Assembly (NCBI RefSeq): GCF_037976825.1
Contig: NZ_CP150269.1
Span: 1,903,501 to 1,967,500 of the forward strand
DNA length: 64,000 bases
Direction: 5' to 3'
Source: Paenibacillus sp. FSL K6-1330
Lineage (GTDB): Bacteria > Bacillota > Bacilli > Paenibacillales > Paenibacillaceae
Shown: positions 1 through 64,000 of the stretch, piece by piece
How the letters are laid out: each line of letters begins with the position of its first letter
How positions within the stretch are numbered: position 1 is the first letter of the stretch
Position numbers and translations under genes: made by a program
Notes under the pieces: model-generated
Database searches by the model: none
What the model was told of the DNA's origin: nothing
The model's input: only the letters and a program-made list of their open reading frames with translations

Positions 1-330
1 GTTTGAGTAATAACTCATCATCTTTCTTATTAAATGTGCAATGGCACCAGTCATTTCAAAATGAGCCCTAACATTAATAGCACCTGTCAATTGATTGTTA
101 TTGTTGACAGAATCGATAAATCCACATGAGAGTAAATATGACCTATACAATGCCATTTGCAGATACTGGAGAACGTTCTGACCTAACAGTCTTTCAGGGT
201 TTCCGGATATAGGTATATATCCAGATATGTGACTGTTTTTATGAAAGGCATCAATTTGAAAAATATCATCTATATAAGTTTCCATCTCCAAATTAGTTAA
301 ATGCTTTATAGCATCTTCTGATAATTTCAT
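1..330 (-). CDS. Partial gene of unknown function, cut by the window edge
   Basis: An open frame of 110 codons starts with ATG at 330 and runs to the first base of the window without a stop, so the 3' end is missing. The minus-strand sequence AAAAAGGGGAC lies just upstream and can act as ribosome site. An in-frame ATG at 339 is also possible but would sit only about 2 bases from that site. The visible protein begins MKLSEDAIKHLTNLEMETYI and is rich in Asn, Ile and Tyr. I see no signal peptide and no motif I recognise. Base composition is clearly more AT-rich than the housekeeping genes to the right, which suggests an acquired gene (inference). It is transcribed away from gerE. Confidence 0.55.
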   Translation of the reverse strand, partial: MKLSEDAIKHLTNLEMETYIDDIFQIDAFHKNSHISGYIPISGNPERLLGQNVLQYLQMALYRSYLLSCGFIDSVNNNNQLTGAINVRAHFEMTGAIAHLIRKMMSYYSN

Positions 331-557
331 GTTTAACATGTCCCCTTTTTTTCCTGCGTTCGTTTATAAGTATAATACCTTATTTCAGATGAAGTCTGGT
401 GTTAATTTTGGTGTTAAACTGGGGAATAAACATGAATACAGTTAGTGATGGTAAGGGAAAACGCATCTTGTAGCCCCTGAAAACAATTCGTTAATTCAAG
501 CCGCTTGAAGATGTTCGGGGATGTAAAGGGAAACTCGAAGATACGGCACATTTACCA

Positions 558-782
558 TTGAAGGGGACCGACCATAACAGCAAGTTCTTGTTAACCCACC
601 GTGAACGCGAAGTATTTGAATTGCTAGTACAGGATAAAACGACTCGCGATATCGCCGGGCAGTTGTTTATTAGCGAAAAGACGGTGCGTAACCACATCTC
701 CAATGTCATGCAGAAGTTAAACGTCAAGGGCCGTTCGCAAGCTGTCGTTGAGTTGATAAAACTCGGTGAGTTGAAGATCTGA
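558..782 (+). CDS. gerE: GerE, LuxR-type spore coat transcription regulator
   Basis: The 74-residue product is essentially only a LuxR/GerE helix-turn-helix domain: LTHREREVFELLVQDKTT, then LFISEKTVRNHISNVMQKL, then VKGRSQAVVELIKLGEL. Length and sequence closely match Bacillus subtilis GerE, also 74 residues, which acts late in the mother cell with sigma-K to switch coat genes on or off. The start is TTG at 558: the frame is closed by a TAA at 492 and holds no ATG upstream, but no strong ribosome site stands before the TTG. A 16-codon ORF from ATG 511 ends at a TGA (559-561) overlapping this TTG, so coupled translation is conceivable. A terminator follows. Confidence 0.93.
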   Translation: MKGTDHNSKFLLTHREREVFELLVQDKTTRDIAGQLFISEKTVRNHISNVMQKLNVKGRSQAVVELIKLGELKI

Positions 783-815
783 CACCATGCCGGTTGCATG
801 AACGAAAGCACAGCG

Positions 816-857
816 AAAGCCTTCCTTCCCGTAGCAACGGGAGTGAGAAGGCTTTTT
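816..857 (+). terminator. Terminator after gerE
   Basis: The 9-bp stem AAAGCCTTC/GAAGGCTTT (816-824 with 847-855) encloses a second small hairpin, CCCGTAGCAACGGG, and runs into TTTTTT. This is a standard Rho-independent terminator 35 bases after the gerE stop. Confidence 0.85.
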
Positions 858-1057
858 TGTGTTTTCATTCCGGGAAAATATATTCTGTGATTGGAAATGG
901 TAGGAACCGCCATGACAAATAGAGATATGTTAAAATGTTCGCAGTTGGTATTAGATGTAGTATTCGTCGTTTATACGTGATCATGGGGTGCGAATCTGCT
1001 AATCGTTTGGTAGCTATTTTGTACAAATAGCCTGTACAAGTCGGAGGTGAAATAAAC

Positions 1058-1330
1058 ATGGGATGGATGATCGGGATGATGGCCGGAGTGGTTCTTGTTC
1101 TTCTTGTATTTGTAGGGTTCAGGCGCAAGAAAAGCAGCGGAAGTGAGCGTAATGTCATTCATTTGAAAAGAAAAACGCGAACCCGCAGCGGACAGGATGG
1201 ACAAGCGTGCAGTAAATGCCGCCGCAAGCGCCAATTAATCTTTTACTCGGATGACTCCGGCGCTGTAAGAGGGCTGTGCACCGATTGCAAAAGAGAGCTT
1301 GAACGGCATCAGGAATTATATCCCCTATAG
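1058..1330 (+). CDS. Small membrane-anchored zinc-ribbon protein, function unknown
   Basis: The gene has a strong ribosome site (CGGAGGTG, 8 bases before ATG). The 90-residue product starts with one hydrophobic segment (about residues 2-21, MGWMIGMMAGVVLVLLVFVG). A basic stretch follows, then two CxxC knuckles about 28 residues apart (CSKCRRKR near residue 49 and CTDCKREL near 77), as in a small zinc ribbon. I cannot assign a function. The likely picture is a membrane-tethered protein with a cytoplasmic zinc-binding tail. It ends 36 bases before the kinase start and may be co-transcribed with it. Confidence 0.7.
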   Translation: MGWMIGMMAGVVLVLLVFVGFRRKKSSGSERNVIHLKRKTRTRSGQDGQACSKCRRKRQLIFYSDDSGAVRGLCTDCKRELERHQELYPL

Positions 1331-1366
1331 TGAATAACAGTTCCCAATCGAAAGGGAGTGCAGAAC

Positions 1367-3160
1367 TTGAACAGGTTTGGCAGGCTGAATACACTGCGGA
1401 ATCAAATTTTCCTTGGATTTATGCTGGTGATGGTTATCGTATTGGCATTGATCGGGGTGTTTGTATATGATCAGGTTTCGGCCTTGCTGCGCAATAGTGC
1501 GGAGAAGCATATTCAGCAGACGGCCGTGCAGGCCACGGGTAAGCTGGATGCGCTGCTCAAGCAGGTGGATACATTGACGGCTCAAGTCTCGACGAACGCA
1601 ACGGTTCAGCGTTTTCTGGCGCAGGAGACTGCGGGTAAGTCGATTACATTCGGAGAACGGCAATCCCTTCAACAGGAGGTTCGTAAATATGAAGCCTATG
1701 CTACGGGCATCCGGTCGCTGGAATTATATACGAAGGACTATCGGCGGCTGTTTCCGCTGGATGAAGGCCGTCTGACCAGCCGGGTTAGGGGCGATTGGAT
1801 TGCTGCGGCAGACCAGGGCATGGGGAAGCTGGTATGGTTCGGTCAGGATCCCCGGGATCCGGATGTGGTGGTAGCGGTACGGAGAATCCGTCTGATTGAC
1901 CATTCCTTTGCCCACGGCGGGTACTTGCTCGTGAAGCTGGAGAAGGACTATTTTGCGCTGGCGGATTCGGCTGGCGGTACGGGCAGCGATTCGCGTGAAA
2001 TGATGGGATTGTTTGATCAGGCTGGGAATGAAATCTCGTCGGATTTTGTTACCCCGGTGGATGCGAAGGAGGTTTTGCAACGCGAAGGGGAGACGGTTAC
2101 GCTCGGTCATGAAAATTACATTGCCGTACAGAAACAGTCTGAGGCCACGGGTTGGAACTTGGTCATCTTGACACCTGTCGATTATACGACTGAGGGGATA
2201 TCGGTGCTGCGAACCGCGATTATCGTATCCGGGGGCGTTGGTGCGCTGCTGTTTCTGATTTTAAGCTTTATTCTGACCACGATGATCATCCGGCCGATTT
2301 TGAATCTGATCAAAGCCATGCGCGGCGTGAGGCTGGGGACGCTGAGGCCCATTGCCGTCACCTCGAAGACGATGGAGATCAACGAGCTTAACAATTCATA
2401 CAACCAGATGGTAGATTCGCTGAACGAATTAATCGAGGTCGTGTATCAGAAGGAAATCATTCAGAGCCGGACAGAACTTAAAGCGCTGCAGGCACAGATC
2501 AATCCGCACTTTCTCTTTAACACATTGGAAGCGTTTTATTGGGCGCTGGATGATCAAGGCGAAGAAGAGCTGGCCCAAATCGTGGTTGCGATGTCCGGCT
2601 TATTCCGTTACGTCATTAACCGCAAAGACGAGGATGAGTGGGTAACAATCAGGGACGAGCTGGATCATGCTGAACGTTATTTGATGATTATGAAAATGCG
2701 GATGCTGGACCGGTTATCCTGGAAAATTGAGGCCGATGAAGCTAGCAAAAGCGTGCCGATTCCGAAGCTGTTGATTCAGCCGATCGTGGAAAATGCGATC
2801 CTGCACGGGGTTGAACAGCGATTGGGGCCAGGCGCCGTCATTCTGCGGGCGAATGCCTCCGATCACCCTGGATATACGGTCATTTCGGTTACCGACGACG
2901 GCCCCGGAATGGACGAGGAGACGGTGGCCTCTCTTTATTCCTCCATGGAAAAAGGATACACGGAATCTTCTAAAAAAAGCGGTGTCGGCATTGCCAATGT
3001 AGAGCAACGAATCCGGTTGTATTACGCTTCCGGACAAGCCGGCCTGCGTATTCACAGCGTGGTGGGTCAGGGAACGACGGTCTCATTTCAAATTCCGAAT
3101 GATGTTCAGGCTAACGATGCCAAGGGGGAGAAGCATGAAAACGATACTGATCGTGGATGA
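1367..3160 (+). CDS. YesM-type sensor histidine kinase
   Basis: A two-pass membrane kinase of about 597 residues. TM1 lies near residues 9-32 (FLGFMLVMVIVLALIGVFVY), followed by an extracellular sensor region of about 240 residues. TM2 is near 280-305, followed by a HAMP linker, a His_kinase domain with phosphoacceptor H381 in QINPHFLFNTLEAF, and an ATPase domain with N box NAILHGVEQ and G boxes DDGPGMD and GVGIANVEQRI. This layout is typical of kinases that control carbohydrate uptake genes in Paenibacillus and Bacillus. I chose TTG at 1367 because AAAGGGAG lies 7 bases upstream; GTG at 1358 is an alternative. The 3' end overlaps the regulator gene, so the two are translationally coupled. 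Signal: probably a sugar or the binding protein encoded next door (inference). Confidence 0.93.
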   Translation: MNRFGRLNTLRNQIFLGFMLVMVIVLALIGVFVYDQVSALLRNSAEKHIQQTAVQATGKLDALLKQVDTLTAQVSTNATVQRFLAQETAGKSITFGERQSLQQEVRKYEAYATGIRSLELYTKDYRRLFPLDEGRLTSRVRGDWIAAADQGMGKLVWFGQDPRDPDVVVAVRRIRLIDHSFAHGGYLLVKLEKDYFALADSAGGTGSDSREMMGLFDQAGNEISSDFVTPVDAKEVLQREGETVTLGHENYIAVQKQSEATGWNLVILTPVDYTTEGISVLRTAIIVSGGVGALLFLILSFILTTMIIRPILNLIKAMRGVRLGTLRPIAVTSKTMEINELNNSYNQMVDSLNELIEVVYQKEIIQSRTELKALQAQINPHFLFNTLEAFYWALDDQGEEELAQIVVAMSGLFRYVINRKDEDEWVTIRDELDHAERYLMIMKMRMLDRLSWKIEADEASKSVPIPKLLIQPIVENAILHGVEQRLGPGAVILRANASDHPGYTVISVTDDGPGMDEETVASLYSSMEKGYTESSKKSGVGIANVEQRIRLYYASGQAGLRIHSVVGQGTTVSFQIPNDVQANDAKGEKHENDTDRG

Positions 3161-3920
3161 TGAACCGAGAACGAGGGAAGGGGTAAGAAAGACCCTGGAG
3201 GCCTGGTCGTCTGGCCGCTGCAGAATCGTGACGGCATCAAGCGGCGTAGAGGCGCTGGAGTGGCTGCAGGGACAGGTGGCTCATCTGGTGGTGACGGACA
3301 TCCGCATGCCGGAAATCGGGGGACTCGAGCTCATAGAGAGATTGCATGAATTAGAGCATCCGCCGGTCATTATTGTCATATCCGGTTATTCAGTATTCGA
3401 TTATGCCCGGAAAGCGCTGCAATATGGCGTCGTGGATTACCTCCTGAAGCCGCTGGATAAGCGGAAGCTGGTGGCTGCGGTCGAATCAGCTCTGGAACGT
3501 CGGGAAAAAATAGATCGGATCGAGCGGATGGAGAAGCTGGTGGATCCCAAACTGCTGGAGACGTCGCAGCAGGATAAGCGCTACAGCATCCAGGTACAGG
3601 AAGCGCTGAAGCACGTGGATCAGCATCTTCAGGAGTCGGTATCGCTTAAGGAAGTTGCAGATGTGCTTCATCTGAATTCCAGTTATTTCAGCGTGTTATT
3701 CAAAGAGCAGACGGGGCTCACCTTCAGCGAATATCTGACGCGCCGCAGGGTGCAGCGGGCCAAGGAGCTGCTGGCGGGCACCTCGCTGCCTGTCGCGGAA
3801 ATTGCAGAGAAGGTAGGATACCAAACGGCAAAATATTTTGTGAAGGTGTTCCGTGACCTTGAGGAAGTAAGCCCGAGTCAATACCGCCATAGCGTATCTG
3901 ATAGCGGGGCGGAAATCTAA
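3135..3920 (+). CDS. Response regulator with AraC-type DNA-binding domain (YesN-like)
   Basis: The 261-residue protein has an N-terminal receiver domain: acidic pocket D8-D9, phosphoacceptor D55 in VVTDIRMPE, and conserved Lys in DYLLKPLD. A C-terminal AraC double helix-turn-helix covers about residues 155-258, with ADVLHLNSSYFSVLFKEQTG and AEIAEKVGYQTAKYFVKVFR. ATG 3135 has AAGGGGGAG four bases upstream and overlaps the kinase gene by 26 bases. It is shorter than many YesN proteins (about 500 residues) because the middle region is missing. It most likely activates the ABC transporter genes that follow. Confidence 0.93.
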   Translation: MKTILIVDDEPRTREGVRKTLEAWSSGRCRIVTASSGVEALEWLQGQVAHLVVTDIRMPEIGGLELIERLHELEHPPVIIVISGYSVFDYARKALQYGVVDYLLKPLDKRKLVAAVESALERREKIDRIERMEKLVDPKLLETSQQDKRYSIQVQEALKHVDQHLQESVSLKEVADVLHLNSSYFSVLFKEQTGLTFSEYLTRRRVQRAKELLAGTSLPVAEIAEKVGYQTAKYFVKVFRDLEEVSPSQYRHSVSDSGAEI

Positions 3921-3952
3921 TAAAAGTGGAATTAGTCCCAATCATTATGACC

Positions 3953-3999
3953 TTATACAATCATCCCCTCACTGATAAAATTTGTTTAAAGCGGTTTCA
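3953..3999 (+). promoter_or_regulatory. Candidate promoter with cre-like site ahead of the sugar ABC genes
   Basis: TTATAC (3953-3958) and TAAAAT (3976-3981) are 17 bases apart and resemble a sigma-A promoter with a weak -35. TTAAAGCGGTTTCA (3986-3999) matches the catabolite-responsive element consensus TGNAANCGNWNNCA except at the second base. It falls around the predicted transcription start, where CcpA binding usually represses. Carbon catabolite repression of the transporter is therefore plausible but unproven. Confidence 0.4.
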
Positions 4000-4035
4000 A
4001 TACGCGAACAGCATACTAGAAAAGGGGTTGTAAAC

Positions 4036-5355
4036 GTGTTCAACAAAAAATGGACGGTTCTGCTTTTAACATGGTGTCTCGCTCTGGTTGCGGCTGGTTG
4101 TGGATCGAGCAACAGCAGCACGGGGGATTCAGGCAGCAGCGGCAGCGAAGGCGAGAAAGTTACGGTGAACTTCATGCACTTATGGCCGGCAGGCGTTTCT
4201 GCAGGACAGAACAAAATCGTGAATCAGATCATCGAAGAATATCAAAAAGAGAATCCGAACGTGACGATCAAACAGGAAGTTCTGGATAATGAGCAATACA
4301 AAAATAAATTGAAGGTGCTTTCCGCGTCGAACGAGCTTCCGGACGTAGGGGTGACCTGGGCAGCCGGATTTCTGAAGCCTTATGTAGAAGGCAGCTTGTT
4401 TGCGCCGGTAGATGATTTGCTGGGGGGTCAGCTTAACGGTAAATTCGTAGCTGGCACGACCGAGGCTTATGCGATTGACGGCAAAACGTATGCGCTTCCA
4501 CTCGAGTTCAATATCGCGCCGGTATATTACAACAAAGCGATATTCGAACAGCTTAACTTGGAAGTGCCGCAAACCTACGAAGAATTCAAGAATGTTGTGA
4601 AGGCGCTGTCCGATAACGGGATTGCTCCTATCGCACTAGGCAACAAGGACCGCTGGACCGGTTCGCTCTGGTACATGTACCTGGCAGATCGAATCGGCGG
4701 ACAAGAAACGCTTGCCAGTGCAATCAGCGGTTCGGGTTCCTTCAAGGATGAATCGCTTGTAAAGGCAGCCGCAGAGGTTCAATCGCTGGTGGATGGCAAT
4801 GCGTTTGTCAAAGGGTTCAACGGCTTATCCAACGAGGAAGCGAAATCCGAATTCCTGAACGGCAAAGCGGCCATGTACATGATGGGCACCTGGGAACTGC
4901 CTAACTTTACGACCAATGAAGAGATCCCGCAAGAGTTCCGCGACAGCGTCGGTTTCTTCAAATTCCCGACGGTTGAAGGCGGCAAAGGCGATATTAACAG
5001 TTGGGTAGGCGGACCGGGTGTTGGCTTGTTTATTGGCGAGAATTCGAAGGTGAAAGAGGAATCCAAGAAGTTCGTTGAGTATTTCGTAACCAAGTGGGGC
5101 GAGCAGTCCGTTACAGGTGCTGGTGTCATCCCGGCAACGAAGGTGGATACCTCAACGCTTGAGCTTCCACAGCTGTACATCGATCTGTTTGATGAAATGA
5201 ATCAAGCAAGCAGTATCACCTTGTTCGCGGATGTACAGATGGAGGCGAATGCCGCCGAGACGCATCTGAACATGATTCAGGCGCTCTTCGGCAAAGCCGT
5301 AACGCCGGACAAATTCTCCGAAGAGCATGATGCAGCGATCTCCAAAGGGAACTAA
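4036..5355 (+). CDS. Extracellular sugar-binding lipoprotein of an ABC importer
   Basis: The 439-residue product has a lipoprotein signal (KK, hydrophobic core, cysteine 22 in LVAAGC) followed by a Gly/Ser-rich linker and a family-1 solute-binding fold. Typical segments include VTVNFMHLWPAG, LPDVGVTWAAGFLKPYV, YALPLEFNIAPVYYNKAIFEQ and FLNGKAAMYMMGTWE. The GTG start at 4036 has AAAGGGG nine bases upstream; the frame is open further 5' but has no good ribosome site there. The lipobox -3 residue is Ala, slightly unusual. It would capture an oligosaccharide or sugar outside the membrane and pass it to the two permeases encoded next. The substrate cannot be read from the sequence. Confidence 0.93.
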   Translation: MFNKKWTVLLLTWCLALVAAGCGSSNSSTGDSGSSGSEGEKVTVNFMHLWPAGVSAGQNKIVNQIIEEYQKENPNVTIKQEVLDNEQYKNKLKVLSASNELPDVGVTWAAGFLKPYVEGSLFAPVDDLLGGQLNGKFVAGTTEAYAIDGKTYALPLEFNIAPVYYNKAIFEQLNLEVPQTYEEFKNVVKALSDNGIAPIALGNKDRWTGSLWYMYLADRIGGQETLASAISGSGSFKDESLVKAAAEVQSLVDGNAFVKGFNGLSNEEAKSEFLNGKAAMYMMGTWELPNFTTNEEIPQEFRDSVGFFKFPTVEGGKGDINSWVGGPGVGLFIGENSKVKEESKKFVEYFVTKWGEQSVTGAGVIPATKVDTSTLELPQLYIDLFDEMNQASSITLFADVQMEANAAETHLNMIQALFGKAVTPDKFSEEHDAAISKGN

Positions 5356-5389
5356 GACTCTTTAGGACAACAAAGAAACGGGACCCTGG

Positions 5390-5415
5390 TTTATCCGGCA
5401 GTGATGCCGGATAAA
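5390..5415 (+). promoter_or_regulatory. Intercistronic stem-loop between binding protein and permease genes
   Basis: A perfect 10-bp inverted repeat, TTTATCCGGC and GCCGGATAAA, surrounds a 6-base loop. It is followed only by TCTTTCC, not a T run. Such stems after a binding-protein gene often stabilise the upstream mRNA or partly terminate transcription, so that binding protein outnumbers permease (known from the malE-malF arrangement; inference here). Confidence 0.6.
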
Positions 5416-5454
5416 TCTTTCCTCTAGACCATATGGAGAAAGGAGTCGGACACT

Positions 5455-6336
5455 TTGGATAAAGTGATGTCCAACAAAAAAATCATCGCGCTGTACGTGC
5501 TGCCTGCACTGCTTGTGATTATGGCCGTCGTTTATATTCCAATTCTATTGACCGCCTATTACGGACTGAACGAATGGAACGGCATTGGTGCAATAACCTT
5601 TATCGGACTCGATAATTACCAGGCGCTACTCTCGGACGGCAAGTTCTGGGATAGTGCATGGCACTCCCTGCTGTTAGCCGTATTCTCGGCTGCAAGCCTT
5701 ATGATCTATCTGGCCGTGGCGATGGTGCTGGCCTCCAAGATCAAAGGCGCCAACCTGTTCCGTAAAATCTATCTCATACCCATGCTGCTGTCCTCCGTTG
5801 CGATCGCGCAGCTGTGGCTCCGCATTTACCACCCGACGAACGGGATTGTGAACAGCTTCCTGGAGTCCATCGGGATCACGAACCCGCCGGCATGGCTTGC
5901 TGAGTCGTCGCTTGTCTTGTTTGCTTTGTTTATTCCGATTCTGTGGCAGTATGCCGGTTTTTATATTTTGATCTATTATGCAGCTCTGAAGAACATCCCG
6001 GCATCGCTGGTTGAAGCTGCCAAGATCGACGGGGCAACCTCCATGCAAATTGCGTTCCGGATCAAGCTTCCACTCATCATGGAAGTGATTAAGGTTACGA
6101 TCGTGCTGGCGGTGGTAGGTTCCTTGAAATATTTTGACCTCATCTTTGTCATGACGGACGGGGGGCCTAACGGCGCGAGCGAAGTGATGGCTTCCTATAT
6201 GTATCATACGGCTTTCCGCGCTTATGATTTCGGTTACGGCAGCGCGATCGGGTTCTTCCTGCTGGTGATCTGTCTGATCGTAACGTGGGTCATCCGGAAA
6301 TTAACGGCATCAAAAGAAACGATCCAATATTCATAA
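5455..6336 (+). CDS. Sugar ABC transporter permease (MalF/UgpA-like)
   Basis: A 293-residue integral membrane protein with six hydrophobic segments, the first at about residues 10-35. The inner-membrane loop EAAKIDGATSMQIAFRIKLP is the EAA motif that docks the ATPase. The TTG start at 5455 has AAAGGAG nine bases upstream; ATG at 5467 is a less likely choice. It pairs with the next permease and the preceding lipoprotein. No ATPase gene is in the cluster, so a shared MsmX-type ATPase encoded elsewhere probably powers the importer, as in Bacillus. Confidence 0.94.
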   Translation: MDKVMSNKKIIALYVLPALLVIMAVVYIPILLTAYYGLNEWNGIGAITFIGLDNYQALLSDGKFWDSAWHSLLLAVFSAASLMIYLAVAMVLASKIKGANLFRKIYLIPMLLSSVAIAQLWLRIYHPTNGIVNSFLESIGITNPPAWLAESSLVLFALFIPILWQYAGFYILIYYAALKNIPASLVEAAKIDGATSMQIAFRIKLPLIMEVIKVTIVLAVVGSLKYFDLIFVMTDGGPNGASEVMASYMYHTAFRAYDFGYGSAIGFFLLVICLIVTWVIRKLTASKETIQYS

Positions 6337-6349
6337 GGAGGGAAACTTC

Positions 6350-7234
6350 ATGATATCTGGAGCCGCAGGACAACTCCAAGACGGGTGCGCTCGGTCTGGA
6401 AACGGAGTGGGAGGTAAGCTGGGTTACACGCTGCTGTATATCGTGCTGATCGGAGTAGCCGTATTTCAGCTGTTTCCGCTCGTATGGCTGCTGCTGTTCT
6501 CATTAAAAAACAATCAGGAAGTATTCGATCTTCCTCCGCTGTCCCTTCCGATGAATCCGCGCTGGGAGAATTACGAGAAGGTATGGAGTGCCGGCAACAT
6601 CAGCGTTTATTTTCTGAATAGCGTCTGGATTACCGTCGTAGCAACAGCACTAACGGTCATATTAGGGAGTCTTGTCACCTTCGCGATTACCAGAATGAAG
6701 TGGAAGGGCAGTTCCTTTGTCCTCGGTTTGTTCATGGTTGCCATGATGATACCGGTTCATTCCACCTTGATCCCGCTGTTCAGCATGTTCAACAAGGTTG
6801 GCTTGACCGATCATCCGGTTTCTTTGATATTGTCGTACGTGGCTTTCAATATGCCGATTACGATTATGATTCTGCTCGGGTTTTATTACACGCTGCCAAA
6901 GGAAGTGGAAGAAGCAGCGGTCATGGACGGCTGCTCGGTTCACCGGGTCTTCTTCCGGATTGTGCTTCCGATGACGGGCTCGGTGCTGGCGACAACAGCC
7001 ATTATTAACATGATCTACAACTGGAACGAGTTTATTTTCGTGAACACGTTTATCAGCTCAGATATGTTCAAGACGCTTACCGTTGGCGTGCAAAACTTTA
7101 TCGGACAATATACAACCGATTGGGGTGCTATTGGCGCAACCTTGATGATCAGCATTTTGCCAATATTGCTGATGTTCCTTTTCCTCAGTGATCGTATCGT
7201 GGAAGGCATCGCTGCTGGTTCAGTGAAAGGTTAA
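6350..7234 (+). CDS. Sugar ABC transporter permease (MalG/UgpE-like)
   Basis: A 294-residue carbohydrate permease with six membrane segments and the EAA loop EEAAVMDGCSVHRVFFRIVLP. The ribosome site is AAGGAGGGAAACTTC before ATG 6350, 13 bases after the first permease. The N-terminal 20 residues (SGAAGQLQDGCARSGNGVGG) are hydrophilic and not typical of the family, so they may be a variable tail. The operon ends here with a terminator. Confidence 0.94.
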   Translation: MISGAAGQLQDGCARSGNGVGGKLGYTLLYIVLIGVAVFQLFPLVWLLLFSLKNNQEVFDLPPLSLPMNPRWENYEKVWSAGNISVYFLNSVWITVVATALTVILGSLVTFAITRMKWKGSSFVLGLFMVAMMIPVHSTLIPLFSMFNKVGLTDHPVSLILSYVAFNMPITIMILLGFYYTLPKEVEEAAVMDGCSVHRVFFRIVLPMTGSVLATTAIINMIYNWNEFIFVNTFISSDMFKTLTVGVQNFIGQYTTDWGAIGATLMISILPILLMFLFLSDRIVEGIAAGSVKG

Positions 7235-7272
7235 GTTTCATAGAACTCATCCATTTCCGGATAAAAAAATAT

Positions 7273-7310
7273 CGAGCCGCTTCAAGAGACTTCTTGGGGT
7301 GGCTCGTTTG
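7273..7310 (+). terminator. Terminator of the ABC transporter operon
   Basis: The stem CGAGCC/GGCTCG (7273-7278 with 7301-7306) extends inward through wobble pairs of GCTTCAAGA with TCTTGGGGT and is followed by TTTGCTTTATAT. It lies about 40 bases after the second permease stop. Confidence 0.7.
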
Positions 7311-7350
7311 CTTTATATATGTTCTATTTGCAGCATGGCTATCAGAAGAA

Positions 7351-7390
7351 GAGGCATCCCAAGGTTGGATCAACCTTTTGGGATGCCTCA
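7351..7390 (-). terminator. Terminator of the feoAB operon
   Basis: GAGGCATCCCAA and TTGGGATGCCTC (7351-7362 with 7378-7389) form a strong hairpin. On the minus strand it is followed by TTCTTCTTCT. It lies 50-90 bases beyond the end of the feoB membrane ORF. Confidence 0.7.
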
Positions 7391-7442
7391 TAGAATGTAC
7401 AATTTTGCTTTGTTTGATGCAGATTCCATCCCTATCGTTACG

Positions 7443-8828
7443 TTAAACCCATCCCAATGCCCGGGCCACCTGAGTAACAAGGAAGGTAACGCCGATTGCG
7501 ATAGCCGTCGGGATGGCAAAGGACAGGAACGTCCACTTCGCGCTTTTGGTTTCCTTCCAGATGTTGACGAGCGTGGTTCCGCAAGGATAGTGGAGCAGTG
7601 AGAACAGCATCATGTTTAGCGCGGTCAGCCAGGTCCAGCCTTGATCCAGGAAGATTTGCTTAAGGGCAAACATATCGGTAACCTCGGTCAGGGAGCCCGT
7701 AGCCAAATATCCCATCAGCAGGATTGGCAGCACGATTTCATTTGCGGGCAGTCCGATGATGAAGGCCATCAGAATGAAGCCGTCGAGTCCGAGCGCGCGC
7801 GCAAACGGATCAAGGAATTCAACGAAATGAACCAGAATGCTGGAATCGCCAATATAGATGTTGGCAAGTACCCAGGTCAGCACGCCTGCAGGCGCCGCTA
7901 CGATAATGGCTCTGCGCAGGACATAGATGGTTTTATCCAGGGTTGACCGGAGAATCGTATTCAGAATCTTCGGTTTACGGTATGGCGGCAGCTCCAGGGT
8001 GTAGTGGGAAGGAATGCCTTTCAAGGCGGTTTTAGATAATCCCCATGATACCGCGAGCGTGACAACGACACCGATCAGCACCATGCCCATAACAACGGAA
8101 GCCGTCACGAGCGTCTGGGCTCCTCCCGAAAAACCTGCAGCCATGAACAAGGAGGCCAGCAGGATCAGGGTTGGCCAGCGGCCGTTGCAGGGCACGAAGT
8201 TGTTGGTCAGAATGGCGAGCATTCGCTCCCGCGGCGACTCGATAATCCGGGTCGACATAATGGCCGCCGCATTGCAGCCGAATCCCATCGCCATGGTAAG
8301 GGACTGCTTGCCGTGCGCCCCCGTTTTTTTGAACAGGCGGTCCAGGTTAAAGGCTACCCGAGGCAAATAGCCATAGTTCTCAAGCAGCGCAAAGGCCGGA
8401 AAGAAGATGGCCATTGGAGGCAGCATGACACTGACGACCCAGGATGTACCCCGGAACAATCCGAGTATCAGCACACCATAGAGCCAATCGGGAGCATGGA
8501 GAGCCTGAAAGGCCATCGTCAGGTATCCTTCGATCCAGCCAAAGAAACTTGCCAGCATGGAGGAAGGAACGTTAGCGCCTGCGATCGTTAAGTAAAAAAT
8601 AACGCCGAGCATGGCCAGCATGATCGGAAATCCCCACAGCTTGGAGGTGAAGATGCGGTCCAGACGCTCGGAACGGTACAGAAGCTCCCGGTTGGTCACG
8701 GTGACGGATTCACTGCACAGCTCGCGGGATTTTTTGAATAACTCGCCCACGATGTCTTCCCGAACATCCTCTACCTGCTCAGCAGGAATGATGGCTGTTA
8801 GAGCTTCCAAGCGCTTTAGCTGTTCCAA
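7443..8828 (-). CDS. feoB: FeoB membrane part (ferrous iron permease, nucleoside-recognition/gate domains)
   Basis: The 461-residue product corresponds to the C-terminal two thirds of FeoB. It has a short cytoplasmic lead, then several membrane segments with the gate motifs GTSWVVSVMLPPMAIFFP, AMGFGCNAAAIMSTRII and NNFVPCNGRWPTLILL, and a second gate repeat near LPANEIVLPILLMGYL. It begins at TTG 8828 with AAAGGGGGGA six bases upstream, inside the 3' end of the G-domain ORF (50-base overlap). Alternatively this is one gene broken by one extra G: with five instead of six G at 8836-8841 the two frames would join to a full FeoB of about 700 residues. It moves Fe2+ across the membrane together with the G domain. 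Confidence 0.88.
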   Translation of the reverse strand: MEQLKRLEALTAIIPAEQVEDVREDIVGELFKKSRELCSESVTVTNRELLYRSERLDRIFTSKLWGFPIMLAMLGVIFYLTIAGANVPSSMLASFFGWIEGYLTMAFQALHAPDWLYGVLILGLFRGTSWVVSVMLPPMAIFFPAFALLENYGYLPRVAFNLDRLFKKTGAHGKQSLTMAMGFGCNAAAIMSTRIIESPRERMLAILTNNFVPCNGRWPTLILLASLFMAAGFSGGAQTLVTASVVMGMVLIGVVVTLAVSWGLSKTALKGIPSHYTLELPPYRKPKILNTILRSTLDKTIYVLRRAIIVAAPAGVLTWVLANIYIGDSSILVHFVEFLDPFARALGLDGFILMAFIIGLPANEIVLPILLMGYLATGSLTEVTDMFALKQIFLDQGWTWLTALNMMLFSLLHYPCGTTLVNIWKETKSAKWTFLSFAIPTAIAIGVTFLVTQVARALGWV

Positions 8829-9525
8829 GTGAAATCCCCCCTTTATCCGAAGCTTTTAATCGGTCTTTCAGCGTCGCGATCAGCCTCCGGTCTCCATCGA
8901 GAAAACGGATGGCCAGCCATCTGGCTGGATATTCGTCGCCGAAAATGTCTCGTAATTCGGACTCCAGGCCGGAAATTTGCGCTTCCAGCTGTTCGTTATA
9001 TTTCATCCGGTACGGCGTAGTCGGAGTCTGCCCTGTGCACATTAGAAGCAGCTGCTCGGACAGGGTATCCAGCCCTTCGTTATTTCTGGCCGATATCGGA
9101 ATGACGGGAACGCCGAGCTGATCCGTAAGCTTGCGTGCGTTAATCTTGATTCCTTTTTTCTTCGCTTCATCCATCAGATTCAGGCAGACGATGACCCGGT
9201 CGGTCATTTCCAACACTTGAAGCGCAAGGTTAAGACTTCTTTCCAGCGCCGTAGAATCCAGAACCAGCAGGGTAACGTCCGGTTTCTCAAAAATAATATA
9301 ATCGCGCGCCACTTCTTCATCGGCCGAGTTGGAGAACAAGGAGTACGTTCCGGGCAGATCGATAAATTGGAAGCTGGTGTCTTTGTAATCGTAATTGCCG
9401 CTTGCGAGACTGACCGTTTTACCGGACCAGTTGCCGGTGTGCTGCTTTAGGCCGGTGAGGGCATTAAAAAGCGTGCTTTTGCCCGTGTTTGGGTTGCCAG
9501 CCAGTGCGACAGTAAAAGTTCTCAT
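8779..9525 (-). CDS. feoB: FeoB G-protein domain (separate ORF)
   Basis: The 248-residue product is the cytosolic GTPase part of FeoB: G1 GNPNTGKST at residues 10-18, switch II DLPGTYSLF, G4 NLMDE, then the helical GDI-like spacer and TPYRMKYNEQLEAQISGLE. The last 17 or so residues (ISLGTAKALGSSNSHHSC) look like out-of-frame translation of the downstream ORF, as expected if a single G was inserted in the run at 8836-8841. It starts at ATG 9525, overlapping the feoA stop by four bases. The split may be natural with translational coupling, a strain mutation, or a sequencing error. Confidence 0.9.
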   Translation of the reverse strand: MRTFTVALAGNPNTGKSTLFNALTGLKQHTGNWSGKTVSLASGNYDYKDTSFQFIDLPGTYSLFSNSADEEVARDYIIFEKPDVTLLVLDSTALERSLNLALQVLEMTDRVIVCLNLMDEAKKKGIKINARKLTDQLGVPVIPISARNNEGLDTLSEQLLLMCTGQTPTTPYRMKYNEQLEAQISGLESELRDIFGDEYPARWLAIRFLDGDRRLIATLKDRLKASDKGGISLGTAKALGSSNSHHSC

Positions 9526-9773
9526 GATGACATCACCTTACCCCAGATTAACTGACTTTCTTCTTTTCTTAATGCAATGACGGTACCTGCTACTCTATAA
9601 GAGGTGGGGTCACCGAGCGGGCTGGCTTTCAGCACTTCGATAACGGAACCCGGAACGAATCCGAGGTCCAGAAGCCGCCGTTTATGCTCCCCGCGGATAT
9701 CCACCTGTTCAATCAGAAACCGCTCGCCGAGCGCTGCCTGATGCAAATGCTGCCTATTCTTTGTCTCATCCAT
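9522..9773 (-). CDS. feoA: FeoA, small SH3-like partner of FeoB
   Basis: An 83-residue cytosolic protein with the FeoA fold: RFLIEQVDIRGEHKRRLLDL then GFVPGSVIEVLKASPLGDP and VAGTVIALRKEE. I start it at ATG 9773 because AGGGAGAGG lies 8 bases upstream; the frame stays open further upstream but without a ribosome site and beyond the promoter start region. The TGA overlaps the feoB ATG (ATGA), so the two are coupled. Confidence 0.93.
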   Translation of the reverse strand: MDETKNRQHLHQAALGERFLIEQVDIRGEHKRRLLDLGFVPGSVIEVLKASPLGDPTSYRVAGTVIALRKEESQLIWGKVMSS

Positions 9774-9840
9774 AAAGTTTAACCTCTCCCTACTAAATTG
9801 GGCCGAGCATATAATGTTTCCTCGAAGCAACTTTATGCCT

Positions 9841-9869
9841 ATAGTATGACTGAATGCGTGTGTTGTCAA
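9841..9869 (-). promoter_or_regulatory. Sigma-A promoter of feoAB
   Basis: On the minus strand a perfect -35 TTGACA is followed after 17 bases by TACTAT, pointing at feoA. AT-rich dyad-like sequence flanks it, so an iron-responsive operator (Fur or DtxR type) could overlap, but I cannot match a box with confidence. Confidence 0.8.
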
Positions 9870-9969
9870 CTGAATTCATCAGATATTTATTCGAGTTTCA
9901 TGCGGCGTTTGACGATGCAAGCACCATTTTATGCTTGAAGGGAGAACAAGATCCATGTAATATCTATAT

Positions 9970-11076
9970 ATGAGCAGTTATTCATATAATTGGAATGATA
10001 CCTATATGATGTGGGATGTAATCGTTATCGGCGCGGGGCAGGCAGGATTGGCAACCGGCTATTGGTTGCGGCAGGCAGGGATGAAGTTTCTGTTGTTGGA
10101 TCGGGGATCGGAGGCAGGCGATGCATGGAAGACGAGATATGATTCGCTGAAGTTGTTTACACCGAGAACTCACAGTGCATTGCATGGAATGAGGATAGGT
10201 GGGGATCCGGACGGGTTCCCGGACAAAGATGAAATGGCTTCCTATCTGAAATCCTATGCAGAACGGTTTAAGCTGCCCATCCAATTTGAGACGGATGTGA
10301 AGTGTGTCCATAAGGAAGAAGAAAGGTTTATAATCGAAACCCATGAGAGAGAATATCATGCGAAGTCGCTAATTATCGCTACCGGGCCGTTCCGGCAGCC
10401 TCGCATTCCGGCGTTTGCAGCATCGGTTCCAGCGGATATTGTCCAGTTGCACTCCTCCGATTACAGACGACCTTCCCAGCTTCAAGAGGGCGGCGTTCTT
10501 GTAGTTGGCGGCGGGAACAGCGGGGCGCAGATAGCGGTCGAACTGTCTGGAGGTCGGGAAACGTATTTGGCTCTTGGACAGCAGCCGCGGTATTTACCCA
10601 TGACCGTTGGGGGCAAGGGGATGTTCTGGTGGTTGGACAAACTCGGCATTTTATCAGCCAGCGGTTCCTCCTGGGTGGGACGTAAGCTGAAGCGTCGGGG
10701 AGACCCGATTTTTGGATATGAATTGAAACAAGCGGTCAAGTGCGGTAAAGTGGTGTTGAAAAAGAGAGCCGTTGATGCCGGCGCTTCCGGCATGCGATTC
10801 GAGGATGGAACGGAGCTTAAGGTTCGGAATATCATCTGGGCAACCGGCTTTGTTTCCAGCTATGATTGGCTTCATGTGGATCAAGCGCTGAATCATAAGA
10901 AGGCTGTTATTCATACACGCGGCATCAGTCCGGTGAAGGGGCTCTATTATGTAGGTTTGCCTTGGCAGACGCACCGGGGCTCCGCACTCTTGGCAGGAGT
11001 TTCACGGGATGCCCGCGAAATCGTTCAAGCCATTATGGAGAAGAGGGGATTAGTTTATGGAAAAAGAGCACCATGA
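9970..11076 (+). CDS. CzcO-like flavin-dependent monooxygenase / NAD(P) oxidoreductase
   Basis: The 368-residue product has an FAD Rossmann motif near the N-terminus (VIVIGAGQAGLATGYWL) and a second dinucleotide motif near residue 175 (VLVVGGGNSGAQIAVEL). An ATG-type motif, NIIWATGFVSSYDWL, lies near residue 290. This is the layout of flavin-containing monooxygenase relatives, including CzcO (formerly TrkA) of B. subtilis, encoded with the zinc exporter CzcD. The following gene is a zinc-type ArsR repressor overlapping by 20 bases, which supports a metal-linked role (inference). The start is uncertain: ATG 9970 and the ATG pair at 10006/10009 lack a good ribosome site; the latter gives the more typical N-terminus. 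Confidence 0.85.
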   Translation: MSSYSYNWNDTYMMWDVIVIGAGQAGLATGYWLRQAGMKFLLLDRGSEAGDAWKTRYDSLKLFTPRTHSALHGMRIGGDPDGFPDKDEMASYLKSYAERFKLPIQFETDVKCVHKEEERFIIETHEREYHAKSLIIATGPFRQPRIPAFAASVPADIVQLHSSDYRRPSQLQEGGVLVVGGGNSGAQIAVELSGGRETYLALGQQPRYLPMTVGGKGMFWWLDKLGILSASGSSWVGRKLKRRGDPIFGYELKQAVKCGKVVLKKRAVDAGASGMRFEDGTELKVRNIIWATGFVSSYDWLHVDQALNHKKAVIHTRGISPVKGLYYVGLPWQTHRGSALLAGVSRDAREIVQAIMEKRGLVYGKRAP

Positions 11077-11362
11077 GCTGCTGCACGAAGACCAGGCCAT
11101 GGAAGCGTCACGACTGCTGAAGGCCATTTCGGATCCGACGCGGATTCGCATTCTTCATTTGCTCTCGCAAGAAGAATGCCCGGTCGGCCATATTGCCGAG
11201 GTGCTTGGCATGAGTCAGTCGGCGGTATCCCACCAGCTTGGCTATCTGCGCAGTTTAAGACTGGTCAAATTCCGCAGGGACGGGAATACATATTTTTATA
11301 CGTATGAAGATGAGCATGTCATCGGGATCTTGCGGCAAGTGCTGGATCATATCGCTCATTAA
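11057..11362 (+). CDS. ArsR/SmtB-family metal-sensing repressor, CzrA-like
   Basis: A 101-residue winged-helix protein: LLKAISDPTRIRILHLLSQE, then recognition helix VLGMSQSAVSHQLGYLRSL, then beta wing RRDGNTYFYTYED. The C-terminal helix carries D-x-H-x10-H-x2-H (DEHVIGILRQVLDHIAH), the alpha-5 zinc/cobalt site of SmtB and CzrA. The ANVPQ-type arsenic cysteines are absent (the single Cys is in EECPVGHI), so it should sense Zn2+ or Co2+. ATG 11057 has AGAGGGG upstream and overlaps the flavoprotein gene. It probably represses metal efflux genes. Confidence 0.92.
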   Translation: MEKEHHELLHEDQAMEASRLLKAISDPTRIRILHLLSQEECPVGHIAEVLGMSQSAVSHQLGYLRSLRLVKFRRDGNTYFYTYEDEHVIGILRQVLDHIAH

Positions 11363-11383
11363 GTATGCCTGTCCTTTTCATGC

Positions 11384-11412
11384 TTGACATTCTGAACGTC
11401 CGGCTGTAATGT
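11384..11412 (+). promoter_or_regulatory. Sigma-A promoter of proS
   Basis: TTGACA (11384-11389) and TAATGT (11407-11412) have an exact 17-base spacer and sit just upstream of the T-box leader. The predicted start is near 11419. Confidence 0.75.
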
Positions 11413-11418
11413 ATTGGA

Positions 11419-11684
11419 AAATGAATTTCCCGTGAATAACGATCATCAAGGACATGAGGATGCATGATTCGGCGAGACAGAAAAGAAGCCCCCGGCTGAA
11501 AGGCTTCCACCGCTTGGCTGCGTCCTTCCTACCTTGTAGTTGCCCGCTGTCAACAAGCGGAGCCGGTTCGGCCCGTTACCGCCTTATGAAGCATCTTGCA
11601 AGGAGCGCCTTTTGCGTCCCGCAAGATGGAATCAGGGTGGTACCACGAGCACATTCGTCCCTAGGAGCGAATGTGCTCTTTTTT
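11419..11684 (+). promoter_or_regulatory. T-box riboswitch leader of proS
   Basis: The leader contains the T-box core CAGGGTGGTACCACGAG (11633-11649), whose UGGU can pair with the ACCA end of uncharged tRNA. A terminator follows, with stem GAGCACATTCG/CGAATGTGCTC and TTTTTT (11647-11684). Further 5', AAGGAC (11449) pairs with GTCCTT (11522) as the probable base of Stem I. A CCG triplet in CCACCGCTT on its 3' side is a candidate proline specifier, but I cannot fix it. Low charged tRNA-Pro should allow read-through into proS. Confidence 0.9.
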
Positions 11685-11731
11685 GCGCTCAGGCAGGTTC
11701 ATTCATGGAGATAAGAAGGAGTATGAGGAAG

Positions 11732-13456
11732 ATGCGGCAAAGCCAATTATTGATGACAACGATGCGTGATGTGCCTTCCGAGGCGGAGGCACTGAGCCAT
11801 CAATGGATGCTCCGTGGCGGCTATATCCGTCAAGCGGCGGCAGGAATCTATTCGTATCTGCCGCTGGGCTGGCGGGTCTTGCGGAAGATCGAAGCGATTA
11901 TTCGGAAGGAAATGGATGCCTCTGGCGGGCAGGAGATGCTCATGCCCGCTGTCCAGCCCGCCGAGCTGTGGAAGGAATCGGGCAGGTACGATATTTACGG
12001 ATCGGAACTCATCAGGCTGCATGACCGCCATGACCGGGAGTTCGTGCTTGGGCCAACCCATGAAGAAGTGATTACGTCTATCGTTCGCCAAGAGATTTCT
12101 TCCTACCGGAAGCTGCCGGTCAACCTGTACCAAATTCAGAGCAAATACCGGGATGAGCGGCGTCCGCGTTTCGGCCTGCTGCGGGGTCGCGAATTCCTGA
12201 TGAAGGATGCGTATTCTTTCGACCGGGACTGGGAGGGCCTGGATGTGTCCTACCGGAACATGTATGAAACGTATGAGCGAATCTTTAGGCGCTGCGGTCT
12301 GACGTTCCGGGCGGTGGAAGCTGATGCAGGTGCCATTGGTGGGCAAGGGGAAACCCATGAGTTTATGGCGTTGGCGGATATAGGCGAGGATACCGTTGTT
12401 TCGTGTTGCGATTGCAGTTATGCAGCAAATCTGGAGCGTGCGGAGTCTATGGTTCCGGCTGAGCAGGCTGATAGGAAGTCCGCGGCCGCTGACGGTCATT
12501 CTGCCATAGAGCAGATATTGACGCCAAATGTGAAGAGTATTCAGGAATTGACTAACTTCCTCCAAATCGGCTCGGAGCAATTGATCAAGACACTGATTTA
12601 CCAAGTGGACGGAGAACGAGTCGCGGTCCTTGTCCGGGGAGACCGTGAAGCAAACGAGGCAAAAGTGAAGTCTTACCTAGAAGCAGAACTCGCGGAATTA
12701 GCGAGTGCCGAAGAGGTGATGCAGGCGACGGGAGCCCCAGTCGGGTTTGCGGGACCGGTAGGCCTTTCCCTAAAAGTATTGGTCGATTACGAAGTAGCAG
12801 CGATGGCAGAGGGGATTACCGGTGGCAACCAAGGGGATCTCCATTTAAAGGGGGTCCGCCCAGGACGTGATTTTTCGCTGGAGTATACCGGCGACTTTCG
12901 GAATGTAATCGAAGGAGAACCTTGCCCGCGCTGCGGAGCGCCGCTCGAATTTCAACGCGGGATTGAGCTTGGACATGTGTTCAAGCTGGGTACGAAATAC
13001 AGTGACGCCATGAACGGTATGTATCTGGATTCCGACGGGCGGGAGAAACCGCTGATCATGGGCTGCTACGGTATTGGCGTCTCCCGCGTCATGGCCGCCA
13101 TCGCCGAGCAGCGTATCTCGGATGAGCGATTGGTCTGGCCGATGTCCGTCGCTCCGTTCAAGGTGCACATTATCCCGATTGCGGTTAAGGATGAGGCCCA
13201 AATGAAACTGGCTGAACATATCTACAGCGAGCTGAACAAGGCTGGTCTGGAGCCGCTGTTGGATGACCGGGACGAACGGGCCGGCGTCAAGTTCAAGGAT
13301 GCCGACCTTGCCGGCGCTCCGCTGCGTCTGATCGTTGGCCGCGGTGCAGCTAACGGAGAGGTCGAATGGATGGGCGAGGACGGAATCAAGATCCACCTGC
13401 CTGTCGAGGAAGCCATCCAGCGCTCACGCGAGGAGGTAGCCCGCCAGCTGAAGTGA
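11732..13456 (+). CDS. proS: Prolyl-tRNA synthetase
   Basis: A 574-residue class II synthetase that charges tRNA-Pro. The N-terminus MRQSQLLMTTMRDVPSEAEA matches the family start. Motif 2 is near KYRDERRPRFGLLRGREFLM. The middle region (about 230-390) is the YbaK-type editing insertion typical of bacterial ProS. Motif 3 is MGCYGIGVSRVMAAIAEQ, followed by an anticodon-binding domain (FKVHIIPIAVKDEAQM). ATG 11732 gives the canonical start with AAGGAG ten bases upstream; the nearby ATG 11723 is too close to it. It is controlled by the T-box upstream. Confidence 0.97.
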   Translation: MRQSQLLMTTMRDVPSEAEALSHQWMLRGGYIRQAAAGIYSYLPLGWRVLRKIEAIIRKEMDASGGQEMLMPAVQPAELWKESGRYDIYGSELIRLHDRHDREFVLGPTHEEVITSIVRQEISSYRKLPVNLYQIQSKYRDERRPRFGLLRGREFLMKDAYSFDRDWEGLDVSYRNMYETYERIFRRCGLTFRAVEADAGAIGGQGETHEFMALADIGEDTVVSCCDCSYAANLERAESMVPAEQADRKSAAADGHSAIEQILTPNVKSIQELTNFLQIGSEQLIKTLIYQVDGERVAVLVRGDREANEAKVKSYLEAELAELASAEEVMQATGAPVGFAGPVGLSLKVLVDYEVAAMAEGITGGNQGDLHLKGVRPGRDFSLEYTGDFRNVIEGEPCPRCGAPLEFQRGIELGHVFKLGTKYSDAMNGMYLDSDGREKPLIMGCYGIGVSRVMAAIAEQRISDERLVWPMSVAPFKVHIIPIAVKDEAQMKLAEHIYSELNKAGLEPLLDDRDERAGVKFKDADLAGAPLRLIVGRGAANGEVEWMGEDGIKIHLPVEEAIQRSREEVARQLK

Positions 13457-13532
13457 ATACTATGGAGCCTCTCAATATGAGTTGGGTATTCATTAAGCTG
13501 GAGATGAGTAGAAGGAATGAAATTGGAGGATC

Positions 13533-13631
13533 ATGAAGTTGCAGAACGTGCAATTCACCGAGAGGGACTTTATGGATCGAAAAGAGAGCGCAAACGTCTT
13601 GCAAGTTCCTAAGAAAGACATACAGGATTGA
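13533..13631 (+). CDS. Possible 32-residue small protein
   Basis: TTGGAGGATC immediately precedes ATG 13533, and a 32-codon frame follows (starts MKLQNVQFTERDFMDRKE), ending in TGA 70 bases before the terminator. The ribosome site is strong but only about 3 bases from the ATG. No family is recognised. It could be a genuine small protein in the proS 3' region or chance. Confidence 0.2.
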   Translation: MKLQNVQFTERDFMDRKESANVLQVPKKDIQD

Positions 13632-13700
13632 AAAATGAAGCGTACGCAGCTAGCTTGTAAGTCCCCAAGAGGACTTTGACCTACCATTTCGTCAATGGAG

Positions 13701-13743
13701 AAGGCATCCCCAAGGCTGTATGACTTTTGGGGGATGCTTTTTT
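13701..13743 (+). terminator. Terminator downstream of proS
   Basis: AAGGCATCCCCAAG pairs with CTTTTGGGGGATGCTT (13701-13714 with 13724-13739), followed by TTTTTTG. It ends the proS transcript about 250 bases after the stop. Confidence 0.8.
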
Positions 13744-13822
13744 GTTTATGAAGATTGGTCATTTGCTAATAAGCCATGAGGAGCTTATTTAATGGTTAGC
13801 TTGATTATGAACGAGCACGAAG

Positions 13823-13957
13823 CAGCGGAGCGGACGAATCGATTCCGGAAAAGCGGCAGCGGTCGCCTTTGCCCTCGGATTTTTACAATAGATTAAAACA
13901 GTAAGAAAAATCCGAGAGCAACAGCGATTGGAGGAACGATACGTACGTGAAGCGTCC
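13823..13957. repeat. Interspersed hairpin element, copy 1
   Basis: The left arm AGCGGAGCGGACGAATCGAT begins at 13825. A right arm containing CAACAGCGATTGGAGGAACG and ATACGTACGTGAAGCGTC follows. Both recur at 40544-40715 almost base for base. The arms are imperfect inverted partners (CGAATCGATTCC with GGAACGATACG; TCGCCTTTGC with GCAACAGCGA). The tip is its own stem (CTCGGATTTTTAC with GTAAGAAAAATCCGAG) and is unrelated to the tip of copy 2. No protein is encoded. It occupies most of the 390-base gap before the MBL gene. Confidence 0.75.
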
Positions 13958-14149
13958 TTTATTGGAACATACTAGCTGCTCACTTCAATCTTTAAATCCT
14001 TGCACTAACATTGCACTACTGTGATGAAACCGACACTTCGGCAAATCCAGGAAACAAACCATCCCAGCCTGCTATACTTATCCTGGTTACAAGCTTATGA
14101 TGAAAGAGTCGAATTTGAAGTCATAATGCGGATGGAGGTTGCATCTACA

Positions 14150-15160
14150 ATGAATCAGGAAGAGAAGGGATCAAGCCCGGACATTCATTATATAGAAGAA
14201 CATCAGCTCAATCAGGTGAAGATTACATTGTCCAATCCCTTAAGATGGGTGAACAGCTATGTGCTGCGCGGAGATGACGGTATGACCGTCATCGATCCGG
14301 GGCCGCGTACGGCTGCTTCGGAGCAGGAATGGCTTGCGGCGATGGAGCAGCTCGGGTTCGGATTTAGCGACATCAACTCGATCGTGCTGACCCATCATCA
14401 CCCGGACCACTACGGGCTTGCTGGGTGGTTTCAGGAGCGGTCGGGCGCGAAGGTGTGGATGTCAGAGCGGGCGCATCGGGAAGCGATGCTCATGTGGGGA
14501 ACAGATTCCACGATGGATCACGAGCTCCCGGCGTTCTTCCGGCAGCATGGCATGCCGGAAACCAAGCTTTCCCTGCTGCCGGAGCATCTGAACGGCTTCT
14601 TCCCCCAAGTCACGCCGCAGCCTGACATATCGTTTATCGGCGAGGACCTGCCGTTTCGGATGGGCAACCGGATATGGGTACCGGTGCAAACGGCCGGCCA
14701 TGCTCCGGGGCATCTGTCGTTCTTCCATGCGGAGAGCGGCGTTCTGTTATGCGGCGATGCCGTGCTGCCGCAAATCTCGCCCAACGTGAGCCTGCTGCCC
14801 GGCAGCGACGCCGAGCCGCTGGCGCTTTTCCTTGCAGGGCTCCGCCGCCTGCACGAACTGCATGTCCGGACGGCGTACCCCGGACACCGCCACCCGTTCA
14901 CGCATTTCCGTGAACGGATCGATGCGCTCCTCCTCCATCACGAGGAGCGCCTGGTTACCATCGCCGGCATGCTGAGCGCTGCCGGACGGCTAACGGCCTT
15001 CGAGGTCTGCACCGCCCTCTTCGGCGAGAAGCTCGGCATCCACCAGCTGCGCTTCGCCATGTGCGAAGCGCTGGCCCATCTCGCCGAGCTGACCCGCCGC
15101 GGGGAAGCCGAGATGATCGAAACCGGGGACGGAATGCGCTATTATTCTGTACGGAAATAG
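14150..15160 (+). CDS. MBL-fold metallo-hydrolase (YqjP-like)
   Basis: The 336-residue product has a metallo-beta-lactamase domain with the metal motif THHHPDHYG, a GHAPGHLSFFH histidine, the aspartate in LLCGDAVLPQ and a late histidine in TAYPGHRHPF. A C-terminal winged-helix-like extension of about 90 residues follows (HHEERLVTIAGML...). This is the layout of YqjP-type hydrolases, whose substrate is unknown to me. I use ATG 14150, preceded by GATGGAGG eleven bases away; the frame is open back to 14021, but that stretch lacks a ribosome site and family similarity. GC content rises strongly over 14.7-15.1 kb. A terminator follows. Confidence 0.88.
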   Translation: MNQEEKGSSPDIHYIEEHQLNQVKITLSNPLRWVNSYVLRGDDGMTVIDPGPRTAASEQEWLAAMEQLGFGFSDINSIVLTHHHPDHYGLAGWFQERSGAKVWMSERAHREAMLMWGTDSTMDHELPAFFRQHGMPETKLSLLPEHLNGFFPQVTPQPDISFIGEDLPFRMGNRIWVPVQTAGHAPGHLSFFHAESGVLLCGDAVLPQISPNVSLLPGSDAEPLALFLAGLRRLHELHVRTAYPGHRHPFTHFRERIDALLLHHEERLVTIAGMLSAAGRLTAFEVCTALFGEKLGIHQLRFAMCEALAHLAELTRRGEAEMIETGDGMRYYSVRK

Positions 15161-15190
15161 CCGCATTTCTGATATAATCAAGACATGAAT

Positions 15191-15245
15191 AAAACCGTCT
15201 GCTTGTACGTTGACTTCCATCATGCGTAGAAAGGGCGGTTTTTTG
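15191..15245 (+). terminator. Terminator after the MBL hydrolase
   Basis: AAAACCGTC (15191-15199) pairs with GGCGGTTTT (15234-15242, one G-U) across a long loop and runs into TTTTTTG. It lies 30 bases beyond the stop. Confidence 0.65.
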
Positions 15246-15616
15246 TTTAATAGATTTAGAAGGTTACAATGTGGAGCATCCGTTGTCTGATACTGACCAG
15301 ATCGTTACCCGCATAAATGCCGCAATCAGGATGCTTGGAAAGCGGCACCACGGCACTTTTTCTCTAGAGAAGAGAAGGCGCGTTCATTCCTAAGAAGGGG
15401 CTTTCTCCTGATTAGAGTCAGAGTTTCTCTCTACCCCGCATATAGTTGATATACCTTGCTGTTTAAGCAAGGCATCCCCTTAAGCGTTTTTTTCTTAATT
15501 ACTCATCACCATGATCCACTCCACCATATTCGTATCGAAGCGTTCCCTTGGTTTAATCCGCAATTTTCATGTTCTAGGATTCGTATCTTATAAAGCCCCT
15601 TAAAGGAGAATCTGCC
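15246..15616 (+). other. Intergenic region ahead of the glycogen operon
   Basis: No gene is seen. The region contains a hairpin CCTTGC-TGTTTAA-GCAAGG (15454-15472), a few bases of T-rich sequence after it (TTTTTTTCTTAATT near 15487-15500), and pyrimidine-rich stretches. The hairpin plus T run could be a terminator or attenuator for glgC. I cannot identify a convincing promoter. Confidence 0.4.
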
Positions 15617-16801
15617 ATGAAGAAAAAAGATGTGGTCGCCATGCTGCTCGCAGGAGGTCAAGGCAAACGACTGAAAGGTCTGACGAAGACGCTGGCCAAG
15701 CCGGCTGTTTATTTTGGGGGTACATACCGGATCATTGATTTTCCGCTGAGCAACTGCTCCCATTCGGGAATCGACACGGTCGGGGTGTTAACCCAGTATG
15801 AACCACTGGTTCTGCATTCTTACATTGGCGTAGGAAGCGATTGGGATATGGACCGGTTGAATGGGGGCGTATTCGTGCTCCCGCCTCATGAACGCGAGGA
15901 CGGGACGACCTGGTACCGCGGGACAGCGGATGCGATTTATCGGAACCTCAAGTTTATTGACCAGTACGATCCCGAGCACGTCTTGATTTTGTCGGGAGAT
16001 CACATCTATAAGATGGATTACGACCGGATGCTGGCTTATCACAAGGAGAAGGATGCGGATTGCACCATCTCAGTCATTGAGGTGAGCCTGGATGAAGCGA
16101 AGCGGTTCGGCATGGTGAATACGGATGAGAACTACCGGATTTTCGAGTTCGAGGAGAAGCCTGCCCACCCGAGGAGTACAACGGCATCCATGGGCGTTTA
16201 TCTGTTCCGCTGGAAGCTGCTGCGATCTTATTTAATGCGGAATGCAGAGCTTCCGGATACAAACCATGATTTTGGCAAAGACATTCTGCCGAGCATGCTA
16301 GAGGACGGCAAAACACTGTACGCTTATCCGTTCGAAGGGTACTGGAAGGACGTCGGCACCATCGAGAGCTTATGGGAAGCTAACATGGATCTGCTCTGCA
16401 AGCACCCCAAGCTGGACTTGAACGATCCGATGTGGCGCATTTACACCCGGAACCCGAATCAGCCCGCAGAGTATATTTCTCCAACCGGCGTCGTCCGGAA
16501 CAGCATGATTAACGAGGGCTGCACCGTATGCGGCGAGGTAGAGCATTCGATCCTCTTTTATGGGGTGGAGGTAGGGGAAGGCAGCGTCATTACCGATTCC
16601 GTCATCATGCCCAAGGTGCGTATCGGCAGCCATGTACGCATACACCGGGCTATTATCACCGAGGACATGGTTATTCAAGATCATGCCGTCATCGGTCCGC
16701 CTGAGGAAGATCCATCCCGAATTGTGCTTGTAAGCGATCAAGATGAAGACGTCCTGAAGCTGCTTCAATCGTCGTCTTCGTCCCATAATAATCAAGGTTA
16801 G
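15617..16801 (+). CDS. glgC: Glucose-1-phosphate adenylyltransferase (ADP-glucose pyrophosphorylase)
   Basis: The 394-residue catalytic subunit makes ADP-glucose from ATP and glucose 1-phosphate, the first committed step of glycogen synthesis. Visible motifs are the N-terminal nucleotide loop [58 protein letters not shown] and [11 protein letters not shown]-terminal left-handed beta-helix of hexapeptide repeats starts near residue 290. AAAGGAG lies 9 bases before the ATG. It is first in glgC-glgD-glgP and ends 14 bases before glgD, with which it forms a heterotetramer in Bacillus-type systems. Confidence 0.97.
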
Positions 16802-16815
16802 GACGGGATACGCAG

Positions 16816-17919
16816 ATGAGAGAACTCATGGGTATCATTAATTTGGAGCATGAACGGGATGTGCTGAGTGAATTGACGTATTACCGGTGCGGGGCTGCTG
16901 TGCCATTCGCGGGAAGGTATCGCCTGATCGACTTTGTGATGTCGAATATGATGCATGCGGGCATTGAGGATATTGCGCTGTTCGTTCGCAGGAAATACCG
17001 CTCCCTGATGGATCATCTGGGTGAAGGCCGGCCGTGGGATATGCACCGCAAGCGTGGCGGCCTATTCATACTTCCACCGGATTGGAATGATGAAGCCGAT
17101 GTGTCCGCTGGCGAGCTGCGGCATATTTATAACAATCTCGATTTTTTTGAGCGTGGAGCTGCAAAGCATATCGTGCACTCCGGCAGCCAGCATATCAGCA
17201 CGGTCGATTTGAACGAGGTGTACGAATACCATCTGGAGCAGGGTGCTGACGTGACGCTTGTTTATACAAGGGTAAATGCGGCGAGGGAAGAGCATCGTTC
17301 CTGCACCCGGCTCGATGTCGATGAGGACGGCATGGTAACGGATATTCATTACGATCATAAGCATGATGCGGTATACATGGAGATGTTCGTGATGGAGAAA
17401 TCGCGGTTTCTTGAGATGGCCGATCATTGCATCGCCCATGGGGGCAATCACTTTTTCCGGGACGCGATTATGCATAACCGGAACAAGCTGAACATTGCGG
17501 GATATGAATACCGCGGGTATCACGCGGTGATCAATTCGCTCGAAAGCTATTACCGTACCAGCATGAACCTTCTGAACCCGAAGGCGTACAACAGCTTATT
17601 CCGCAAGCAGGCGGTCCACACCAAGATCAAGTATGAGGTTCCCGCCAAATATTTGAATTCAGCCGATGTGAGCAATGCGCTGGTCGCCAACGGTTGCCAG
17701 ATCGACGGGGAAGTAAAGAACAGTATTCTGTTTCGCGGAGTACAGGTAAAGCGAGGCGCAAGCATCCATAACTCCATCATCATGCAAAAATGCATCATAG
17801 GCGAGAACGTGAGGCTGGAGAACGTCATACTCGATAAAGATGTGATGATCTCGCGAGATCATAAGCTTCAAGGCGATTTTCGCAAACCTTTTGTCATTGC
17901 CAAGGACATCTCGATTTAA
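16816..17919 (+). CDS. glgD: GlgD, regulatory subunit of ADP-glucose pyrophosphorylase
   Basis: The 367-residue paralogue of GlgC has a degenerate nucleotide loop: INLEHERDVLSELTYYRCGA replaces the GGxGxRL site, so it should not be catalytic alone. The C-terminal beta-helix is retained (NSILFRGVQVKRGASIHNSI). Known GlgD proteins bind GlgC and raise its activity. The ribosome site before ATG 16816 is weak (GGACGGG), consistent with coupling to glgC. Confidence 0.96.
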   Translation: MRELMGIINLEHERDVLSELTYYRCGAAVPFAGRYRLIDFVMSNMMHAGIEDIALFVRRKYRSLMDHLGEGRPWDMHRKRGGLFILPPDWNDEADVSAGELRHIYNNLDFFERGAAKHIVHSGSQHISTVDLNEVYEYHLEQGADVTLVYTRVNAAREEHRSCTRLDVDEDGMVTDIHYDHKHDAVYMEMFVMEKSRFLEMADHCIAHGGNHFFRDAIMHNRNKLNIAGYEYRGYHAVINSLESYYRTSMNLLNPKAYNSLFRKQAVHTKIKYEVPAKYLNSADVSNALVANGCQIDGEVKNSILFRGVQVKRGASIHNSIIMQKCIIGENVRLENVILDKDVMISRDHKLQGDFRKPFVIAKDISI

Positions 17920-17957
17920 TCGCAAAATAATACGAATCCGTCAGGAGGAACTTTCTT

Positions 17958-20402
17958 TTGTTTAACAACAAGGAAACATTCAAGCAGGTCTTTACGGAGC
18001 AGTTGGTGAGTCGGTTGGGGAAGGGACTTGAGGAAGCGACGGCTGAGGATGTATACAAAATCCTCGGCGGCATGATTCGGGAGTATGTCGGACGGGAATG
18101 GGCGGCTGCCAATCGGATATACCGGGATACCGGGCAGAAGCAGGTGTATTATTTCTCGCTTGAATTTTTGATCGGACGGCTGCTGGGAAACAATCTGCTG
18201 AACCTGGGGGTACTGGATATGGTCCGCAGCGGCCTTTTGGACCTGGGATGGAATTTGGAAGAGATTGAGGAGCAGGAACCGGACGCGGGGCTCGGCAACG
18301 GGGGGCTCGGACGTCTTGCGGCATGTTTTCTCGATTCGTTGGCGTCGCTAAGCTATGCAGGCCATGGGTGCGGCATCCGGTATAAGTACGGATTGTTTGA
18401 ACAGAAGATAATTGACGGCCATCAAGTCGAGCTGCCGGACAACTGGCTCCAGCGGGGCAACGTCTGGGAAGAGCGGCGGGCTGACAAGGCGGTGGAAGTC
18501 CAATTCTGGGGTTGCGTGGAAGTGGATGTGCAGGAGGGGCGAACCGTATTTCACACGGTGGATTATGAGCGTGTTCAGGCTGTGCCCTACGACGTTCCGG
18601 TGATCGGTTATGGCGAGGGGCAGGTAAATACACTGCGGCTGTGGAGCGCCGAGTCCGCTTCGGATATATCCAGAATCCGTTCGGCCCATCATCATAACAG
18701 CTATTATAAATTTTTGGAATATAACCGTTCGGTCGAATCGATATCGGAGTTTTTGTACCCGGATGATTCGGCATACGAAGGCAAGCTCCTTCGGCTGAAA
18801 CAGCAGTACTTCCTCTGTTCCGCAGGCGTTCAGAGCATTCTTAGAACGTTCGACAAGCTGGGACGGACCTATCATGAACTTCCCGAGCATGTTGCCATTC
18901 ATATCAATGATACCCACCCGACGCTGGTGATTCCGGAGCTGATGCGGATTCTGATCGATGACAAGGGCTTCGGTTGGGATGAGGCATGGGACATCGCGAG
19001 CCGGACCGTATCCTACACGAACCACACCTTGCTTAGCGAAGCGTTGGAAAAATGGCCTGCCGGCATGGTTCGTGAGCTGCTGCCGCGCATTTACATGATG
19101 ATTGAAGAGATCAATAAACGCTTCTGCGGCATGCTGCTGGAACGCTATCCAGGGGACCATGAGCGCATATCGCAGCTCGCCATCATCGAAAGCGACCAGA
19201 TCCGCATGGCCAATCTGGCGATTGTGGGTAGCTATCATGTGAACGGCGTAGCTGCGCTGCACACGGAACTGCTGAAGACCCAGGTCATGAAGCCGCATTA
19301 TGAGCTGTATCCGGAGCGATTCAGTAATAAAACCAACGGGATTACCCACCGGCGCTGGCTGATGCACAGCAACCCCGGCCTGAGTCAATTGATCTGCGAC
19401 GGTATCGGCACTTCATGGATCACGGATCCTCATCAATTGATCCAGCTCAAGTCACTCAAGACCGACACCGCCTTTCAGCAGGGGATTCAGCGGACCAAAC
19501 GGAGCAATAAAGAACGGCTTGCCGAATACATCGCCAATAAGCAAGGGGTCGTGATCAATCCCGATTCCATATTCGATGTCCATGTGAAGCGGCTGCACGG
19601 TTACAAGCGGCAATTGTTGAATATTTTACGAGTGATGCACGTGTATAACGAGATTAAGGATCAGCCAAGCGCGGATCGCGTTCCCCGTACCGTCATTTTT
19701 GGGGCGAAGGCAGCGCCGGGTTACTATCTGGCCAAAAGCATCATCAAACTCATTAATGTCGTTGCCGAAGTCGTGAATAAGGATCCGCAGGTCAATGACA
19801 AACTCCAGGTGCTGTTCCTGGAAAATTATTCGGTGTCTCTGGCGGAGAAGATTATTCCCGCAGCCGATGTGAGCGAGCAGATTTCCACGGCTGGCAAGGA
19901 GGCATCCGGCACGGGAAACATGAAGTTCATGATGAACGGTGCGTTGACCATCGGCACGCTGGATGGGGCTAACGTGGAAATGTTCGAGCTGCTCGGCAAT
20001 GAGAATATGTTCCTGTTCGGTTTGAAGCTGGAGGAAGTGCTCGAGTATTACAGGACGGGAGCTTATGTATCCAGGGAACGGTATGAGCAGGATCCGAGAA
20101 TCGCCCGCGTGCTGAATCAGTTGATATCCTCAGGACCGTTCTGCTGTCACGAGTTGGAGTTTGGTCAGATTCTTCAGTCCCTGCTGGATCATAACGATGA
20201 GTTTTTTGTATTAGCGGACTTTTCCAGTTATGTGGCAACCCAGTCGGATATCGATGATGCTTATTTGAATAGTGGATCCTGGACCGAGAAGTCAATTGTA
20301 AATATCGCACACTCGGGACATTTCTCCAGTGATAACACGATTCACCGTTATGCATCCGACATCTGGAATGTTTCTCCTGTTAAAGTCGGTGTGAATAGAT
20401 AA
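17958..20402 (+). CDS. glgP: Glycogen phosphorylase
   Basis: The 814-residue enzyme releases glucose 1-phosphate from glycogen with pyridoxal phosphate. The cofactor site EASGTGNMKFMMNGALTIG is present, with Lys 656, and N-terminal segments are typical (YYFSLEFLIGRLLGNNLLNL, GLGNGGLGRLAACFLDSLA, INDTHPTLVIPELMRIL). The TTG start at 17958 has AGGAGG ten bases upstream. It closes a three-gene operon. The synthase (glgA) and branching enzyme (glgB) genes, present in the B. subtilis glg operon, are absent here and must lie elsewhere or be missing. Confidence 0.97.
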   Translation: MFNNKETFKQVFTEQLVSRLGKGLEEATAEDVYKILGGMIREYVGREWAAANRIYRDTGQKQVYYFSLEFLIGRLLGNNLLNLGVLDMVRSGLLDLGWNLEEIEEQEPDAGLGNGGLGRLAACFLDSLASLSYAGHGCGIRYKYGLFEQKIIDGHQVELPDNWLQRGNVWEERRADKAVEVQFWGCVEVDVQEGRTVFHTVDYERVQAVPYDVPVIGYGEGQVNTLRLWSAESASDISRIRSAHHHNSYYKFLEYNRSVESISEFLYPDDSAYEGKLLRLKQQYFLCSAGVQSILRTFDKLGRTYHELPEHVAIHINDTHPTLVIPELMRILIDDKGFGWDEAWDIASRTVSYTNHTLLSEALEKWPAGMVRELLPRIYMMIEEINKRFCGMLLERYPGDHERISQLAIIESDQIRMANLAIVGSYHVNGVAALHTELLKTQVMKPHYELYPERFSNKTNGITHRRWLMHSNPGLSQLICDGIGTSWITDPHQLIQLKSLKTDTAFQQGIQRTKRSNKERLAEYIANKQGVVINPDSIFDVHVKRLHGYKRQLLNILRVMHVYNEIKDQPSADRVPRTVIFGAKAAPGYYLAKSIIKLINVVAEVVNKDPQVNDKLQVLFLENYSVSLAEKIIPAADVSEQISTAGKEASGTGNMKFMMNGALTIGTLDGANVEMFELLGNENMFLFGLKLEEVLEYYRTGAYVSRERYEQDPRIARVLNQLISSGPFCCHELEFGQILQSLLDHNDEFFVLADFSSYVATQSDIDDAYLNSGSWTEKSIVNIAHSGHFSSDNTIHRYASDIWNVSPVKVGVNR

Positions 20403-20431
20403 TCTATCTCTATTACAAAATCTAAAAAAAG

Positions 20432-20460
20432 AACCCCGCCATAGGCTTGGCGGGGTTTCC
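20432..20460 (+). terminator. Terminator of the glg operon
   Basis: AACCCCGCC and GGCGGGGTT form a perfect 9-bp stem with an 8-base loop. It is preceded by an A run and followed by TCC, so the T tract is short. Confidence 0.75.
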
Positions 20461-20744
20461 ATAGGTGCTCTATTGGAATGTTCTTCATCATAGCATATGA
20501 TGGATGCTTGGAAAATGACTAGATAGATTTACCGATTTACGTGATTGGACAGCCCGTTTTTTCATAGGTGAGAAGAGCCTTCTTATTGGTTAGCGGAGGC
20601 CTGCTTATTATAGAAGAAACTCATCGTTCCGGCCCGAAATGCTAAAATGCTTTCTACTGCAATCGTCTATCATTCTTTGAAATCACCCAGTTCACGATTG
20701 GAATAGGATAGGTTCGGTGAGTTCCTTCCTTCTGATAGGCAGGG
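20461..20744. other. Intergenic region, nothing identified
   Basis: This stretch of about 285 bases lies between the glg terminator and the terminator of the convergent PgpA-like gene. I see no ORF with a ribosome site, no RNA motif and no repeat. Confidence 0.5.
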
Positions 20745-20783
20745 AAAAAGGAGATTCGCATTCTGTGCGAATCTCCTTTTTTG
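20745..20783. terminator. Bidirectional terminator
   Basis: AAAAAGGAGATTCGCA and TGCGAATCTCCTTTTT (20745-20760 with 20766-20781) form a 16-bp perfect stem with a 5-base loop and T runs in both directions. It serves the minus-strand PgpA-like gene ending at 20794. Confidence 0.85.
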
Positions 20784-20793
20784 GGAGAGTGGT

Positions 20794-21357
20794 TTATTCT
20801 TTTGGAAGCTCTTCGGTCGTTCCGAACAGTTCGATCTCCCGCTCCGCTTGCTTACGATGGGCGATCCGGCTGCTGGCGGCCGCGGCAACCGCGCCGACGA
20901 TATCGTCGAGGAAGGTATGTACACGGCCGCTTGATTTATCATTCAATTGCTCGAGAATGCCGGGCTTGAGCTTGTCAATATACCCGTAGTTCGTGAAGCC
21001 GATGCTTCCATATACGTTAACGATGGAAAATGCCAGGATTTCATCCACGCCGTATAAGCCTTCGTCATTGGCCAGCATTTCTTGAAGCGGGGATATGAGA
21101 TTGCCTTCCTCCGCCAAAATATCTAATTGAATTCCGGTTAACACCGCGTTTTGGACTTCGCGTTTGCTAAGTACGGCATCCACATTCTCCATGCATTCTT
21201 CCATAGTCAAATTCGGGTAGTATTTTTTCTGAAGGATCATCACTAGTTCAGCGATTTCCTCCAACTTGATTCCGCGCTTATGCAGCAGGCTCCGTGTCGC
21301 TTCCGCTACCTTCTTGCTGTTCAGACTGTATGGAATGTTTGAATCGTTTTCTGCCAT
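20794..21357 (-). CDS. Phosphatidylglycerophosphatase A-family protein (YutG-like)
   Basis: The 187-residue product resembles YutG and the PgpA family: RSLLHKRGIKLEEIAELVMI, GIQLDILAEEGNLISPLQEM, GLYGVDEILAFSIVNVYGSI, TFLDDIVGAVAAAASSRI. The acidic residues in the YGVDE and FLDDIVGA segments are those expected around the active site. PgpA removes phosphate from phosphatidylglycerophosphate, but the Gram-positive members are soluble and their activity is less clear. ATG 21357 has GAGGTGAG eight bases upstream. Confidence 0.82.
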   Translation of the reverse strand: MAENDSNIPYSLNSKKVAEATRSLLHKRGIKLEEIAELVMILQKKYYPNLTMEECMENVDAVLSKREVQNAVLTGIQLDILAEEGNLISPLQEMLANDEGLYGVDEILAFSIVNVYGSIGFTNYGYIDKLKPGILEQLNDKSSGRVHTFLDDIVGAVAAAASSRIAHRKQAEREIELFGTTEELPKE

Positions 21358-21523
21358 GATGGAACTCACCTCATTTTCGTGGTTGATGAAGATGCTTACG
21401 ACGATTGTACTTTTTCCACCCCCCTTTGTCCAGAAAGGACAAAACTGCGAGTTATTTTTTTGGAAAGGGCTCGTATACATAGGAGTACAACCTGTACAAA
21501 AAAATGTTAGGGAGGAACAATAC

Positions 21524-22582
21524 ATGAAACGTAGTAATCGTAATCTTCGCAGGCTTTCCGCCGCCGGGCTGCTTGCTGTTCCGATCGTGTTGTCCGGCTG
21601 CGGCGTGTTTTCCGGGAAGCAATCGGAGGCGATTGACCCGCCGCCTGCGCAAGTGGAGAAGCAGATGCTGAACACGACCGGATCCACAGCGGCACAAGGA
21701 GACATTGGCACGCAGACAACGGTTTATCTTTCGGATGCGCGGGGAATGCTGGCACCTGTAACCTTGGGTATTCCGAAGGTAGAAGGTGCAAGCGCAGTGA
21801 AAGAATCTCTTGAAGTGCTTGTGAACGGAGGCCGCTATGCTGGCTATGTTCCACAGGGCTTCCAGGCGGTATTGCCTGCCGGTACGCAGATCCATAATGT
21901 GACGGTTGATCCGGAGAGTAAATTGGCCGTTGTTGAATTCAATAAATCGTTTACGGAGTATCAAGCGGCAGATGAACGAAGAATCTTGGAGGCGTTGACG
22001 TGGACGCTGACGGGACACGAAGGCATCGAGTCGATGCAGGTATGGGTGGACGGAGTCAAACTGACGGAAATGCCAGTCAACCACACGCCGCTGGACCGTC
22101 CGCTTTCACGTGCGATGGGTATCAACCTTCAAAAGGCGGATGACGCATTGTATACTTCCTCTTCGCCGGTTACCGTTTATTTCTCTTCCGTGACGCCTGA
22201 CGGCATTCAGTATTATGTACCTGTTACAAGACTTGTTCCAACCGGACAGGACGCGGTTAAGGCTGCCTTGAATGAACTGATCCGGGGACCGCATTACGGT
22301 GATGGGCTTGTCGAGGTCATCCCGGACGATACCACCGTTGCATCGGTCGAAAAAGGTGAGGACGGTGCTGTTACCGTATCGCTTCAGGACAGCATGTTTG
22401 AGCAGGGAGAGCAGGTTCCAACCGAATTGCTGCAGGCCGTCGTGCTAACCGTAGCCGAGAATTCGGATGATGCGAAGGTGAAAATTCGGATGAATGATCT
22501 CTCTGAGGTGGTTGGAACGGATAGCCGCAATTATAGCGAGCCTGTCGGCCGTCCGGAGTTCATTAACGAAATTTCGATTTGA
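21524..22582 (+). CDS. gerM: GerM-like germination/sporulation lipoprotein
   Basis: A 352-residue lipoprotein with basic N-terminus, hydrophobic core and lipobox LSGC (Cys 26). Two GerMN domains follow (about residues 70-180 and 215-330), each with the pattern TVYLSDARGMLAPV / TVYFSSVTPDGIQYYVPVTR and a V-A-x-V-E-F-N type strand. In B. subtilis gerM is sporulation-expressed, affects germination and forms part of the mother cell-forespore channel apparatus. It lies directly upstream of rph there as here. GGGAGGAACAATAC before ATG sets the start; a longer open frame back to 21266 overlaps the divergent gene and is not used. Confidence 0.92.
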   Translation: MKRSNRNLRRLSAAGLLAVPIVLSGCGVFSGKQSEAIDPPPAQVEKQMLNTTGSTAAQGDIGTQTTVYLSDARGMLAPVTLGIPKVEGASAVKESLEVLVNGGRYAGYVPQGFQAVLPAGTQIHNVTVDPESKLAVVEFNKSFTEYQAADERRILEALTWTLTGHEGIESMQVWVDGVKLTEMPVNHTPLDRPLSRAMGINLQKADDALYTSSSPVTVYFSSVTPDGIQYYVPVTRLVPTGQDAVKAALNELIRGPHYGDGLVEVIPDDTTVASVEKGEDGAVTVSLQDSMFEQGEQVPTELLQAVVLTVAENSDDAKVKIRMNDLSEVVGTDSRNYSEPVGRPEFINEISI

Positions 22583-22694
22583 CGCTTCACCGCTATCTTT
22601 GAAATATGCGCCGGAAAAGGTGCTTTTGTGCCTGCACTTTGGTAGAATAGGGAATGCTAATCAGGATTGCGATAAGAAGTAGGAGGCAGAAAAC

Positions 22695-23453
22695 ATGAGA
22701 TCTAACGGACGTAAGAGCGATGAGCTTCGACCGATGAATTTATCGACCCATGTGAATAAATATGCGGAAGGCTCCGTGTACATCGAGATGGGAGACACCA
22801 AGGTGCTGATTACGGCGACCGTGGATGAGAAGGTTCCCCCGTTTCTGAAAGGACAAGGAAAGGGCTGGGTGACGGCTGAATACTCAATGCTGCCGCGCGC
22901 AACACAATCCCGCAACCAACGGGAAGCCAATCGCGGTAAACTCAGTGGCCGGACGATGGAAATTCAGCGGCTGATCGGCAGAGCGCTTAGGTCTGTTGTG
23001 AATCTGCATGCTCTTGGCGAGCGGACAATTACGCTGGACTGCGATGTAATCCAGGCGGATGGCGGAACGCGGACCACCTCCATTACAGGAGCATTTGTAG
23101 CTTTAGCCATAGCGGTAAATAAAATTGCAGAACAACATAAACTAGCGGTATTTCCGATAACGGACTACCTGGCCTCCATTAGCGTGGGCATTGCTGGCGG
23201 ACAGGCGCTGCTGGATCTGAACTATGAAGAGGATTCCAAAGCGAAGGTAGATATGAATCTGGTCATGACCGGAAGCGGCAAATTCGTTGAGGTTCAGGGG
23301 ACTGGCGAAGAGAGCCCGTTTTCTCGTGAGGAGCTGGATCAGATCCTGGAGCTTGGGGAACAGGGAATCCGCGAGCTCATCGAGCGTCAGCAGGAGGCAC
23401 TTGGCCCCATCGCAGCTAAAATCGGTTCCGTGAATGCGGGTACTGGAGTATAA
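22695..23453 (+). CDS. rph: Ribonuclease PH
   Basis: A 252-residue phosphorolytic 3'-5' exoribonuclease that trims tRNA 3' ends. Visible family motifs are [74 protein letters not shown] and [27 protein letters not shown] precedes the ATG by 10 bases. rph stops 5 bases before the rdgB start. Confidence 0.97.
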
Positions 23454-23457
23454 TCCC

Positions 23458-24087
23458 ATGACATTGACACTTGGAGACACGCTAATTGTAGCTACCCGCA
23501 ATCAAGGGAAAGTCAAGGAATTTGCGCATGCTTTTGCTGCTTTCGGTACGGAGGTCAAGAGCATGTACGATTACCCTGATCTGCCGGATGTCGTTGAGGA
23601 TGGAGCAACGTTCGCAGCTAATGCATTTAAAAAAGCCAAGGCGGTTGGCGACGCACTGGGATTGCCTGTTCTGGCTGATGATTCCGGATTATGCGTGGAT
23701 GCGCTGAATGGTGCGCCCGGCGTTTATTCCGCACGTTATGCCGGCGAGCACGGCGCGGACGAGGACAATAACGAGAAGCTGCTCAGTGAACTGGAACAAT
23801 TAAGGCTTGGTGAAGATACGGAGCAGCCCTTGCTAAGTCCGGCCCGATTTGTCTGTGTGCTGGTGCTGTATGATCCGGTCTCGGGAGAAAAGCTCGAGGC
23901 TGAGGGGAGCGTTGAAGGCTGGATCACGTCGGATCCGTCCGGAAAGGGCGGATTTGGATATGACCCGCTGTTCTACCTGCCAAGCCATGAGAAGACGATG
24001 GCCGAGCTTTCCCTGGAAGAGAAACAGGAGATCAGCCATCGGGGAAAAGCACTGCGCAAGCTTGTAGCGGACCTGCAGGCGCGATAA
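23458..24087 (+). CDS. rdgB: XTP/dITP pyrophosphatase (RdgB/HAM1 family)
   Basis: The 209-residue enzyme hydrolyses non-canonical purine triphosphates (XTP, dITP, ITP) to monophosphates, protecting nucleic acids. Signature segments are LIVATRNQGKVKEF, VVEDGATFAANAFKKAK, VLADDSGLCVDALNGAPGVY, SARYAGEHG and GKGGFGYDPLFYLPS with Lys/His near the end (ISHRGKALRKL). ATG 23458 has TGGAG nine bases upstream; ATG 23434 inside rph is less likely. This is the ysnA position of the Bacillus cluster. Confidence 0.96.
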   Translation: MTLTLGDTLIVATRNQGKVKEFAHAFAAFGTEVKSMYDYPDLPDVVEDGATFAANAFKKAKAVGDALGLPVLADDSGLCVDALNGAPGVYSARYAGEHGADEDNNEKLLSELEQLRLGEDTEQPLLSPARFVCVLVLYDPVSGEKLEAEGSVEGWITSDPSGKGGFGYDPLFYLPSHEKTMAELSLEEKQEISHRGKALRKLVADLQAR

Positions 24088-24105
24088 CCGAATAAGGTGC
24101 TATAA

Positions 24106-24152
24106 AAAGAAACCATACCGGCCTACTGCTGGTATGGTTTCTTTGATTTTTT
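24106..24152. terminator. Bidirectional terminator between rdgB and asnB
   Basis: AAAGAAACCATACC pairs with GGTATGGTTTCTTT (24106-24119 with 24131-24144), followed by GATTTTTT on the plus strand and preceded by AAAA, so it serves both convergent genes. Confidence 0.85.
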
Positions 24153-24166
24153 AGAACAATAAGGAC

Positions 24167-26011
24167 TTAACGTATGGATACGTTATACTCTTTGAGCCAG
24201 TAATGCACCTGGGCCAGGTAGGCGAACAGCTGCGGACCGGACATCAATTGACCGAACCAAGGGAGATTGGAGGACGCATCCGGCGAAGAAGCCAGCTCCC
24301 GGATTCGTGCCGTATCGACGAGCGGAAGCAGCGGCGAAGAAGGATCGTCCAGAATGGACAGCACCTGCGCTTTGACGGCTGCCAGATAGTTCGGATTGTG
24401 AGTTTTGGGATATGGGCTTTTTTTGCGGTACAGGACATCTTCCGGAAGCACACCTTCAAGGGCTTTGCGCAGAATGCCTTTTTCACGATCGCCTGTCGTT
24501 TTGATGCTCCAAGGAATGTTCCACACATAGTCGATCAGTCGATGATCTGTGTAAGGTACGCGGACCTCCAGTCCAACGCCCATGCTCATCCGGTCTTTAC
24601 GATCGAGGAGCGTTGGCATGAAACGGGTGATATTGAGATAGGACATGACCCGCATTTTGGCCTGCTGCCCGGTCTCCCCGGCCAGCTTCGGCACTTCGGC
24701 TACCGCATCGGTATAGCGGTCTCCGAGGTAATCCAGCGGCTTGATCCAGTCCCGGATCTCGGCAGACAACAGCCCGGCTCTCATATCTGGGGCAACAGAC
24801 CATGGGAAAGTACCGGAATTCAGCATTTCTTCCCGGTGAAACCAAGGGTAACCGCCGAATATTTCATCAGCGGCTTCACCGGATATGGCGACGGTTGCGC
24901 CTTTTTTAATCTCACGGCAGAAGAGGAGCAAGGAGGCGTCCACGTCAGCCATTCCCGGGAGGTCCCGCTTCTGCGTAGTGACATCTAGCGCTTCGACCAG
25001 TTCGGGGGTGTCGAATTCGATCCAATGGTGGTTTGTGCTGAGCTCCTCGTGCATCCGTTTAATCCATGGCGCATCCGCACCCGGCTGGAAGGAATGGGAT
25101 TTAAAATGTTTGTTGTTGTCCACATAATCGACGGAGTAGGTGTGCACTTGTCCTTGGCCCGTCCGCTTGTAGTAATCGACGGCCAGCGACGAAAGCGCGC
25201 TGGAATCGAGCCCGCCGGATAACAGCGAGCAGACTGGTACATCGGATACCAGCTGACGTTCAACGGTGTCGCGCAGCAGATCGCGCAAGAAGCTTGCCGT
25301 CTGATTCACATCATCTTCATGGGGCTTGCTTTCCAGTTTCCAGTAAGTATATTTGCGCAATCCTTCCCGGTTAAAGATCATGGCCATACCAGGACGAAGC
25401 TCTGCAATATCCTTGTAGACACCGTGTCCCGGGGTTCGGGCCGGACCGATAATAAATACTTCAGCAAGCCCCTCTGCCCCGACCACAGGCTCCACCTTCG
25501 GATGCTGAAGCAATGCTTTTGGTTCCGATCCGAATACAAGCGTTCCGTCAATGTAGCTGTAGAACAGGGGTTTTACCCCCACCCGGTCCCGAGCCAAAAA
25601 TACCTGTTCCCGCACGCTGTCCCAAATCGCGAATGCAAATATTCCATTGAGGCGTTCCAGACAATCGGGGCCCCATTCGATATAGGATACTAACAAAACT
25701 TCCGTGTCGCATTTGGTATTGAAACGATGACCACGTCGTACCAATTCGTTTTTAAGCTCCGCAGCGTTATATAATTCCCCGTTATATACAATGGCATAGA
25801 CTTCCTCTTCCTGATGAATGATCATCGGCTGAGCGCCATTTTCGGGGTCGATCACGCTGAGTCTTCGGTGACCGAATGCGCACGGGTTGGAAATCCAAGT
25901 GCCGGATCCGTCAGGTCCGCGGTGAGCCAAACTTTCTGTCATTTTTACCAGCAGCTGCGAATCCTGCGTCAAATCGCCGCTCCATTGTATAAAACCGGTT
26001 ATTCCGCACAT
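24167..26011 (-). CDS. asnB: Asparagine synthetase (glutamine-hydrolysing)
   Basis: A 614-residue two-domain enzyme. The N-terminal glutaminase has the catalytic Cys 2 (MCGITGFIQW), SLAHRGPDGSGTW, FGHRRLSVID and YNGELYNAAELKNEL. The C-terminal synthetase has the ATP pyrophosphatase loop LLSGGLDSSALSSL and SGEAADEIFGGYPW. It makes asparagine from aspartate, glutamine and ATP. AGAGAGGATG precedes the ATG. Length equals B. subtilis AsnO (as I recall), one of three Bacillus paralogues, so the exact paralogue is not decided. Confidence 0.95.
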   Translation of the reverse strand: MCGITGFIQWSGDLTQDSQLLVKMTESLAHRGPDGSGTWISNPCAFGHRRLSVIDPENGAQPMIIHQEEEVYAIVYNGELYNAAELKNELVRRGHRFNTKCDTEVLLVSYIEWGPDCLERLNGIFAFAIWDSVREQVFLARDRVGVKPLFYSYIDGTLVFGSEPKALLQHPKVEPVVGAEGLAEVFIIGPARTPGHGVYKDIAELRPGMAMIFNREGLRKYTYWKLESKPHEDDVNQTASFLRDLLRDTVERQLVSDVPVCSLLSGGLDSSALSSLAVDYYKRTGQGQVHTYSVDYVDNNKHFKSHSFQPGADAPWIKRMHEELSTNHHWIEFDTPELVEALDVTTQKRDLPGMADVDASLLLFCREIKKGATVAISGEAADEIFGGYPWFHREEMLNSGTFPWSVAPDMRAGLLSAEIRDWIKPLDYLGDRYTDAVAEVPKLAGETGQQAKMRVMSYLNITRFMPTLLDRKDRMSMGVGLEVRVPYTDHRLIDYVWNIPWSIKTTGDREKGILRKALEGVLPEDVLYRKKSPYPKTHNPNYLAAVKAQVLSILDDPSSPLLPLVDTARIRELASSPDASSNLPWFGQLMSGPQLFAYLAQVHYWLKEYNVSIR

Positions 26012-26173
26012 GACGGTTCATCCTCTCTTTGTCTTTGTCATACGCTGTCCCATCTTTTTAATCCTACGTCGCCAAAGTGATACAGATATATGCCGAAGGA
26101 AGGCATAAAATGTCTGTCCTTTTACGAAAACTAAGAAAGAGGACGAATATCAAAGAGAAGGAGAGATGCGTCC

Positions 26174-26488
26174 ATGAATAAGTCGACCTACTACGTTTCC
26201 GTCCAGAGCCGCTCTGTGTTGACCGAACAGGGAGCGAGCGCTTATGAATGGGAGATCGAAGCAACGCCGGAAGAGGCGGATCAAGTTCGGATTGAGCTGG
26301 ACATGATGCAGGAGAAGGACGAAGAAATGACAGGGTACTTGTTTCCTTGGCCGGACACACCGCAACAAAACTCCAATGCCTTGTTTCAATCCTCCCTGGA
26401 CAAGGTGTACCGGACCATCTACGAATTAGGAACACCGGCCACACGCCAGCAAATGGAAGAGCTCCGATTGCTCTCCGATTTGACATGA
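26174..26488 (+). CDS. Hypothetical 104-residue protein
   Basis: The gene has a clear ribosome site (GAAGGAGAGATGCGTCC before ATG). The soluble, acidic product begins MNKSTYYVSVQSRSVLTEQG and contains ATPEEADQVRIELDMMQEKD and WPDTPQQNSNALFQSSLDKV. I do not recognise a family. The next gene, 50 bases on, is also a small soluble unknown, and both probably share a transcript ending at 26957. A hairpin TATGCC/GGCATA lies at 26089-26107 in the upstream region. Confidence 0.7.
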   Translation: MNKSTYYVSVQSRSVLTEQGASAYEWEIEATPEEADQVRIELDMMQEKDEEMTGYLFPWPDTPQQNSNALFQSSLDKVYRTIYELGTPATRQQMEELRLLSDLT

Positions 26489-26537
26489 AAACAATAAGGA
26501 TCGTGCAGTCCCTGCACATCTTGATGAAGGAGAATGT

Positions 26538-26906
26538 ATGATGTATGCAATCAGAGATGCAAAAATTCGCCGGATTACGGAAGTAAATGGCGCCCCTTGC
26601 GCTGAGGTTGAGGTCTATCCAGCAGCGGAAGGAGAAAGTGCATTGCTGGCTTATCTGACGCCATCTTCCCCGCTGGGAGGCTATGAGCTGGTGAAAATCG
26701 TGCGCAGCAACGCCAGCATGGAGGTGGATTGGTTCGACAACAGCATGCATGATGCATTTGTTGATGCCACGGACGAAGCGTTCGAGAACACGGTTCAATC
26801 CACCGCGGAGGAAGACCGGGATGCATTCAAGCAGCAGCTGCTTTCTACAGGCCAGCTATATGAGCAGCTGAATCATAGGCTCAGTGAAGGACCCCAATAT
26901 TTCTAG
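26538..26906 (+). CDS. Hypothetical 122-residue protein
   Basis: GAAGGAGAATGT stands before the tandem ATG codons at 26538 and 26541. The product is soluble and acidic with beta-rich N-terminal half (IRRITEVNGAPCAEVEVYPA, GYELVKIVRSNASMEVDWFD) and an acidic helical tail (ATDEAFENTVQSTAEEDRDA). No family recognised. A terminator follows within 20 bases. Confidence 0.7.
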   Translation: MMYAIRDAKIRRITEVNGAPCAEVEVYPAAEGESALLAYLTPSSPLGGYELVKIVRSNASMEVDWFDNSMHDAFVDATDEAFENTVQSTAEEDRDAFKQQLLSTGQLYEQLNHRLSEGPQYF

Positions 26907-26920
26907 TGCCTTGAAGAATG

Positions 26921-26957
26921 AAGAGATCTGTCCGGCACTATGGGCAGATCTCTTTTT
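26921..26957 (+). terminator. Terminator after the two small hypothetical genes
   Basis: AAGAGATCTGTCC pairs with GGGCAGATCTCTT (26921-26933 with 26942-26954) and is followed by TTTG within a short T run. Confidence 0.8.
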
Positions 26958-27088
26958 GTATGGATTCGGCACCACGGATGGTGAAAGGCACCACAATGGT
27001 GCCGCTACCGTTTTTGTGGCATCCACGCTGGGCTGTGAAGTGAAGACGGCAATGAGAAAATGGACTGATTACAACAAAATAACACAAG

Positions 27089-27120
27089 AAAGACCATACG
27101 GTTAACCGCATGGTCCTTTT
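27089..27120. terminator. Terminator, mainly for the minus-strand DUF4870 gene
   Basis: AGACCATACGG / CCGCATGGTCCT form a hairpin around TTAA. On the minus strand it is entered from the gene ending at 27133 and leads to TTTCTTG; the plus strand has TTTT. Confidence 0.6.
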
Positions 27121-27132
27121 AGGATAAGATGC

Positions 27133-27429
27133 TCAATAAGCATACTCCCTCAGCACTTGAATGCCCATGATCACGTTATAAACAAAAGCCCCGAAGTAGA
27201 GGATGCCGAAGAGGATAAGGTATCCAATGATGGAACCGAAGGACCCTGAGGTAACGGCCATGTAAATCAGCGGTATCGCTGCTATGACGGGAAATACGTG
27301 CGAGAACAGGGCGCGACGGGCGTGCTTGGAAACATAGGCGTCCGGGGAGAAAATCCATACGAGGAGAGGAAGGAGGAAGGGGGCAAAGAAGATGCTGAAA
27401 TACGATAAAGAGGATAAAAGCTGTCTCAT
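27133..27429 (-). CDS. Small membrane protein of the DUF4870 type
   Basis: A 98-residue protein with three to four hydrophobic segments (FSIFFAPFLLPLLVWIF, HVFPVIAAIPLIYMAV, IIGYLILFGILYFGAFVYNV). The short loop SPDAYVSKHARRALFSHVF recalls the conserved VxxHAxxAL region of DUF4870 proteins. Function unknown. CAGGAGCGTGATATC precedes the ATG. Confidence 0.75.
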   Translation of the reverse strand: MRQLLSSLSYFSIFFAPFLLPLLVWIFSPDAYVSKHARRALFSHVFPVIAAIPLIYMAVTSGSFGSIIGYLILFGILYFGAFVYNVIMGIQVLREYAY

Positions 27430-27522
27430 GATATCACGCTCCTGAAGTCATTTTCATGATATACATATTACCCAGTAAGCCCGCTCCTGATTCGGTTCTG
27501 AACCATTCCGAAAAAAAGTTCT

Positions 27523-27550
27523 TTGAAAAATACAAAAGATGCGATATAAT
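27523..27550 (+). promoter_or_regulatory. Promoter of tRNA-Arg gene 1
   Basis: TTGAAA (27523-27528) and TATAAT (27545-27550) are separated by 16 bases and lie 38 bases ahead of the tRNA. Confidence 0.8.
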
Positions 27551-27588
27551 ATACTTCGTTACTGTTTAAAAGATTTTCATACATATAT

Positions 27589-27662
<74 letters not shown>

Positions 27663-27883
27663 TAAAAGAAAGAAGCTGCCATGATTGGCAGCTTCTTTAC
27701 GTATTCCAGAGGGGTGATGAACTCCACAAATGGGGTTCGTCGGAGGTTAAGCTTCGTAAGGATTACATCGCAGTCGGCCGAAGGCCGTATCCCGACTGGG
27801 ACAAGAACGTCCATGAGGATGAGAACCCCTGGTAGTGGTTCGCCTGCGCATAAGCTTCAGGAGGGCACTTCGCAGTCGGCCTG
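27663..27883 (+). repeat. tRNA-tail repeat units beside tRNA-Arg 1
   Basis: After the tRNA come a terminator, then CGTATTCCAGAGGGGTGATG, then TCGCAGTCGGCCGAAGGCCG and a copy of the tRNA 3' end (ATCCCGACTGGGAC, 27788-27801). A second, partial unit follows, with GATGAGAACCCCTGGTAG and CTTCGCAGTCGGCCTG ending near 27883. The same modules in the same order follow the inverted tRNA-Arg copy (33682-34103 on the minus strand). Here about 1.6 units are present. Confidence 0.75.
27668..27698 (+). terminator. Terminator of tRNA-Arg gene 1
   Basis: AAGAAGCTGCC and GGCAGCTTCTT form an 11-bp stem with loop ATGATT, six bases after the tRNA. Confidence 0.8.
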
Positions 27884-27887
27884 ACTC

Positions 27888-28023
27888 GCGCTTGGAAACA
27901 GGCGAGCCGCAGAAGGAAGCCGTTCATTTTTATAAGAAGCTGGGGTATGCCCAGATTGAACCAATTGGTGAATACATCGGGAGCGAATATAGCGTATGTT
28001 TTGAGAAGTGTCTGACATCCTAG
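27888..28023 (+). pseudogene. 3' remnant of a GNAT acetyltransferase gene
   Basis: The frame ending at TAG 28023 reads LETGEPQKEAVHFYKKLGYA then QIEPIGEYIGSEYSVCFEK, which is the last third of a typical GNAT N-acetyltransferase (acetyl-CoA binding and final strands). No catalytic N-terminal part precedes it: the sequence changes abruptly at about 27885 into the tRNA-tail repeat. It is therefore a truncated remnant, probably cut off when the repeat arose. Confidence 0.65.
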
Positions 28024-28084
28024 CGGTTTCGCCTTATAATAGAAGAAAAAGTATTTTACGAACCATATTGAGGAGGCATCGAGC

Positions 28085-28525
28085 ATGCAGCTTACTAAAA
28101 TATCACAAAATACCGCCATTTTATTGGAGCATGCCAGAAAATCGGGGCTGACTTCCTCCCAACTGCTGGAGGCTGTGCGCTCTGGCAAGGTAGAAAGATT
28201 CCAAGTCGCGAACAATGGTCATTTTCACTACGAGGAACTGTTCTCTTATGCCGGAGAGCATGGGGAAGATTTGGAGAAGGCCGTTAGCGAGGGATACAAA
28301 ATTACGTTTAACACCCGCAACGGGTTGAAAATCTGGCTGGAGGAAGCCTTTTGCATCAGCTCGGAATCCGATTTTAGTGTAGGTGAAGGCATTATTGAAG
28401 GGCTGAAGTTCCAGGAGGAGCAAGTCGCACGCTTGAAGGAAGCGCTGGCTGTCAACTGGACCCTGCAGGAAGAGCCAACTGCAGATGGTGTCCAGGTCAG
28501 ACTGACCGTCAGAGGATTGCAATAA
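28085..28525 (+). CDS. Hypothetical 146-residue protein
   Basis: The gene has a strong ribosome site (TTGAGGAGG, 8 bases before ATG). The N-terminal half (LLEHARKSGLTSSQLLEAVR, FSYAGEHGEDLEKAVSEGYK) is helical. The middle contains FNTRNGLKIWLEEAFCI, and the C-terminus is FQEEQVARLKEALAVNWTL. Soluble, no motif that I recognise. It is followed directly by a terminator, so it is a single-gene unit convergent with argS. Confidence 0.7.
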   Translation: MQLTKISQNTAILLEHARKSGLTSSQLLEAVRSGKVERFQVANNGHFHYEELFSYAGEHGEDLEKAVSEGYKITFNTRNGLKIWLEEAFCISSESDFSVGEGIIEGLKFQEEQVARLKEALAVNWTLQEEPTADGVQVRLTVRGLQ

Positions 28526-28535
28526 TATATAAGAT

Positions 28536-28580
28536 AGCCACCGTACTTGTTCAACAAGACTAGTACGGTGGCTTTTTTTA
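28536..28580. terminator. Terminator between hypothetical gene and argS
   Basis: AGCCACCGTACT and AGTACGGTGGCT (28536-28547 with 28562-28573) form a 12-bp stem followed by TTTTTTT on the plus strand. Confidence 0.85.
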
Positions 28581-28617
28581 AATACAGCATGATTCGTTAA
28601 TTTCTTCAGAGGGAGAT

Positions 28618-30480
28618 TTACATCCGGCTTGGCGTGGGCAGTCCCAGCACTTCCAGCGCTTCGCCAAGGATGTTCTTGAATAAGGAAGTGAGCCATACAC
28701 GGAATTGGAGCACTTCATCCGCCGATTTTAGAATAGGGCATGCCGAATAAAAATTGTTGAACAAAGAGCACAGCTCATAAGTAAAGTTGCAGATGGCGCT
28801 TGGGGATAGATCCCGCCCGGCGGCGTATAGGGTATCATGCCAGGTACTGATATGGCGAAGCAGAGCATGCTCCGCTTTTTCCATAGCAGGGAACCGAGCA
28901 GGCACAGACGGCGCAACACCGGCTTCTTGAGCTTTATTGAGCACGCTGAGTGCACGCGCGTAGGAATAGAGCAGGTATACCCCCGTATTTCCTGATATTT
29001 CAGTGGCCTGCTTCAGATCGAACACCACCTCGGTTTGCAGTGCAAAGCGAAGCAGGTAGTAACGGATGGAGGCGGCTGCGATCGTATGACTGGACAAACC
29101 GTTTTTATCGGAACGGGTATCTTCGATGACCTTGGCTACTTGGTGGATAAGCTCGGTGATTTTAATTCCGATTCCCTGACGTCCGGACATCGCATAGGAC
29201 GCTTTCCCATCGGTAGTATCGATTCCGAGGTCCGCAGCCGCAGAAGGGCTTAACGAAACAACACCGTAGCTGACATGACGGAGCTTGTCGGCCTCTTTAT
29301 GGAATCCCAAGCTTTCCAGTGCCTGCTTCACCATCGCCTGCGGGTACTGCTGTCTGTAATCGATGACGTTGATGACCATGTCTGCTTTGCCGAAAGAGAG
29401 CTGCTCGCCATGGGTACTCGTCGTCCACACCTCATCCGTGAATTTTTTGTATACAAAATCATTGGAGAGCACACCGTATTTCCACAAGTGGTAGGCGATG
29501 TCTTTGGCCGTGTAAGTCAGAATGCCATTGGAGCGGACGAGCACTTTATCCATACTGTGGTCTGACTCCGGATCGTCCACGGCTTCCGTTCCTGTTTGCT
29601 TGAGCACCCAGCAGCCTGCAAGTTTACCCTCGGTTTCCTGATGGAAGAGCGGCGTATTCTTCAACAGTTCGAAAGCGGACGACCAAAATCCCTCTCTGAC
29701 AATGCTGCTCTCCCACACAAGCAGATCATAGTCAATGCCGAACTGCTTCATTTCTTCAAGATGCTCTTTGACGATTCTCTCGGCAACGAGCAGTCCGATC
29801 CAGGATAAATTCTGGTTGCCCTCTTCCAGTGCGTGCAGAACCTCAGTCCGATGCTGAACCAGCCCAGGCTCCCTTTCATAGGCTTTATTGGTACTTGAGT
29901 ACACGTCCCAGCAGTAATCGCCGAACCGGGCATGTTCCTTCGATAGCGGCGTGTGGAGCATCCCAACCACCGTATCTGCCAGTTGATTGCCAAGGTCGTC
30001 GATATAATTATGAACCTCTACCTCGTAACCAAGCTTCCTCATCAACCTGACCAGCGTATCTCCGATACAGGAGTTTCTTAGATGGCCGATATGGGCGGAT
30101 TTGTTCGGATTAATGGAAGTGTGCTCAATGACAATCTTCTCGTTAGCTGCCGGAGGCAGTTCAAAGTGGTGCCCGGCCCAATATTCCCAATCGATACGCA
30201 GATTCATAAAGCCTGGGGCTACAATCTCCGTGGAATAGACCAGTTGTTTGTACGACGCGTCCTGCTCAAGCTCGGCTTGAATCAGCTCGGCAATGTGCAG
30301 CGGAGCCTTACGAAGCAGCTTCGCAAGCTGCATCGCAATATTGGTGGCATAGTCCCCATGCTCCATGCTGGCAGGCTGCTCAATGCGGATTGGAGTGGAA
30401 TCCGGCAGTTTGGAGCCCAAAGCTTCACACACCTGGTTTACAGCTTGTTGAAGGCTTGAAGTAATCAAATGACTTAACAA
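28618..30480 (-). CDS. argS: Arginyl-tRNA synthetase
   Basis: A 620-residue class I enzyme charging tRNA-Arg. The N-terminal Add-1 domain is SLQQAVNQVCEALGSKLPDS and following. The HIGH motif lies in NPNKSAHIGHLRNSCIGDTL. The KMSKS position reads ASYAMSGRQGIGIK, so the usual first lysine is replaced, as in many ArgS proteins. The DALR anticodon-binding domain is at the C-terminus. The start is TTG 30480 with AAAGGGGG seven bases upstream; the longer open frame reaches into the T-box leader and is not coding. It is controlled by the leader and lies between two tRNA-Arg genes. Confidence 0.95.
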   Translation of the reverse strand: MLSHLITSSLQQAVNQVCEALGSKLPDSTPIRIEQPASMEHGDYATNIAMQLAKLLRKAPLHIAELIQAELEQDASYKQLVYSTEIVAPGFMNLRIDWEYWAGHHFELPPAANEKIVIEHTSINPNKSAHIGHLRNSCIGDTLVRLMRKLGYEVEVHNYIDDLGNQLADTVVGMLHTPLSKEHARFGDYCWDVYSSTNKAYEREPGLVQHRTEVLHALEEGNQNLSWIGLLVAERIVKEHLEEMKQFGIDYDLLVWESSIVREGFWSSAFELLKNTPLFHQETEGKLAGCWVLKQTGTEAVDDPESDHSMDKVLVRSNGILTYTAKDIAYHLWKYGVLSNDFVYKKFTDEVWTTSTHGEQLSFGKADMVINVIDYRQQYPQAMVKQALESLGFHKEADKLRHVSYGVVSLSPSAAADLGIDTTDGKASYAMSGRQGIGIKITELIHQVAKVIEDTRSDKNGLSSHTIAAASIRYYLLRFALQTEVVFDLKQATEISGNTGVYLLYSYARALSVLNKAQEAGVAPSVPARFPAMEKAEHALLRHISTWHDTLYAAGRDLSPSAICNFTYELCSLFNNFYSACPILKSADEVLQFRVWLTSLFKNILGEALEVLGLPTPSRM

Positions 30481-30518
30481 ATTAAATCCCCCTTTTTGAA
30501 AAAACACGTCAGAAAAAT

Positions 30519-30773
30519 CAAAAAAGCCCTCATCTCTTAAAGAGACGAGGACTTGTGCTCGCGGTACCACTCTTGTTGTTAAACCGAAGGGTTTAACCAC
30601 CTTTATACGATAACGGTGTAAGCCGGGGCTTCCTACAGTATTTCACTTCGGAAGACCATCTCCTGGGTCCGCTTCACGGCCGACTTTGTACCGGTTTCCA
30701 CCCTCCCGGCTCGCTTGGACTAAAGTCAAGTGCAGTTACTCTCCCAATCAACGAAAATCACATGTTCAAGTTT
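30519..30773 (-). promoter_or_regulatory. T-box riboswitch leader of argS
   Basis: On the minus strand the T-box core is AGAGTGGTACCGCGAGC (30557-30573). The terminator is AGTCCTCGTCTCTT with AAGAGATGAGGGCT followed by TTTTTTG (30519-30553). Upstream lie the structured Stem I-III region, with GGGAGGGTGGAAACCGG and others. The UGGU of the core can pair with an NCCA tRNA end: strictly with ACCA, or by G-U wobble with the GCCA end predicted for the tRNA-Arg(UCU) genes in this window. Confidence 0.88.
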
Positions 30774-30779
30774 TTCATA

Positions 30780-30807
30780 TTATTAACCATTCTATTTAGA
30801 AAATCAA
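30780..30807 (-). promoter_or_regulatory. Candidate promoter of argS
   Basis: TTGATT and TAATAA on the minus strand with a 16-base spacer, immediately upstream of the T-box leader and just after the methyltransferase stop. Confidence 0.55.
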
Positions 30808-30818
30808 CCCTAAAATGA

Positions 30819-31583
30819 CTAAACCTTCTCTGCAAAGACACGCAGGCGCCTGTAATCTCCATAAAACGCATCCTCATGCCAGAGTGTCGCTTGGGCAGCT
30901 TGGCTGATGCGGGCAATGGCTTCGTCCTTCTCATCAGCCGAGAATCCAGTGAAGAAACGATCGCCAAAATGCAGCAGCCAATACTTCACGCCATCCTTGC
31001 CCTCAGGCAGCTTCGTAGGACGGTCAAAGTGATGGGCGATATGCACGCGGAACCCTTGGGATTCAAGCAAGGTCGCATACTGGCCCAAGCTGGGAAAATA
31101 CCACGGATTCCGGCTGTCGGCATCAATTCCATAATGATCGGCGAACACTGTTTTCAAGGCTTGGTAAATTCCGTCGATATTCCCCTTGCCTCCAAACTCT
31201 GCAACGAATCGACCACCGGGCTTGAGTGCGCCATAGACGGAGCGTACCACACCAGCAGCATCCTTCATCCAGTGTAGGGCGGCATTCGAGAAGACAGCAT
31301 CATACGGCGTTTCGGTTTCGAAGTTCTGTCCGTCTCCGGTCATAAACGTCAATTCAGGATATTTGCTTTTGGCGCGCTCCATCATCTCGGCCGAATCATC
31401 CATGCCGGTTACATGAGCACCCGAAGCGGAGATTTCATAAGCCAAATCACCGGTTCCGCAGCCGAGATCAAGAATCCTTTCTCCGGGTTGAGGCGCAAGA
31501 AGTTCTGCCACTCCTTTTCCATAAGCCGAGACAAACGATAACTGCCGATCATAATCGTAAGCTTTCCATACTTGCTTTGACAT
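30819..31583 (-). CDS. Class I SAM-dependent methyltransferase
   Basis: A 254-residue protein with SAM motif I ILDLGCGTGDLAYEI near residue 37, the acidic end of beta 2 in VTGMDDSAEMMERAK, GDGQNF, and YDAVFSNAALHWMKDAAGVV then LKPGGRFVAEFGG. The overall pattern resembles trans-aconitate methyltransferase-like proteins; the true substrate is unknown. GAAGGAG is upstream of ATG 31583. Confidence 0.88.
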   Translation of the reverse strand: MSKQVWKAYDYDRQLSFVSAYGKGVAELLAPQPGERILDLGCGTGDLAYEISASGAHVTGMDDSAEMMERAKSKYPELTFMTGDGQNFETETPYDAVFSNAALHWMKDAAGVVRSVYGALKPGGRFVAEFGGKGNIDGIYQALKTVFADHYGIDADSRNPWYFPSLGQYATLLESQGFRVHIAHHFDRPTKLPEGKDGVKYWLLHFGDRFFTGFSADEKDEAIARISQAAQATLWHEDAFYGDYRRLRVFAEKV

Positions 31584-31726
31584 AACAACACTCCTTCACC
31601 CATGAATTATCCTCATTGTGACATGTTCACCTTATAATTAGAAATATATAAATGTGATAATGTTGATAGGTTTTATCAATAAAGGAGCGGACAAAAAGCC
31701 GCTGAGCAGCGGTTTTATGTAGAACA

Positions 31727-32155
31727 TTATTTGACGGCAACAAGAAGAGCGCCAACAGCAATGAGTGCAACGCCGGCTGCGTTAATCCAGGATATCTTTT
31801 CTCCAAGAAAGACAAAGGCCAGAATGACCGCGATGACAACGCTCAATTTATCGATAGGTCCGACCTGCGATACTTTGCCGTATTTGAGTGCGAGAAAATA
31901 AAACAGCCAGGACAATGCCCCCGCAATGCCGCTGAGCACAATGAAGCTTAATGCTTTCTTCTGAACCAGAATGTCACCGAGTTCCGAGAATTTGCCCTGA
32001 ACCCCCACGACCCCGAGCAGAAACAGTGCCATGATGACAGAGCGAATGGCCGTTGCTGAATTGGCATCGATGTTTTGCAGGCCTATTTTTCCGAAAATAG
32101 CGACAAGTGCCGCCGTGGCCGCCGACAGCAATGCGTATACAAGCCATAATGGCAA
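31727..32155 (-). CDS. Small EamA-family (4-5 TM) membrane transporter
   Basis: The 142-residue product is one EamA repeat: LPLWLVYALLSAATAALVAI, RSVIMALFLLGVVGV, FIVLSGIAGALSWLFYFLAL, GPIDKLSVVIAVILAFVFLG, INAAGVALIAVGALLVAV. Half-length EamA proteins act as dimers. TTG 32155 is used because GGAAGGAGAG lies 7 bases upstream; the longer open frame to 32245 has no ribosome site. Substrate unknown. Confidence 0.85.
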   Translation of the reverse strand: MPLWLVYALLSAATAALVAIFGKIGLQNIDANSATAIRSVIMALFLLGVVGVQGKFSELGDILVQKKALSFIVLSGIAGALSWLFYFLALKYGKVSQVGPIDKLSVVIAVILAFVFLGEKISWINAAGVALIAVGALLVAVK

Positions 32156-32290
32156 TGCTGATCTCTCCTTCCTGACAAAGATAAAGTCTCTGATTAATGT
32201 ACCGGATTCCTTTATAATAGTATAGAGCAATTTTACCGATATCATGAATTTCTATGAGATCTGAACAATTTGGAAGGGAGTGGATGAAAA

Positions 32291-32734
32291 ATGACGTTTC
32301 ATATAGCACCTTATGCAGAAGAGTATCATGATCAGTTGGTGGAGCTGTGGCATCGTGCCGTATCTCAAACCCACGATTTCCTGACGGAGGAAGACATCCG
32401 GTTTTATTATGACATGATGCAAAACGGAGCTCTGAGAGCCGTGGAGATCTGGGTGTGCTTAAATACGGAACAGGAGCCGGTTGGATTTATAGGGCTGGAT
32501 GGCTCCAAAATCGAAATGCTCTTCGTGGATCCCCTCCATCACGGCCAAGGTACGGGAACGAATCTGATCCGGCATGCCGAACAGCTGAAGGGGCGGAGGC
32601 TGCAAGTCGATGTGAATGAACAGAACCCCAAGGCCCATGCCTTTTACAAAAAATACGGATTCGTGCAAATCGGCCGCTCCGAGCTGGACGGCTCCGGGAA
32701 GCCATTCCCGCTTATTCACATGGAGCTGCAGTAA
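32291..32734 (+). CDS. GNAT-family N-acetyltransferase
   Basis: A 147-residue acetyltransferase. EYHDQLVELWHRAVSQTHDF is at the N-terminus, IEMLFVDPLHHGQGTGTNLI forms the acetyl-CoA loop (Q/R-x-x-G-x-G/A), and LQVDVNEQNPKAHAFYKKYG forms the last helices. Resembles small YjaB-like enzymes; substrate unknown. GGGAGTGG precedes ATG 32291. Confidence 0.9.
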   Translation: MTFHIAPYAEEYHDQLVELWHRAVSQTHDFLTEEDIRFYYDMMQNGALRAVEIWVCLNTEQEPVGFIGLDGSKIEMLFVDPLHHGQGTGTNLIRHAEQLKGRRLQVDVNEQNPKAHAFYKKYGFVQIGRSELDGSGKPFPLIHMELQ

Positions 32735-32791
32735 GGTCATGGATCAGCGCAGCTGAGCCCATCGATAATCGTAAGCATAACATCCTCAGCC

Positions 32792-32828
32792 AAAAACTCC
32801 GCGAGATAACTCGCAGAGTTTTTTTCGT
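32792..32828 (+). terminator. Terminator after the GNAT gene
   Basis: AAAAACTCCGCGAG and CTCGCAGAGTTTTT pair with one mismatch around loop ATAA, followed by TTT. It starts about 57 bases after the stop. Confidence 0.8.
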
Positions 32829-33025
32829 GGGAAGCGGGGCGCCAACCCGGCGCCGGCCGCGGTAGCGGCAGACGGCCACTATCTTCTTTGAAAGAACTTC
32901 GATAGTCGTTATACCTTAACTAATCTGATGAAAAAGTGGGGGAGCAGCCAACTGGAGGAATCTAAGCTGAGGAGTCAATGATGTTTTTCCGAATAACTTG
33001 TCGTTTCGCTATCCTTGTCGTTCCT
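32829..33025. other. Intergenic stretch with a GC-rich hairpin
   Basis: No gene seen. A very GC-rich inverted region lies at about 32840-32870 (GGGCGCCAACCCGGCGCC, GGCCGCGGTAGCGGC). The remainder is unremarkable. Confidence 0.4.
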
Positions 33026-33411
33026 ATCAGAAGAGGGTATCGGCCGGGTTGGAGCATCACCTGAAGAATCGCTGCAGCAGGTGCTGGATCTGATCGAGGA
33101 CCCGTATATCTACTTTATAGGAATAGCGAATCTCACCGCTGGTTTGTGACCAAACGGGATTGCCATGCCGTGCCGGAGTATAGCGGACGCAGTAAAGAGC
33201 ATGAAGAGCGCCTTACCCGACTGTGGTCCAAGCAGGACGGCCCGGACGAATTGGTTTACCTATACCCGATGGAAGGCAAGTATTTCTGAACGTCGTACAC
33301 TGGGCAACCTCTCCGAGCGAGAGCGTTGTCTTCTATTTTCGTGAAGAAGTCGGAGCGGGGGGAGTGCTTGGCGGTAGTATAGGATTGTCTGCAGCAGGTG
33401 TAGAGGTGTAG
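33026..33411 (+). pseudogene. Decayed coding region in several frames
   Basis: Protein-like stretches follow one another in different frames. The first reads VGASPEESLQQVLDLIEDPY, closed by TGA about 33137. The next reads ESHRWFVTKRDCHAVPEYSG with EERLTRLWSKQDGPDELVYL and stops at TGA 33289. The third reads RQVFLNVVHWATSPSESVVF and ends at TAG 33411. Together they suggest one former gene with at least two frameshifts. None has a ribosome site. I do not recognise the family. The location inside the repeat-rich interval fits decay. Confidence 0.4.
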
Positions 33412-33438
33412 AGAGTTGTGCGGTCGTGTTGCGTTGCC

Positions 33439-33625
33439 TTAACGGACTCAGGAGCCGTTAATTGAGGAAAAAACTCCCGTACAGGTATGGTAACGGACCT
33501 GAAGTCCGTTATTTATGACAAAAGAGGGTAATTTGCCTGTGAATTTGCTAAATAACGGCTGTGGTGTCCGCTAAATTCCAAATTAGGCCGTTTTTTCTGA
33601 AATAACGTACCTACGGTCCGATAGA
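33439..33625. repeat. Cluster of four short palindromic repeats
   Basis: Four related imperfect palindromes are spaced 51-61 bases apart: TTAACGGACTCAGGAGCCGTTAA (33439), TAACGGACCTGAAGTCCGTTA (33491), ATAACGGCTGTGGTGTCCGC (33552) and ATAACGTACCTACGGTCCGA (33602). Core pattern: TAACGGAC-loop-GTCCGTTA. The intervening segments differ. No ORF covers them. Confidence 0.65.
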
Positions 33626-33681
33626 GTTTGTGTTCTGTGCGCGATGTTGGGAAGCTGCTATGGAGGTCATGCGCCACATTG

Positions 33682-34103
33682 TACCTCAGAAGAGATGCGG
33701 CCTTTAGAGGCCGACTGCGAAGTGGTCTCCCGAAGCGTATGGGGATGAGAACCCCTCACAGGGGTTCTCATCCCCATGGACGCAAAAACACCACCCCGAA
33801 GGGCGGTGCATTTTTTACGTCCCCGAAGGGAGGCGACCTTTGCAGGCCGACTGCGCAGCAATCCTTCCGAAGCATAGGCTCCGGCGCCCCCCTACCAGGG
33901 GTTCTCATCCCCGTGGACGCAAAAACACCGCCCCTAAGAGGCGGTGCATTTTTTACGTCCCAGAAGGGATGCGGCCTTTACAGGCCGACTGCGAAGTGGT
34001 CCTCCCGAAGCATAGGCTCCGACGAACCCAATACTGGGTTCATCATCCTTCTGGAATACGCAAAGAAGCCGCCAACTATAACTAGTGGCGGCTTCCTCTT
34101 TTA
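33682..34103 (-). repeat. Three tandem tRNA-tail units beside tRNA-Arg 2
   Basis: Read on the minus strand from the tRNA end, three units of 148, 138 and 136 bases each finish with a copy of the tRNA 3' end (ATCCCTTCTGGGACG at 33956-33970; TCCCTTCGGGGACG at 33818; a weaker copy at 33682). Each unit carries a terminator-like hairpin (for example CACCGCCTCTTAGGGGCGGTG then TTTTT), often GGGGATGAGAACCCCT, and TTCGCAGTCGGCCTGTAAAG before the tRNA tail. The same modules flank the first tRNA-Arg gene in opposite orientation. Confidence 0.75.
34063..34100 (-). terminator. Terminator of tRNA-Arg gene 2
   Basis: GAAGCCGCC and GGCGGCTTC (34065-34073 with 34087-34095) form the stem; on the minus strand TTTGCG follows. 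It corresponds in position to the terminator after copy 1. Confidence 0.75.
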
Positions 34104-34177
<74 letters not shown>

Positions 34178-34201
34178 ATAGGAATTTTTCAAGCAAAAAA
34201 T

Positions 34202-34230
34202 ATATTATCACATACGCTGGAGAAATTCAA
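34202..34230 (-). promoter_or_regulatory. Promoter of tRNA-Arg gene 2
   Basis: On the minus strand TTGAAT and TAATAT with an exact 17-base spacer, 25 bases ahead of the tRNA. The sequence is not the same as the promoter of copy 1, so the shared segment starts about at the tRNA itself. Confidence 0.75.
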
Positions 34231-34379
34231 TCATTATTTTAAGATGCAAAGTTTTTTGGTTCTGCAAGATTATGAGAGCAGCATATCGGGTTATATTGAT
34301 AAAATATACGCTGGACTATATAAAGATAGTCGTCCACCCGTTGTCGGATGTGGCCAAGTACGAGCGATGTCAGCCCTTT

Positions 34380-34408
34380 TTTAAACTTGGCAGTACATAT
34401 GCTATAAT
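34380..34408 (+). promoter_or_regulatory. Extended -10 promoter of the ysoA-like gene
   Basis: TGCTATAAT (34400-34408) is a perfect extended -10. The -35 (TTTAAA, 34380-34385) is poor, as is common with extended -10 promoters. The ribosome site AAAGGAGGTG begins 26 bases downstream. Confidence 0.7.
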
Positions 34409-34448
34409 CAACGAATACGAAAAACAGGACTAGAAAGGAGGTGTCCTT

Positions 34449-35381
34449 ATCAAGGACTCTTACTCCCAAGAACAAGAGGACAAGAACATCATCCTGTTTC
34501 CGAAGACGCTGGATTATTACCAGATTCAGCTTACGGTTATGCTCGAGAATGAACGTTACGGTGAAGCGATGGAGGTTCTGCGCTTTCTGCTGAAATGCGG
34601 AGGACAGAATGAACGGCATTATGAAGAGTGGAATTCGCTCCTCGACTGGCTTGAAGCCGCATTTCCGGAACAGGCTGTCCCCCGTTCGGTTGATTCCCAA
34701 GCAGAGCCAGAGGAGGATGATCCGGACGAAGCGGAAATGGCAAGGCAGATGGTTAGGGACAAAGTCGCTCAGGATGCCGGATATGCCGACAAGCTGCTGG
34801 CTTCGGTCATGAACGGGCCGCTGACAGAGCAGACCATTTTGGCGCTGGAACAGCTCGCTTATTTGGACCGTCCGGAGATCGACGCTATTTTGGTCGAGTG
34901 GCTGCATGATACGCCGCTTCATCCGCTGCTGCAATTTCGGGTGCTGCAAACGCTCCGGAGAAGAGGAATGGAAGGGAATGTGAGCCTTCATCGCGGGCAG
35001 GAAGCCGTCGAGATTGAGATCGATTCGGTTCCCTTGGACCCAGGAAGTTTCCCGGACGCCATTTCGAAAATTTTGGAGCGTGTGGCCGATCAGACTGAGA
35101 TTCATGAACCGACACTATTTTATTTTGCACAGGAATTATGGTCTCAGTTCATCATGGCGATTTACGGCACCGAAGATTACCATTCCATGCTGGATGAAGA
35201 AGAATCCACGCTTGACATATGGGCGGCTGCTCTGCATGACATTGTGTCGGAGAGTCTGAAAGGGTTTCGTAATGAGGAGGAAATCCGCCCGCTCTACGGC
35301 ATAACGGACACCATGCGGTTCCGCTATGAGGGAGCCTACCGATCTCTTAAACAATTTGTTGCTGCGGGCGTGGAAGATTAG
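34449..35381 (+). CDS. YsoA-like protein upstream of tig; probable AUC start codon
   Basis: The product is acidic, helical and soluble (FPKTLDYYQIQLTVMLENER, YGEAMEVLRFLLKCGGQNER, LTEQTILALEQLAYLDRPEI). It stands where B. subtilis has ysoA, a TPR-like protein directly before tig, so I call it YsoA-like by position and character. The frame opens after TAG 34431 and has no ATG, GTG or TTG until ATG 34539. However, a perfect AAAGGAGGTG (34434-34443) lies 5 bases before ATC 34449, and the codons between look coding (IKDSYSQEQEDKNIILFPKT). I therefore place the start at ATC, giving 310 residues; the conservative start at 34539 gives 280. Confidence 0.75.
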   Translation: MKDSYSQEQEDKNIILFPKTLDYYQIQLTVMLENERYGEAMEVLRFLLKCGGQNERHYEEWNSLLDWLEAAFPEQAVPRSVDSQAEPEEDDPDEAEMARQMVRDKVAQDAGYADKLLASVMNGPLTEQTILALEQLAYLDRPEIDAILVEWLHDTPLHPLLQFRVLQTLRRRGMEGNVSLHRGQEAVEIEIDSVPLDPGSFPDAISKILERVADQTEIHEPTLFYFAQELWSQFIMAIYGTEDYHSMLDEEESTLDIWAAALHDIVSESLKGFRNEEEIRPLYGITDTMRFRYEGAYRSLKQFVAAGVED

Positions 35382-35427
35382 CGAGAGTTGGAAAACGTTT
35401 ACGGTATCGTAGCATAAGGGTTCGCCC

Positions 35428-35456
35428 TTGAAAAAGAATTTAATGTTGTTTATACT
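35428..35456 (+). promoter_or_regulatory. Sigma-A promoter of tig
   Basis: TTGAAA (35428-35433), 17-base spacer, TATACT (35451-35456). A small hairpin AAGGG-TTCG-CCCTT (35416-35429) touches the -35. Confidence 0.8.
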
Positions 35457-35526
35457 ATAGTGGTTATTCGGTACGTGATACATTATTGCGTCGACCACGT
35501 GAATTATTTTGGAGGGGAAAGCATAA

Positions 35527-36849
35527 ATGAAAGCAACTTGGGAAAAAATAGAGAAGAACCTTGGGGTTCTTGACGTTGAGGTTGATGCGGAGCGCGTTGC
35601 ATCCGCCCTCGACAAAGCTTTTAATAAAGTAGCCAAAAAAGCAAATGTACCTGGATTCCGTAAAGGTAAAGTACCTCGCTCGATCTTCGAAGCTCGTTTT
35701 GGCGTTGAGAGCTTGTACCAGGATGCAATCGACATCCTTCTTCCAGAAGTATACAGCGAAGCTGTAGAACAAGCGGATATCTTCCCTGTGGATCGTCCAG
35801 AAGTGGACATCGAGCAATTCGCTAAAGGCGAAACTTTTAAGTTCAAAGCAAGAGTAACGGTAAAACCAGAAGTTAAACTTGGCGAATACAAAGGTGTTGA
35901 AGTTGCTGCAGTAGCTGCTGAGGTTTCTGACGAGGAACTGAGCGAAGAGCTTGAGCGTCTGCAACAACGTCATGCTGAGCTTACAGTAATCGACGAAGGT
36001 GCTTCCCAGTCTGGCGATATCGTTGTGATTGATTTTGATGGTTCCGTTGACGGCGTTCCTTTCGAAGGTGGACAAGCTGAGCGTTATTCCCTTGAGCTTG
36101 GAAGCAACACGTTCATTCCAGGTTTTGAAGATCAAGTCATCGGAATGGCTACTGGAGACTTCAAAAACGTGGAAGTGACATTCCCTGAAACTTACCATGC
36201 TGAAGATTTGGCTAACAAACAAGCTATCTTCAAAGTGAAAGTTCACGAAATCAAACGCAAGCAGCTTCCTGAGCTGGATGATGAATTCGCTAAAGACGTA
36301 AGTGAATTCGATACGCTTGATGAGTACAAGGAAGATCTGAAGAAACAACTGCTGACTCGCAAAGAGCAAGAAGCACAAGGCGTTCGTGAGAACGAAGCCG
36401 TTGAAAAAGCAGCAGCTAACGCTGAAGTTGAAATTCCTGACGCTATGATTCAATCCGAAGTTCAAAACATGATGCGCGATTTCGACAACCGTCTTCGCCA
36501 GCAAGGCATGAACCTGGAAATGTTCCTTAGCTTCTCCGGCCAAACGAATGCCGATCTGGAAGGTCAAATGAAGGACGATGCTGCAAAACGCGTTCGCAAC
36601 AACCTCGTGCTCGAGCAAATCGCGAAAGAAGAAAAACTCGAAGTATCTGAAGAGGAAATCAACAAAGAGCTGGAAAACATGGCTGACACATACAAACGTC
36701 CTGCTGATGAAATCCGCAGCATCTTGGGTGCTAACGGTTCCCTTGACAGCCTTCGTGAAGAACTGCTTCTTCGCAAAACCATCGACTTCTTGTTGGAAAA
36801 CAGCGTAGAAGGCGCTCCTGTTGAGAAGAAAGAAGCAACTGAAGAATAA
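35527..36849 (+). CDS. tig: Trigger factor, ribosome-bound chaperone
   Basis: A 440-residue chaperone and peptidyl-prolyl isomerase. The N-terminal ribosome-binding domain has the signature VPGFRKGKVPRSIFEARFG. The FKBP-like isomerase domain is about residues 150-245 (GDIVVIDFDGSVDGVPFEGG, GFEDQVIGMATGDFKNVEVT). The rest is the long helical C-terminal substrate cradle. GGAGGGGAAAGCATAA sets ATG 35527. Codon use is strongly biased as in highly expressed genes. It has its own promoter and terminator. Confidence 0.98.
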   Translation: MKATWEKIEKNLGVLDVEVDAERVASALDKAFNKVAKKANVPGFRKGKVPRSIFEARFGVESLYQDAIDILLPEVYSEAVEQADIFPVDRPEVDIEQFAKGETFKFKARVTVKPEVKLGEYKGVEVAAVAAEVSDEELSEELERLQQRHAELTVIDEGASQSGDIVVIDFDGSVDGVPFEGGQAERYSLELGSNTFIPGFEDQVIGMATGDFKNVEVTFPETYHAEDLANKQAIFKVKVHEIKRKQLPELDDEFAKDVSEFDTLDEYKEDLKKQLLTRKEQEAQGVRENEAVEKAAANAEVEIPDAMIQSEVQNMMRDFDNRLRQQGMNLEMFLSFSGQTNADLEGQMKDDAAKRVRNNLVLEQIAKEEKLEVSEEEINKELENMADTYKRPADEIRSILGANGSLDSLREELLLRKTIDFLLENSVEGAPVEKKEATEE

Positions 36850-36885
36850 TAAATAGGCGGCTGCGAAAAGCTGCCCTCACATTAG

Positions 36886-36920
36886 ATAAGGCACGTACAT
36901 TTCATGCGTGCCTTATTTTT
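36886..36920 (+). terminator. Terminator of tig
   Basis: ATAAGGCACG and CGTGCCTTAT with an inner TACATTTCATG loop, then TTTTAAC. It lies about 37 bases after the stop. Confidence 0.75.
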
Positions 36921-37124
36921 AACTAAGAATAGCCAATTTACTACTAAATGTGACATGAATTGGTTATTAATTTCGACATACATAATGAGACAAGTTGGCA
37001 GGATATAATTCTTGGCAAGTTCATAGGATGTAAGCAGGGTTAAAAAATGACATCGTGCTGTGAACATGTTAGAATAACTTTTGTAACGTTGTAGTATATT
37101 TTTCAAGGAAAAGAGGTTGGTCGC

Positions 37125-37715
37125 ATGAGTCTTGTACCTATGGTTGTGGAACAAACCAGTCGAGGCGAAAGATCTTACGATATCTACTCAAGATTACTGA
37201 AGGATCGCATAATATTCCTCAGCAGTGCGATCGATGACGATGTTGCCAATCTTGTCATCGCCCAGCTTCTGTTTCTAGCTGCGGAAGATCCGGAAAAAGA
37301 CATCTCTTTGTACATCAATTCCCCTGGCGGTTCGGTTACAGCCGGGATGGGTATATATGATACGATGCAGTTGATCAAGCCTGATGTGTCCACGATTTGC
37401 GTTGGCATGGCTGCCAGCATGGGGTCACTGTTGCTTACTGCAGGAGCGCCAGGCAAACGCTATGCTCTTGAGAACAGTGAAGTGATGATTCATCAGCCGC
37501 TCGGAGGCATTCAAGGTCAGGCATCCGATATCCAAATCCATGCAGATTGGATCATCAAGACCAGACATAAGCTGAATCAAATCTATGTGGAGCGCACGGG
37601 TCAGCCCCTTGAAAAAATCGAACGCGATACGGACCGCGACTTTTTCATGAGCGCGGAGGAAGCGAAGGCGTACGGGATTATTGATGATGTTCTGTCTTCA
37701 CCGACCAAATCTTAA
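37125..37715 (+). CDS. clpP: ClpP, ATP-dependent protease proteolytic subunit
   Basis: A 196-residue serine protease with the full triad: Ser 98 in GMAASMGS, His 123 in MIHQPLGG and Asp 172 in DTDRDFFM. Oligomerisation and substrate motifs are normal ([19 protein letters not shown]). It forms the 14-mer barrel used by ClpX and other Clp ATPases. GAGGTTG precedes the ATG by about 7 bases. I found no CtsR operator in the 200 bases upstream; TTAGAA-N17-TAGTAT at about 37069-37097 is a weak promoter candidate. clpX follows 14 bases on. Confidence 0.98.
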
Positions 37716-37729
37716 GGGGTGGTAATAGC

Positions 37730-38995
37730 ATGTTTAAATTTAACGATGACAAAGGGCAGCTGAAGTGCTCCTTCTGCGGTAAATCGCAGGAGCAGGTCCG
37801 CAAGCTGGTTGCGGGGCCCGGTGTTTATATATGTGACGAGTGTATTGACTTGTGTTCAGAGATCGTTGAGGAAGAACTCGGCCATGAGGAAGAAGTGGAT
37901 CTGAAGGATATTCCGAAACCTCGTGATATTCGTGACATTCTGGATCAATACGTAATCGGTCAGGATCAAGCGAAGAAGTCCCTTTCCGTTGCCGTTTACA
38001 ATCACTATAAGCGCATCAATACCCAGAACAAAATTGAGGACGTTGAATTGCAAAAGAGTAATATTTTGCTGCTCGGACCAACAGGTTCCGGTAAAACATT
38101 GCTCGCGCAAACCATGGCCAAAATTCTCAACGTGCCGTTCGCTATTGCAGATGCAACTTCACTGACCGAAGCTGGTTATGTAGGTGAGGATGTTGAGAAC
38201 ATTCTGCTGAAGCTGATTCAAGCAGCGGATTATGATGTGGAAAAAGCGGAACGCGGCATTATCTATATTGATGAGATCGATAAAGTGGCTCGTAAATCGG
38301 AGAACCCGTCCATTACCCGTGACGTTTCCGGTGAAGGGGTTCAGCAGGCCCTGCTGAAAATTCTTGAAGGTACCGTTGCTTCCGTGCCTCCGCAAGGTGG
38401 ACGCAAGCATCCGCATCAGGAATTCATCCAGATCGATACGACGAACATCCTGTTCATTTGCGGCGGTGCATTTGACGGATTGGAACAGTACATTAAACGC
38501 CGGATCGGTAAAAAGGTCATCGGCTTTAATGCAGCCGGAGAAAACCAGAAGGATCTTAAGCCAGGTGAATACCTGACGATGGTTCTGCCGGAAGATCTGC
38601 TGAAATTCGGCTTGATTCCGGAGTTCGTTGGTCGTCTGCCAGTTGTTTCTACGCTGGAACCGTTGGATGAGGCAACATTGGTACGGATTCTGTCCGAGCC
38701 GAAAAATGCGCTGACAAAACAGTACCAAAAGCTGCTTGAATTTGACAACGTAAACCTCAAATTTGAGCCAGGCGCGCTAGAAGCGATTGCCCGCGAAGCC
38801 ATTAAGCGCAATACCGGCGCACGCGGACTGCGTTCCATCATTGAAAGCATCATGCTGGATGTGATGTACGAAGCGCCGTCCAGAGATGATATTAAGGATT
38901 GCGTCATTACGGAGCAAGTCGTTCGTGATAAAGTGATTCCTGAACTGCAAGCCAAAAGTAACGAAGACGATAAGAAACAAGAAGAAAGCGCCTAA
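37730..38995 (+). CDS. clpX: ClpX, AAA+ unfoldase of ClpXP
   Basis: A 421-residue ATPase. The N-terminal C4 zinc finger is [11 protein letters not shown] with CDECIDLC. Walker A is [15 protein letters not shown], Walker B is [13 protein letters not shown], the ClpP-docking loop contains [10 protein letters not shown], and sensor 2 lies in [16 protein letters not shown]. It unfolds tagged proteins into ClpP. TAAGGGGTGG is upstream of ATG 37730. Confidence 0.98.
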
Positions 38996-39108
38996 TGTGC
39001 TCTAGCGCATTAGACGTGGAATAAATCTACGCTGATTCTCCACTTCCAGTTATACCCAATCGGGTTGATTGGAGTGGAGCTTTGGCGTTATATGGGAGAG
39101 ATCGTACC

Positions 39109-40218
39109 ATGTTTTTGAGACAAGACACACGGCCCGTCAAGGTGGGGAATCTCACTATTGGGGGAAAGAACGAAGTCATTATTCAAAGCATGTGCACCAC
39201 CAAAACAGCAGATGTGGAGGCGACCGTTGCCGAGATACTCCGTCTGGAAGAAGCGGGATGTCAGATCGTTCGCGTTACGGTGAACAATGAGGAAGCAGCT
39301 GCAGCCATTAAGGAAATCAAGAAACGCATTCATATTCCGCTTGTGGCGGATATTCATTTTAACTACAAGCTTGCCCTGATGGCGATCGAGAACGGTATCG
39401 ATAAAGTCCGGATCAATCCGGGAAACATCGGTAAGCGTGAAAAGGTCGAAGCTGTCGTGAAAGCATGCAAAGAGAAGGGGATTCCGATTCGAATCGGAGT
39501 TAACGCCGGTTCCTTGGAGAATCATCTCATTGAAAAATACGGGTATCCGACACCGGAAGCCATGGTGGAAAGCGCCTTGTATCATATCGGCATCCTGGAA
39601 GAACTGGATTTCCATGATATCATCGTTTCTCTTAAAGCCTCTGATGTACCGATGGCAATTGCGGCTTACACCAAGGCGGCGGAAGTTATACCATACCCGC
39701 TTCACCTGGGCATAACCGAAGCAGGCACTCTGTTCTCGGGTACCGTCAAGAGTGCTGCCGGACTTGGCGCGCTGTTGTCTCTTGGAATCGGCAGCACGAT
39801 GCGTATTTCCTTGAGTGCCGATCCTGTGGAAGAGATCAAGGTAGGCCGGGAGCTGCTCAAATCCTTCGGTCTGATCTCGGATGCGGCAACCTTGGTATCT
39901 TGCCCGACCTGCGGTCGTCTGGATATCGATTTGTTCTCCATTGCCAATGAGGTAGAGGAGTACATCTCGAAGATTAAAGTTCCGATCAAGGTTTCCGTTC
40001 TGGGCTGTGCCGTAAACGGCCCCGGCGAGGCAAGAGAAGCCGACATTGGTATTGCCGGCGCTCGAGGTGAAGGTTTGCTCTTCCGTTACGGAGAGATGAT
40101 CCGTAAGGTACCGGAAGAGACCATGGTTGAAGAGCTTAAGAAAGAAATCGATCATATCGTGAAGGTGTACGAGGAAACCGGCGAAATCCCGGGCCGCAAG
40201 CACAAATCCACGGTCTGA
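39109..40218 (+). CDS. ispG: (E)-4-hydroxy-3-methylbut-2-enyl-diphosphate synthase
   Basis: A 369-residue iron-sulphur enzyme of the MEP isoprenoid pathway (converts MEcPP to HMBPP). [20 protein letters not shown] is at the N-terminus, TIM-barrel segments include [20 protein letters not shown] and VRINPGNIG, and the 4Fe-4S cysteines lie in [13 protein letters not shown] and [18 protein letters not shown] use ATG 39109 (GGGAGAG eight bases upstream); TTG 39082 in frame is the alternative. Its location between clpX and lonB is unusual compared with Bacillus. Confidence 0.96.
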
Positions 40219-40260
40219 GCTAGATAACTTGGTTTTTGAAATGTATCCCCACTTAAATAA

Positions 40261-40300
40261 AAACGGCAGTCTCTGGATTCAAAGAGACTGCCGTTTTGTT
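40261..40300 (+). terminator. Terminator of ispG
   Basis: AAACGGCAGTCTCT and AGAGACTGCCGTTT form a 14-bp perfect stem (40261-40274 with 40283-40296), then TGTTGTTTTG. Confidence 0.85.
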
Positions 40301-40543
40301 GTTTTGAAAGAGTTTAAGGGGGAGGCAGGGTATATCCTTGAAATTTCTTTAAACGGTCAAAAGTGTAGCAATGACCGAATAGGACAAGTAATATAACTTG
40401 TTTATCTGACGTGCGGTAATAGGAGGAGCTCGTTTCAATGGTATGTTTTACAGTAACTATTCTTTACTGAGCTTCTGATAACTGAAGCTCAGTTCTCCAC
40501 TCTCCCCACCCCCCACGATGAAGAAGGATGCCATGCGCCGCAC

Positions 40544-40715
40544 CAGCGGAGCGGACGAATCGATTCCGGAGAAGCGGATGCGTTCGGCTGAAAGTTTTCC
40601 TCCGGAAAACTCGCATCGAAAGCATAAGCTGTTTCCGAATTTCTACATTGGTACTCGTCATTCATGAAATTCGGAAACAACAGCGATCGGAGGAACGATA
40701 CGTACGCGGAGCGTC
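40544..40715. repeat. Interspersed hairpin element, copy 2
   Basis: The left arm AGCGGAGCGGACGAATCGAT and following TTCCGGAGAAGCGG match copy 1 at 13825 with one change. The right arm CAACAGCGATCGGAGGAACG and ATACGTACGCGGAGCGTC match with a few. The tip differs completely: a stem GTTTCCGAATTTC/GAAATTCGGAAAC with a further inserted hairpin AGTTTTCC-TCC-GGAAAACT. It lies alone in the ispG-lonB gap. A 10-base direct repeat TCACAACGTC (40721-40740) abuts its right end. Confidence 0.75.
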
Positions 40716-40825
40716 TCACATCACAACGTCTCACAACGTCTCCCATCCACTTTTTGATACTTTATGACTTCGTTAATGCATCCTGATTAAATCACCTTCT
40801 TTTACAATTTGTTCCCCCTCCCGCG

Positions 40826-40853
40826 TTTTACCATCCGAGGAATCGGCAATACT
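40826..40853 (+). promoter_or_regulatory. Candidate forespore (sigma-F type) promoter of lonB
   Basis: GGCAATACT (40845-40853) fits the sigma-F -10 consensus GGnnAnAnT exactly. TTTTA lies 14 bases upstream, near the GywTA -35 (usual spacer 15). In B. subtilis lonB is transcribed in the forespore by sigma-F, which agrees. Confidence 0.45.
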
Positions 40854-40906
40854 ACCATGTATTAACGTTTGGATGAAGACATAATGGAGTACAGGAGGAA
40901 TGACTT

Positions 40907-42637
40907 GTGAATTTAAGTATCGTAATTATGCTGGTGCAACTGTTTTTTGCGGTCATCATCGGCATTTATTTTTGGAATTTATTGCGCGGACAGAAGACAA
41001 GCAAAACAGCGGTGGATCGGGAATCGCGCAAGGAGCTCGATAAACTCCGCAAACTCCGGTCGATATCGCTAACGAAACCGCTCGCTGAGAAAACAAGGCC
41101 GCAAACGATGGATGACATCGTGGGGCAAAAGGACGGCTTGCGCGCCTTAAAAGCAGCGCTATGCAGCGCGAACCCTCAACATGTCATCGTTTACGGACCC
41201 CCGGGGGTCGGTAAGACTGCTGCTGCCCGCGTCGTGATGGAGGAAGCCAAGAAGAATCCGCAATCGCCGTTTAAATATGACGCAAAATTCACGGAAATCG
41301 ACGCAACGACGGCTCGTTTCGATGAACGGGGAATTGCCGACCCGCTCATCGGGTCTGTTCATGATCCGATTTATCAAGGTGCCGGTGCCATGGGGGTTGC
41401 AGGCATTCCTCAGCCGAAGCCGGGTGCGGTGACCAAGGCCCATGGGGGGATCCTGTTTATTGATGAAATCGGGGAATTGCATCCCATCCAGATGAATAAG
41501 CTTTTAAAAGTGCTGGAGGACCGCAAGGTACTGCTCGAAAGTGCATATTATAATTCGGAGGATGCCAATACACCTGCCTATATACACGATATTTTTCAAA
41601 ATGGCCTTCCGGCAGACTTCCGTCTGGTGGGTGCTACGACACGTTCGCCCGAAGAGATTGCTCCTGCACTTCGCTCGCGCTGCATGGAGATTTTTTTCCG
41701 TCCGCTTTTGCCTGAAGAAATTGGGAGAATTGCAGAGGATGCCATTCAGAAAATTGGTTTGAATGCAGCGCCTGAAGCGGTGGAAGTTGTGAAGCAGTAC
41801 TGCTCCAATGGACGGGAAGCGGTCAATATGATTCAATTGGCTGCCGGTCTTGCTTTGACGGAGAAGCGAGATTCGCTGCGAGCGGCGGATGTAGAATGGG
41901 TAGCCAGCAGCAGCCAGCTTCAGCCAAGGCCCGACCGGAAAATACCGGAGAAGCCTCAGATTGGCGTAGTAAACGGATTGGCCGTATATGGCCCGAATAT
42001 GGGGGCACTGCTTGAAATTGAAGTATCTGCGGTTCCTGTCGAAGAGGGCCGGGGTACCTACAATATCACCGGGGTTGTGGATGAAGAGGAATTTGGCGGA
42101 GGCTCGCGCAAGCTGCGTCGCAAGAGCATGGCCAAAGGCTCGATCGAGAATGTACTAACCGTGCTGGGTTCGATGGGCTTTACACCTAAAAACTATGACC
42201 TGCACATCAATTTTCCCGGAGGAACACCGATTGACGGTCCTTCCGCCGGTATTGCGATGGCAACAGCAATTGTATCAGCCATCAAAGGGATTGAAGTCGA
42301 TAACAAGGTCGCCATGACTGGCGAGATGAGTATTCATGGAAAAGTGAAACCGATAGGCGGGGTCATCGCTAAAGTGGAGGCGGCATTCCAGGCAGGTGCT
42401 ACCCGCGTCATCATCCCTAAAGACAACTGGCAGACGCTGTTTCAGGATTTGAGCGGCGGTTTGCGGGTAATTCCGGTAGAGTCGCTGGATGAAGTATTCA
42501 GCCATATTTTTGGTGGAACGTTCGCTCCGGAGGTGGTACAGCTCCCTGCAAACGAGGTATTTCCATCCGCTTCCGCTTCATTGCTGCAGGCGACGCCTCC
42601 GCGAAACGGCAAAATAACGGACGCCGGAGGATGTTAA
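40907..42637 (+). CDS. lonB: LonB, sporulation-type Lon protease
   Basis: A 576-residue Lon protease with an N-terminal membrane segment (SIVIMLVQLFFAVIIGIYFW) in place of the LonA substrate domain. The AAA+ module has [17 protein letters not shown] and GGILFIDEIGELHP. The C-terminal serine-lysine protease has Ser 446 (DGPSAGIAMAT) and Lys 489 (GGVIAKVEAAF). GTG 40907 follows AGGAGG. In Bacillus it localises to the forespore membrane. The last 30 residues (ANEVFPSASASLLQATPPRN) look like a variable tail. Confidence 0.96.
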   Translation: MNLSIVIMLVQLFFAVIIGIYFWNLLRGQKTSKTAVDRESRKELDKLRKLRSISLTKPLAEKTRPQTMDDIVGQKDGLRALKAALCSANPQHVIVYGPPGVGKTAAARVVMEEAKKNPQSPFKYDAKFTEIDATTARFDERGIADPLIGSVHDPIYQGAGAMGVAGIPQPKPGAVTKAHGGILFIDEIGELHPIQMNKLLKVLEDRKVLLESAYYNSEDANTPAYIHDIFQNGLPADFRLVGATTRSPEEIAPALRSRCMEIFFRPLLPEEIGRIAEDAIQKIGLNAAPEAVEVVKQYCSNGREAVNMIQLAAGLALTEKRDSLRAADVEWVASSSQLQPRPDRKIPEKPQIGVVNGLAVYGPNMGALLEIEVSAVPVEEGRGTYNITGVVDEEEFGGGSRKLRRKSMAKGSIENVLTVLGSMGFTPKNYDLHINFPGGTPIDGPSAGIAMATAIVSAIKGIEVDNKVAMTGEMSIHGKVKPIGGVIAKVEAAFQAGATRVIIPKDNWQTLFQDLSGGLRVIPVESLDEVFSHIFGGTFAPEVVQLPANEVFPSASASLLQATPPRNGKITDAGGC

Positions 42638-42648
42638 GCTTCGTTTGG

Positions 42649-42678
42649 TTGGTTTTTTATACGCAGATTTGATAAAAT
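42649..42678 (+). promoter_or_regulatory. Candidate promoter of lonA
   Basis: TTGGTT (42649-42654), 18-base spacer, TAAAAT (42673-42678), 44 bases before the lonA ATG. Confidence 0.5.
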
Positions 42679-42721
42679 AGGAATAGTGTCAACATTGAGA
42701 GCCATTGGAGGTGCGAAAGCG

Positions 42722-45058
42722 ATGGGACCCAGTAAATCCAAAGGTCGTCGTTTTCCTTTACTGCCTTTGAGAGGTCTGTTGGTCTATCCAAGTATGGTGC
42801 TTCACTTGGATGTAGGCCGGGAGAAATCGGTAAAGGCTTTAGAAAAGGCGATGGTTGAAGACAATTTGATTCTCCTATGTTCTCAATCGGAAGTGAACAT
42901 TGAAGAACCGACGCAGGATGATATTTTTCGGATTGGCACAGTTGCGAATGTACGCCAGATGCTTAAGCTTCCTAATGGTACCATACGTGTGCTAGTGGAG
43001 GGTATGGAACGGGCGGAAGTTATTGAATATACGGATCAAGAGGAATACTATGAGGTCATCGCTCGGGAGCTTCCCGAAGAAGAGAATCATGACCCTGAAG
43101 TTTCCGCATTAATGCGAACCGTACTGTCTCAGTTTGAGAATTATATCAATCTGTCGAAGAAGGTGACACCAGAGACACTGGCGGCCGTTTCCGATATTGA
43201 TGAGCCGGGCCGACTGGCTGACGTCATTACGAGTCATTTGTCACTGAAGATCAAGGATAAGCAAGAAATTCTCGAAACAATTGATGTTCGCAAACGCCTC
43301 GAGAAACTTCTAGATATACTGAATAACGAGCGTGAAGTGCTGGAACTGGAGCGCAAGATCAACCAGCGGGTCAAGAAGCAAATGGAGAAGACCCAGAAGG
43401 AATACTATTTGCGCGAACAGATGAAGGCCATCCAGAAAGAGCTGGGCGACAAGGAAGGCCGTGCAGGGGAAGTAGAGGAACTTCGAAGTCAGCTTCAGGA
43501 GCTTGAGTTGCCAGAGCGCGTACATGAGAAGGTAGAGAAGGAAATCGACCGACTCGAGAAAATGCCGGCGAGCTCTGCAGAGGGCGGCGTGATTCGGAAC
43601 TATGTCGATTGGCTATTGGCGCTGCCATGGACGAACAAGACCGAGGATGATCTGGACATCGTCAAAGCGGAGCAAGTGCTGGATGAGGATCATTACGGTC
43701 TCGAGAAGCCGAAGGAACGCGTGCTGGAATATCTGGCGGTCCAAAAGCTGGTGAAGAAGATGAAGGGGCCTATTCTATGTCTTGTTGGTCCTCCAGGGGT
43801 CGGTAAAACATCGCTGGCCCGTTCTATTGCCCGATCTTTGGAACGCAAGTTCGTTCGTGTTTCATTAGGCGGAGTACGAGACGAGGCGGAAATCCGCGGT
43901 CACCGGCGCACTTATGTTGGGGCTATGCCGGGACGTATCATTCAAGGCATGAAAACAGCGGGTTCGATGAATCCTGTGTTCCTGCTGGATGAAATCGATA
44001 AGATGGCCTCCGACTTCCGCGGCGACCCGTCTTCCGCACTGCTTGAGGTACTTGACCCTGAGCAAAACAATACGTTCAGCGATCATTTCGTGGAAATTCC
44101 TTTTGATTTGTCTAACGTCATGTTTGTCACAACGGCGAATGTGCTTCACAACATTCCAAGACCGCTCCTGGACCGGATGGAAGTGCTGTACATTCCAGGC
44201 TATACGGAGCTGGAGAAATTGCAGATTGCCAATCGTTATTTGCTGCCCAAGCAGAAGAGTGAGCATGGTCTTGCGCCAGAGCAGTTAATTCTGGACGAGG
44301 AAGCACTCATGAAGGTGATCCGGGAATATACCCGTGAATCTGGGGTGCGGAATCTGGAGCAGCAAGTGGCTGCCCTATGCCGCAAAGCAGCCAAACAGAT
44401 CGTGACTAATCAATCGGAATCCATTGAGATTAAGGCTGACGATATTAAGGAATATCTCGGTATTCCGAAGTTTCGCTATGGTATGGCCGAGCTTGAAGAT
44501 CAAGTAGGCACGGTAACAGGGCTTGCGTGGACTGAAGTGGGCGGCGAGACGCTGACCATTGAGGTTACCGTGGTGCCTGGTACCGGCAAGCTGATCTTGA
44601 CGGGGAAACTGGGTGATGTGATGAAGGAATCGGCCCAAGCCGCCTTCAGTTTTACCCGCTCGAAGGCGGTAGAACTGGGCATTGATCCGGATTTCCACGA
44701 GAAGCTGGATGTCCATATCCATATCCCGGAGGGAGCCATTCCGAAGGACGGCCCTTCAGCCGGCATTACGATTGCGACGGCTCTTATCTCATCTTTAACC
44801 AAACGGCATGTAGCCCGTGATGTGGCCATGACGGGGGAGATTACACTTCGGGGACGTGTTCTTCCGATTGGTGGCTTGAAAGAGAAATCCCTGGCAGCCC
44901 ACCGTGCCGGCTACAAAAAAATATTACTCCCTAAGGATAACGAACGTGACTTGCGTGATATACCTGACAGCGTGAAGAACGACGTTGAGTTCGTTCCGGT
45001 ATCCCATATGGATCAGGTTCTGGAGCATGCGCTCGTTGAACAAGCGGGAGTGCACTAG
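42722..45058 (+). CDS. lonA: LonA, ATP-dependent protease
   Basis: A 778-residue soluble Lon. The N-terminal substrate domain begins [20 protein letters not shown], a coiled-coil follows around residues 190-260, the AAA+ module has [20 protein letters not shown] and [13 protein letters not shown], and the protease dyad is Ser 679 ([11 protein letters not shown]) and Lys 722 ([13 protein letters not shown]). It degrades misfolded and regulatory proteins. TTGGAGGTG before ATG 42722 decides the start over the longer frame to 42686. ysxC follows 16 bases on. Confidence 0.97.
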
Positions 45059-45074
45059 AGAGGAAAGTCTAATT

Positions 45075-45719
45075 ATGAAAGTTACGAAAGCCGAGTTTGT
45101 CATCAGTGCTGTCGTACCTGCTCAATATCCTGAAGACGCCTTGCCGGAAATTGCTCTGGCAGGGCGTTCCAATGTGGGCAAGTCATCACTGATTAATCGT
45201 ATGATATCCCGTAAGAACCTGGCCCGAACCAGTGCAACACCAGGGAAAACCCAGCAGCTCAACTATTATCGGGTGAACGACGACCTGTATCTGGTCGATT
45301 TTCCCGGCTATGGTTATGCGAAGGTATCCAAGACCCAGCGTGCGGCATTTGGCGAAATGATTGAGAGATATTTGCTCAGTCGGGAAGAACTGAAGCTTGT
45401 ATTACTGATTGTGGACATGCGTCACCCGCCCTCAAAAGATGACATCAGCATGTATGAATGGCTGCAGCATTATAACCGGCCGGTATGCGTGGTTGCGACC
45501 AAGGCGGACAAAATTCCGAAAACGCGCCGTGAGAAGCATGTAAAGATCGTGAAGGAAACACTAGGCTTCAAACCCTATCACTCTTTTGTCATGTTTTCAT
45601 CCGAGCTCGGTCTGGGTAAAGATGAGTTATGGGCCATCATGGAGTCCCATATGGGGACTATGAATGAAGAGGAAGAGCCATATCTGGATTCGGAAACGGA
45701 AGGCAATGAGCAAGCCTGA
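45075..45719 (+). CDS. ysxC: Ribosome biogenesis GTPase YsxC/EngB
   Basis: A 214-residue TRAFAC GTPase for late assembly of the 50S subunit: G1 [17 protein letters not shown]2 [17 protein letters not shown]3 [12 protein letters not shown]4 [11 protein letters not shown]5 [20 protein letters not shown] precedes ATG 45075. The acidic C-terminal tail ([17 protein letters not shown]) is longer than in B. subtilis. Same position after lonA as in Bacillus. Confidence 0.96.
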
Positions 45720-45933
45720 TCCGATTAATTTCGTGATATTTTTTTCAAGGCTAATATAGGGAATCGGTGAATTCTTTACAGGAAAGTGAGCATCTTGCGG
45801 GAAATATCGCTCTGATTCCGGCTAATTCCGTTTTTTTATGAAATATGATGGATATTCTCATTCGAACGGCAGGAAAGACCGCTTGGATTTGCTGTATAAT
45901 GGTAGTAAGTTAAAAGAATTGAGGGAGATTTTT

Positions 45934-46524
45934 ATGGCTCAGCGGTTAGCCACAGAATATGTTAATGCCACAATGCAAATGACGGATATTCAAATGGATC
46001 AATTTCTGCAGTATACCCAAGCTTTCCGGGTTACTAACCGGGTAAAAGTCATGGATAGCGGAGAGCAGGTGTTCGTGCTCGAAGATGAAAGCGGGGAAGA
46101 AGTTCATTTGCCCTTTGAACGCAAGAATGGCTTGTACGTCTGTGAGCTGTCGTGCCGATTGGTTACTCCCCATCTGACAAATGCCGTACGCAAACTGTTT
46201 GCGGCTTTTAAGGGATCAGGTAAAGTGAATCGGATTTATCGCGGCTTTACGATGAGCTACGACTACCACGCGGGAACGGTGCACAGAATTACGCAAGTCA
46301 CCGGGAACGACAGCATTGTCATTTATGAGTACAAGAATACGGCAGGAGAGCTGCAGCGACTCTTCAACAGCAATGAAGCAGAGAAAGAGATCGAATCCAT
46401 CCAGCATCATATTAACGTGCTTCTGGACCAACGGATTGCAGCAGGGAATGATAATCTTATTACGAAGACCATAGATGAGCGGCTGCGACGGTTTAATCAA
46501 CGCCTATTCGTGCTAGAGGCCTAA
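45934..46524 (+). CDS. Hypothetical 196-residue protein
   Basis: TTGAGGGAGATTTTT before ATG gives a clear start; a TATAAT about 40 bases upstream (45894-45899) suggests its own promoter. The soluble product contains FVLEDESGEEVHLPFERKNG, CELSCRLVTPHLTNAVRKLF, YRGFTMSYDYHAGTVHRITQ and a helical C-terminus IESIQHHINVLLDQRIAAGN. I do not recognise a family. It is followed by a strong terminator, so it is a monocistronic unit between ysxC and speD. Confidence 0.75.
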   Translation: MAQRLATEYVNATMQMTDIQMDQFLQYTQAFRVTNRVKVMDSGEQVFVLEDESGEEVHLPFERKNGLYVCELSCRLVTPHLTNAVRKLFAAFKGSGKVNRIYRGFTMSYDYHAGTVHRITQVTGNDSIVIYEYKNTAGELQRLFNSNEAEKEIESIQHHINVLLDQRIAAGNDNLITKTIDERLRRFNQRLFVLEA

Positions 46525-46557
46525 GGAGGCTGCCCTGTAACAGGGCGCCTTTTTTAT
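46525..46557 (+). terminator. Terminator after the 196-residue protein gene
   Basis: AGGCTGCCCTG and CAGGGCGCCT pair around TAA with one bulge, followed by TTTTTTATT. It begins at the stop codon. Confidence 0.85.
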
Positions 46558-46813
46558 TCACGGATCCATGACACCAAGTGGTTCATTCGCACATATATTG
46601 AGCTGTAAAATATTTATGGGTTATTTTCGAAAAAGGTGTTGCATTTAAGCGTCATAGATGTTATTTTTAATCTCGTTGAAAAGAATATAGGAACCAGGAT
46701 TCACTCAGGACATGTAATGTTGCGAGAGATTATTCCCTCGGGAAGTGAATGACGTAGGTCCTAGCGGATGAAATTTTCAAACATTTTATTCCTAGGAAGG
46801 GGGAAACCGGAAG
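46558..46813. other. Upstream region of speD
   Basis: No gene seen. TTGCAT (46637) and TTATTT (46659) with a 16-base spacer could be a weak promoter. An inverted GAGAGATTATTCCCTC lies near 46725-46740. Nothing else stands out in these 256 bases. Confidence 0.35.
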
Positions 46814-47212
46814 ATGGAATACTCAACTTTCGGAAGACACGTTGCTGTTGATACTTGGGGAGTCGATTTTGAACTATTGAACAGTGCAGAATTTTTGCAA
46901 GCTCAGATGGTGGAAGCCGCTGAAGCATGTGGAGCAACGGTAATGTCCGTCCAATCCAAGCAATTTGAACCACAAGGTGCAACTGTGCTGGTGTTGCTGT
47001 CGGAAAGCCATCTCTCGATTCACACATACCCTGAGAGAGGTTTTGCTGCGATTGACTGTTATACCTGCGGGGAGACAGTAGATCCGCAACTGGCTATTGA
47101 CTATCTGGTATCCGCTTTGAAACCTGAAAAATGCTATGCTAAGAAACTCGTGCGAGGACTCGGCGAAATGACCGTGGAAACGCCTGAGATGAACCAGGCT
47201 GAACTCGTTTAA
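46814..47212 (+). CDS. speD: S-adenosylmethionine decarboxylase proenzyme
   Basis: A 132-residue proenzyme that cleaves itself at Glu64-Ser65 (LLSESHLSIHTYPERG) to create the pyruvoyl cofactor. It then makes decarboxylated SAM, the aminopropyl donor for spermidine. The catalytic Cys and acidic residues are in FAAIDCYTCGETVDP. Small prokaryotic type; ATG 46814 follows AGGAAGGGGGAAACC. No speE beside it. Confidence 0.95.
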   Translation: MEYSTFGRHVAVDTWGVDFELLNSAEFLQAQMVEAAEACGATVMSVQSKQFEPQGATVLVLLSESHLSIHTYPERGFAAIDCYTCGETVDPQLAIDYLVSALKPEKCYAKKLVRGLGEMTVETPEMNQAELV

Positions 47213-47241
47213 TCCAGCCTTCTAAAAAAATGCCTATACTG

Positions 47242-47275
47242 ATAACCATGGAGGTTTCCATGGTTATTTATTTTG
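47242..47275 (+). terminator. Terminator of speD
   Basis: ATAACCATGG-AGGTTT-CCATGGTTAT is a perfect 10-bp stem followed by TTATTTTGG. Confidence 0.75.
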
Positions 47276-47473
47276 GGGATTGAGAAGTACGGTCGATTTC
47301 CAGTCCGTCGTTCTCTGAAAAGAGATTTCGTAGAAAATAACACGTATATCTAAGGTGTTCTATATCCACAATAGTAAGGTACGATCTACAGTAGAAATCT
47401 TCATGAATGGGATGAAGAAGTATGGGGATTTCATAAACATTTCATAAAATAGACAAGGGTGCTCAATATACTG

Positions 47474-47482
47474 TGATATAAT
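47474..47482 (+). promoter_or_regulatory. Extended -10 promoter of the hem operon
   Basis: TGATATAAT gives TG-n-TATAAT, 68 bases before hemA. No good -35 at 16-18 bases. The upstream 200 bases contain no terminator or T-box. Confidence 0.55.
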
Positions 47483-47549
47483 GAACAGGGTCAAGACAGT
47501 CCGTTGTGAACGGCAAAACTACTCGGAGAAATAGGCAGGTGAACATGCA

Positions 47550-48956
47550 ATGCACATCGTCGTTGTTGGGTTGAACTATCGCACGGCGCCCGTGGAAGTC
47601 AGAGAACGTTTTACATTCTCGGAAGAAGACATGCCGAAGGCGTTAGAGCAGCTAAATTCGACCAAGAGCGTATTGGAAGGCGTCATTGTCGCTACCTGCA
47701 ACCGCACTGAGATTTATGTTGTGGTAGACCGCCTTCATATGTGCGGCTACTTTATCCGCAGTTTTATGGAACAGTGGTTCGGCATTAATCGTGAAGAATT
47801 TACACAACACCTCTATATATATGAAGACGAACAAGCGATTTCCCATCTGTTTAAGGTTACTTGCGGCTTGGATTCCATGGTCATTGGAGAGACGCAGATC
47901 CTGGGACAGGTGCGCAATGCTTTTTTGACGTCGCAGCAGCAGAATGCCACCGGTACTTGGTTTAATATGTTGTTTAAGCAAGCTGTTACGCTCGGCAAGC
48001 GGGCTCATTCCGAGACATCGATCGGAGAGAGTGCTGTTTCTGTCAGCTATGCTGCGGTGGAACTGGGTAAACGGATTTTCGGTACGTTTAACGACAAAAA
48101 AGTAATGATTCTCGGCGCAGGCAAGATGAGCGAACTTACCGTGAAGCATCTTTATGCCAACGGTGCTGCGGAAGTAATTGTAGCCAACCGTACGCTTGGC
48201 CGTGCGGAGGAACTTGCACGCAAGATCCAAGGGACGCCGTGCACCATAGCCGAAGCCAAGAATTTGCTGCATGAAGTCGATATTATTATTAGCTCTACGG
48301 GCTCGAATGAATATGTTCTGAATGCGGAGCGGGTTAAAGAGAGCATGAAGAAACGTCAGGCCCGCCCGTTGTTCATGATTGATATTGCTGTGCCACGGGA
48401 TATCGATCCGGTGATTGGGGAACTTTCCAATGTGTTCTTGTACGATATTGATGATCTGGAAGGCATTGTAGAGACCAATATGGAAATGCGCCGGGTGGAA
48501 GCAGCGAAGATTGAAGTAATGATTCAAGAAGAGATGGATGCATTCCACACATGGCTGAAGACGCTCGGTGTCAGACCGGCGATTCGGGCCTTGCAGGAGA
48601 AGTCGAATACCATTCATGAAGAAACGATGGAAAGCTTGTTCAACAAGCTTCCAGAACTGGATGAACGCCAGCGAAAAGTCATCCGTCGTTTGACCAAGAG
48701 CATCGTTAACCAGATGATGCATGATCCCATTAACCGGATTAAGGAAATGACGGGCGGCAAGCAGGGCGGTGAAGCACTGGATTATTTTTCACAAATCTTT
48801 GCGCTGGAAAGCCTGATCCATGAGAATGAGCAGGAAGCCCGCAGCCGCAACAAGAAAGCAACTGCACCCGTTAAAGCTGAACGGACGAAGAATGCTGTAG
48901 ATCAGCAGGCAGAAGAGAAACCGCTTAAGGTGTCTCTAGCCCCAGCCACCCTTTGA
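47550..48956 (+). CDS. hemA: Glutamyl-tRNA reductase
   Basis: The 468-residue NADPH enzyme reduces glutamyl-tRNA(Glu) to glutamate-1-semialdehyde, the first committed step of tetrapyrrole synthesis. Catalytic Cys 50 is in VATCNRTEIYVVV. GLDSMVIGETQILGQVRNAF and the NADP motif VMILGAGKMSELTVKHLYAN are typical, and a helical dimerisation domain follows. The C-terminal 30 residues (Lys/Ala-rich, RNKKATAPVKAERTKNAVDQ) extend beyond the usual end. First gene of an eight-gene run with gaps of no more than about 55 bases. Confidence 0.97.
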   Translation: MHIVVVGLNYRTAPVEVRERFTFSEEDMPKALEQLNSTKSVLEGVIVATCNRTEIYVVVDRLHMCGYFIRSFMEQWFGINREEFTQHLYIYEDEQAISHLFKVTCGLDSMVIGETQILGQVRNAFLTSQQQNATGTWFNMLFKQAVTLGKRAHSETSIGESAVSVSYAAVELGKRIFGTFNDKKVMILGAGKMSELTVKHLYANGAAEVIVANRTLGRAEELARKIQGTPCTIAEAKNLLHEVDIIISSTGSNEYVLNAERVKESMKKRQARPLFMIDIAVPRDIDPVIGELSNVFLYDIDDLEGIVETNMEMRRVEAAKIEVMIQEEMDAFHTWLKTLGVRPAIRALQEKSNTIHEETMESLFNKLPELDERQRKVIRRLTKSIVNQMMHDPINRIKEMTGGKQGGEALDYFSQIFALESLIHENEQEARSRNKKATAPVKAERTKNAVDQQAEEKPLKVSLAPATL

Positions 48957-48975
48957 GGAGGGTGAGTACAAACCC

Positions 48976-49806
48976 ATGCTGTTAAACTTAATTTATATCA
49001 CCGGCATTTGTATCTATGCCCTGAGCCTTCTGTTTTATATCTCGGATTGCGTTTCACGCAATTCGGTGGCGAAGCGGATAGGCACAGGGCTTCTTGTTAT
49101 TACTGCACTGTTACAATTCACCGGAATCAGCATCAGAGCGATGGAAGGCGGACACTTCCACTTCCCGGTGTTTACGCTGTTTGATTTCCTGTTCCTGCTG
49201 GCGTTCTGCATATCGATTACTTCGATTGCCCTGGCGTATTTGAAGCGGTCGGAATTTGCCGTCCTGTTAATGAACCTCGTCGGGTTTAGCGTCATGCTGG
49301 TCAATCGTTTATGGGTCACGGCGGGAGACAATGCATTGTACAGCTGGGAGACGGAACATCGTCTCTTGCTTATTCATATTGCCCTGGCGAGTGTCAGCTT
49401 CGCCGCTTTGACCGTCGGGGCTGTGTTTGCGGCGATTTATATGTTCCTTCACCGGAAACTGAAGCACAAGCAATGGAATGATACGATCCGCAGGCTGCCA
49501 AGTCTGGAGAAGCTTGATGTTTATTCTTATAAAGCGCTGATGGCTGGAACGATTATTCTGGTCATGTCGCTCATTTTGGCCGTCATGTCGGTGGCCATGG
49601 CTGGGCGATGGACCTTGTTCTTGGATATCAAAGTCCTGTCTACATTGACGGCTCTTGCGATGTATTTGGTTTATTTCATCAAACGTCGCCTGTGGAGAAG
49701 GTCAGGCAGGGAAGCAGCCATATGGGCCTTAATCGGGTATGGATTCATTATTTTGAATTTCTTTCTCAATACGTGGTCCGCTTTCCATAGTTGGTCAGGA
49801 GTGTGA
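48976..49806 (+). CDS. hemX: HemX-type membrane protein (CcsA-like)
   Basis: A 276-residue protein with eight or so membrane segments (LLNLIYITGICIYALSLLFY, FPVFTLFDFLFLLAFCISIT, LLLIHIALASVSFAALTVGA, ALIGYGFIILNFFLN). It belongs to the cytochrome c assembly/HemX family and sits in the hemX position. In B. subtilis HemX lowers HemA levels. GAGGAGGGTGAG precedes the ATG. Confidence 0.9.
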   Translation: MLLNLIYITGICIYALSLLFYISDCVSRNSVAKRIGTGLLVITALLQFTGISIRAMEGGHFHFPVFTLFDFLFLLAFCISITSIALAYLKRSEFAVLLMNLVGFSVMLVNRLWVTAGDNALYSWETEHRLLLIHIALASVSFAALTVGAVFAAIYMFLHRKLKHKQWNDTIRRLPSLEKLDVYSYKALMAGTIILVMSLILAVMSVAMAGRWTLFLDIKVLSTLTALAMYLVYFIKRRLWRRSGREAAIWALIGYGFIILNFFLNTWSAFHSWSGV

Positions 49807-49812
49807 TGGCAG

Positions 49813-50472
49813 ATGGCATATGATGATCATTATGTGCCCGTCCTGCTGAACTGCAGGGGACGTCTATGCTTGATTGTCGGCGGCGGCAAGGTGGCGGAAC
49901 GTAAAGCCGACACCCTGCTGAATGCCGGAGCAAGCGTACATATTGTAAGTCCCATACTACGAAGCGAGAAACTTCAACGTTTGGCCAATGAGAAGGCTCT
50001 TCGATGGACGAAGCGGAAGTATCAATCAGACGATCTGACAGGCGCGTTCATGGTTCATGCGGCAACGGACGACAGCATGCTGAACCTGAAGATAGCGGAG
50101 GACGCCGATCGTCTTGGCGTGTTGGTTAACGTAGCCAGCAACGGCGAGGCCGGGACGTTTATCAACCCGACGGTGCTGCGACGAGGGAGGCTTACACTGG
50201 CTGTATCAACATCAGGAGCTGGGCCGATGGCCGCACGCGGTATACGCGACGATCTCGAAGAACAGTTCGGGCCTGAGTATGAGGATTATTTGGATTTTTT
50301 ATATAGGATGCGTTCGATAATCAGGGAAGAGGTGGAGTCTGCTGATGCACGCAGGCGGCTGCTGCACAAGGCATACCGCATGGATATGCTCGGAGAGATC
50401 CGCCGCGAAGGTTATGCGCCCTGGAGTGAGGATAAAATCAAGCAGTGGATTGCGAATAATCAGGAGGAATGA
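49813..50472 (+). CDS. Precorrin-2 dehydrogenase / sirohydrochlorin ferrochelatase
   Basis: The 219-residue protein has the N-terminal NAD motif CLIVGGGKVAERKADTLLNA, then FMVHAATDDSMLNLKIAEDA, then the conserved TLAVSTSGAGPMAARGIRDD and a helical C-terminus. This is the Met8p/SirC family: it oxidises precorrin-2 to sirohydrochlorin and may insert iron to give siroheme. It begins 6 bases after hemX and stops 3 bases before hemC. With the CobA part of the fusion downstream it makes this a combined heme and siroheme operon. Confidence 0.92.
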   Translation: MAYDDHYVPVLLNCRGRLCLIVGGGKVAERKADTLLNAGASVHIVSPILRSEKLQRLANEKALRWTKRKYQSDDLTGAFMVHAATDDSMLNLKIAEDADRLGVLVNVASNGEAGTFINPTVLRRGRLTLAVSTSGAGPMAARGIRDDLEEQFGPEYEDYLDFLYRMRSIIREEVESADARRRLLHKAYRMDMLGEIRREGYAPWSEDKIKQWIANNQEE

Positions 50473-50475
50473 AAG

Positions 50476-51432
50476 ATGCGCACAATCGTAGTTGGCAGTA
50501 GACAAAGTGCTCTGGCACTGACACAGACAGGACAGGTTATCGATGATTTAAAGCGTTTAGCCAAGGAGCATGGTCTGGACTATGACTTCACCGTCAAGAA
50601 AATCGTCACCAAGGGGGACCGCATACTGGATGTTACGCTTTCCAAGGTAGGCGGCAAAGGATTGTTTGTCAAAGAAATCGAGCAGGCAATGATCGACGGT
50701 GAGATTGATATGGCGGTTCATAGCATGAAGGACATGCCCTCTGTTCTGCCCGAAGGTTTGGTGTCCGGCGCGGTGCCGGCAAGAAAGGATCCTCGTGATT
50801 GCCTGATCTCCAAAGAAGGGGCAACGCTGGATGACCTTCCTACAGGTGCCAAAGTGGGGACAAGCAGTCTGCGCCGGTCCAGCCAGCTCAAGGCCTATCG
50901 GCCGGATCTGCAGATCGAATGGATTCGAGGGAATATCGATTCTCGCATTCGCAAAATGGAGGATGGTGAATTTCAGGCCATCATTCTGGCGACCGCAGGT
51001 CTTCAGCGCATGGGCTGGGAGGACCGGATCACATCGTACTTGCCGGTTGAAATTAGCCTGCCTGCCGTTGGCCAGGGCGCACTCGGGATTGAATGCCGCG
51101 AGAACGATGCTGAGCTGCTGCATTTGCTCTCACTTTATAATGATGATGTCACCGCACGAACCGTTGCGGCTGAACGCAAGTTTCTGAGCGAGCTGAACGG
51201 AGGATGCCAGGTGCCTATCGGGGCTTACGCTGTCCTGAAGAATGTGGATGCCGAAGATTCCCGCGGAGCACAAAACGTTATACAATTAACAGGAATGGTT
51301 GGCTCTCCTGACGGCGAAATCGTATTGAAGGAAAGCGCCGAAGGAACCGATCCTGAATCGCTCGGAGTGGAAGTGGCTGCAAAGCTGAAAGCTAAAGGAG
51401 CGGAGAAGATACTGGCACAAGTTAGGGGTTGA
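50476..51432 (+). CDS. hemC: Hydroxymethylbilane synthase (porphobilinogen deaminase)
   Basis: A 318-residue enzyme that joins four porphobilinogen units on a dipyrromethane cofactor held by Cys 244 ([12 protein letters not shown]). Other family marks: [86 protein letters not shown] is upstream. Confidence 0.98.
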
Positions 51433-51436
51433 GGGG

Positions 51437-52993
51437 ATGGCAGGCAAGGTTTATCTCGTGGGAGCAGGACCGGGCGATGCACGCCTGATCACGATTAAAG
51501 GCAAGGAATGCATTGAGAAGGCAGATGTCGTGGTGTACGACCGATTAGCCAGCCCTCGGCTGCTGCGGTGGATGAAGCCCGGAGCGGAGAAGGTCTATGT
51601 AGGCAAGCTCCCCGATCGGCATACGATGAAGCAGGAGCAGATCAATCAGCTGCTGGTTGATTATGCTTTGGAAGAAAAGACGGTCGTCCGTTTAAAGGGC
51701 GGCGATCCAACCATCTTCGGTAGAGTAGGCGAAGAAGCGGAGCTGTTATACCGTCATGGCATCTTGTACGAGATTGTACCGGGGATCACCTCAGCGATCA
51801 GCGTTCCGGCTTATGCCGGGATTCCGGTGACGCATCGTGACCATGCTTCATCTTTATCCATCATTACCGGGCATGAAAGTCCCGAAAAGCTGGACCGGAT
51901 GATTCAATGGGATAAGGTGACCAATGCAACGGGGACTTTGATTTTTATGATGGGTGTGGCCAAGATCGGATATATCAGTCGTCAACTGATCAAACATGGC
52001 AGGCCGCCAGAAACCCCGGTGGCTCTTATTAGATGGGGAACCCGAGCGGAGCAAGATACGCTGACGGGGACGCTGGCGGACATCGAGGACAGAGTCAAGG
52101 CAGCGGATTTTCAGCCGCCTGCCGTCATCGTTGTTGGACAGGTGGTGCTTCAGCGGGAGCACCTGAAGTGGGCAGAACGGCTGCCTCTGTTCGGTAAACG
52201 AATTCTGGTCACGAGGGCCCGAAGCCAGGCCAGTGCATTGGTATCCCAAATCGAAGAGCTCGGCGGAGAGCCTTATGAATTTCCCGTCATCGACATCGTC
52301 ATGCCTTCGAAGGACGAAGTGCTTGCTGGCGTTCAACAAGCACTGGACAAGCTGAGTACGTATGACTGGGTATTCTTCACCAGCGTGAACGGAGTCGAAT
52401 TCTTTTTCCGCCACTTGAAGGAGAATGGGCGCGATATTCGTTCCCTAGCCTCTGCCCGCATCGTCGCGGTTGGTCCAGCAACAGCCCATGCTCTTGGTAA
52501 TTACGGCATAGCCGCTGAAGTCATTAAGGAGCGGTACCAGGCGGAAGGCATTATCGATGCTTACGGTTCAGAGCTCAAGCCTGGTCAGCGTGTGCTGCTG
52601 CCTCGGGGCGATCTGGCACGCAAGTGGCTGCCAGAGAAGCTGACGGAAATGGGTCTGCTCGTGACGGAAGCCGTGATCTATGAGAACGTGCTATGTGGTG
52701 AGGACGATGATGAGCTGTTGAAGCTGCTTCAAGATGGCGGCATTCACGCCGTTACTTTTACCAGTTCCTCTACCGTTACCAATCTGCTGAAGGCGCTGAA
52801 GGGGATGGGCGTAGCAGATCCTGCCGAACTGTTAAAAGGATCGACGATTGCTTGCATCGGACCTTTGACCGCCCAGACGGCAGAGGAAGCCGGTCTGCAC
52901 GTATCCCTCCTCGCCGAGGAAGCGACGATCGACAGTCTGGTGAAGGCCTTGTGCATTTGGAATGAGAACGATCCACGCCGCGTTGCGCCATAA
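51437..52993 (+). CDS. CobA-HemD fusion: uroporphyrinogen-III methyltransferase / synthase
   Basis: The 518-residue bifunctional protein has two parts. Residues 1-245 are SUMT (CobA): GKVYLVGAGPGDARLITIKG, VVRLKGGDPTIFGRVGEEAE, VPGITSAISVPAYAGIPVTH. It uses SAM to turn uroporphyrinogen III into precorrin-2. Residues about 255-510 are uroporphyrinogen-III synthase (HemD): GKRILVTRARSQASALVSQI, WVFFTSVNGVEFFF, AVTFTSSSTVTNLLKAL. It thus makes uroporphyrinogen III and drains part of it to siroheme or cobalamin. B. subtilis has a separate HemD; fusions occur in Clostridia and Paenibacillus. Confidence 0.95.
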   Translation: MAGKVYLVGAGPGDARLITIKGKECIEKADVVVYDRLASPRLLRWMKPGAEKVYVGKLPDRHTMKQEQINQLLVDYALEEKTVVRLKGGDPTIFGRVGEEAELLYRHGILYEIVPGITSAISVPAYAGIPVTHRDHASSLSIITGHESPEKLDRMIQWDKVTNATGTLIFMMGVAKIGYISRQLIKHGRPPETPVALIRWGTRAEQDTLTGTLADIEDRVKAADFQPPAVIVVGQVVLQREHLKWAERLPLFGKRILVTRARSQASALVSQIEELGGEPYEFPVIDIVMPSKDEVLAGVQQALDKLSTYDWVFFTSVNGVEFFFRHLKENGRDIRSLASARIVAVGPATAHALGNYGIAAEVIKERYQAEGIIDAYGSELKPGQRVLLPRGDLARKWLPEKLTEMGLLVTEAVIYENVLCGEDDDELLKLLQDGGIHAVTFTSSSTVTNLLKALKGMGVADPAELLKGSTIACIGPLTAQTAEEAGLHVSLLAEEATIDSLVKALCIWNENDPRRVAP

Positions 52994-53048
52994 TATCCTT
53001 ATCTTTTAAATACATGATCAAAAATTACATCATCAGGAGGTATACGTC

Positions 53049-54050
53049 ATGAGTTTTCCAATCGTACGCCATCGTCGGCTGCGTCAAAATGCCGGCATTC
53101 GCAGCATGGTCCGTGAGACCGTGCTTCATACGGAGGATCTGGTTCAGCCAATCTTCGTTACCTATGGCAGTGGTGTGAAATCCGAAATTTCCTCGATGCC
53201 GGGGGTCTATCATTTTTCGCTCGATACCTTGAAAGAGGAAGTAGACGAAATCGTAAGTCTAGGCATTCCTGCTGTGCTCCTGTTCGGAATTCCTGAGACC
53301 AAAGACAGCGTAGGCACATCCGGTTTTGCGGATGACGGGATTGTCCAAGAGGCTACCCGTCTCATCAAGTCGTGGTATCCCGATCTTCTGGTGATTGCTG
53401 ATACGTGCCTGTGCGAATTTACCGACCACGGCCACTGCGGTATGGTGCATACCTTTGAGCGTGACGGTCACACCTGCGGCGATGTATTAAACGACGAGTC
53501 ACTGGAGCTGCTCGTTCGTACAGCGGTTTCCCAAGTGAAGGCGGGAGCCGATATTATTGCACCTTCCAATATGATGGACGGTTTTGTTCAAGCCATTCGT
53601 TCCGGACTTGATGAAGCCGGATTTTATAACGTGCCGATCATGTCTTACTCGGTTAAGTACGCTTCGGCCTTTTACGGACCTTTCCGTGAAGCTGCCGATT
53701 CTGCTCCACAGTTCGGCGACCGTAAAACCTATCAGATGGATCCGGCCAATGTGAGAGAGGCGCTTCGCGAGGCGGAGACGGACGTGCTGGAAGGCGCCGA
53801 TATGCTGATGGTGAAACCAGCTATGGCCTACCTTGACGTTGTCAGATTGCTGAGAGACCAGTTTGATCTGCCGATTGTCGCTTATAACGTAAGTGGGGAA
53901 TATTCCATGATTAAGGCGGCTGCTCAGCAGGGATGGATCAGTGAGCAAGCGATTGTGATGGAGCTGCTGACGGGGATGAAGCGTGCCGGTGCGGACATTA
54001 TCATCACGTATTTCTCGAAGGATGCAGCACGCTGGATGCGCAGCAAGTAA
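53049..54050 (+). CDS. hemB: Delta-aminolevulinic acid dehydratase (porphobilinogen synthase)
   Basis: A 333-residue enzyme that condenses two 5-aminolevulinate molecules. A zinc-type active-site triplet C120, C122, C130 is present ([14 protein letters not shown]). The Schiff-base lysines lie in [13 protein letters not shown] and [22 protein letters not shown] precedes ATG 53049. The 50-base gap before it is the longest in the operon. Confidence 0.98.
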
Positions 54051-54083
54051 GCAATAACGACTAAAGAGTTAGGAGTGCATAGT

Positions 54084-55379
54084 ATGAGCCAAGATATGCG
54101 GAAAGAAGAATTATCGCGTTCTGCTTTTGAAGAAGCGAAGTTATACATTCCCGGCGGTGTCAACAGTCCGGTACGTGCGTTTAAATCTGTGGGACTAACG
54201 CCGATTTATATCGATCGCGGAGAAGGCAGCCGCGTATATGATATCGATGGCAACAGCTTTATCGATTATGTAGGTTCTTGGGGACCGCTGATTATGGGCC
54301 ACGCGCACCCTGAGGTCGTTGAAGCGCTTCAGGAGACCGCTGGGAAGGGGACCAGCTTTGGTGCGCCAACCCTGTTGGAAACGAAGATGGCGAAGCTCGT
54401 CTGCGAGCGCGTGCCGTCGATGGAGGTTGTGCGAATGGTGAATTCCGGTACGGAAGCTACCATGAGCGCCATCCGGCTGGCGCGCGGTTATACCGGGCGC
54501 AGCAAAATCATCAAATTCGAAGGCTCTTATCACGGTCACGCCGATAGCCTTCTGATCAAGGCCGGATCAGGCATCGCAACGCTGGGTCTTCCCGATAGTC
54601 CCGGTGTCCCTGAGAGCGTGGCTTCCAACACCATTGCCGTTCCTTATAATGACTTGGAGTCGGTAGAGCTTGCCTTCAAGCGGTTCGGCGAAGAGATCGC
54701 CGCAGTCATTGTTGAGCCGGTGGCCGGCAACATGGGCGTGGTACCTCCACAGCCAGGGTTCCTGGAAGGACTCCGTAAGGTCACTTCCGATTATGGTACA
54801 GTGCTTATTTTCGACGAGGTCATGACCGGATTCCGCGTGGATCTAAACTGTGCGCAAGGACGTTATGGCGTTACGCCGGATTTGACATGTCTGGGCAAGG
54901 TGATCGGCGGCGGTCTGCCAGTCGGTGCTTATGGAGGCAAGCGTGAGCTGATGGATCAGATTGCTCCGGCAGGGCCGATCTATCAAGCAGGAACGTTAAG
55001 CGGAAATCCGCTCGCCATGGCGGCCGGCTACACGACTCTAAAACTGTTGACGCCTGCTATCTATGAACAGCTGGAGGAACGGGGAGCCCGCCTTCAGGCC
55101 GGATTTGAGCGAAACGCTAAGGAATTCGGGATCCCGCTTACGATCAACCGGATCGGGTCCATGGTATGTCCTTTCTTCACGAATACGCCGGTTGTCAATT
55201 TTGATACGGCCAAGACAAGCGATCTGGATCGTTTCCGTCAATATTTTGCAGCGATGGTAGAAGAGGGAGTCAGCGTACCTCCTTCCCAGTTCGAGGGCAT
55301 GTTCATCTCGGGAGCGCATACGGTGGAAGATATCGATGCCACCATCGAAGCCAACTACAATGCCTTCAAGAGCCTATGA
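54084..55379 (+). CDS. hemL: Glutamate-1-semialdehyde 2,1-aminomutase
   Basis: The 431-residue PLP enzyme turns glutamate-1-semialdehyde into 5-aminolevulinate. PLP lysine K272 is in [53 protein letters not shown] and [19 protein letters not shown] are typical. ATG 54084 with TTAGGAG upstream; GTG 54075 is less likely. The stop overlaps the next ATG (ATGA). Confidence 0.97.
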
Positions 55380-56284
55380 GTTACGGGGGCGGTTGGAGCA
55401 AACGCGCCGAATGGCTGGAGATGACGCCGGGCAAGGCGCTGCTTAGTCAGCCGGATCGGAACGAGGCTGCTGCCAAGTGGCTTATGGAAACGGTCGGTAT
55501 GCCCGAGAAGCTGTATCGCAAGCTTCATCATGAGCAAGGGATACAATGGAGAGGGGACCGGCTTCGGCTGGTCCTTTTTCCTTATCGGGATTACGGCATC
55601 GAACCGAGATGGCAGAAGCTAGATGTATTGTACGAGGACGATTTCTGCCTGGTCGTGAACAAACCGGCCGGCATGGCGGTCCATCCGGACAACGAGAGCA
55701 CGGAGACAACGCTGAATCATGTGGTAGCTGCATATTACGAAGCCGAAGGCATTCATACGGCAGTCCGGCATATTCATCGGCTGGATAAGGACACAACAGG
55801 TCCCATACTGTACGCCAAGAATGAATATGCGCAGCTAAAGCTTGACGAGGCCATGCGGGAGAAGAAGATCGTCCGGATTTATGCGGCTATTGTTCAGGGG
55901 AGGGTCTCGCAGGATCTGAAGAGAATCGATTTGCCGATAGGCAAAGACCGCTATCACGCAAGCCGCCGGCGGGTTTCATTAACCGGGCAGGCTGCGATCA
56001 CGCATATTCTCTCATCTGAAGTGTATCCAAAAGCCAGCCTGCTGCAAATTCGTCTGGAAACCGGCCGTACGCATCAGATCCGGGTGCATCTAAGTCATAT
56101 GGGACATCCGCTTCTGGGAGATTCCTTATACGGAGGACCCGAGACGTTCCCGCGCCAGGCGCTGCATGGCAAACGTCTGTTGTTTACTCATCCTCTCTCG
56201 GGCGAGAGTATCGAGGTGGAAGCGCCCTGGCCTCAGGATATGTTGGAGTTAAGAGAGCAAATCATAGAGTCAGCAGGCCGTTAA
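55376..56284 (+). CDS. RluA-family pseudouridine synthase
   Basis: A 302-residue enzyme with the catalytic aspartate D137 in [18 protein letters not shown], the early motif [20 protein letters not shown], and the C-terminal [20 protein letters not shown] and [11 protein letters not shown]. It isomerises uridines in rRNA or tRNA; the exact target (RluD-like) is not known. It starts inside the hemL stop codon and is therefore translationally coupled to the heme operon. Confidence 0.92.
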
Positions 56285-56340
56285 GAAAATTTGCAAAATC
56301 CTGAATGAACCGGTAACTTTCACGCACAATTCGCAAAAAA

Positions 56341-56371
56341 GTCATGCTCTCCTATTTTCGGCATATAGATA
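56341..56371 (+). promoter_or_regulatory. Sigma-E-like promoter of spoVID
   Basis: GTCATGCT (56341-56348) and CATATAGAT (56362-56370), separated by 13 bases, resemble the mother-cell sigma-E consensus (about GTCATATT and CATACAnT). spoVID is sigma-E-dependent in B. subtilis. The -10 region GGCATATA (56361) is also the left half of an inverted repeat whose right half TATATGCC lies at about 56422-56429. A hairpin CCGTGAT/ATCACGG sits between them. Confidence 0.6.
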
Positions 56372-56447
56372 AATTGAGTGGCAAAACTTAGGCTCATGCC
56401 GTGATAACAGATCACGGATAGTATATGCCAAAAAGGAGGACATTCCC

Positions 56448-57794
56448 GTGTTTGACCAGTCCTACGGATTGCGGTTCGATATTTACGAGCGTATTAATTT
56501 AACGGAAGATTTGCCGGGAATCGATGAATTGGAAGAGGCGGAGTTGATCCCGCACATTCAGGTGATCAGTCAGCAGGACCAGGCCACGCTTCGGGGTCAT
56601 CTGCTTCTTGCAGGCCTGTATAAAGGTGACACCGAAGCCGGAGAGACGGAGCCGCTCGAACACTGGATTCCGGTCGAAATCACGGTCCCGCTGAACCGGG
56701 TATCATCATTAGATGACATCGCGGTCGAGATCGAGAATTTTGACGTGGATTTGTTATCTAAGCGCAGCTTGAACATTACAGGGGTTCTGTCGCTCAAAGG
56801 AATTCAGGCGGCGGCTCCGGGAGCCCGTGACCAAGTATGGGCCAATGAGGAATTCACAGTGGTACATGCTCCTGAAGCGACAGATTATTCGAACGGGGAG
56901 CAGCAGTTCGCAGCCAACCCGTATGACCAGTTTCAAGGCGGAGCTAACACTGACGCGAATTCGGCTTCACCTTCTTACTTCAACGAGGCTCAGCCCAAAG
57001 CCCAAGAGTCCGGGACGGATGCACGCACACAGCAGTACCTGGCATCCTGGGCGCAGTACGAGAACCAAACTCGGGATTCACAGGCCTCGGACAGCACCCT
57101 AAGCATTTCCGGTGCGACTGAAGCCCGGGATACAGTCGAATATGCCTTACATAGCGAGACGGAAGCTCAGGCAGCTGAGCCGTCGATTCCAAGTGTATGG
57201 CAATTCGAACGGGCAGCCTCCCAGCCGGAGCCGGTGCAGGAAGATTCAGCAGCCGGTTTCCCTGGTGTCACTGAGCGTAAGGGCGAAGAAGTTGAAGCCG
57301 TACCGGTGCTGGAATCACCGGAAACGGAGGAAACCCAGCCTGTTTTTGCTGAGGAAGCAGTACCTTTGGAGGATATGGATGATATAACGGAGGAGGTTAC
57401 CGTTAAAGTTGAAGAGGTTCCGACCAAACCGGAGTTAAAGGTGGCCTTCAACTCGAAGAACAGCAGCACAAACAGCACATCGGGTGTAGGCTTATCTTCA
57501 TTGCTTCAATCGAGCAGAACGGTTCAGGATCAAGCCGCTCGGGACGAGGAAGAAGAGGCGGAGGAATTGGTTGATTCGGCTTCGGCCGAGGATGTGGAGT
57601 GGAAGAGTCTGTTCCTGGGTAACCGCCGCGAGGAAACGCCGTTCCGCAAGGTCCGGATGTGCATTGTACAGCGTGAGGAGACACTCGACGTGATTGCCGA
57701 GCGTTATCAACTGACGCCGCGGGAGCTTTTGTTATATAACCGCATGTCCGAGCAGAATGTGGAAGAAGGACAGGTATTATACATTCCCCAGTAA
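56448..57794 (+). CDS. spoVID: SpoVID-like spore coat morphogenetic protein with LysM domain
   Basis: The 448-residue protein has a conserved N-terminal domain (about 1-130; YGLRFDIYERINLTEDLPGI, SLDDIAVEIENFDVDLLSKR). A long acidic, low-complexity middle rich in Glu, Ala, Ser and Pro follows. A C-terminal LysM domain covers residues about 402-448 (CIVQREETLDVIAERYQLTP, LLLYNRMSEQNVEEGQVLYI). SpoVID drives encasement of the spore by coat proteins, and its tail binds the spore surface. The GTG start follows AGGAGG. It keeps the Bacillus position between hemL and valS. Confidence 0.88.
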   Translation: MFDQSYGLRFDIYERINLTEDLPGIDELEEAELIPHIQVISQQDQATLRGHLLLAGLYKGDTEAGETEPLEHWIPVEITVPLNRVSSLDDIAVEIENFDVDLLSKRSLNITGVLSLKGIQAAAPGARDQVWANEEFTVVHAPEATDYSNGEQQFAANPYDQFQGGANTDANSASPSYFNEAQPKAQESGTDARTQQYLASWAQYENQTRDSQASDSTLSISGATEARDTVEYALHSETEAQAAEPSIPSVWQFERAASQPEPVQEDSAAGFPGVTERKGEEVEAVPVLESPETEETQPVFAEEAVPLEDMDDITEEVTVKVEEVPTKPELKVAFNSKNSSTNSTSGVGLSSLLQSSRTVQDQAARDEEEEAEELVDSASAEDVEWKSLFLGNRREETPFRKVRMCIVQREETLDVIAERYQLTPRELLLYNRMSEQNVEEGQVLYIPQ

Positions 57795-57821
57795 TCGGTG
57801 GGGGGAGCAATTGCGTAAGAA

Positions 57822-57859
57822 AAAGCAGGTCAAGGTAGGACATCCTTGGCCTGCTTTTT
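57822..57859 (+). terminator. Terminator of spoVID
   Basis: AGCAGGTCAAGG pairs with CCTTGGCCTGCT with one mismatch around TAGGACAT and runs into TTTT. Confidence 0.8.
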
Positions 57860-57983
57860 GTTTGGCGGGGGTTTGGTTAGGAGAAGAGTGGGATGGGACG
57901 AGCTGGGGCTTCCTTTTACAACGTATAAGATTTATTTGGATCGACAGGTATGATGTCTAAATCGTTCGGAAACACTCGAAATA

Positions 57984-58012
57984 TTGACTATATGCAACAA
58001 CCACGGTATATT
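57984..58012 (+). promoter_or_regulatory. Sigma-A promoter of valS
   Basis: TTGACT (57984-57989), 17-base spacer, TATATT (58007-58012), just ahead of the T-box leader. Confidence 0.75.
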
Positions 58013-58019
58013 TGAATAG

Positions 58020-58362
58020 AATATGTACATGTATTTCATAAGCTAGAACAACGTTGAACGGGAAGAGTAGGAAGGTATGGCCTTCAGAGAGCGGAATTGC
58101 TATTTAAGCGCTGTGAGATTCCGCAGGAACCAGCTTGCCGAAGTCGCCCCGGAGTTGCGGACTTGAGATAGAGTAGGGATCGATTCTACCCTGATTAGAG
58201 TTCGCCGGCCGCAGCCGTTACCTGCGTAAAGTGTCGTGCTGATCGTAAGCCTTTCATGTTCTTCATGGGAGGACACGATGGATGAATCATGTAAGCACGA
58301 AACAAAGGTGGTACCGCGAGAGAACAGTCTTTCGTCCTTTGAGGACGAAGGGCTTTTTTTGT
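58020..58362 (+). promoter_or_regulatory. T-box riboswitch leader of valS
   Basis: The leader opens with GAACGGGAAGAGTAGGAAGG (about 58053), then CAGAGAGCGGAATTGCTATT, the usual 5' landmarks of T-box RNAs. The T-box core is AAAGGTGGTACCGCGAG (58304-58320). The terminator AGTCTTTCGTCC/GGACGAAGGGCT with TTTTTTT ends near 58360. UGGU fits a tRNA ending ACCA, as tRNA-Val does. I could not fix the valine specifier codon. Confidence 0.9.
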
Positions 58363-58453
58363 TTCATGCCAAACATGGATATCCATGGCCACCCCGTAGG
58401 CTAAAACAATTCGGGTTGGCAAAACTGATTAATAGTATCGGAGGTACGAAAAT

Positions 58454-61123
58454 ATGGATCAAAAACAAAACCAATCCCAGTTAGAAATGCCGACGACGTA
58501 TGATCCGAAGGCAGCCGAACAAAAATGGTATCCGTACTGGAAGGAAGGCGGCTTTTTTGAAGCTGGCAAACGACCGGACGCGGAGCCGTACACGATTGTT
58601 ATTCCTCCACCAAACGTTACGGGAATGCTTCATATCGGCCATGCCCTTGACTTTACGCTGCAGGATATCCTGATCCGCGTAAAGCGGATGCAGGGCTATG
58701 ATGCGCTGTGGCTGCCAGGCTCTGACCATGCGGGCATCGCTACGCAAACGAAGGTTGAACAGAAGCTTCGCGAAGAAGGCGTTACCCGATACGACCTGGG
58801 ACGTGAAAAATTCCTGGAGAAAGTGTGGGAATGGAAGGATCTATATGCGAATACGATTCGTGACCAATGGTCCAAGATCGGCCTGTCCCTCGATTACTCC
58901 AGAGAACGTTTCACGCTCGACGAGGGGTTGTCGGAAGCGGTTCGGGAAGTATTCGTCAAGCTCTACGATAAAGGGCTCATATATCGCGGAAAACGCATCA
59001 TCAACTGGGACCCGGCTGCTCGTACGGCGTTGTCCGATATTGAAGTGGAGTACAAAGAGGTCAACGGCCATTTGTATCACTTGCAATACCCGCTGAAAGA
59101 CGGCAGCGGCTCCATCACCGTAGCAACGACCCGTCCGGAGACCATGCTTGGCGATACGGCGGTAGCCGTTCATCCGGAAGATGAACGCTATAAAGACATG
59201 ATCGGCAAGACATTGGTCCTGCCTATTGTCGGCCGCGAGATTCCGGTTATTGCCGATGAGTATGTGGAGAAGGATTTCGGCAGCGGAGCGGTTAAAATTA
59301 CGCCGGCGCATGATCCGAATGACTTCGAGATGGGTATGAGACATGACCTGCCGCAAATCACCGTGATGGATGAATCCGGAACGATGAATGAGTTTGCCGG
59401 CAAGTACCAAGGTCTTGATCGGAGCGAATGCCGCAAGCAGATCGTAAACGATATGAAGGAATCTGGCGTACTGCTCCGCATCGAAGATCATGTCCATCAG
59501 GTTGGCCATAGCGAAAGATCCGGCGCAGTGGTCGAGCCTTATCTGTCCACGCAATGGTTCGTTAAGATGCAGCCGCTTGCGGAAGCAGCCGTGGATGCGC
59601 AGAAATCCGGCAAGGGCGTTAACTTCGTGCCTGACCGGTTCGAGAGAACCTACCTGCACTGGATGGAGAATGTCCGCGATTGGTGTATTTCCCGTCAATT
59701 GTGGTGGGGCCACCGGATTCCGGCCTGGTATTCCGAATCCACGGGCGAAGTGGTTGTTGCCATGAATGAGGAGGAAGCGCGCGCGAAGCTGGGCAAGGAC
59801 GATCTGAGACAAGATGAGGATGTGCTGGATACCTGGTTCAGCTCCGCATTATGGCCGTTCTCGACCATGGGCTGGCCGAATCTGGACAGCGAGGATTTCA
59901 AACGTTATTATCCGACAAGCGTTCTCGTAACGGGTTATGATATTATTCCGTTCTGGGTATCGCGGATGATTTTCCAAGGGCTTGAATTTACGGATCAAAT
60001 GCCGTTCAAAGATACGCTTATCCATGGTCTGGTCCGGGATAGCGAAGGCCGCAAGATGTCCAAGTCGCTCGGCAACGGTATCGACCCGCTCGAGGTTATT
60101 GAACAGTATGGCGCAGATGCCATGCGTTATATGATATCGACCGGAAGTACGCCGGGCCAGGATCTTCGTTTCCGCTGGGAACGCGTGGAGCAAGCGCGTA
60201 ACTTCGCGAACAAGATCTGGAATGCATCACGCTTTGCGCTCATGAACCTGGAGGGCTTCACGGCGGCGGATATCGACATTTCCGGAGAGCTGGGAACGGC
60301 CGACCGGTGGATTTTGCATCGTCTGAACGAAACTTCCCGCGACATTACGCGTCTAATTGATGCCTACGAATTTGGCGAAACCGGTCGACTGCTCTACAAT
60401 TTCATCTGGGATGATCTGTGTGACTGGTATATTGAGTTTGCCAAGCTGTCCCTATACGGCGAGGATCAAGCAGCCAAGAAAAAGACGCAGTCGGTGCTTG
60501 CCTATGTGCTGGACCGCACGATGCGTTTGATCCATCCGTTCATGCCGTTCATCTCCGAAGAGATCTGGCAGCATTTACCGCATGAAGGCGAGACGGTGAT
60601 GTTGGCTTCATGGCCGACCTATGACGAGGCATTGGAGAATACGGAAGCCGTTACCGAAATGAACCTGCTGATGGATGTCATCCGTGCTGTACGAAACATC
60701 CGGGCGGAAGTAAACGTACCGATGAGCAAAAAAGTGGAACTGCAATTGAAGCCGGTAAGCGGGCAAATTGCCGGCATTATCGATCGCAATGCGGATTATA
60801 TTCGCCGCTTCTGCAACACGTCGGAGTATCAGTCCTCCCTTGCGCTTGAGGCGCCCGATAAGGCGATGACCGCTGTCGTTACAGGTGTTGAAATGTATCT
60901 GCCGCTTGCCGGGTTGATCGATATCGCTCAGGAGATCACACGTCTGGAGAAGGAAATTCAGCACTTGAACAGTGAAGTCGAGCGTGTGGAGAAGAAGCTG
61001 AACAATCCTGGTTTCGTATCGAAAGCACCGGAAAAGGTGATTGAAGAAGAACGGGCGAAGCTTGCGGATTACTCGGACAAACGCAGTAAAGTGATCGCGC
61101 GCATCGAAGAATTGAGAGGCTGA
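58454..61123 (+). CDS. valS: Valyl-tRNA synthetase
   Basis: An 889-residue class I synthetase. The HIGH motif is in [20 protein letters not shown]. The editing domain contains [20 protein letters not shown] and [24 protein letters not shown] lies in [20 protein letters not shown]-terminal coiled coil (about 820-889) is [20 protein letters not shown]. It charges tRNA-Val and deacylates Thr-tRNA-Val. ATCGGAGGTACG precedes ATG 58454. T-box regulated; folC follows 7 bases on. Confidence 0.98.
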
Positions 61124-61130
61124 GGGCAAG

Positions 61131-62534
61131 ATGAATCTGGACCAGAAGGTGAGAACGATGGTTGATCATTCGGCAGCAGCTGCTGCAGCTCCGTTCCATA
61201 CCTATGAAGAAGCGGTAGCTTGGATCAACGGGCTGATTCCGTTTGGAATCCGCCCCGGCATGGATAGAATTCAGCGATTGATGGAGTTGCTCGGCCATCC
61301 GGAACGGCGGTTGAAATTTATTCACGTGGCCGGAACGAATGGAAAAGGCTCCACATGCGCTTTTTTAACAAAGGTTCTGCTTCAAGGGGGATTCACGGTT
61401 GGCACCTATACGTCCCCCTATATTACGAAGTTTACCAATCGGTTTCAGTATAACGGCGAAGACATACCGGAAGAGACGCTGCTGGCGCTCGCGAATCGCT
61501 TAGAACCGCTTGTTGCCGAAGTTGCGAGCTCCGGGCTCGGATCACCAACGATGTTTGAGGTGTCCACCGCCCTTGCGATCCTGTATTATGGCGAGGTATC
61601 TTATCCGGACGTAGTGGTATGGGAGACGGGACTTGGCGGTCGCCTTGACGTGACCAATATCGTTCATCCCATCGTTTCGGTGATCACGAATATCGGAATG
61701 GACCATACCGACGTTCTGGGTGATACCATTCAGGAGATCGCCACGGAGAAGGCCGGCATTATCAAGCCCGGAGTCCCTGTGGTGAGCACGGTAACTCAGC
61801 CTGAGGCTGTCGAAATTCTGAAACAAACGGTAGAAAAAAACCGTACAAGTCTGTATCTCGTAGATGAACAATTCTCCTATGAGCGGTTGCGTGGGGACGA
61901 AGAAAGCCAGACTTTCCGTTTTAAGGGTCCTTTCCGGGACATGGATCTGGACATCTCGATGCAGGGCGAGCACCAATGTGCCAATGCCGCGCTTGCCATG
62001 ATGACGCTGGAAGTGCTCCGCCAGTACATGGCTTTTATCGTGGATGAAGAAGAATTGCGTACAGGGTTTAAGGATACTTTCTGGGCGGGAAGACTGGAAC
62101 AAGTGCAGTCCTCCCCGCGGATTGTTCTCGATGGTGCGCACAACCCCGAAGGGGCTGAAACCTTGGCCAAAAGCTTGCCGCAGATCTATAAGTATCGGAA
62201 ACTGAACTTAATGATGGGAATGCTGGCAAATAAGCATCATGAATCGTATTTGCAGCATATACTGCCAATAGTGGATACGCTTATCCTGACTGAACCGGAT
62301 TTCCGGAAGAAACTGGACGCCAAGGCGCTTGGTGACATCGTAGAGCAGGTAAGGGAGAAATACGCCAAACATACACTGCAAATCATCATAGAACCAAATT
62401 GGAAAAACGCACTTGAAGAGTTGAAGTCACGGACGGAAGCGGAGGATCTTGGGGTGGTGTCGGGCACGTTGTACCTGATTGCCGACGTGCGTTCCAACCT
62501 CCTGGGCCTTTCCGATTCTGAAAAAGGTTGGTGA
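61131..62534 (+). CDS. folC: Folylpolyglutamate synthase / dihydrofolate synthase
   Basis: A 467-residue Mur-ligase relative that adds glutamate to folates and makes dihydrofolate. P-loop KFIHVAGTNGKGSTCAFLTK, the folate loop TSPYITKFTNRFQYNGEDIP, the metal-binding VWETGLGGRLDVTNIV, MDHTDVLGDTIQEIATEKAG with the carbamylated-lysine region, and C-terminal VLDGAHNPEGAETLA. ATG 61131 is preceded by GAGGGCAAG; a later ATG 61158 is possible. It follows valS as in Bacillus. Confidence 0.96.
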   Translation: MNLDQKVRTMVDHSAAAAAAPFHTYEEAVAWINGLIPFGIRPGMDRIQRLMELLGHPERRLKFIHVAGTNGKGSTCAFLTKVLLQGGFTVGTYTSPYITKFTNRFQYNGEDIPEETLLALANRLEPLVAEVASSGLGSPTMFEVSTALAILYYGEVSYPDVVVWETGLGGRLDVTNIVHPIVSVITNIGMDHTDVLGDTIQEIATEKAGIIKPGVPVVSTVTQPEAVEILKQTVEKNRTSLYLVDEQFSYERLRGDEESQTFRFKGPFRDMDLDISMQGEHQCANAALAMMTLEVLRQYMAFIVDEEELRTGFKDTFWAGRLEQVQSSPRIVLDGAHNPEGAETLAKSLPQIYKYRKLNLMMGMLANKHHESYLQHILPIVDTLILTEPDFRKKLDAKALGDIVEQVREKYAKHTLQIIIEPNWKNALEELKSRTEAEDLGVVSGTLYLIADVRSNLLGLSDSEKGW

Positions 62535-62540
62535 TATCTG

Positions 62541-63917
62541 TTGAATACATCGGAACATGTTCATTTTATAGGAATTGGCGGCTACGGGATGAGCGCCATT
62601 GCAAGAGTTATGCTGGAGATGGGTTATAAAGTCACGGGTTCTGACGTGGCATCGCAAGAATTGACAGAAAAGCTGGCGGCCAAGGGCGCCAAAATATACA
62701 TCGGACATACTGCCGAGCAAGTCAAGGGCGCTGACCTTGTGGTTTACTCCACGGCATTGTCCAAAGACAACGTGGAGCGGGTCGAAGCAGAGAAGCTGAA
62801 CATTCCTGTCCTTCACCGTGCGCAGATGCTGGCACGTCTTTTGAACGAACGCAAAGGCGTCGCCGTAGCGGGTGCGCACGGCAAGACAACCACTTCATCC
62901 ATGATTGCGCTCGTGATGGAAGAATGCGGCGTCGATCCGACATTTATCATCGGCGGGGAAATTATGAACGTTGGCACGAATGCCAAAGCCGGTGAAGGTG
63001 AGCATGTGGTGGCCGAAGCCGACGAGAGCGACGGCTCATTCCTGCAATACCATCCATGGCTGGGCGTTGTTCTGAATATCGAAGCCGATCACTTGGAGAA
63101 TTACGAAGGGGATTTCAATCGTCTTAAGGCGGCCTACGTACAATTCCTCAGCCAGATCAAGGCAGACGGTACGGCCGTGGTTTGCGCGGACGATAACAAC
63201 ATCCAGGCTATTTTGCCTGACCTAAAATGCAATGTGACCACATACGGCATTCATGCCGATGCTGAGTATACGGCAACGAATCTGGTGCTCGGCGACCGTC
63301 ACGTCAGCTTCACGATGCTTCATAACGGAATGGAGCTGGGCACCGTGGAACTGTCCGTACCGGGTAAACACAATGTCTACAACGCAATGGCTACGGTGAT
63401 ATGCTGCTTGAAAGGCGGAATCTCGTTTGAAGCGATTGTAGAGGCCATTGTTAAGTTCAACGGCGCTAAGCGCCGCTTCCAGGTGCTTGGTGAAGCAGAA
63501 GGCATTCTGGTGATTGACGACTATGCGCATCATCCGACGGAGATTGAGGCTACGATCAGTGCCGCTAAAGCGACGGGCAAACGGATTATTGCCGTATTCC
63601 AGCCGCAGCGGTATTCGAGGACCTTTTTCCTTCTGGATGCGTTTAGCCGCGCGTTCGGAGAAGCCGATGAGGTGATTATCACCGATATTTATTCTCCTGC
63701 CGGCGAGAAGCAAATCGAGGGTATCAGTTCCGGTAAGCTGGTGGAGCTGATTGTCCAGAACAGTAATGCCGGTGCCCGCTATTTGCCTACCAAAGAGGAT
63801 GTTCTGAACGATCTCAAAGGTCGTGTAAAAGAAGGCGATCTGGTTCTCACGATGGGGGCGGGCGATATTTGGAAAGTCGGTGCTGCTTTAGCAGAGTCTA
63901 TTAAAGGCAAGAAGTAA
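62541..63917 (+). CDS. murC: UDP-N-acetylmuramate--L-alanine ligase
   Basis: A 458-residue ATP-dependent ligase that adds L-Ala to UDP-MurNAc in peptidoglycan synthesis. The N-terminal UDP-binding motif is [20 protein letters not shown], the P-loop [50 protein letters not shown], and the C-terminal [22 protein letters not shown] 62541 starts 7 bases after folC. In B. subtilis murC is not next to folC. Confidence 0.97.
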
Positions 63918-63929
63918 ATGGATTGCGCG

Positions 63930-63987
63930 CATGCTTTGCTGCTTCGCTGCAGCAGGGGATTGCATGGGCTTTTGTCTTTCGAACGGA
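63930..63987 (+). other. Hairpin and ribosome site at the right edge
   Basis: CATGC-TT-TGCTGC and GCAGCA-GGGGATT-GCATG form a hairpin (63930-63966) followed by GGCTTTTGTC, a weak terminator for murC. CGGAGG at 63982-63987 looks like the ribosome site of a gene whose start lies just past the window end. Confidence 0.4.
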
Positions 63988-64000
63988 GGCAAAGCGAGCG

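Follow-up and report, generated by a model that had tools for sequence, protein, structure and literature searches.

Two hairpins in a 64,000-nt window of the Paenibacillus sp. FSL K6-1330 chromosome (the whole stretch of DNA analyzed here, positions 1,903,501 to 1,967,500 of NZ_CP150269.1) belong to a large, uncatalogued, Paenibacillus-wide hairpin family, whose structured core is carried by transposons, dispersed among genes, and constrained in the one species pair compared. The core unit of ~135 nt has arms that pair imperfectly, a junction that hardly varies, and a stem at the tip. Copy 1 lies between proS, whose name rests on a score above its NCBIfam cut-off, and an MBL-fold hydrolase gene named from scores below cut-offs only; copy 2 lies between ispG and lonB. 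Their coordinates are given below, with R1 denoting a covariance model built from 17 copies.

13821..13957, + strand: copy 1, standard core form, 137 nt (chromosome 1917321-1917457); R1 covariance-model match, 133.6 bits
13824..13848, + strand: copy 1 left arm, from sequence reading; pairs with the right arm in the fold
13851..13871, + strand: copy 1 conserved junction, 5′ side with mini-hairpin, consensus AAGCGnnAGCGnTCGCCTTTG; conserved columns
13874..13916, + strand: copy 1 tip, an 11-bp perfect stem (13874-13884 with 13906-13916) and a 21-nt loop
13919..13929, + strand: copy 1 conserved junction, 3′ side, CAACAGCGATN; conserved columns
13930..13954, + strand: copy 1 right arm, from sequence reading and the fold
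40542..40716, + strand: copy 2, long core form, 175 nt (chromosome 1944042-1944216); R1 covariance-model match, 83.2 bits
40593..40611, + strand: copy 2 extra side hairpin, an 8-bp stem (40593-40600 with 40604-40611)
40631..40678, + strand: copy 2 tip, a 13-bp perfect stem (40631-40643 with 40666-40678) and a 22-nt loop

An initial annotation of this DNA had described near-identical arms around different perfect tip stems, and this description holds: the left arms agree at all 26 nt of AGCGGAGCGGACGAATCGATTCCGGA, the stretch from CAACAGCGAT to the right end differs at 4 of 39 nt, and the tip stems are distinct (11 bp vs 13 bp). Each copy also folds as the long hairpin that had been proposed, beating most dinucleotide shuffles on both strands (copy 1, z -3.20 and -3.74, with 2 and 0 of 200 shuffles as good; copy 2, z -3.85 and -2.94, with 0 and 3 of 200). 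The tips do differ between the copies, but they are not the only difference, as copy 2 also carries the side hairpin at 40593-40611, an 8-bp feature common to 14 long-form sequences including copy 2. Two T-box leaders were also seen in the window, at 30538-30760 (- strand) and 58045-58342 (+ strand).

The family extends far beyond these two copies. The 7.43-Mb FSL K6-1330 chromosome holds at least 53 copies at E ≤ 2.5e-5 and at least 61 R1 matches at E ≤ 1, with 150 of 1676 candidates scored, and a BLAST search of the genome returned 50 matching pieces at E ≤ 10. The suggestion of a mobile, copied and structured element was right. R1 matches at E ≤ 0.01 were present in 45 of 60 related genomes, among them every one of the 37 from the genus (5 to at least 55 matches each) and, elsewhere in the order, 8 of 23, some of these through a single weak match. 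A sample of the phylum, scored at 13 candidates per genome under strict filters, contained matches at E ≤ 1e-5 in 5 of 249 genomes, all in the family of the window genome. A pattern scan of GTDB genomes returned at least 120 stretches, and the matches listed were all from Paenibacillus except for Gorillibacterium timonense and Bacillus sp. FJAT-27264. The exact pattern occurred in one stretch of viral contigs, while a single copy used as query matched none of 50,697 phage records and one of 72,556 plasmid records, a 2.7-Mb replicon. No Rfam family covered the cores at gathering thresholds; a search of copy 1 at a relaxed threshold gave 10 sub-threshold matches bearing miRNA and snoRNA names. 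We found no description of the hairpin family in the literature as judged by titles and abstract openings, a search that left most subscription papers outside. Tandem arrays of core plus spacer, with a period of ~180-225 bp, were observed in FSL K6-1330 (2183441-2183981, 5439361-5439854 and 6552723-6553069) and in the relative G006 (G006:C1:1452633-1453219).

The majority consensus, nnCAGCGGAGAGGACGGAATGATTCTGGAGAAGCGnCAGCGnTCGCCTTTGTCnCCGGATTTC - loop - AAGAAATCTGGGGnCAACAGCGATCGGAAGAACGATCCGTAnGCGnAGCG, is made up of outer arms, a mini-hairpin of two pairs (GC-GNNA-GC by eye), the tip stem, and the junction AGCGnTCGCCTTTG ... CAACAGCGATCGGA. Cores fall into recurrent size classes of ~72 nt (tipless), ~135 nt and ~175 nt; members of the last class, to which copy 2 belongs, have a side hairpin. 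Covariation analysis revealed that 92.0% of cells were paired in a MAFFT alignment of 17 copies, compared with 77.2% after shuffling, and 95.4% compared with 80.5% in an alignment of 110 distinct copies fitted to the model; none of 500 shuffles reached the observed level in either alignment. Among the 110 sequences, 34 of 38 pairs had changed on both sides, two-sided change affected 634 cells versus 140 in shuffles, and slid versions of the alignment paired at no more than 46%. Because GU+UG mismatch cells exceed AC+CA cells (150 vs 62, with 47 of the 62 in one register-ambiguous pair, leaving 15) and GA+AG cells exceed UC+CU cells (77 vs 9), these mismatches point to folding of the + strand.

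Terminal inverted repeats (TIRs) of the MITE kind enclose the core in relatives of the window genome, in three frames that we designate A, B and C. Frame A (GGGGCYGTCCCA) occurs in FSL K6-1330, G012, G018 and P. abyssi, among others, and its autonomous partner with the same ends is a complete, core-bearing IS1182-family IS: five 1972-bp units in G012 and one 1973-bp unit in G018 possess both ends and an open transposase frame of 514-525 codons, with the core lying antisense to the transposase gene, in the interval that separates this gene from the left end. As in the IS1182 family, the frame A transposase exceeds the NCBIfam equivalog cut-off (460.5 bits against 270); the frame A group carries the structured core, whereas five FSL K6-1330 loci with the related PF13751 domain contain none by pattern. 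Target duplications were not evident by eye for the complete frame A IS or for orphan copies. At IS1182-family loci L459-L463 we noted, by eye, a second hairpin (AAAGAAACC ... GGTTTCTTT) that follows the core and directly precedes the transposase gene, and which could hide the ribosome site of that gene in read-through RNA.

Frame B is best represented in G020, where 22 copies align over a ~215-bp unit with 28-nt TIRs (GGCTCAACATCATGATTAGTGCTTGACA and an imperfect partner). A search of that genome for its left end, at ≤3 mismatches, gave 65 sites, compared with 0 for a reversed control, and the units span 98-287 bp, some of them coreless. About 20 copies form a recent burst, with many pairs 92-98% identical within unrelated flanks. 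Across 25 two-ended units (24 from G020, one from G014), the 8-nt flanks had a mean of 6.0 letters in common, against 2.97 when shuffled (largest shuffle 4.0), and 12 of the 25 agreed at 7 or 8 letters (shuffled mean 0.5), five of them perfectly: frame B makes 8-bp target duplications. The end letters and the 8-bp duplication made ISL3 a candidate enzyme for frame B; this candidate was rejected, as the ISL3 transposase (PF01610) was found in 0 of 3 genomes searched, a search that also yielded no autonomous partner for frame B. Frame C (TATATAAGTTGAACT) has both ends in 2 of 4 copies from P. baekrokdamisoli, with single ends seen in P. roseus.

Within FSL K6-1330, frame A ends lie ≤400 nt from 9 of the 53 copies, transposase remnants are found at six copy loci, frame-C-like ends accompany 2 of 53 copies (776537 and 6076275), and frame B ends accompany none. 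The two frame-C-like ends hint that the 'TTCAACGG' subfamily came with frame C. In one of the two copies the end matches exactly over 15 nt and lies 36 nt past the core. Ends of frames A, B and C are all missing from the 400 nt around each window copy, the window contains no transposase remnant, and we call these copies orphan relatives rather than MITEs. Because no frame was found around them, a transposon origin for the window copies, and for most copies in FSL K6-1330, is argued by analogy. A tree of 211 cores, with few columns and many unresolved forks, required 32 changes of frame label. None of 200 shuffles gave so few, which shows the labels to be clustered, but the tree does not tell gain from loss of frames.

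The initial annotation had considered the element unlike simple MITE copies, a view that finds no support at the level of the family, as MITE-like units, or a complete IS, are built around the core in several subfamilies. Among prokaryotic MITEs, whose transcripts form stable stem-loops according to a review (passages in PMC10969869), QMITE2 of Coxiella resembles frame B in TIRs of ~28 nt, a similar core size and 8-bp direct repeats. Unlike in MITEs, however, a single conserved core is found here within an intact IS as well as within several TIR frames unrelated to one another, and most copies lack a recognized TIR, yet those tested stay conserved.

Conserved arms with differing tips had also been read as a sign that the tip is exchanged. 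Comparison with related genomes does not support this. FSL K6-1330 and G004 share 23 syntenic pairs, 14 of them clean, and the tip is recognizably unchanged in 14 of 14; the copy 1 ortholog in P. lautus has nearly the same tip; and in the G020 burst one tip is common to ~20 copies, traveling with its arms. No tip-only exchange was seen in any of these three sets. The recurrence of the same tip in syntenic pairs and in the burst therefore indicates that the tip moves with its arms and then drifts; drift proceeds by compensating substitutions, and tips can be lost, once between CAGCG direct repeats. The nine dropped pairs comprised two with the tip lost in one genome, one with a side hairpin in one of the two, one inverted, four with array or misaligned partners, and one at 80% identity. 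The tip at 462061 is kept in FSL K6-1330, G004 having lost it between the CAGCG direct repeats, and the tip at 6574099 is lost in FSL K6-1330 and kept in G004. By eye, the core at 5571479 stands in the opposite orientation to that at the syntenic G004 locus. Arms and tip both differ in the pair at 6824075 (80% identity), and the core differs in the pair at 1173207, one of those with array or misaligned partners; as the whole core is different at both, arms included, whole-core replacement at a locus is possible.

G004 has no counterpart of copy 1, its gap measuring 70 bp in all; in three further relatives this site scarcely aligns, and the search for an empty site at copy 1 produced no clean one. 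At ispG-lonB, a copy of the same subfamily is present in FSL K6-1330, G004, G019 and G010, and copies of another subfamily are present in G006 (two) and G002; 14 further ispG-lonB loci had no copy, some of these sequences covering the gap only partly. The FSL K6-1330 and G004 copies at this locus have the same arms and nearly the same tip, and the side hairpin of copy 2 is missing from the G004 copy.

We also determined how the cores are oriented relative to genes and replication. Among 195 elements, 94 were co-directional with and 37 opposed to their neighbors in tandem gene contexts, with 64 in other contexts. Co-direction was clear for copies with no frame (68/95) and for frame B (24/27), but not for frame A (16/25, p 0.23) or frame C (8/13, p 0.58). 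The total and the per-frame counts share loci, rely on simple ORF calls, and take tandem-array members singly. In FSL K6-1330, 31 copies run with the neighboring genes and 7 against, and 40 of 53 lie in the leading-strand sense, with dnaA at base 1 and the terminus assumed at the midpoint. Transcription and replication are inseparable as causes of this orientation because only 2 of the 38 tandem contexts in FSL K6-1330 fall on the lagging strand. A terminator excess upstream of the cores was weak (18/94 vs 10 on the control strand).

Constraint on the fold was assessed from the 14 clean pairs, whose identity is 94.4% over arms and stems (27 gap columns), whereas the adjoining 80 alignment columns per side are 85% identical (560 gap columns), and the loop, which was delimited by single-sequence folding and is too short in several rows, is 77% identical (14 gap columns). 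The difference between arm/stem and flank identity in this one species pair suggests selection on the folded part, and because the folded part changes less than the surrounding DNA, the fold would be expected to do something for the cell.

We consider it somewhat probable that the core is a transposon-carried structure that was kept after its spread as a selected element of transcripts. The window hairpins would then be old and fixed representatives of a structured noncoding core carried by Paenibacillus transposons, among them the IS1182-family IS and at least two MITE-like frames, which have spread the core; it occupies dozens of loci in many of the genomes. Transposon ends would have decayed while the core stayed and was presumably transcribed with neighboring genes, and its fold may act in RNA by protecting mRNA ends, in processing, or by insulating against read-through. 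Counting against this reading are the orientation, which agrees with replication as well (40/53 copies), the absence of clear co-direction in frames A and C, the weakness of the upstream terminator excess, the lack of a frame around the window copies and most other FSL K6-1330 copies, and the two syntenic pairs in which the whole core differs.

The main rival holds that these are plain selfish MITEs without host use, the core being transposon stuffer whose stems change slowly through palindrome correction or another neutral cause. It is favored by the observed MITE frames, target duplications and bursts, by size classes and tip loss that resemble neutral decay, and by the lack of a clear orientation preference in frames A and C. 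We nonetheless regard this explanation as unlikely: arms and stems are 94% identical across the 14 syntenic pairs while the loop of the same hairpin is at 77%, and palindrome correction would preserve pairing rather than sequence, and would not preserve the unpaired junction bases. The ispG-lonB locus argues in the same direction, since one subfamily is present there in FSL K6-1330, G004, G019 and G010 in a gap that otherwise barely aligns in G019 and G010.

Still less probable, in our judgment, is a DNA-level element, in which the strand would fold while single-stranded in the lagging-strand template and serve transposition or chromosome maintenance. The + strand is the lagging-strand template for 40 of 53 FSL K6-1330 copies, again assuming the terminus at the midpoint, and DNA, like RNA, tolerates G-T; yet the HUH/Y1 transposase (PF01797), present in 28 of 60 genomes and once in FSL K6-1330, was not found in the copy-rich genomes G004, G006, G012, G018 and G020, and frame B makes 8-bp target duplications. 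IS200/IS605-type single-strand transposition does not fit these two observations, and mobilization of the RAYT/IS200 type was rejected on the lack of a Y1 transposase in the five copy-rich genomes. Structured small RNAs that stand alone and have promoters of their own, although in keeping with the strong RNA-like covariation, are very improbable given flanks without common promoter-like sequence (by eye and base counts) and copies inside transposon units of several frames; of the earlier idea of a family of structured small RNAs, the family stands, and the heterogeneous flanks gave no sign of free-standing RNA genes.

Returning to the preferred reading of a transposon-carried, host-retained core, two further repeat classes invite comparison. 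The bcr repeats of the Bacillus cereus group are described in passages of PMC3446304 as dispersed, intergenic and MITE-like, some with conserved RNA structure and about half of copies in mRNAs; bcr1 measures 147-167 nt (passage in PMC2267715) and is called B. cereus group-specific in a reference title (PMC3446304). The hairpin family is likewise dispersed, intergenic and MITE-like, but differs from bcr repeats as described in these passages by its restriction to the Paenibacillus order among the genomes searched. GTAG/CGTC REPs with RAYT transposases are extragenic palindromic repeats (passages in PMC3733652) of 20-40 bp, according to a published abstract, into which IS110-type elements (passages in PMC11208160) and IS elements (abstract of PMC1525189) insert. 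On these accounts the core resembles REPs as an extragenic palindromic repeat and as a target of IS110-type insertions, and differs from them in length (~135 nt, with a long form of 175 nt) and in the lack of a Y1 transposase from several copy-rich genomes. An integron attC-like site was set aside by eye.

The IS110-type insertions occupy fixed positions in the core. One element, with a 378-aa frame containing DEDD_Tnp_IS110 and Transposase_20, has its left junction at CAACAG^ of the core in 5 of 5 places found among the loci examined, the core being only partly left at the site near 6282933; CAACAG^CGAT, which lies in the 3′ junction of copy 1, is an IS110 insertion point in other FSL K6-1330 copies. 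A second, different element joins at GCTCGCC^ in both of the two places found.

FSL K6-1330 6808520, 2635995, 2718044, 6076275 and near 6282933: sites of IS110-type element 1
FSL K6-1330 near 3440900 and near 2581300: sites of IS110-type element 2

As a natural target of two IS110-type elements, the core may be useful in studies of bridge-RNA targeting.

Collectively, many Paenibacillus genomes harbor dozens of copies of one folded segment that is unlisted in Rfam. More tentatively, we envisage a structured RNA module common to unrelated transposons, which might make insertions tolerable or useful to host transcripts and which, once transposon ends were lost, might stay at dozens of loci in each genome as a component of the transcriptome under selection. 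If the fold is indeed selected, the family would be a natural case of transposon cargo turning into RNA parts of many transcripts, and the coexistence of young framed copies with old orphan copies would make the step from selfish to useful directly testable.
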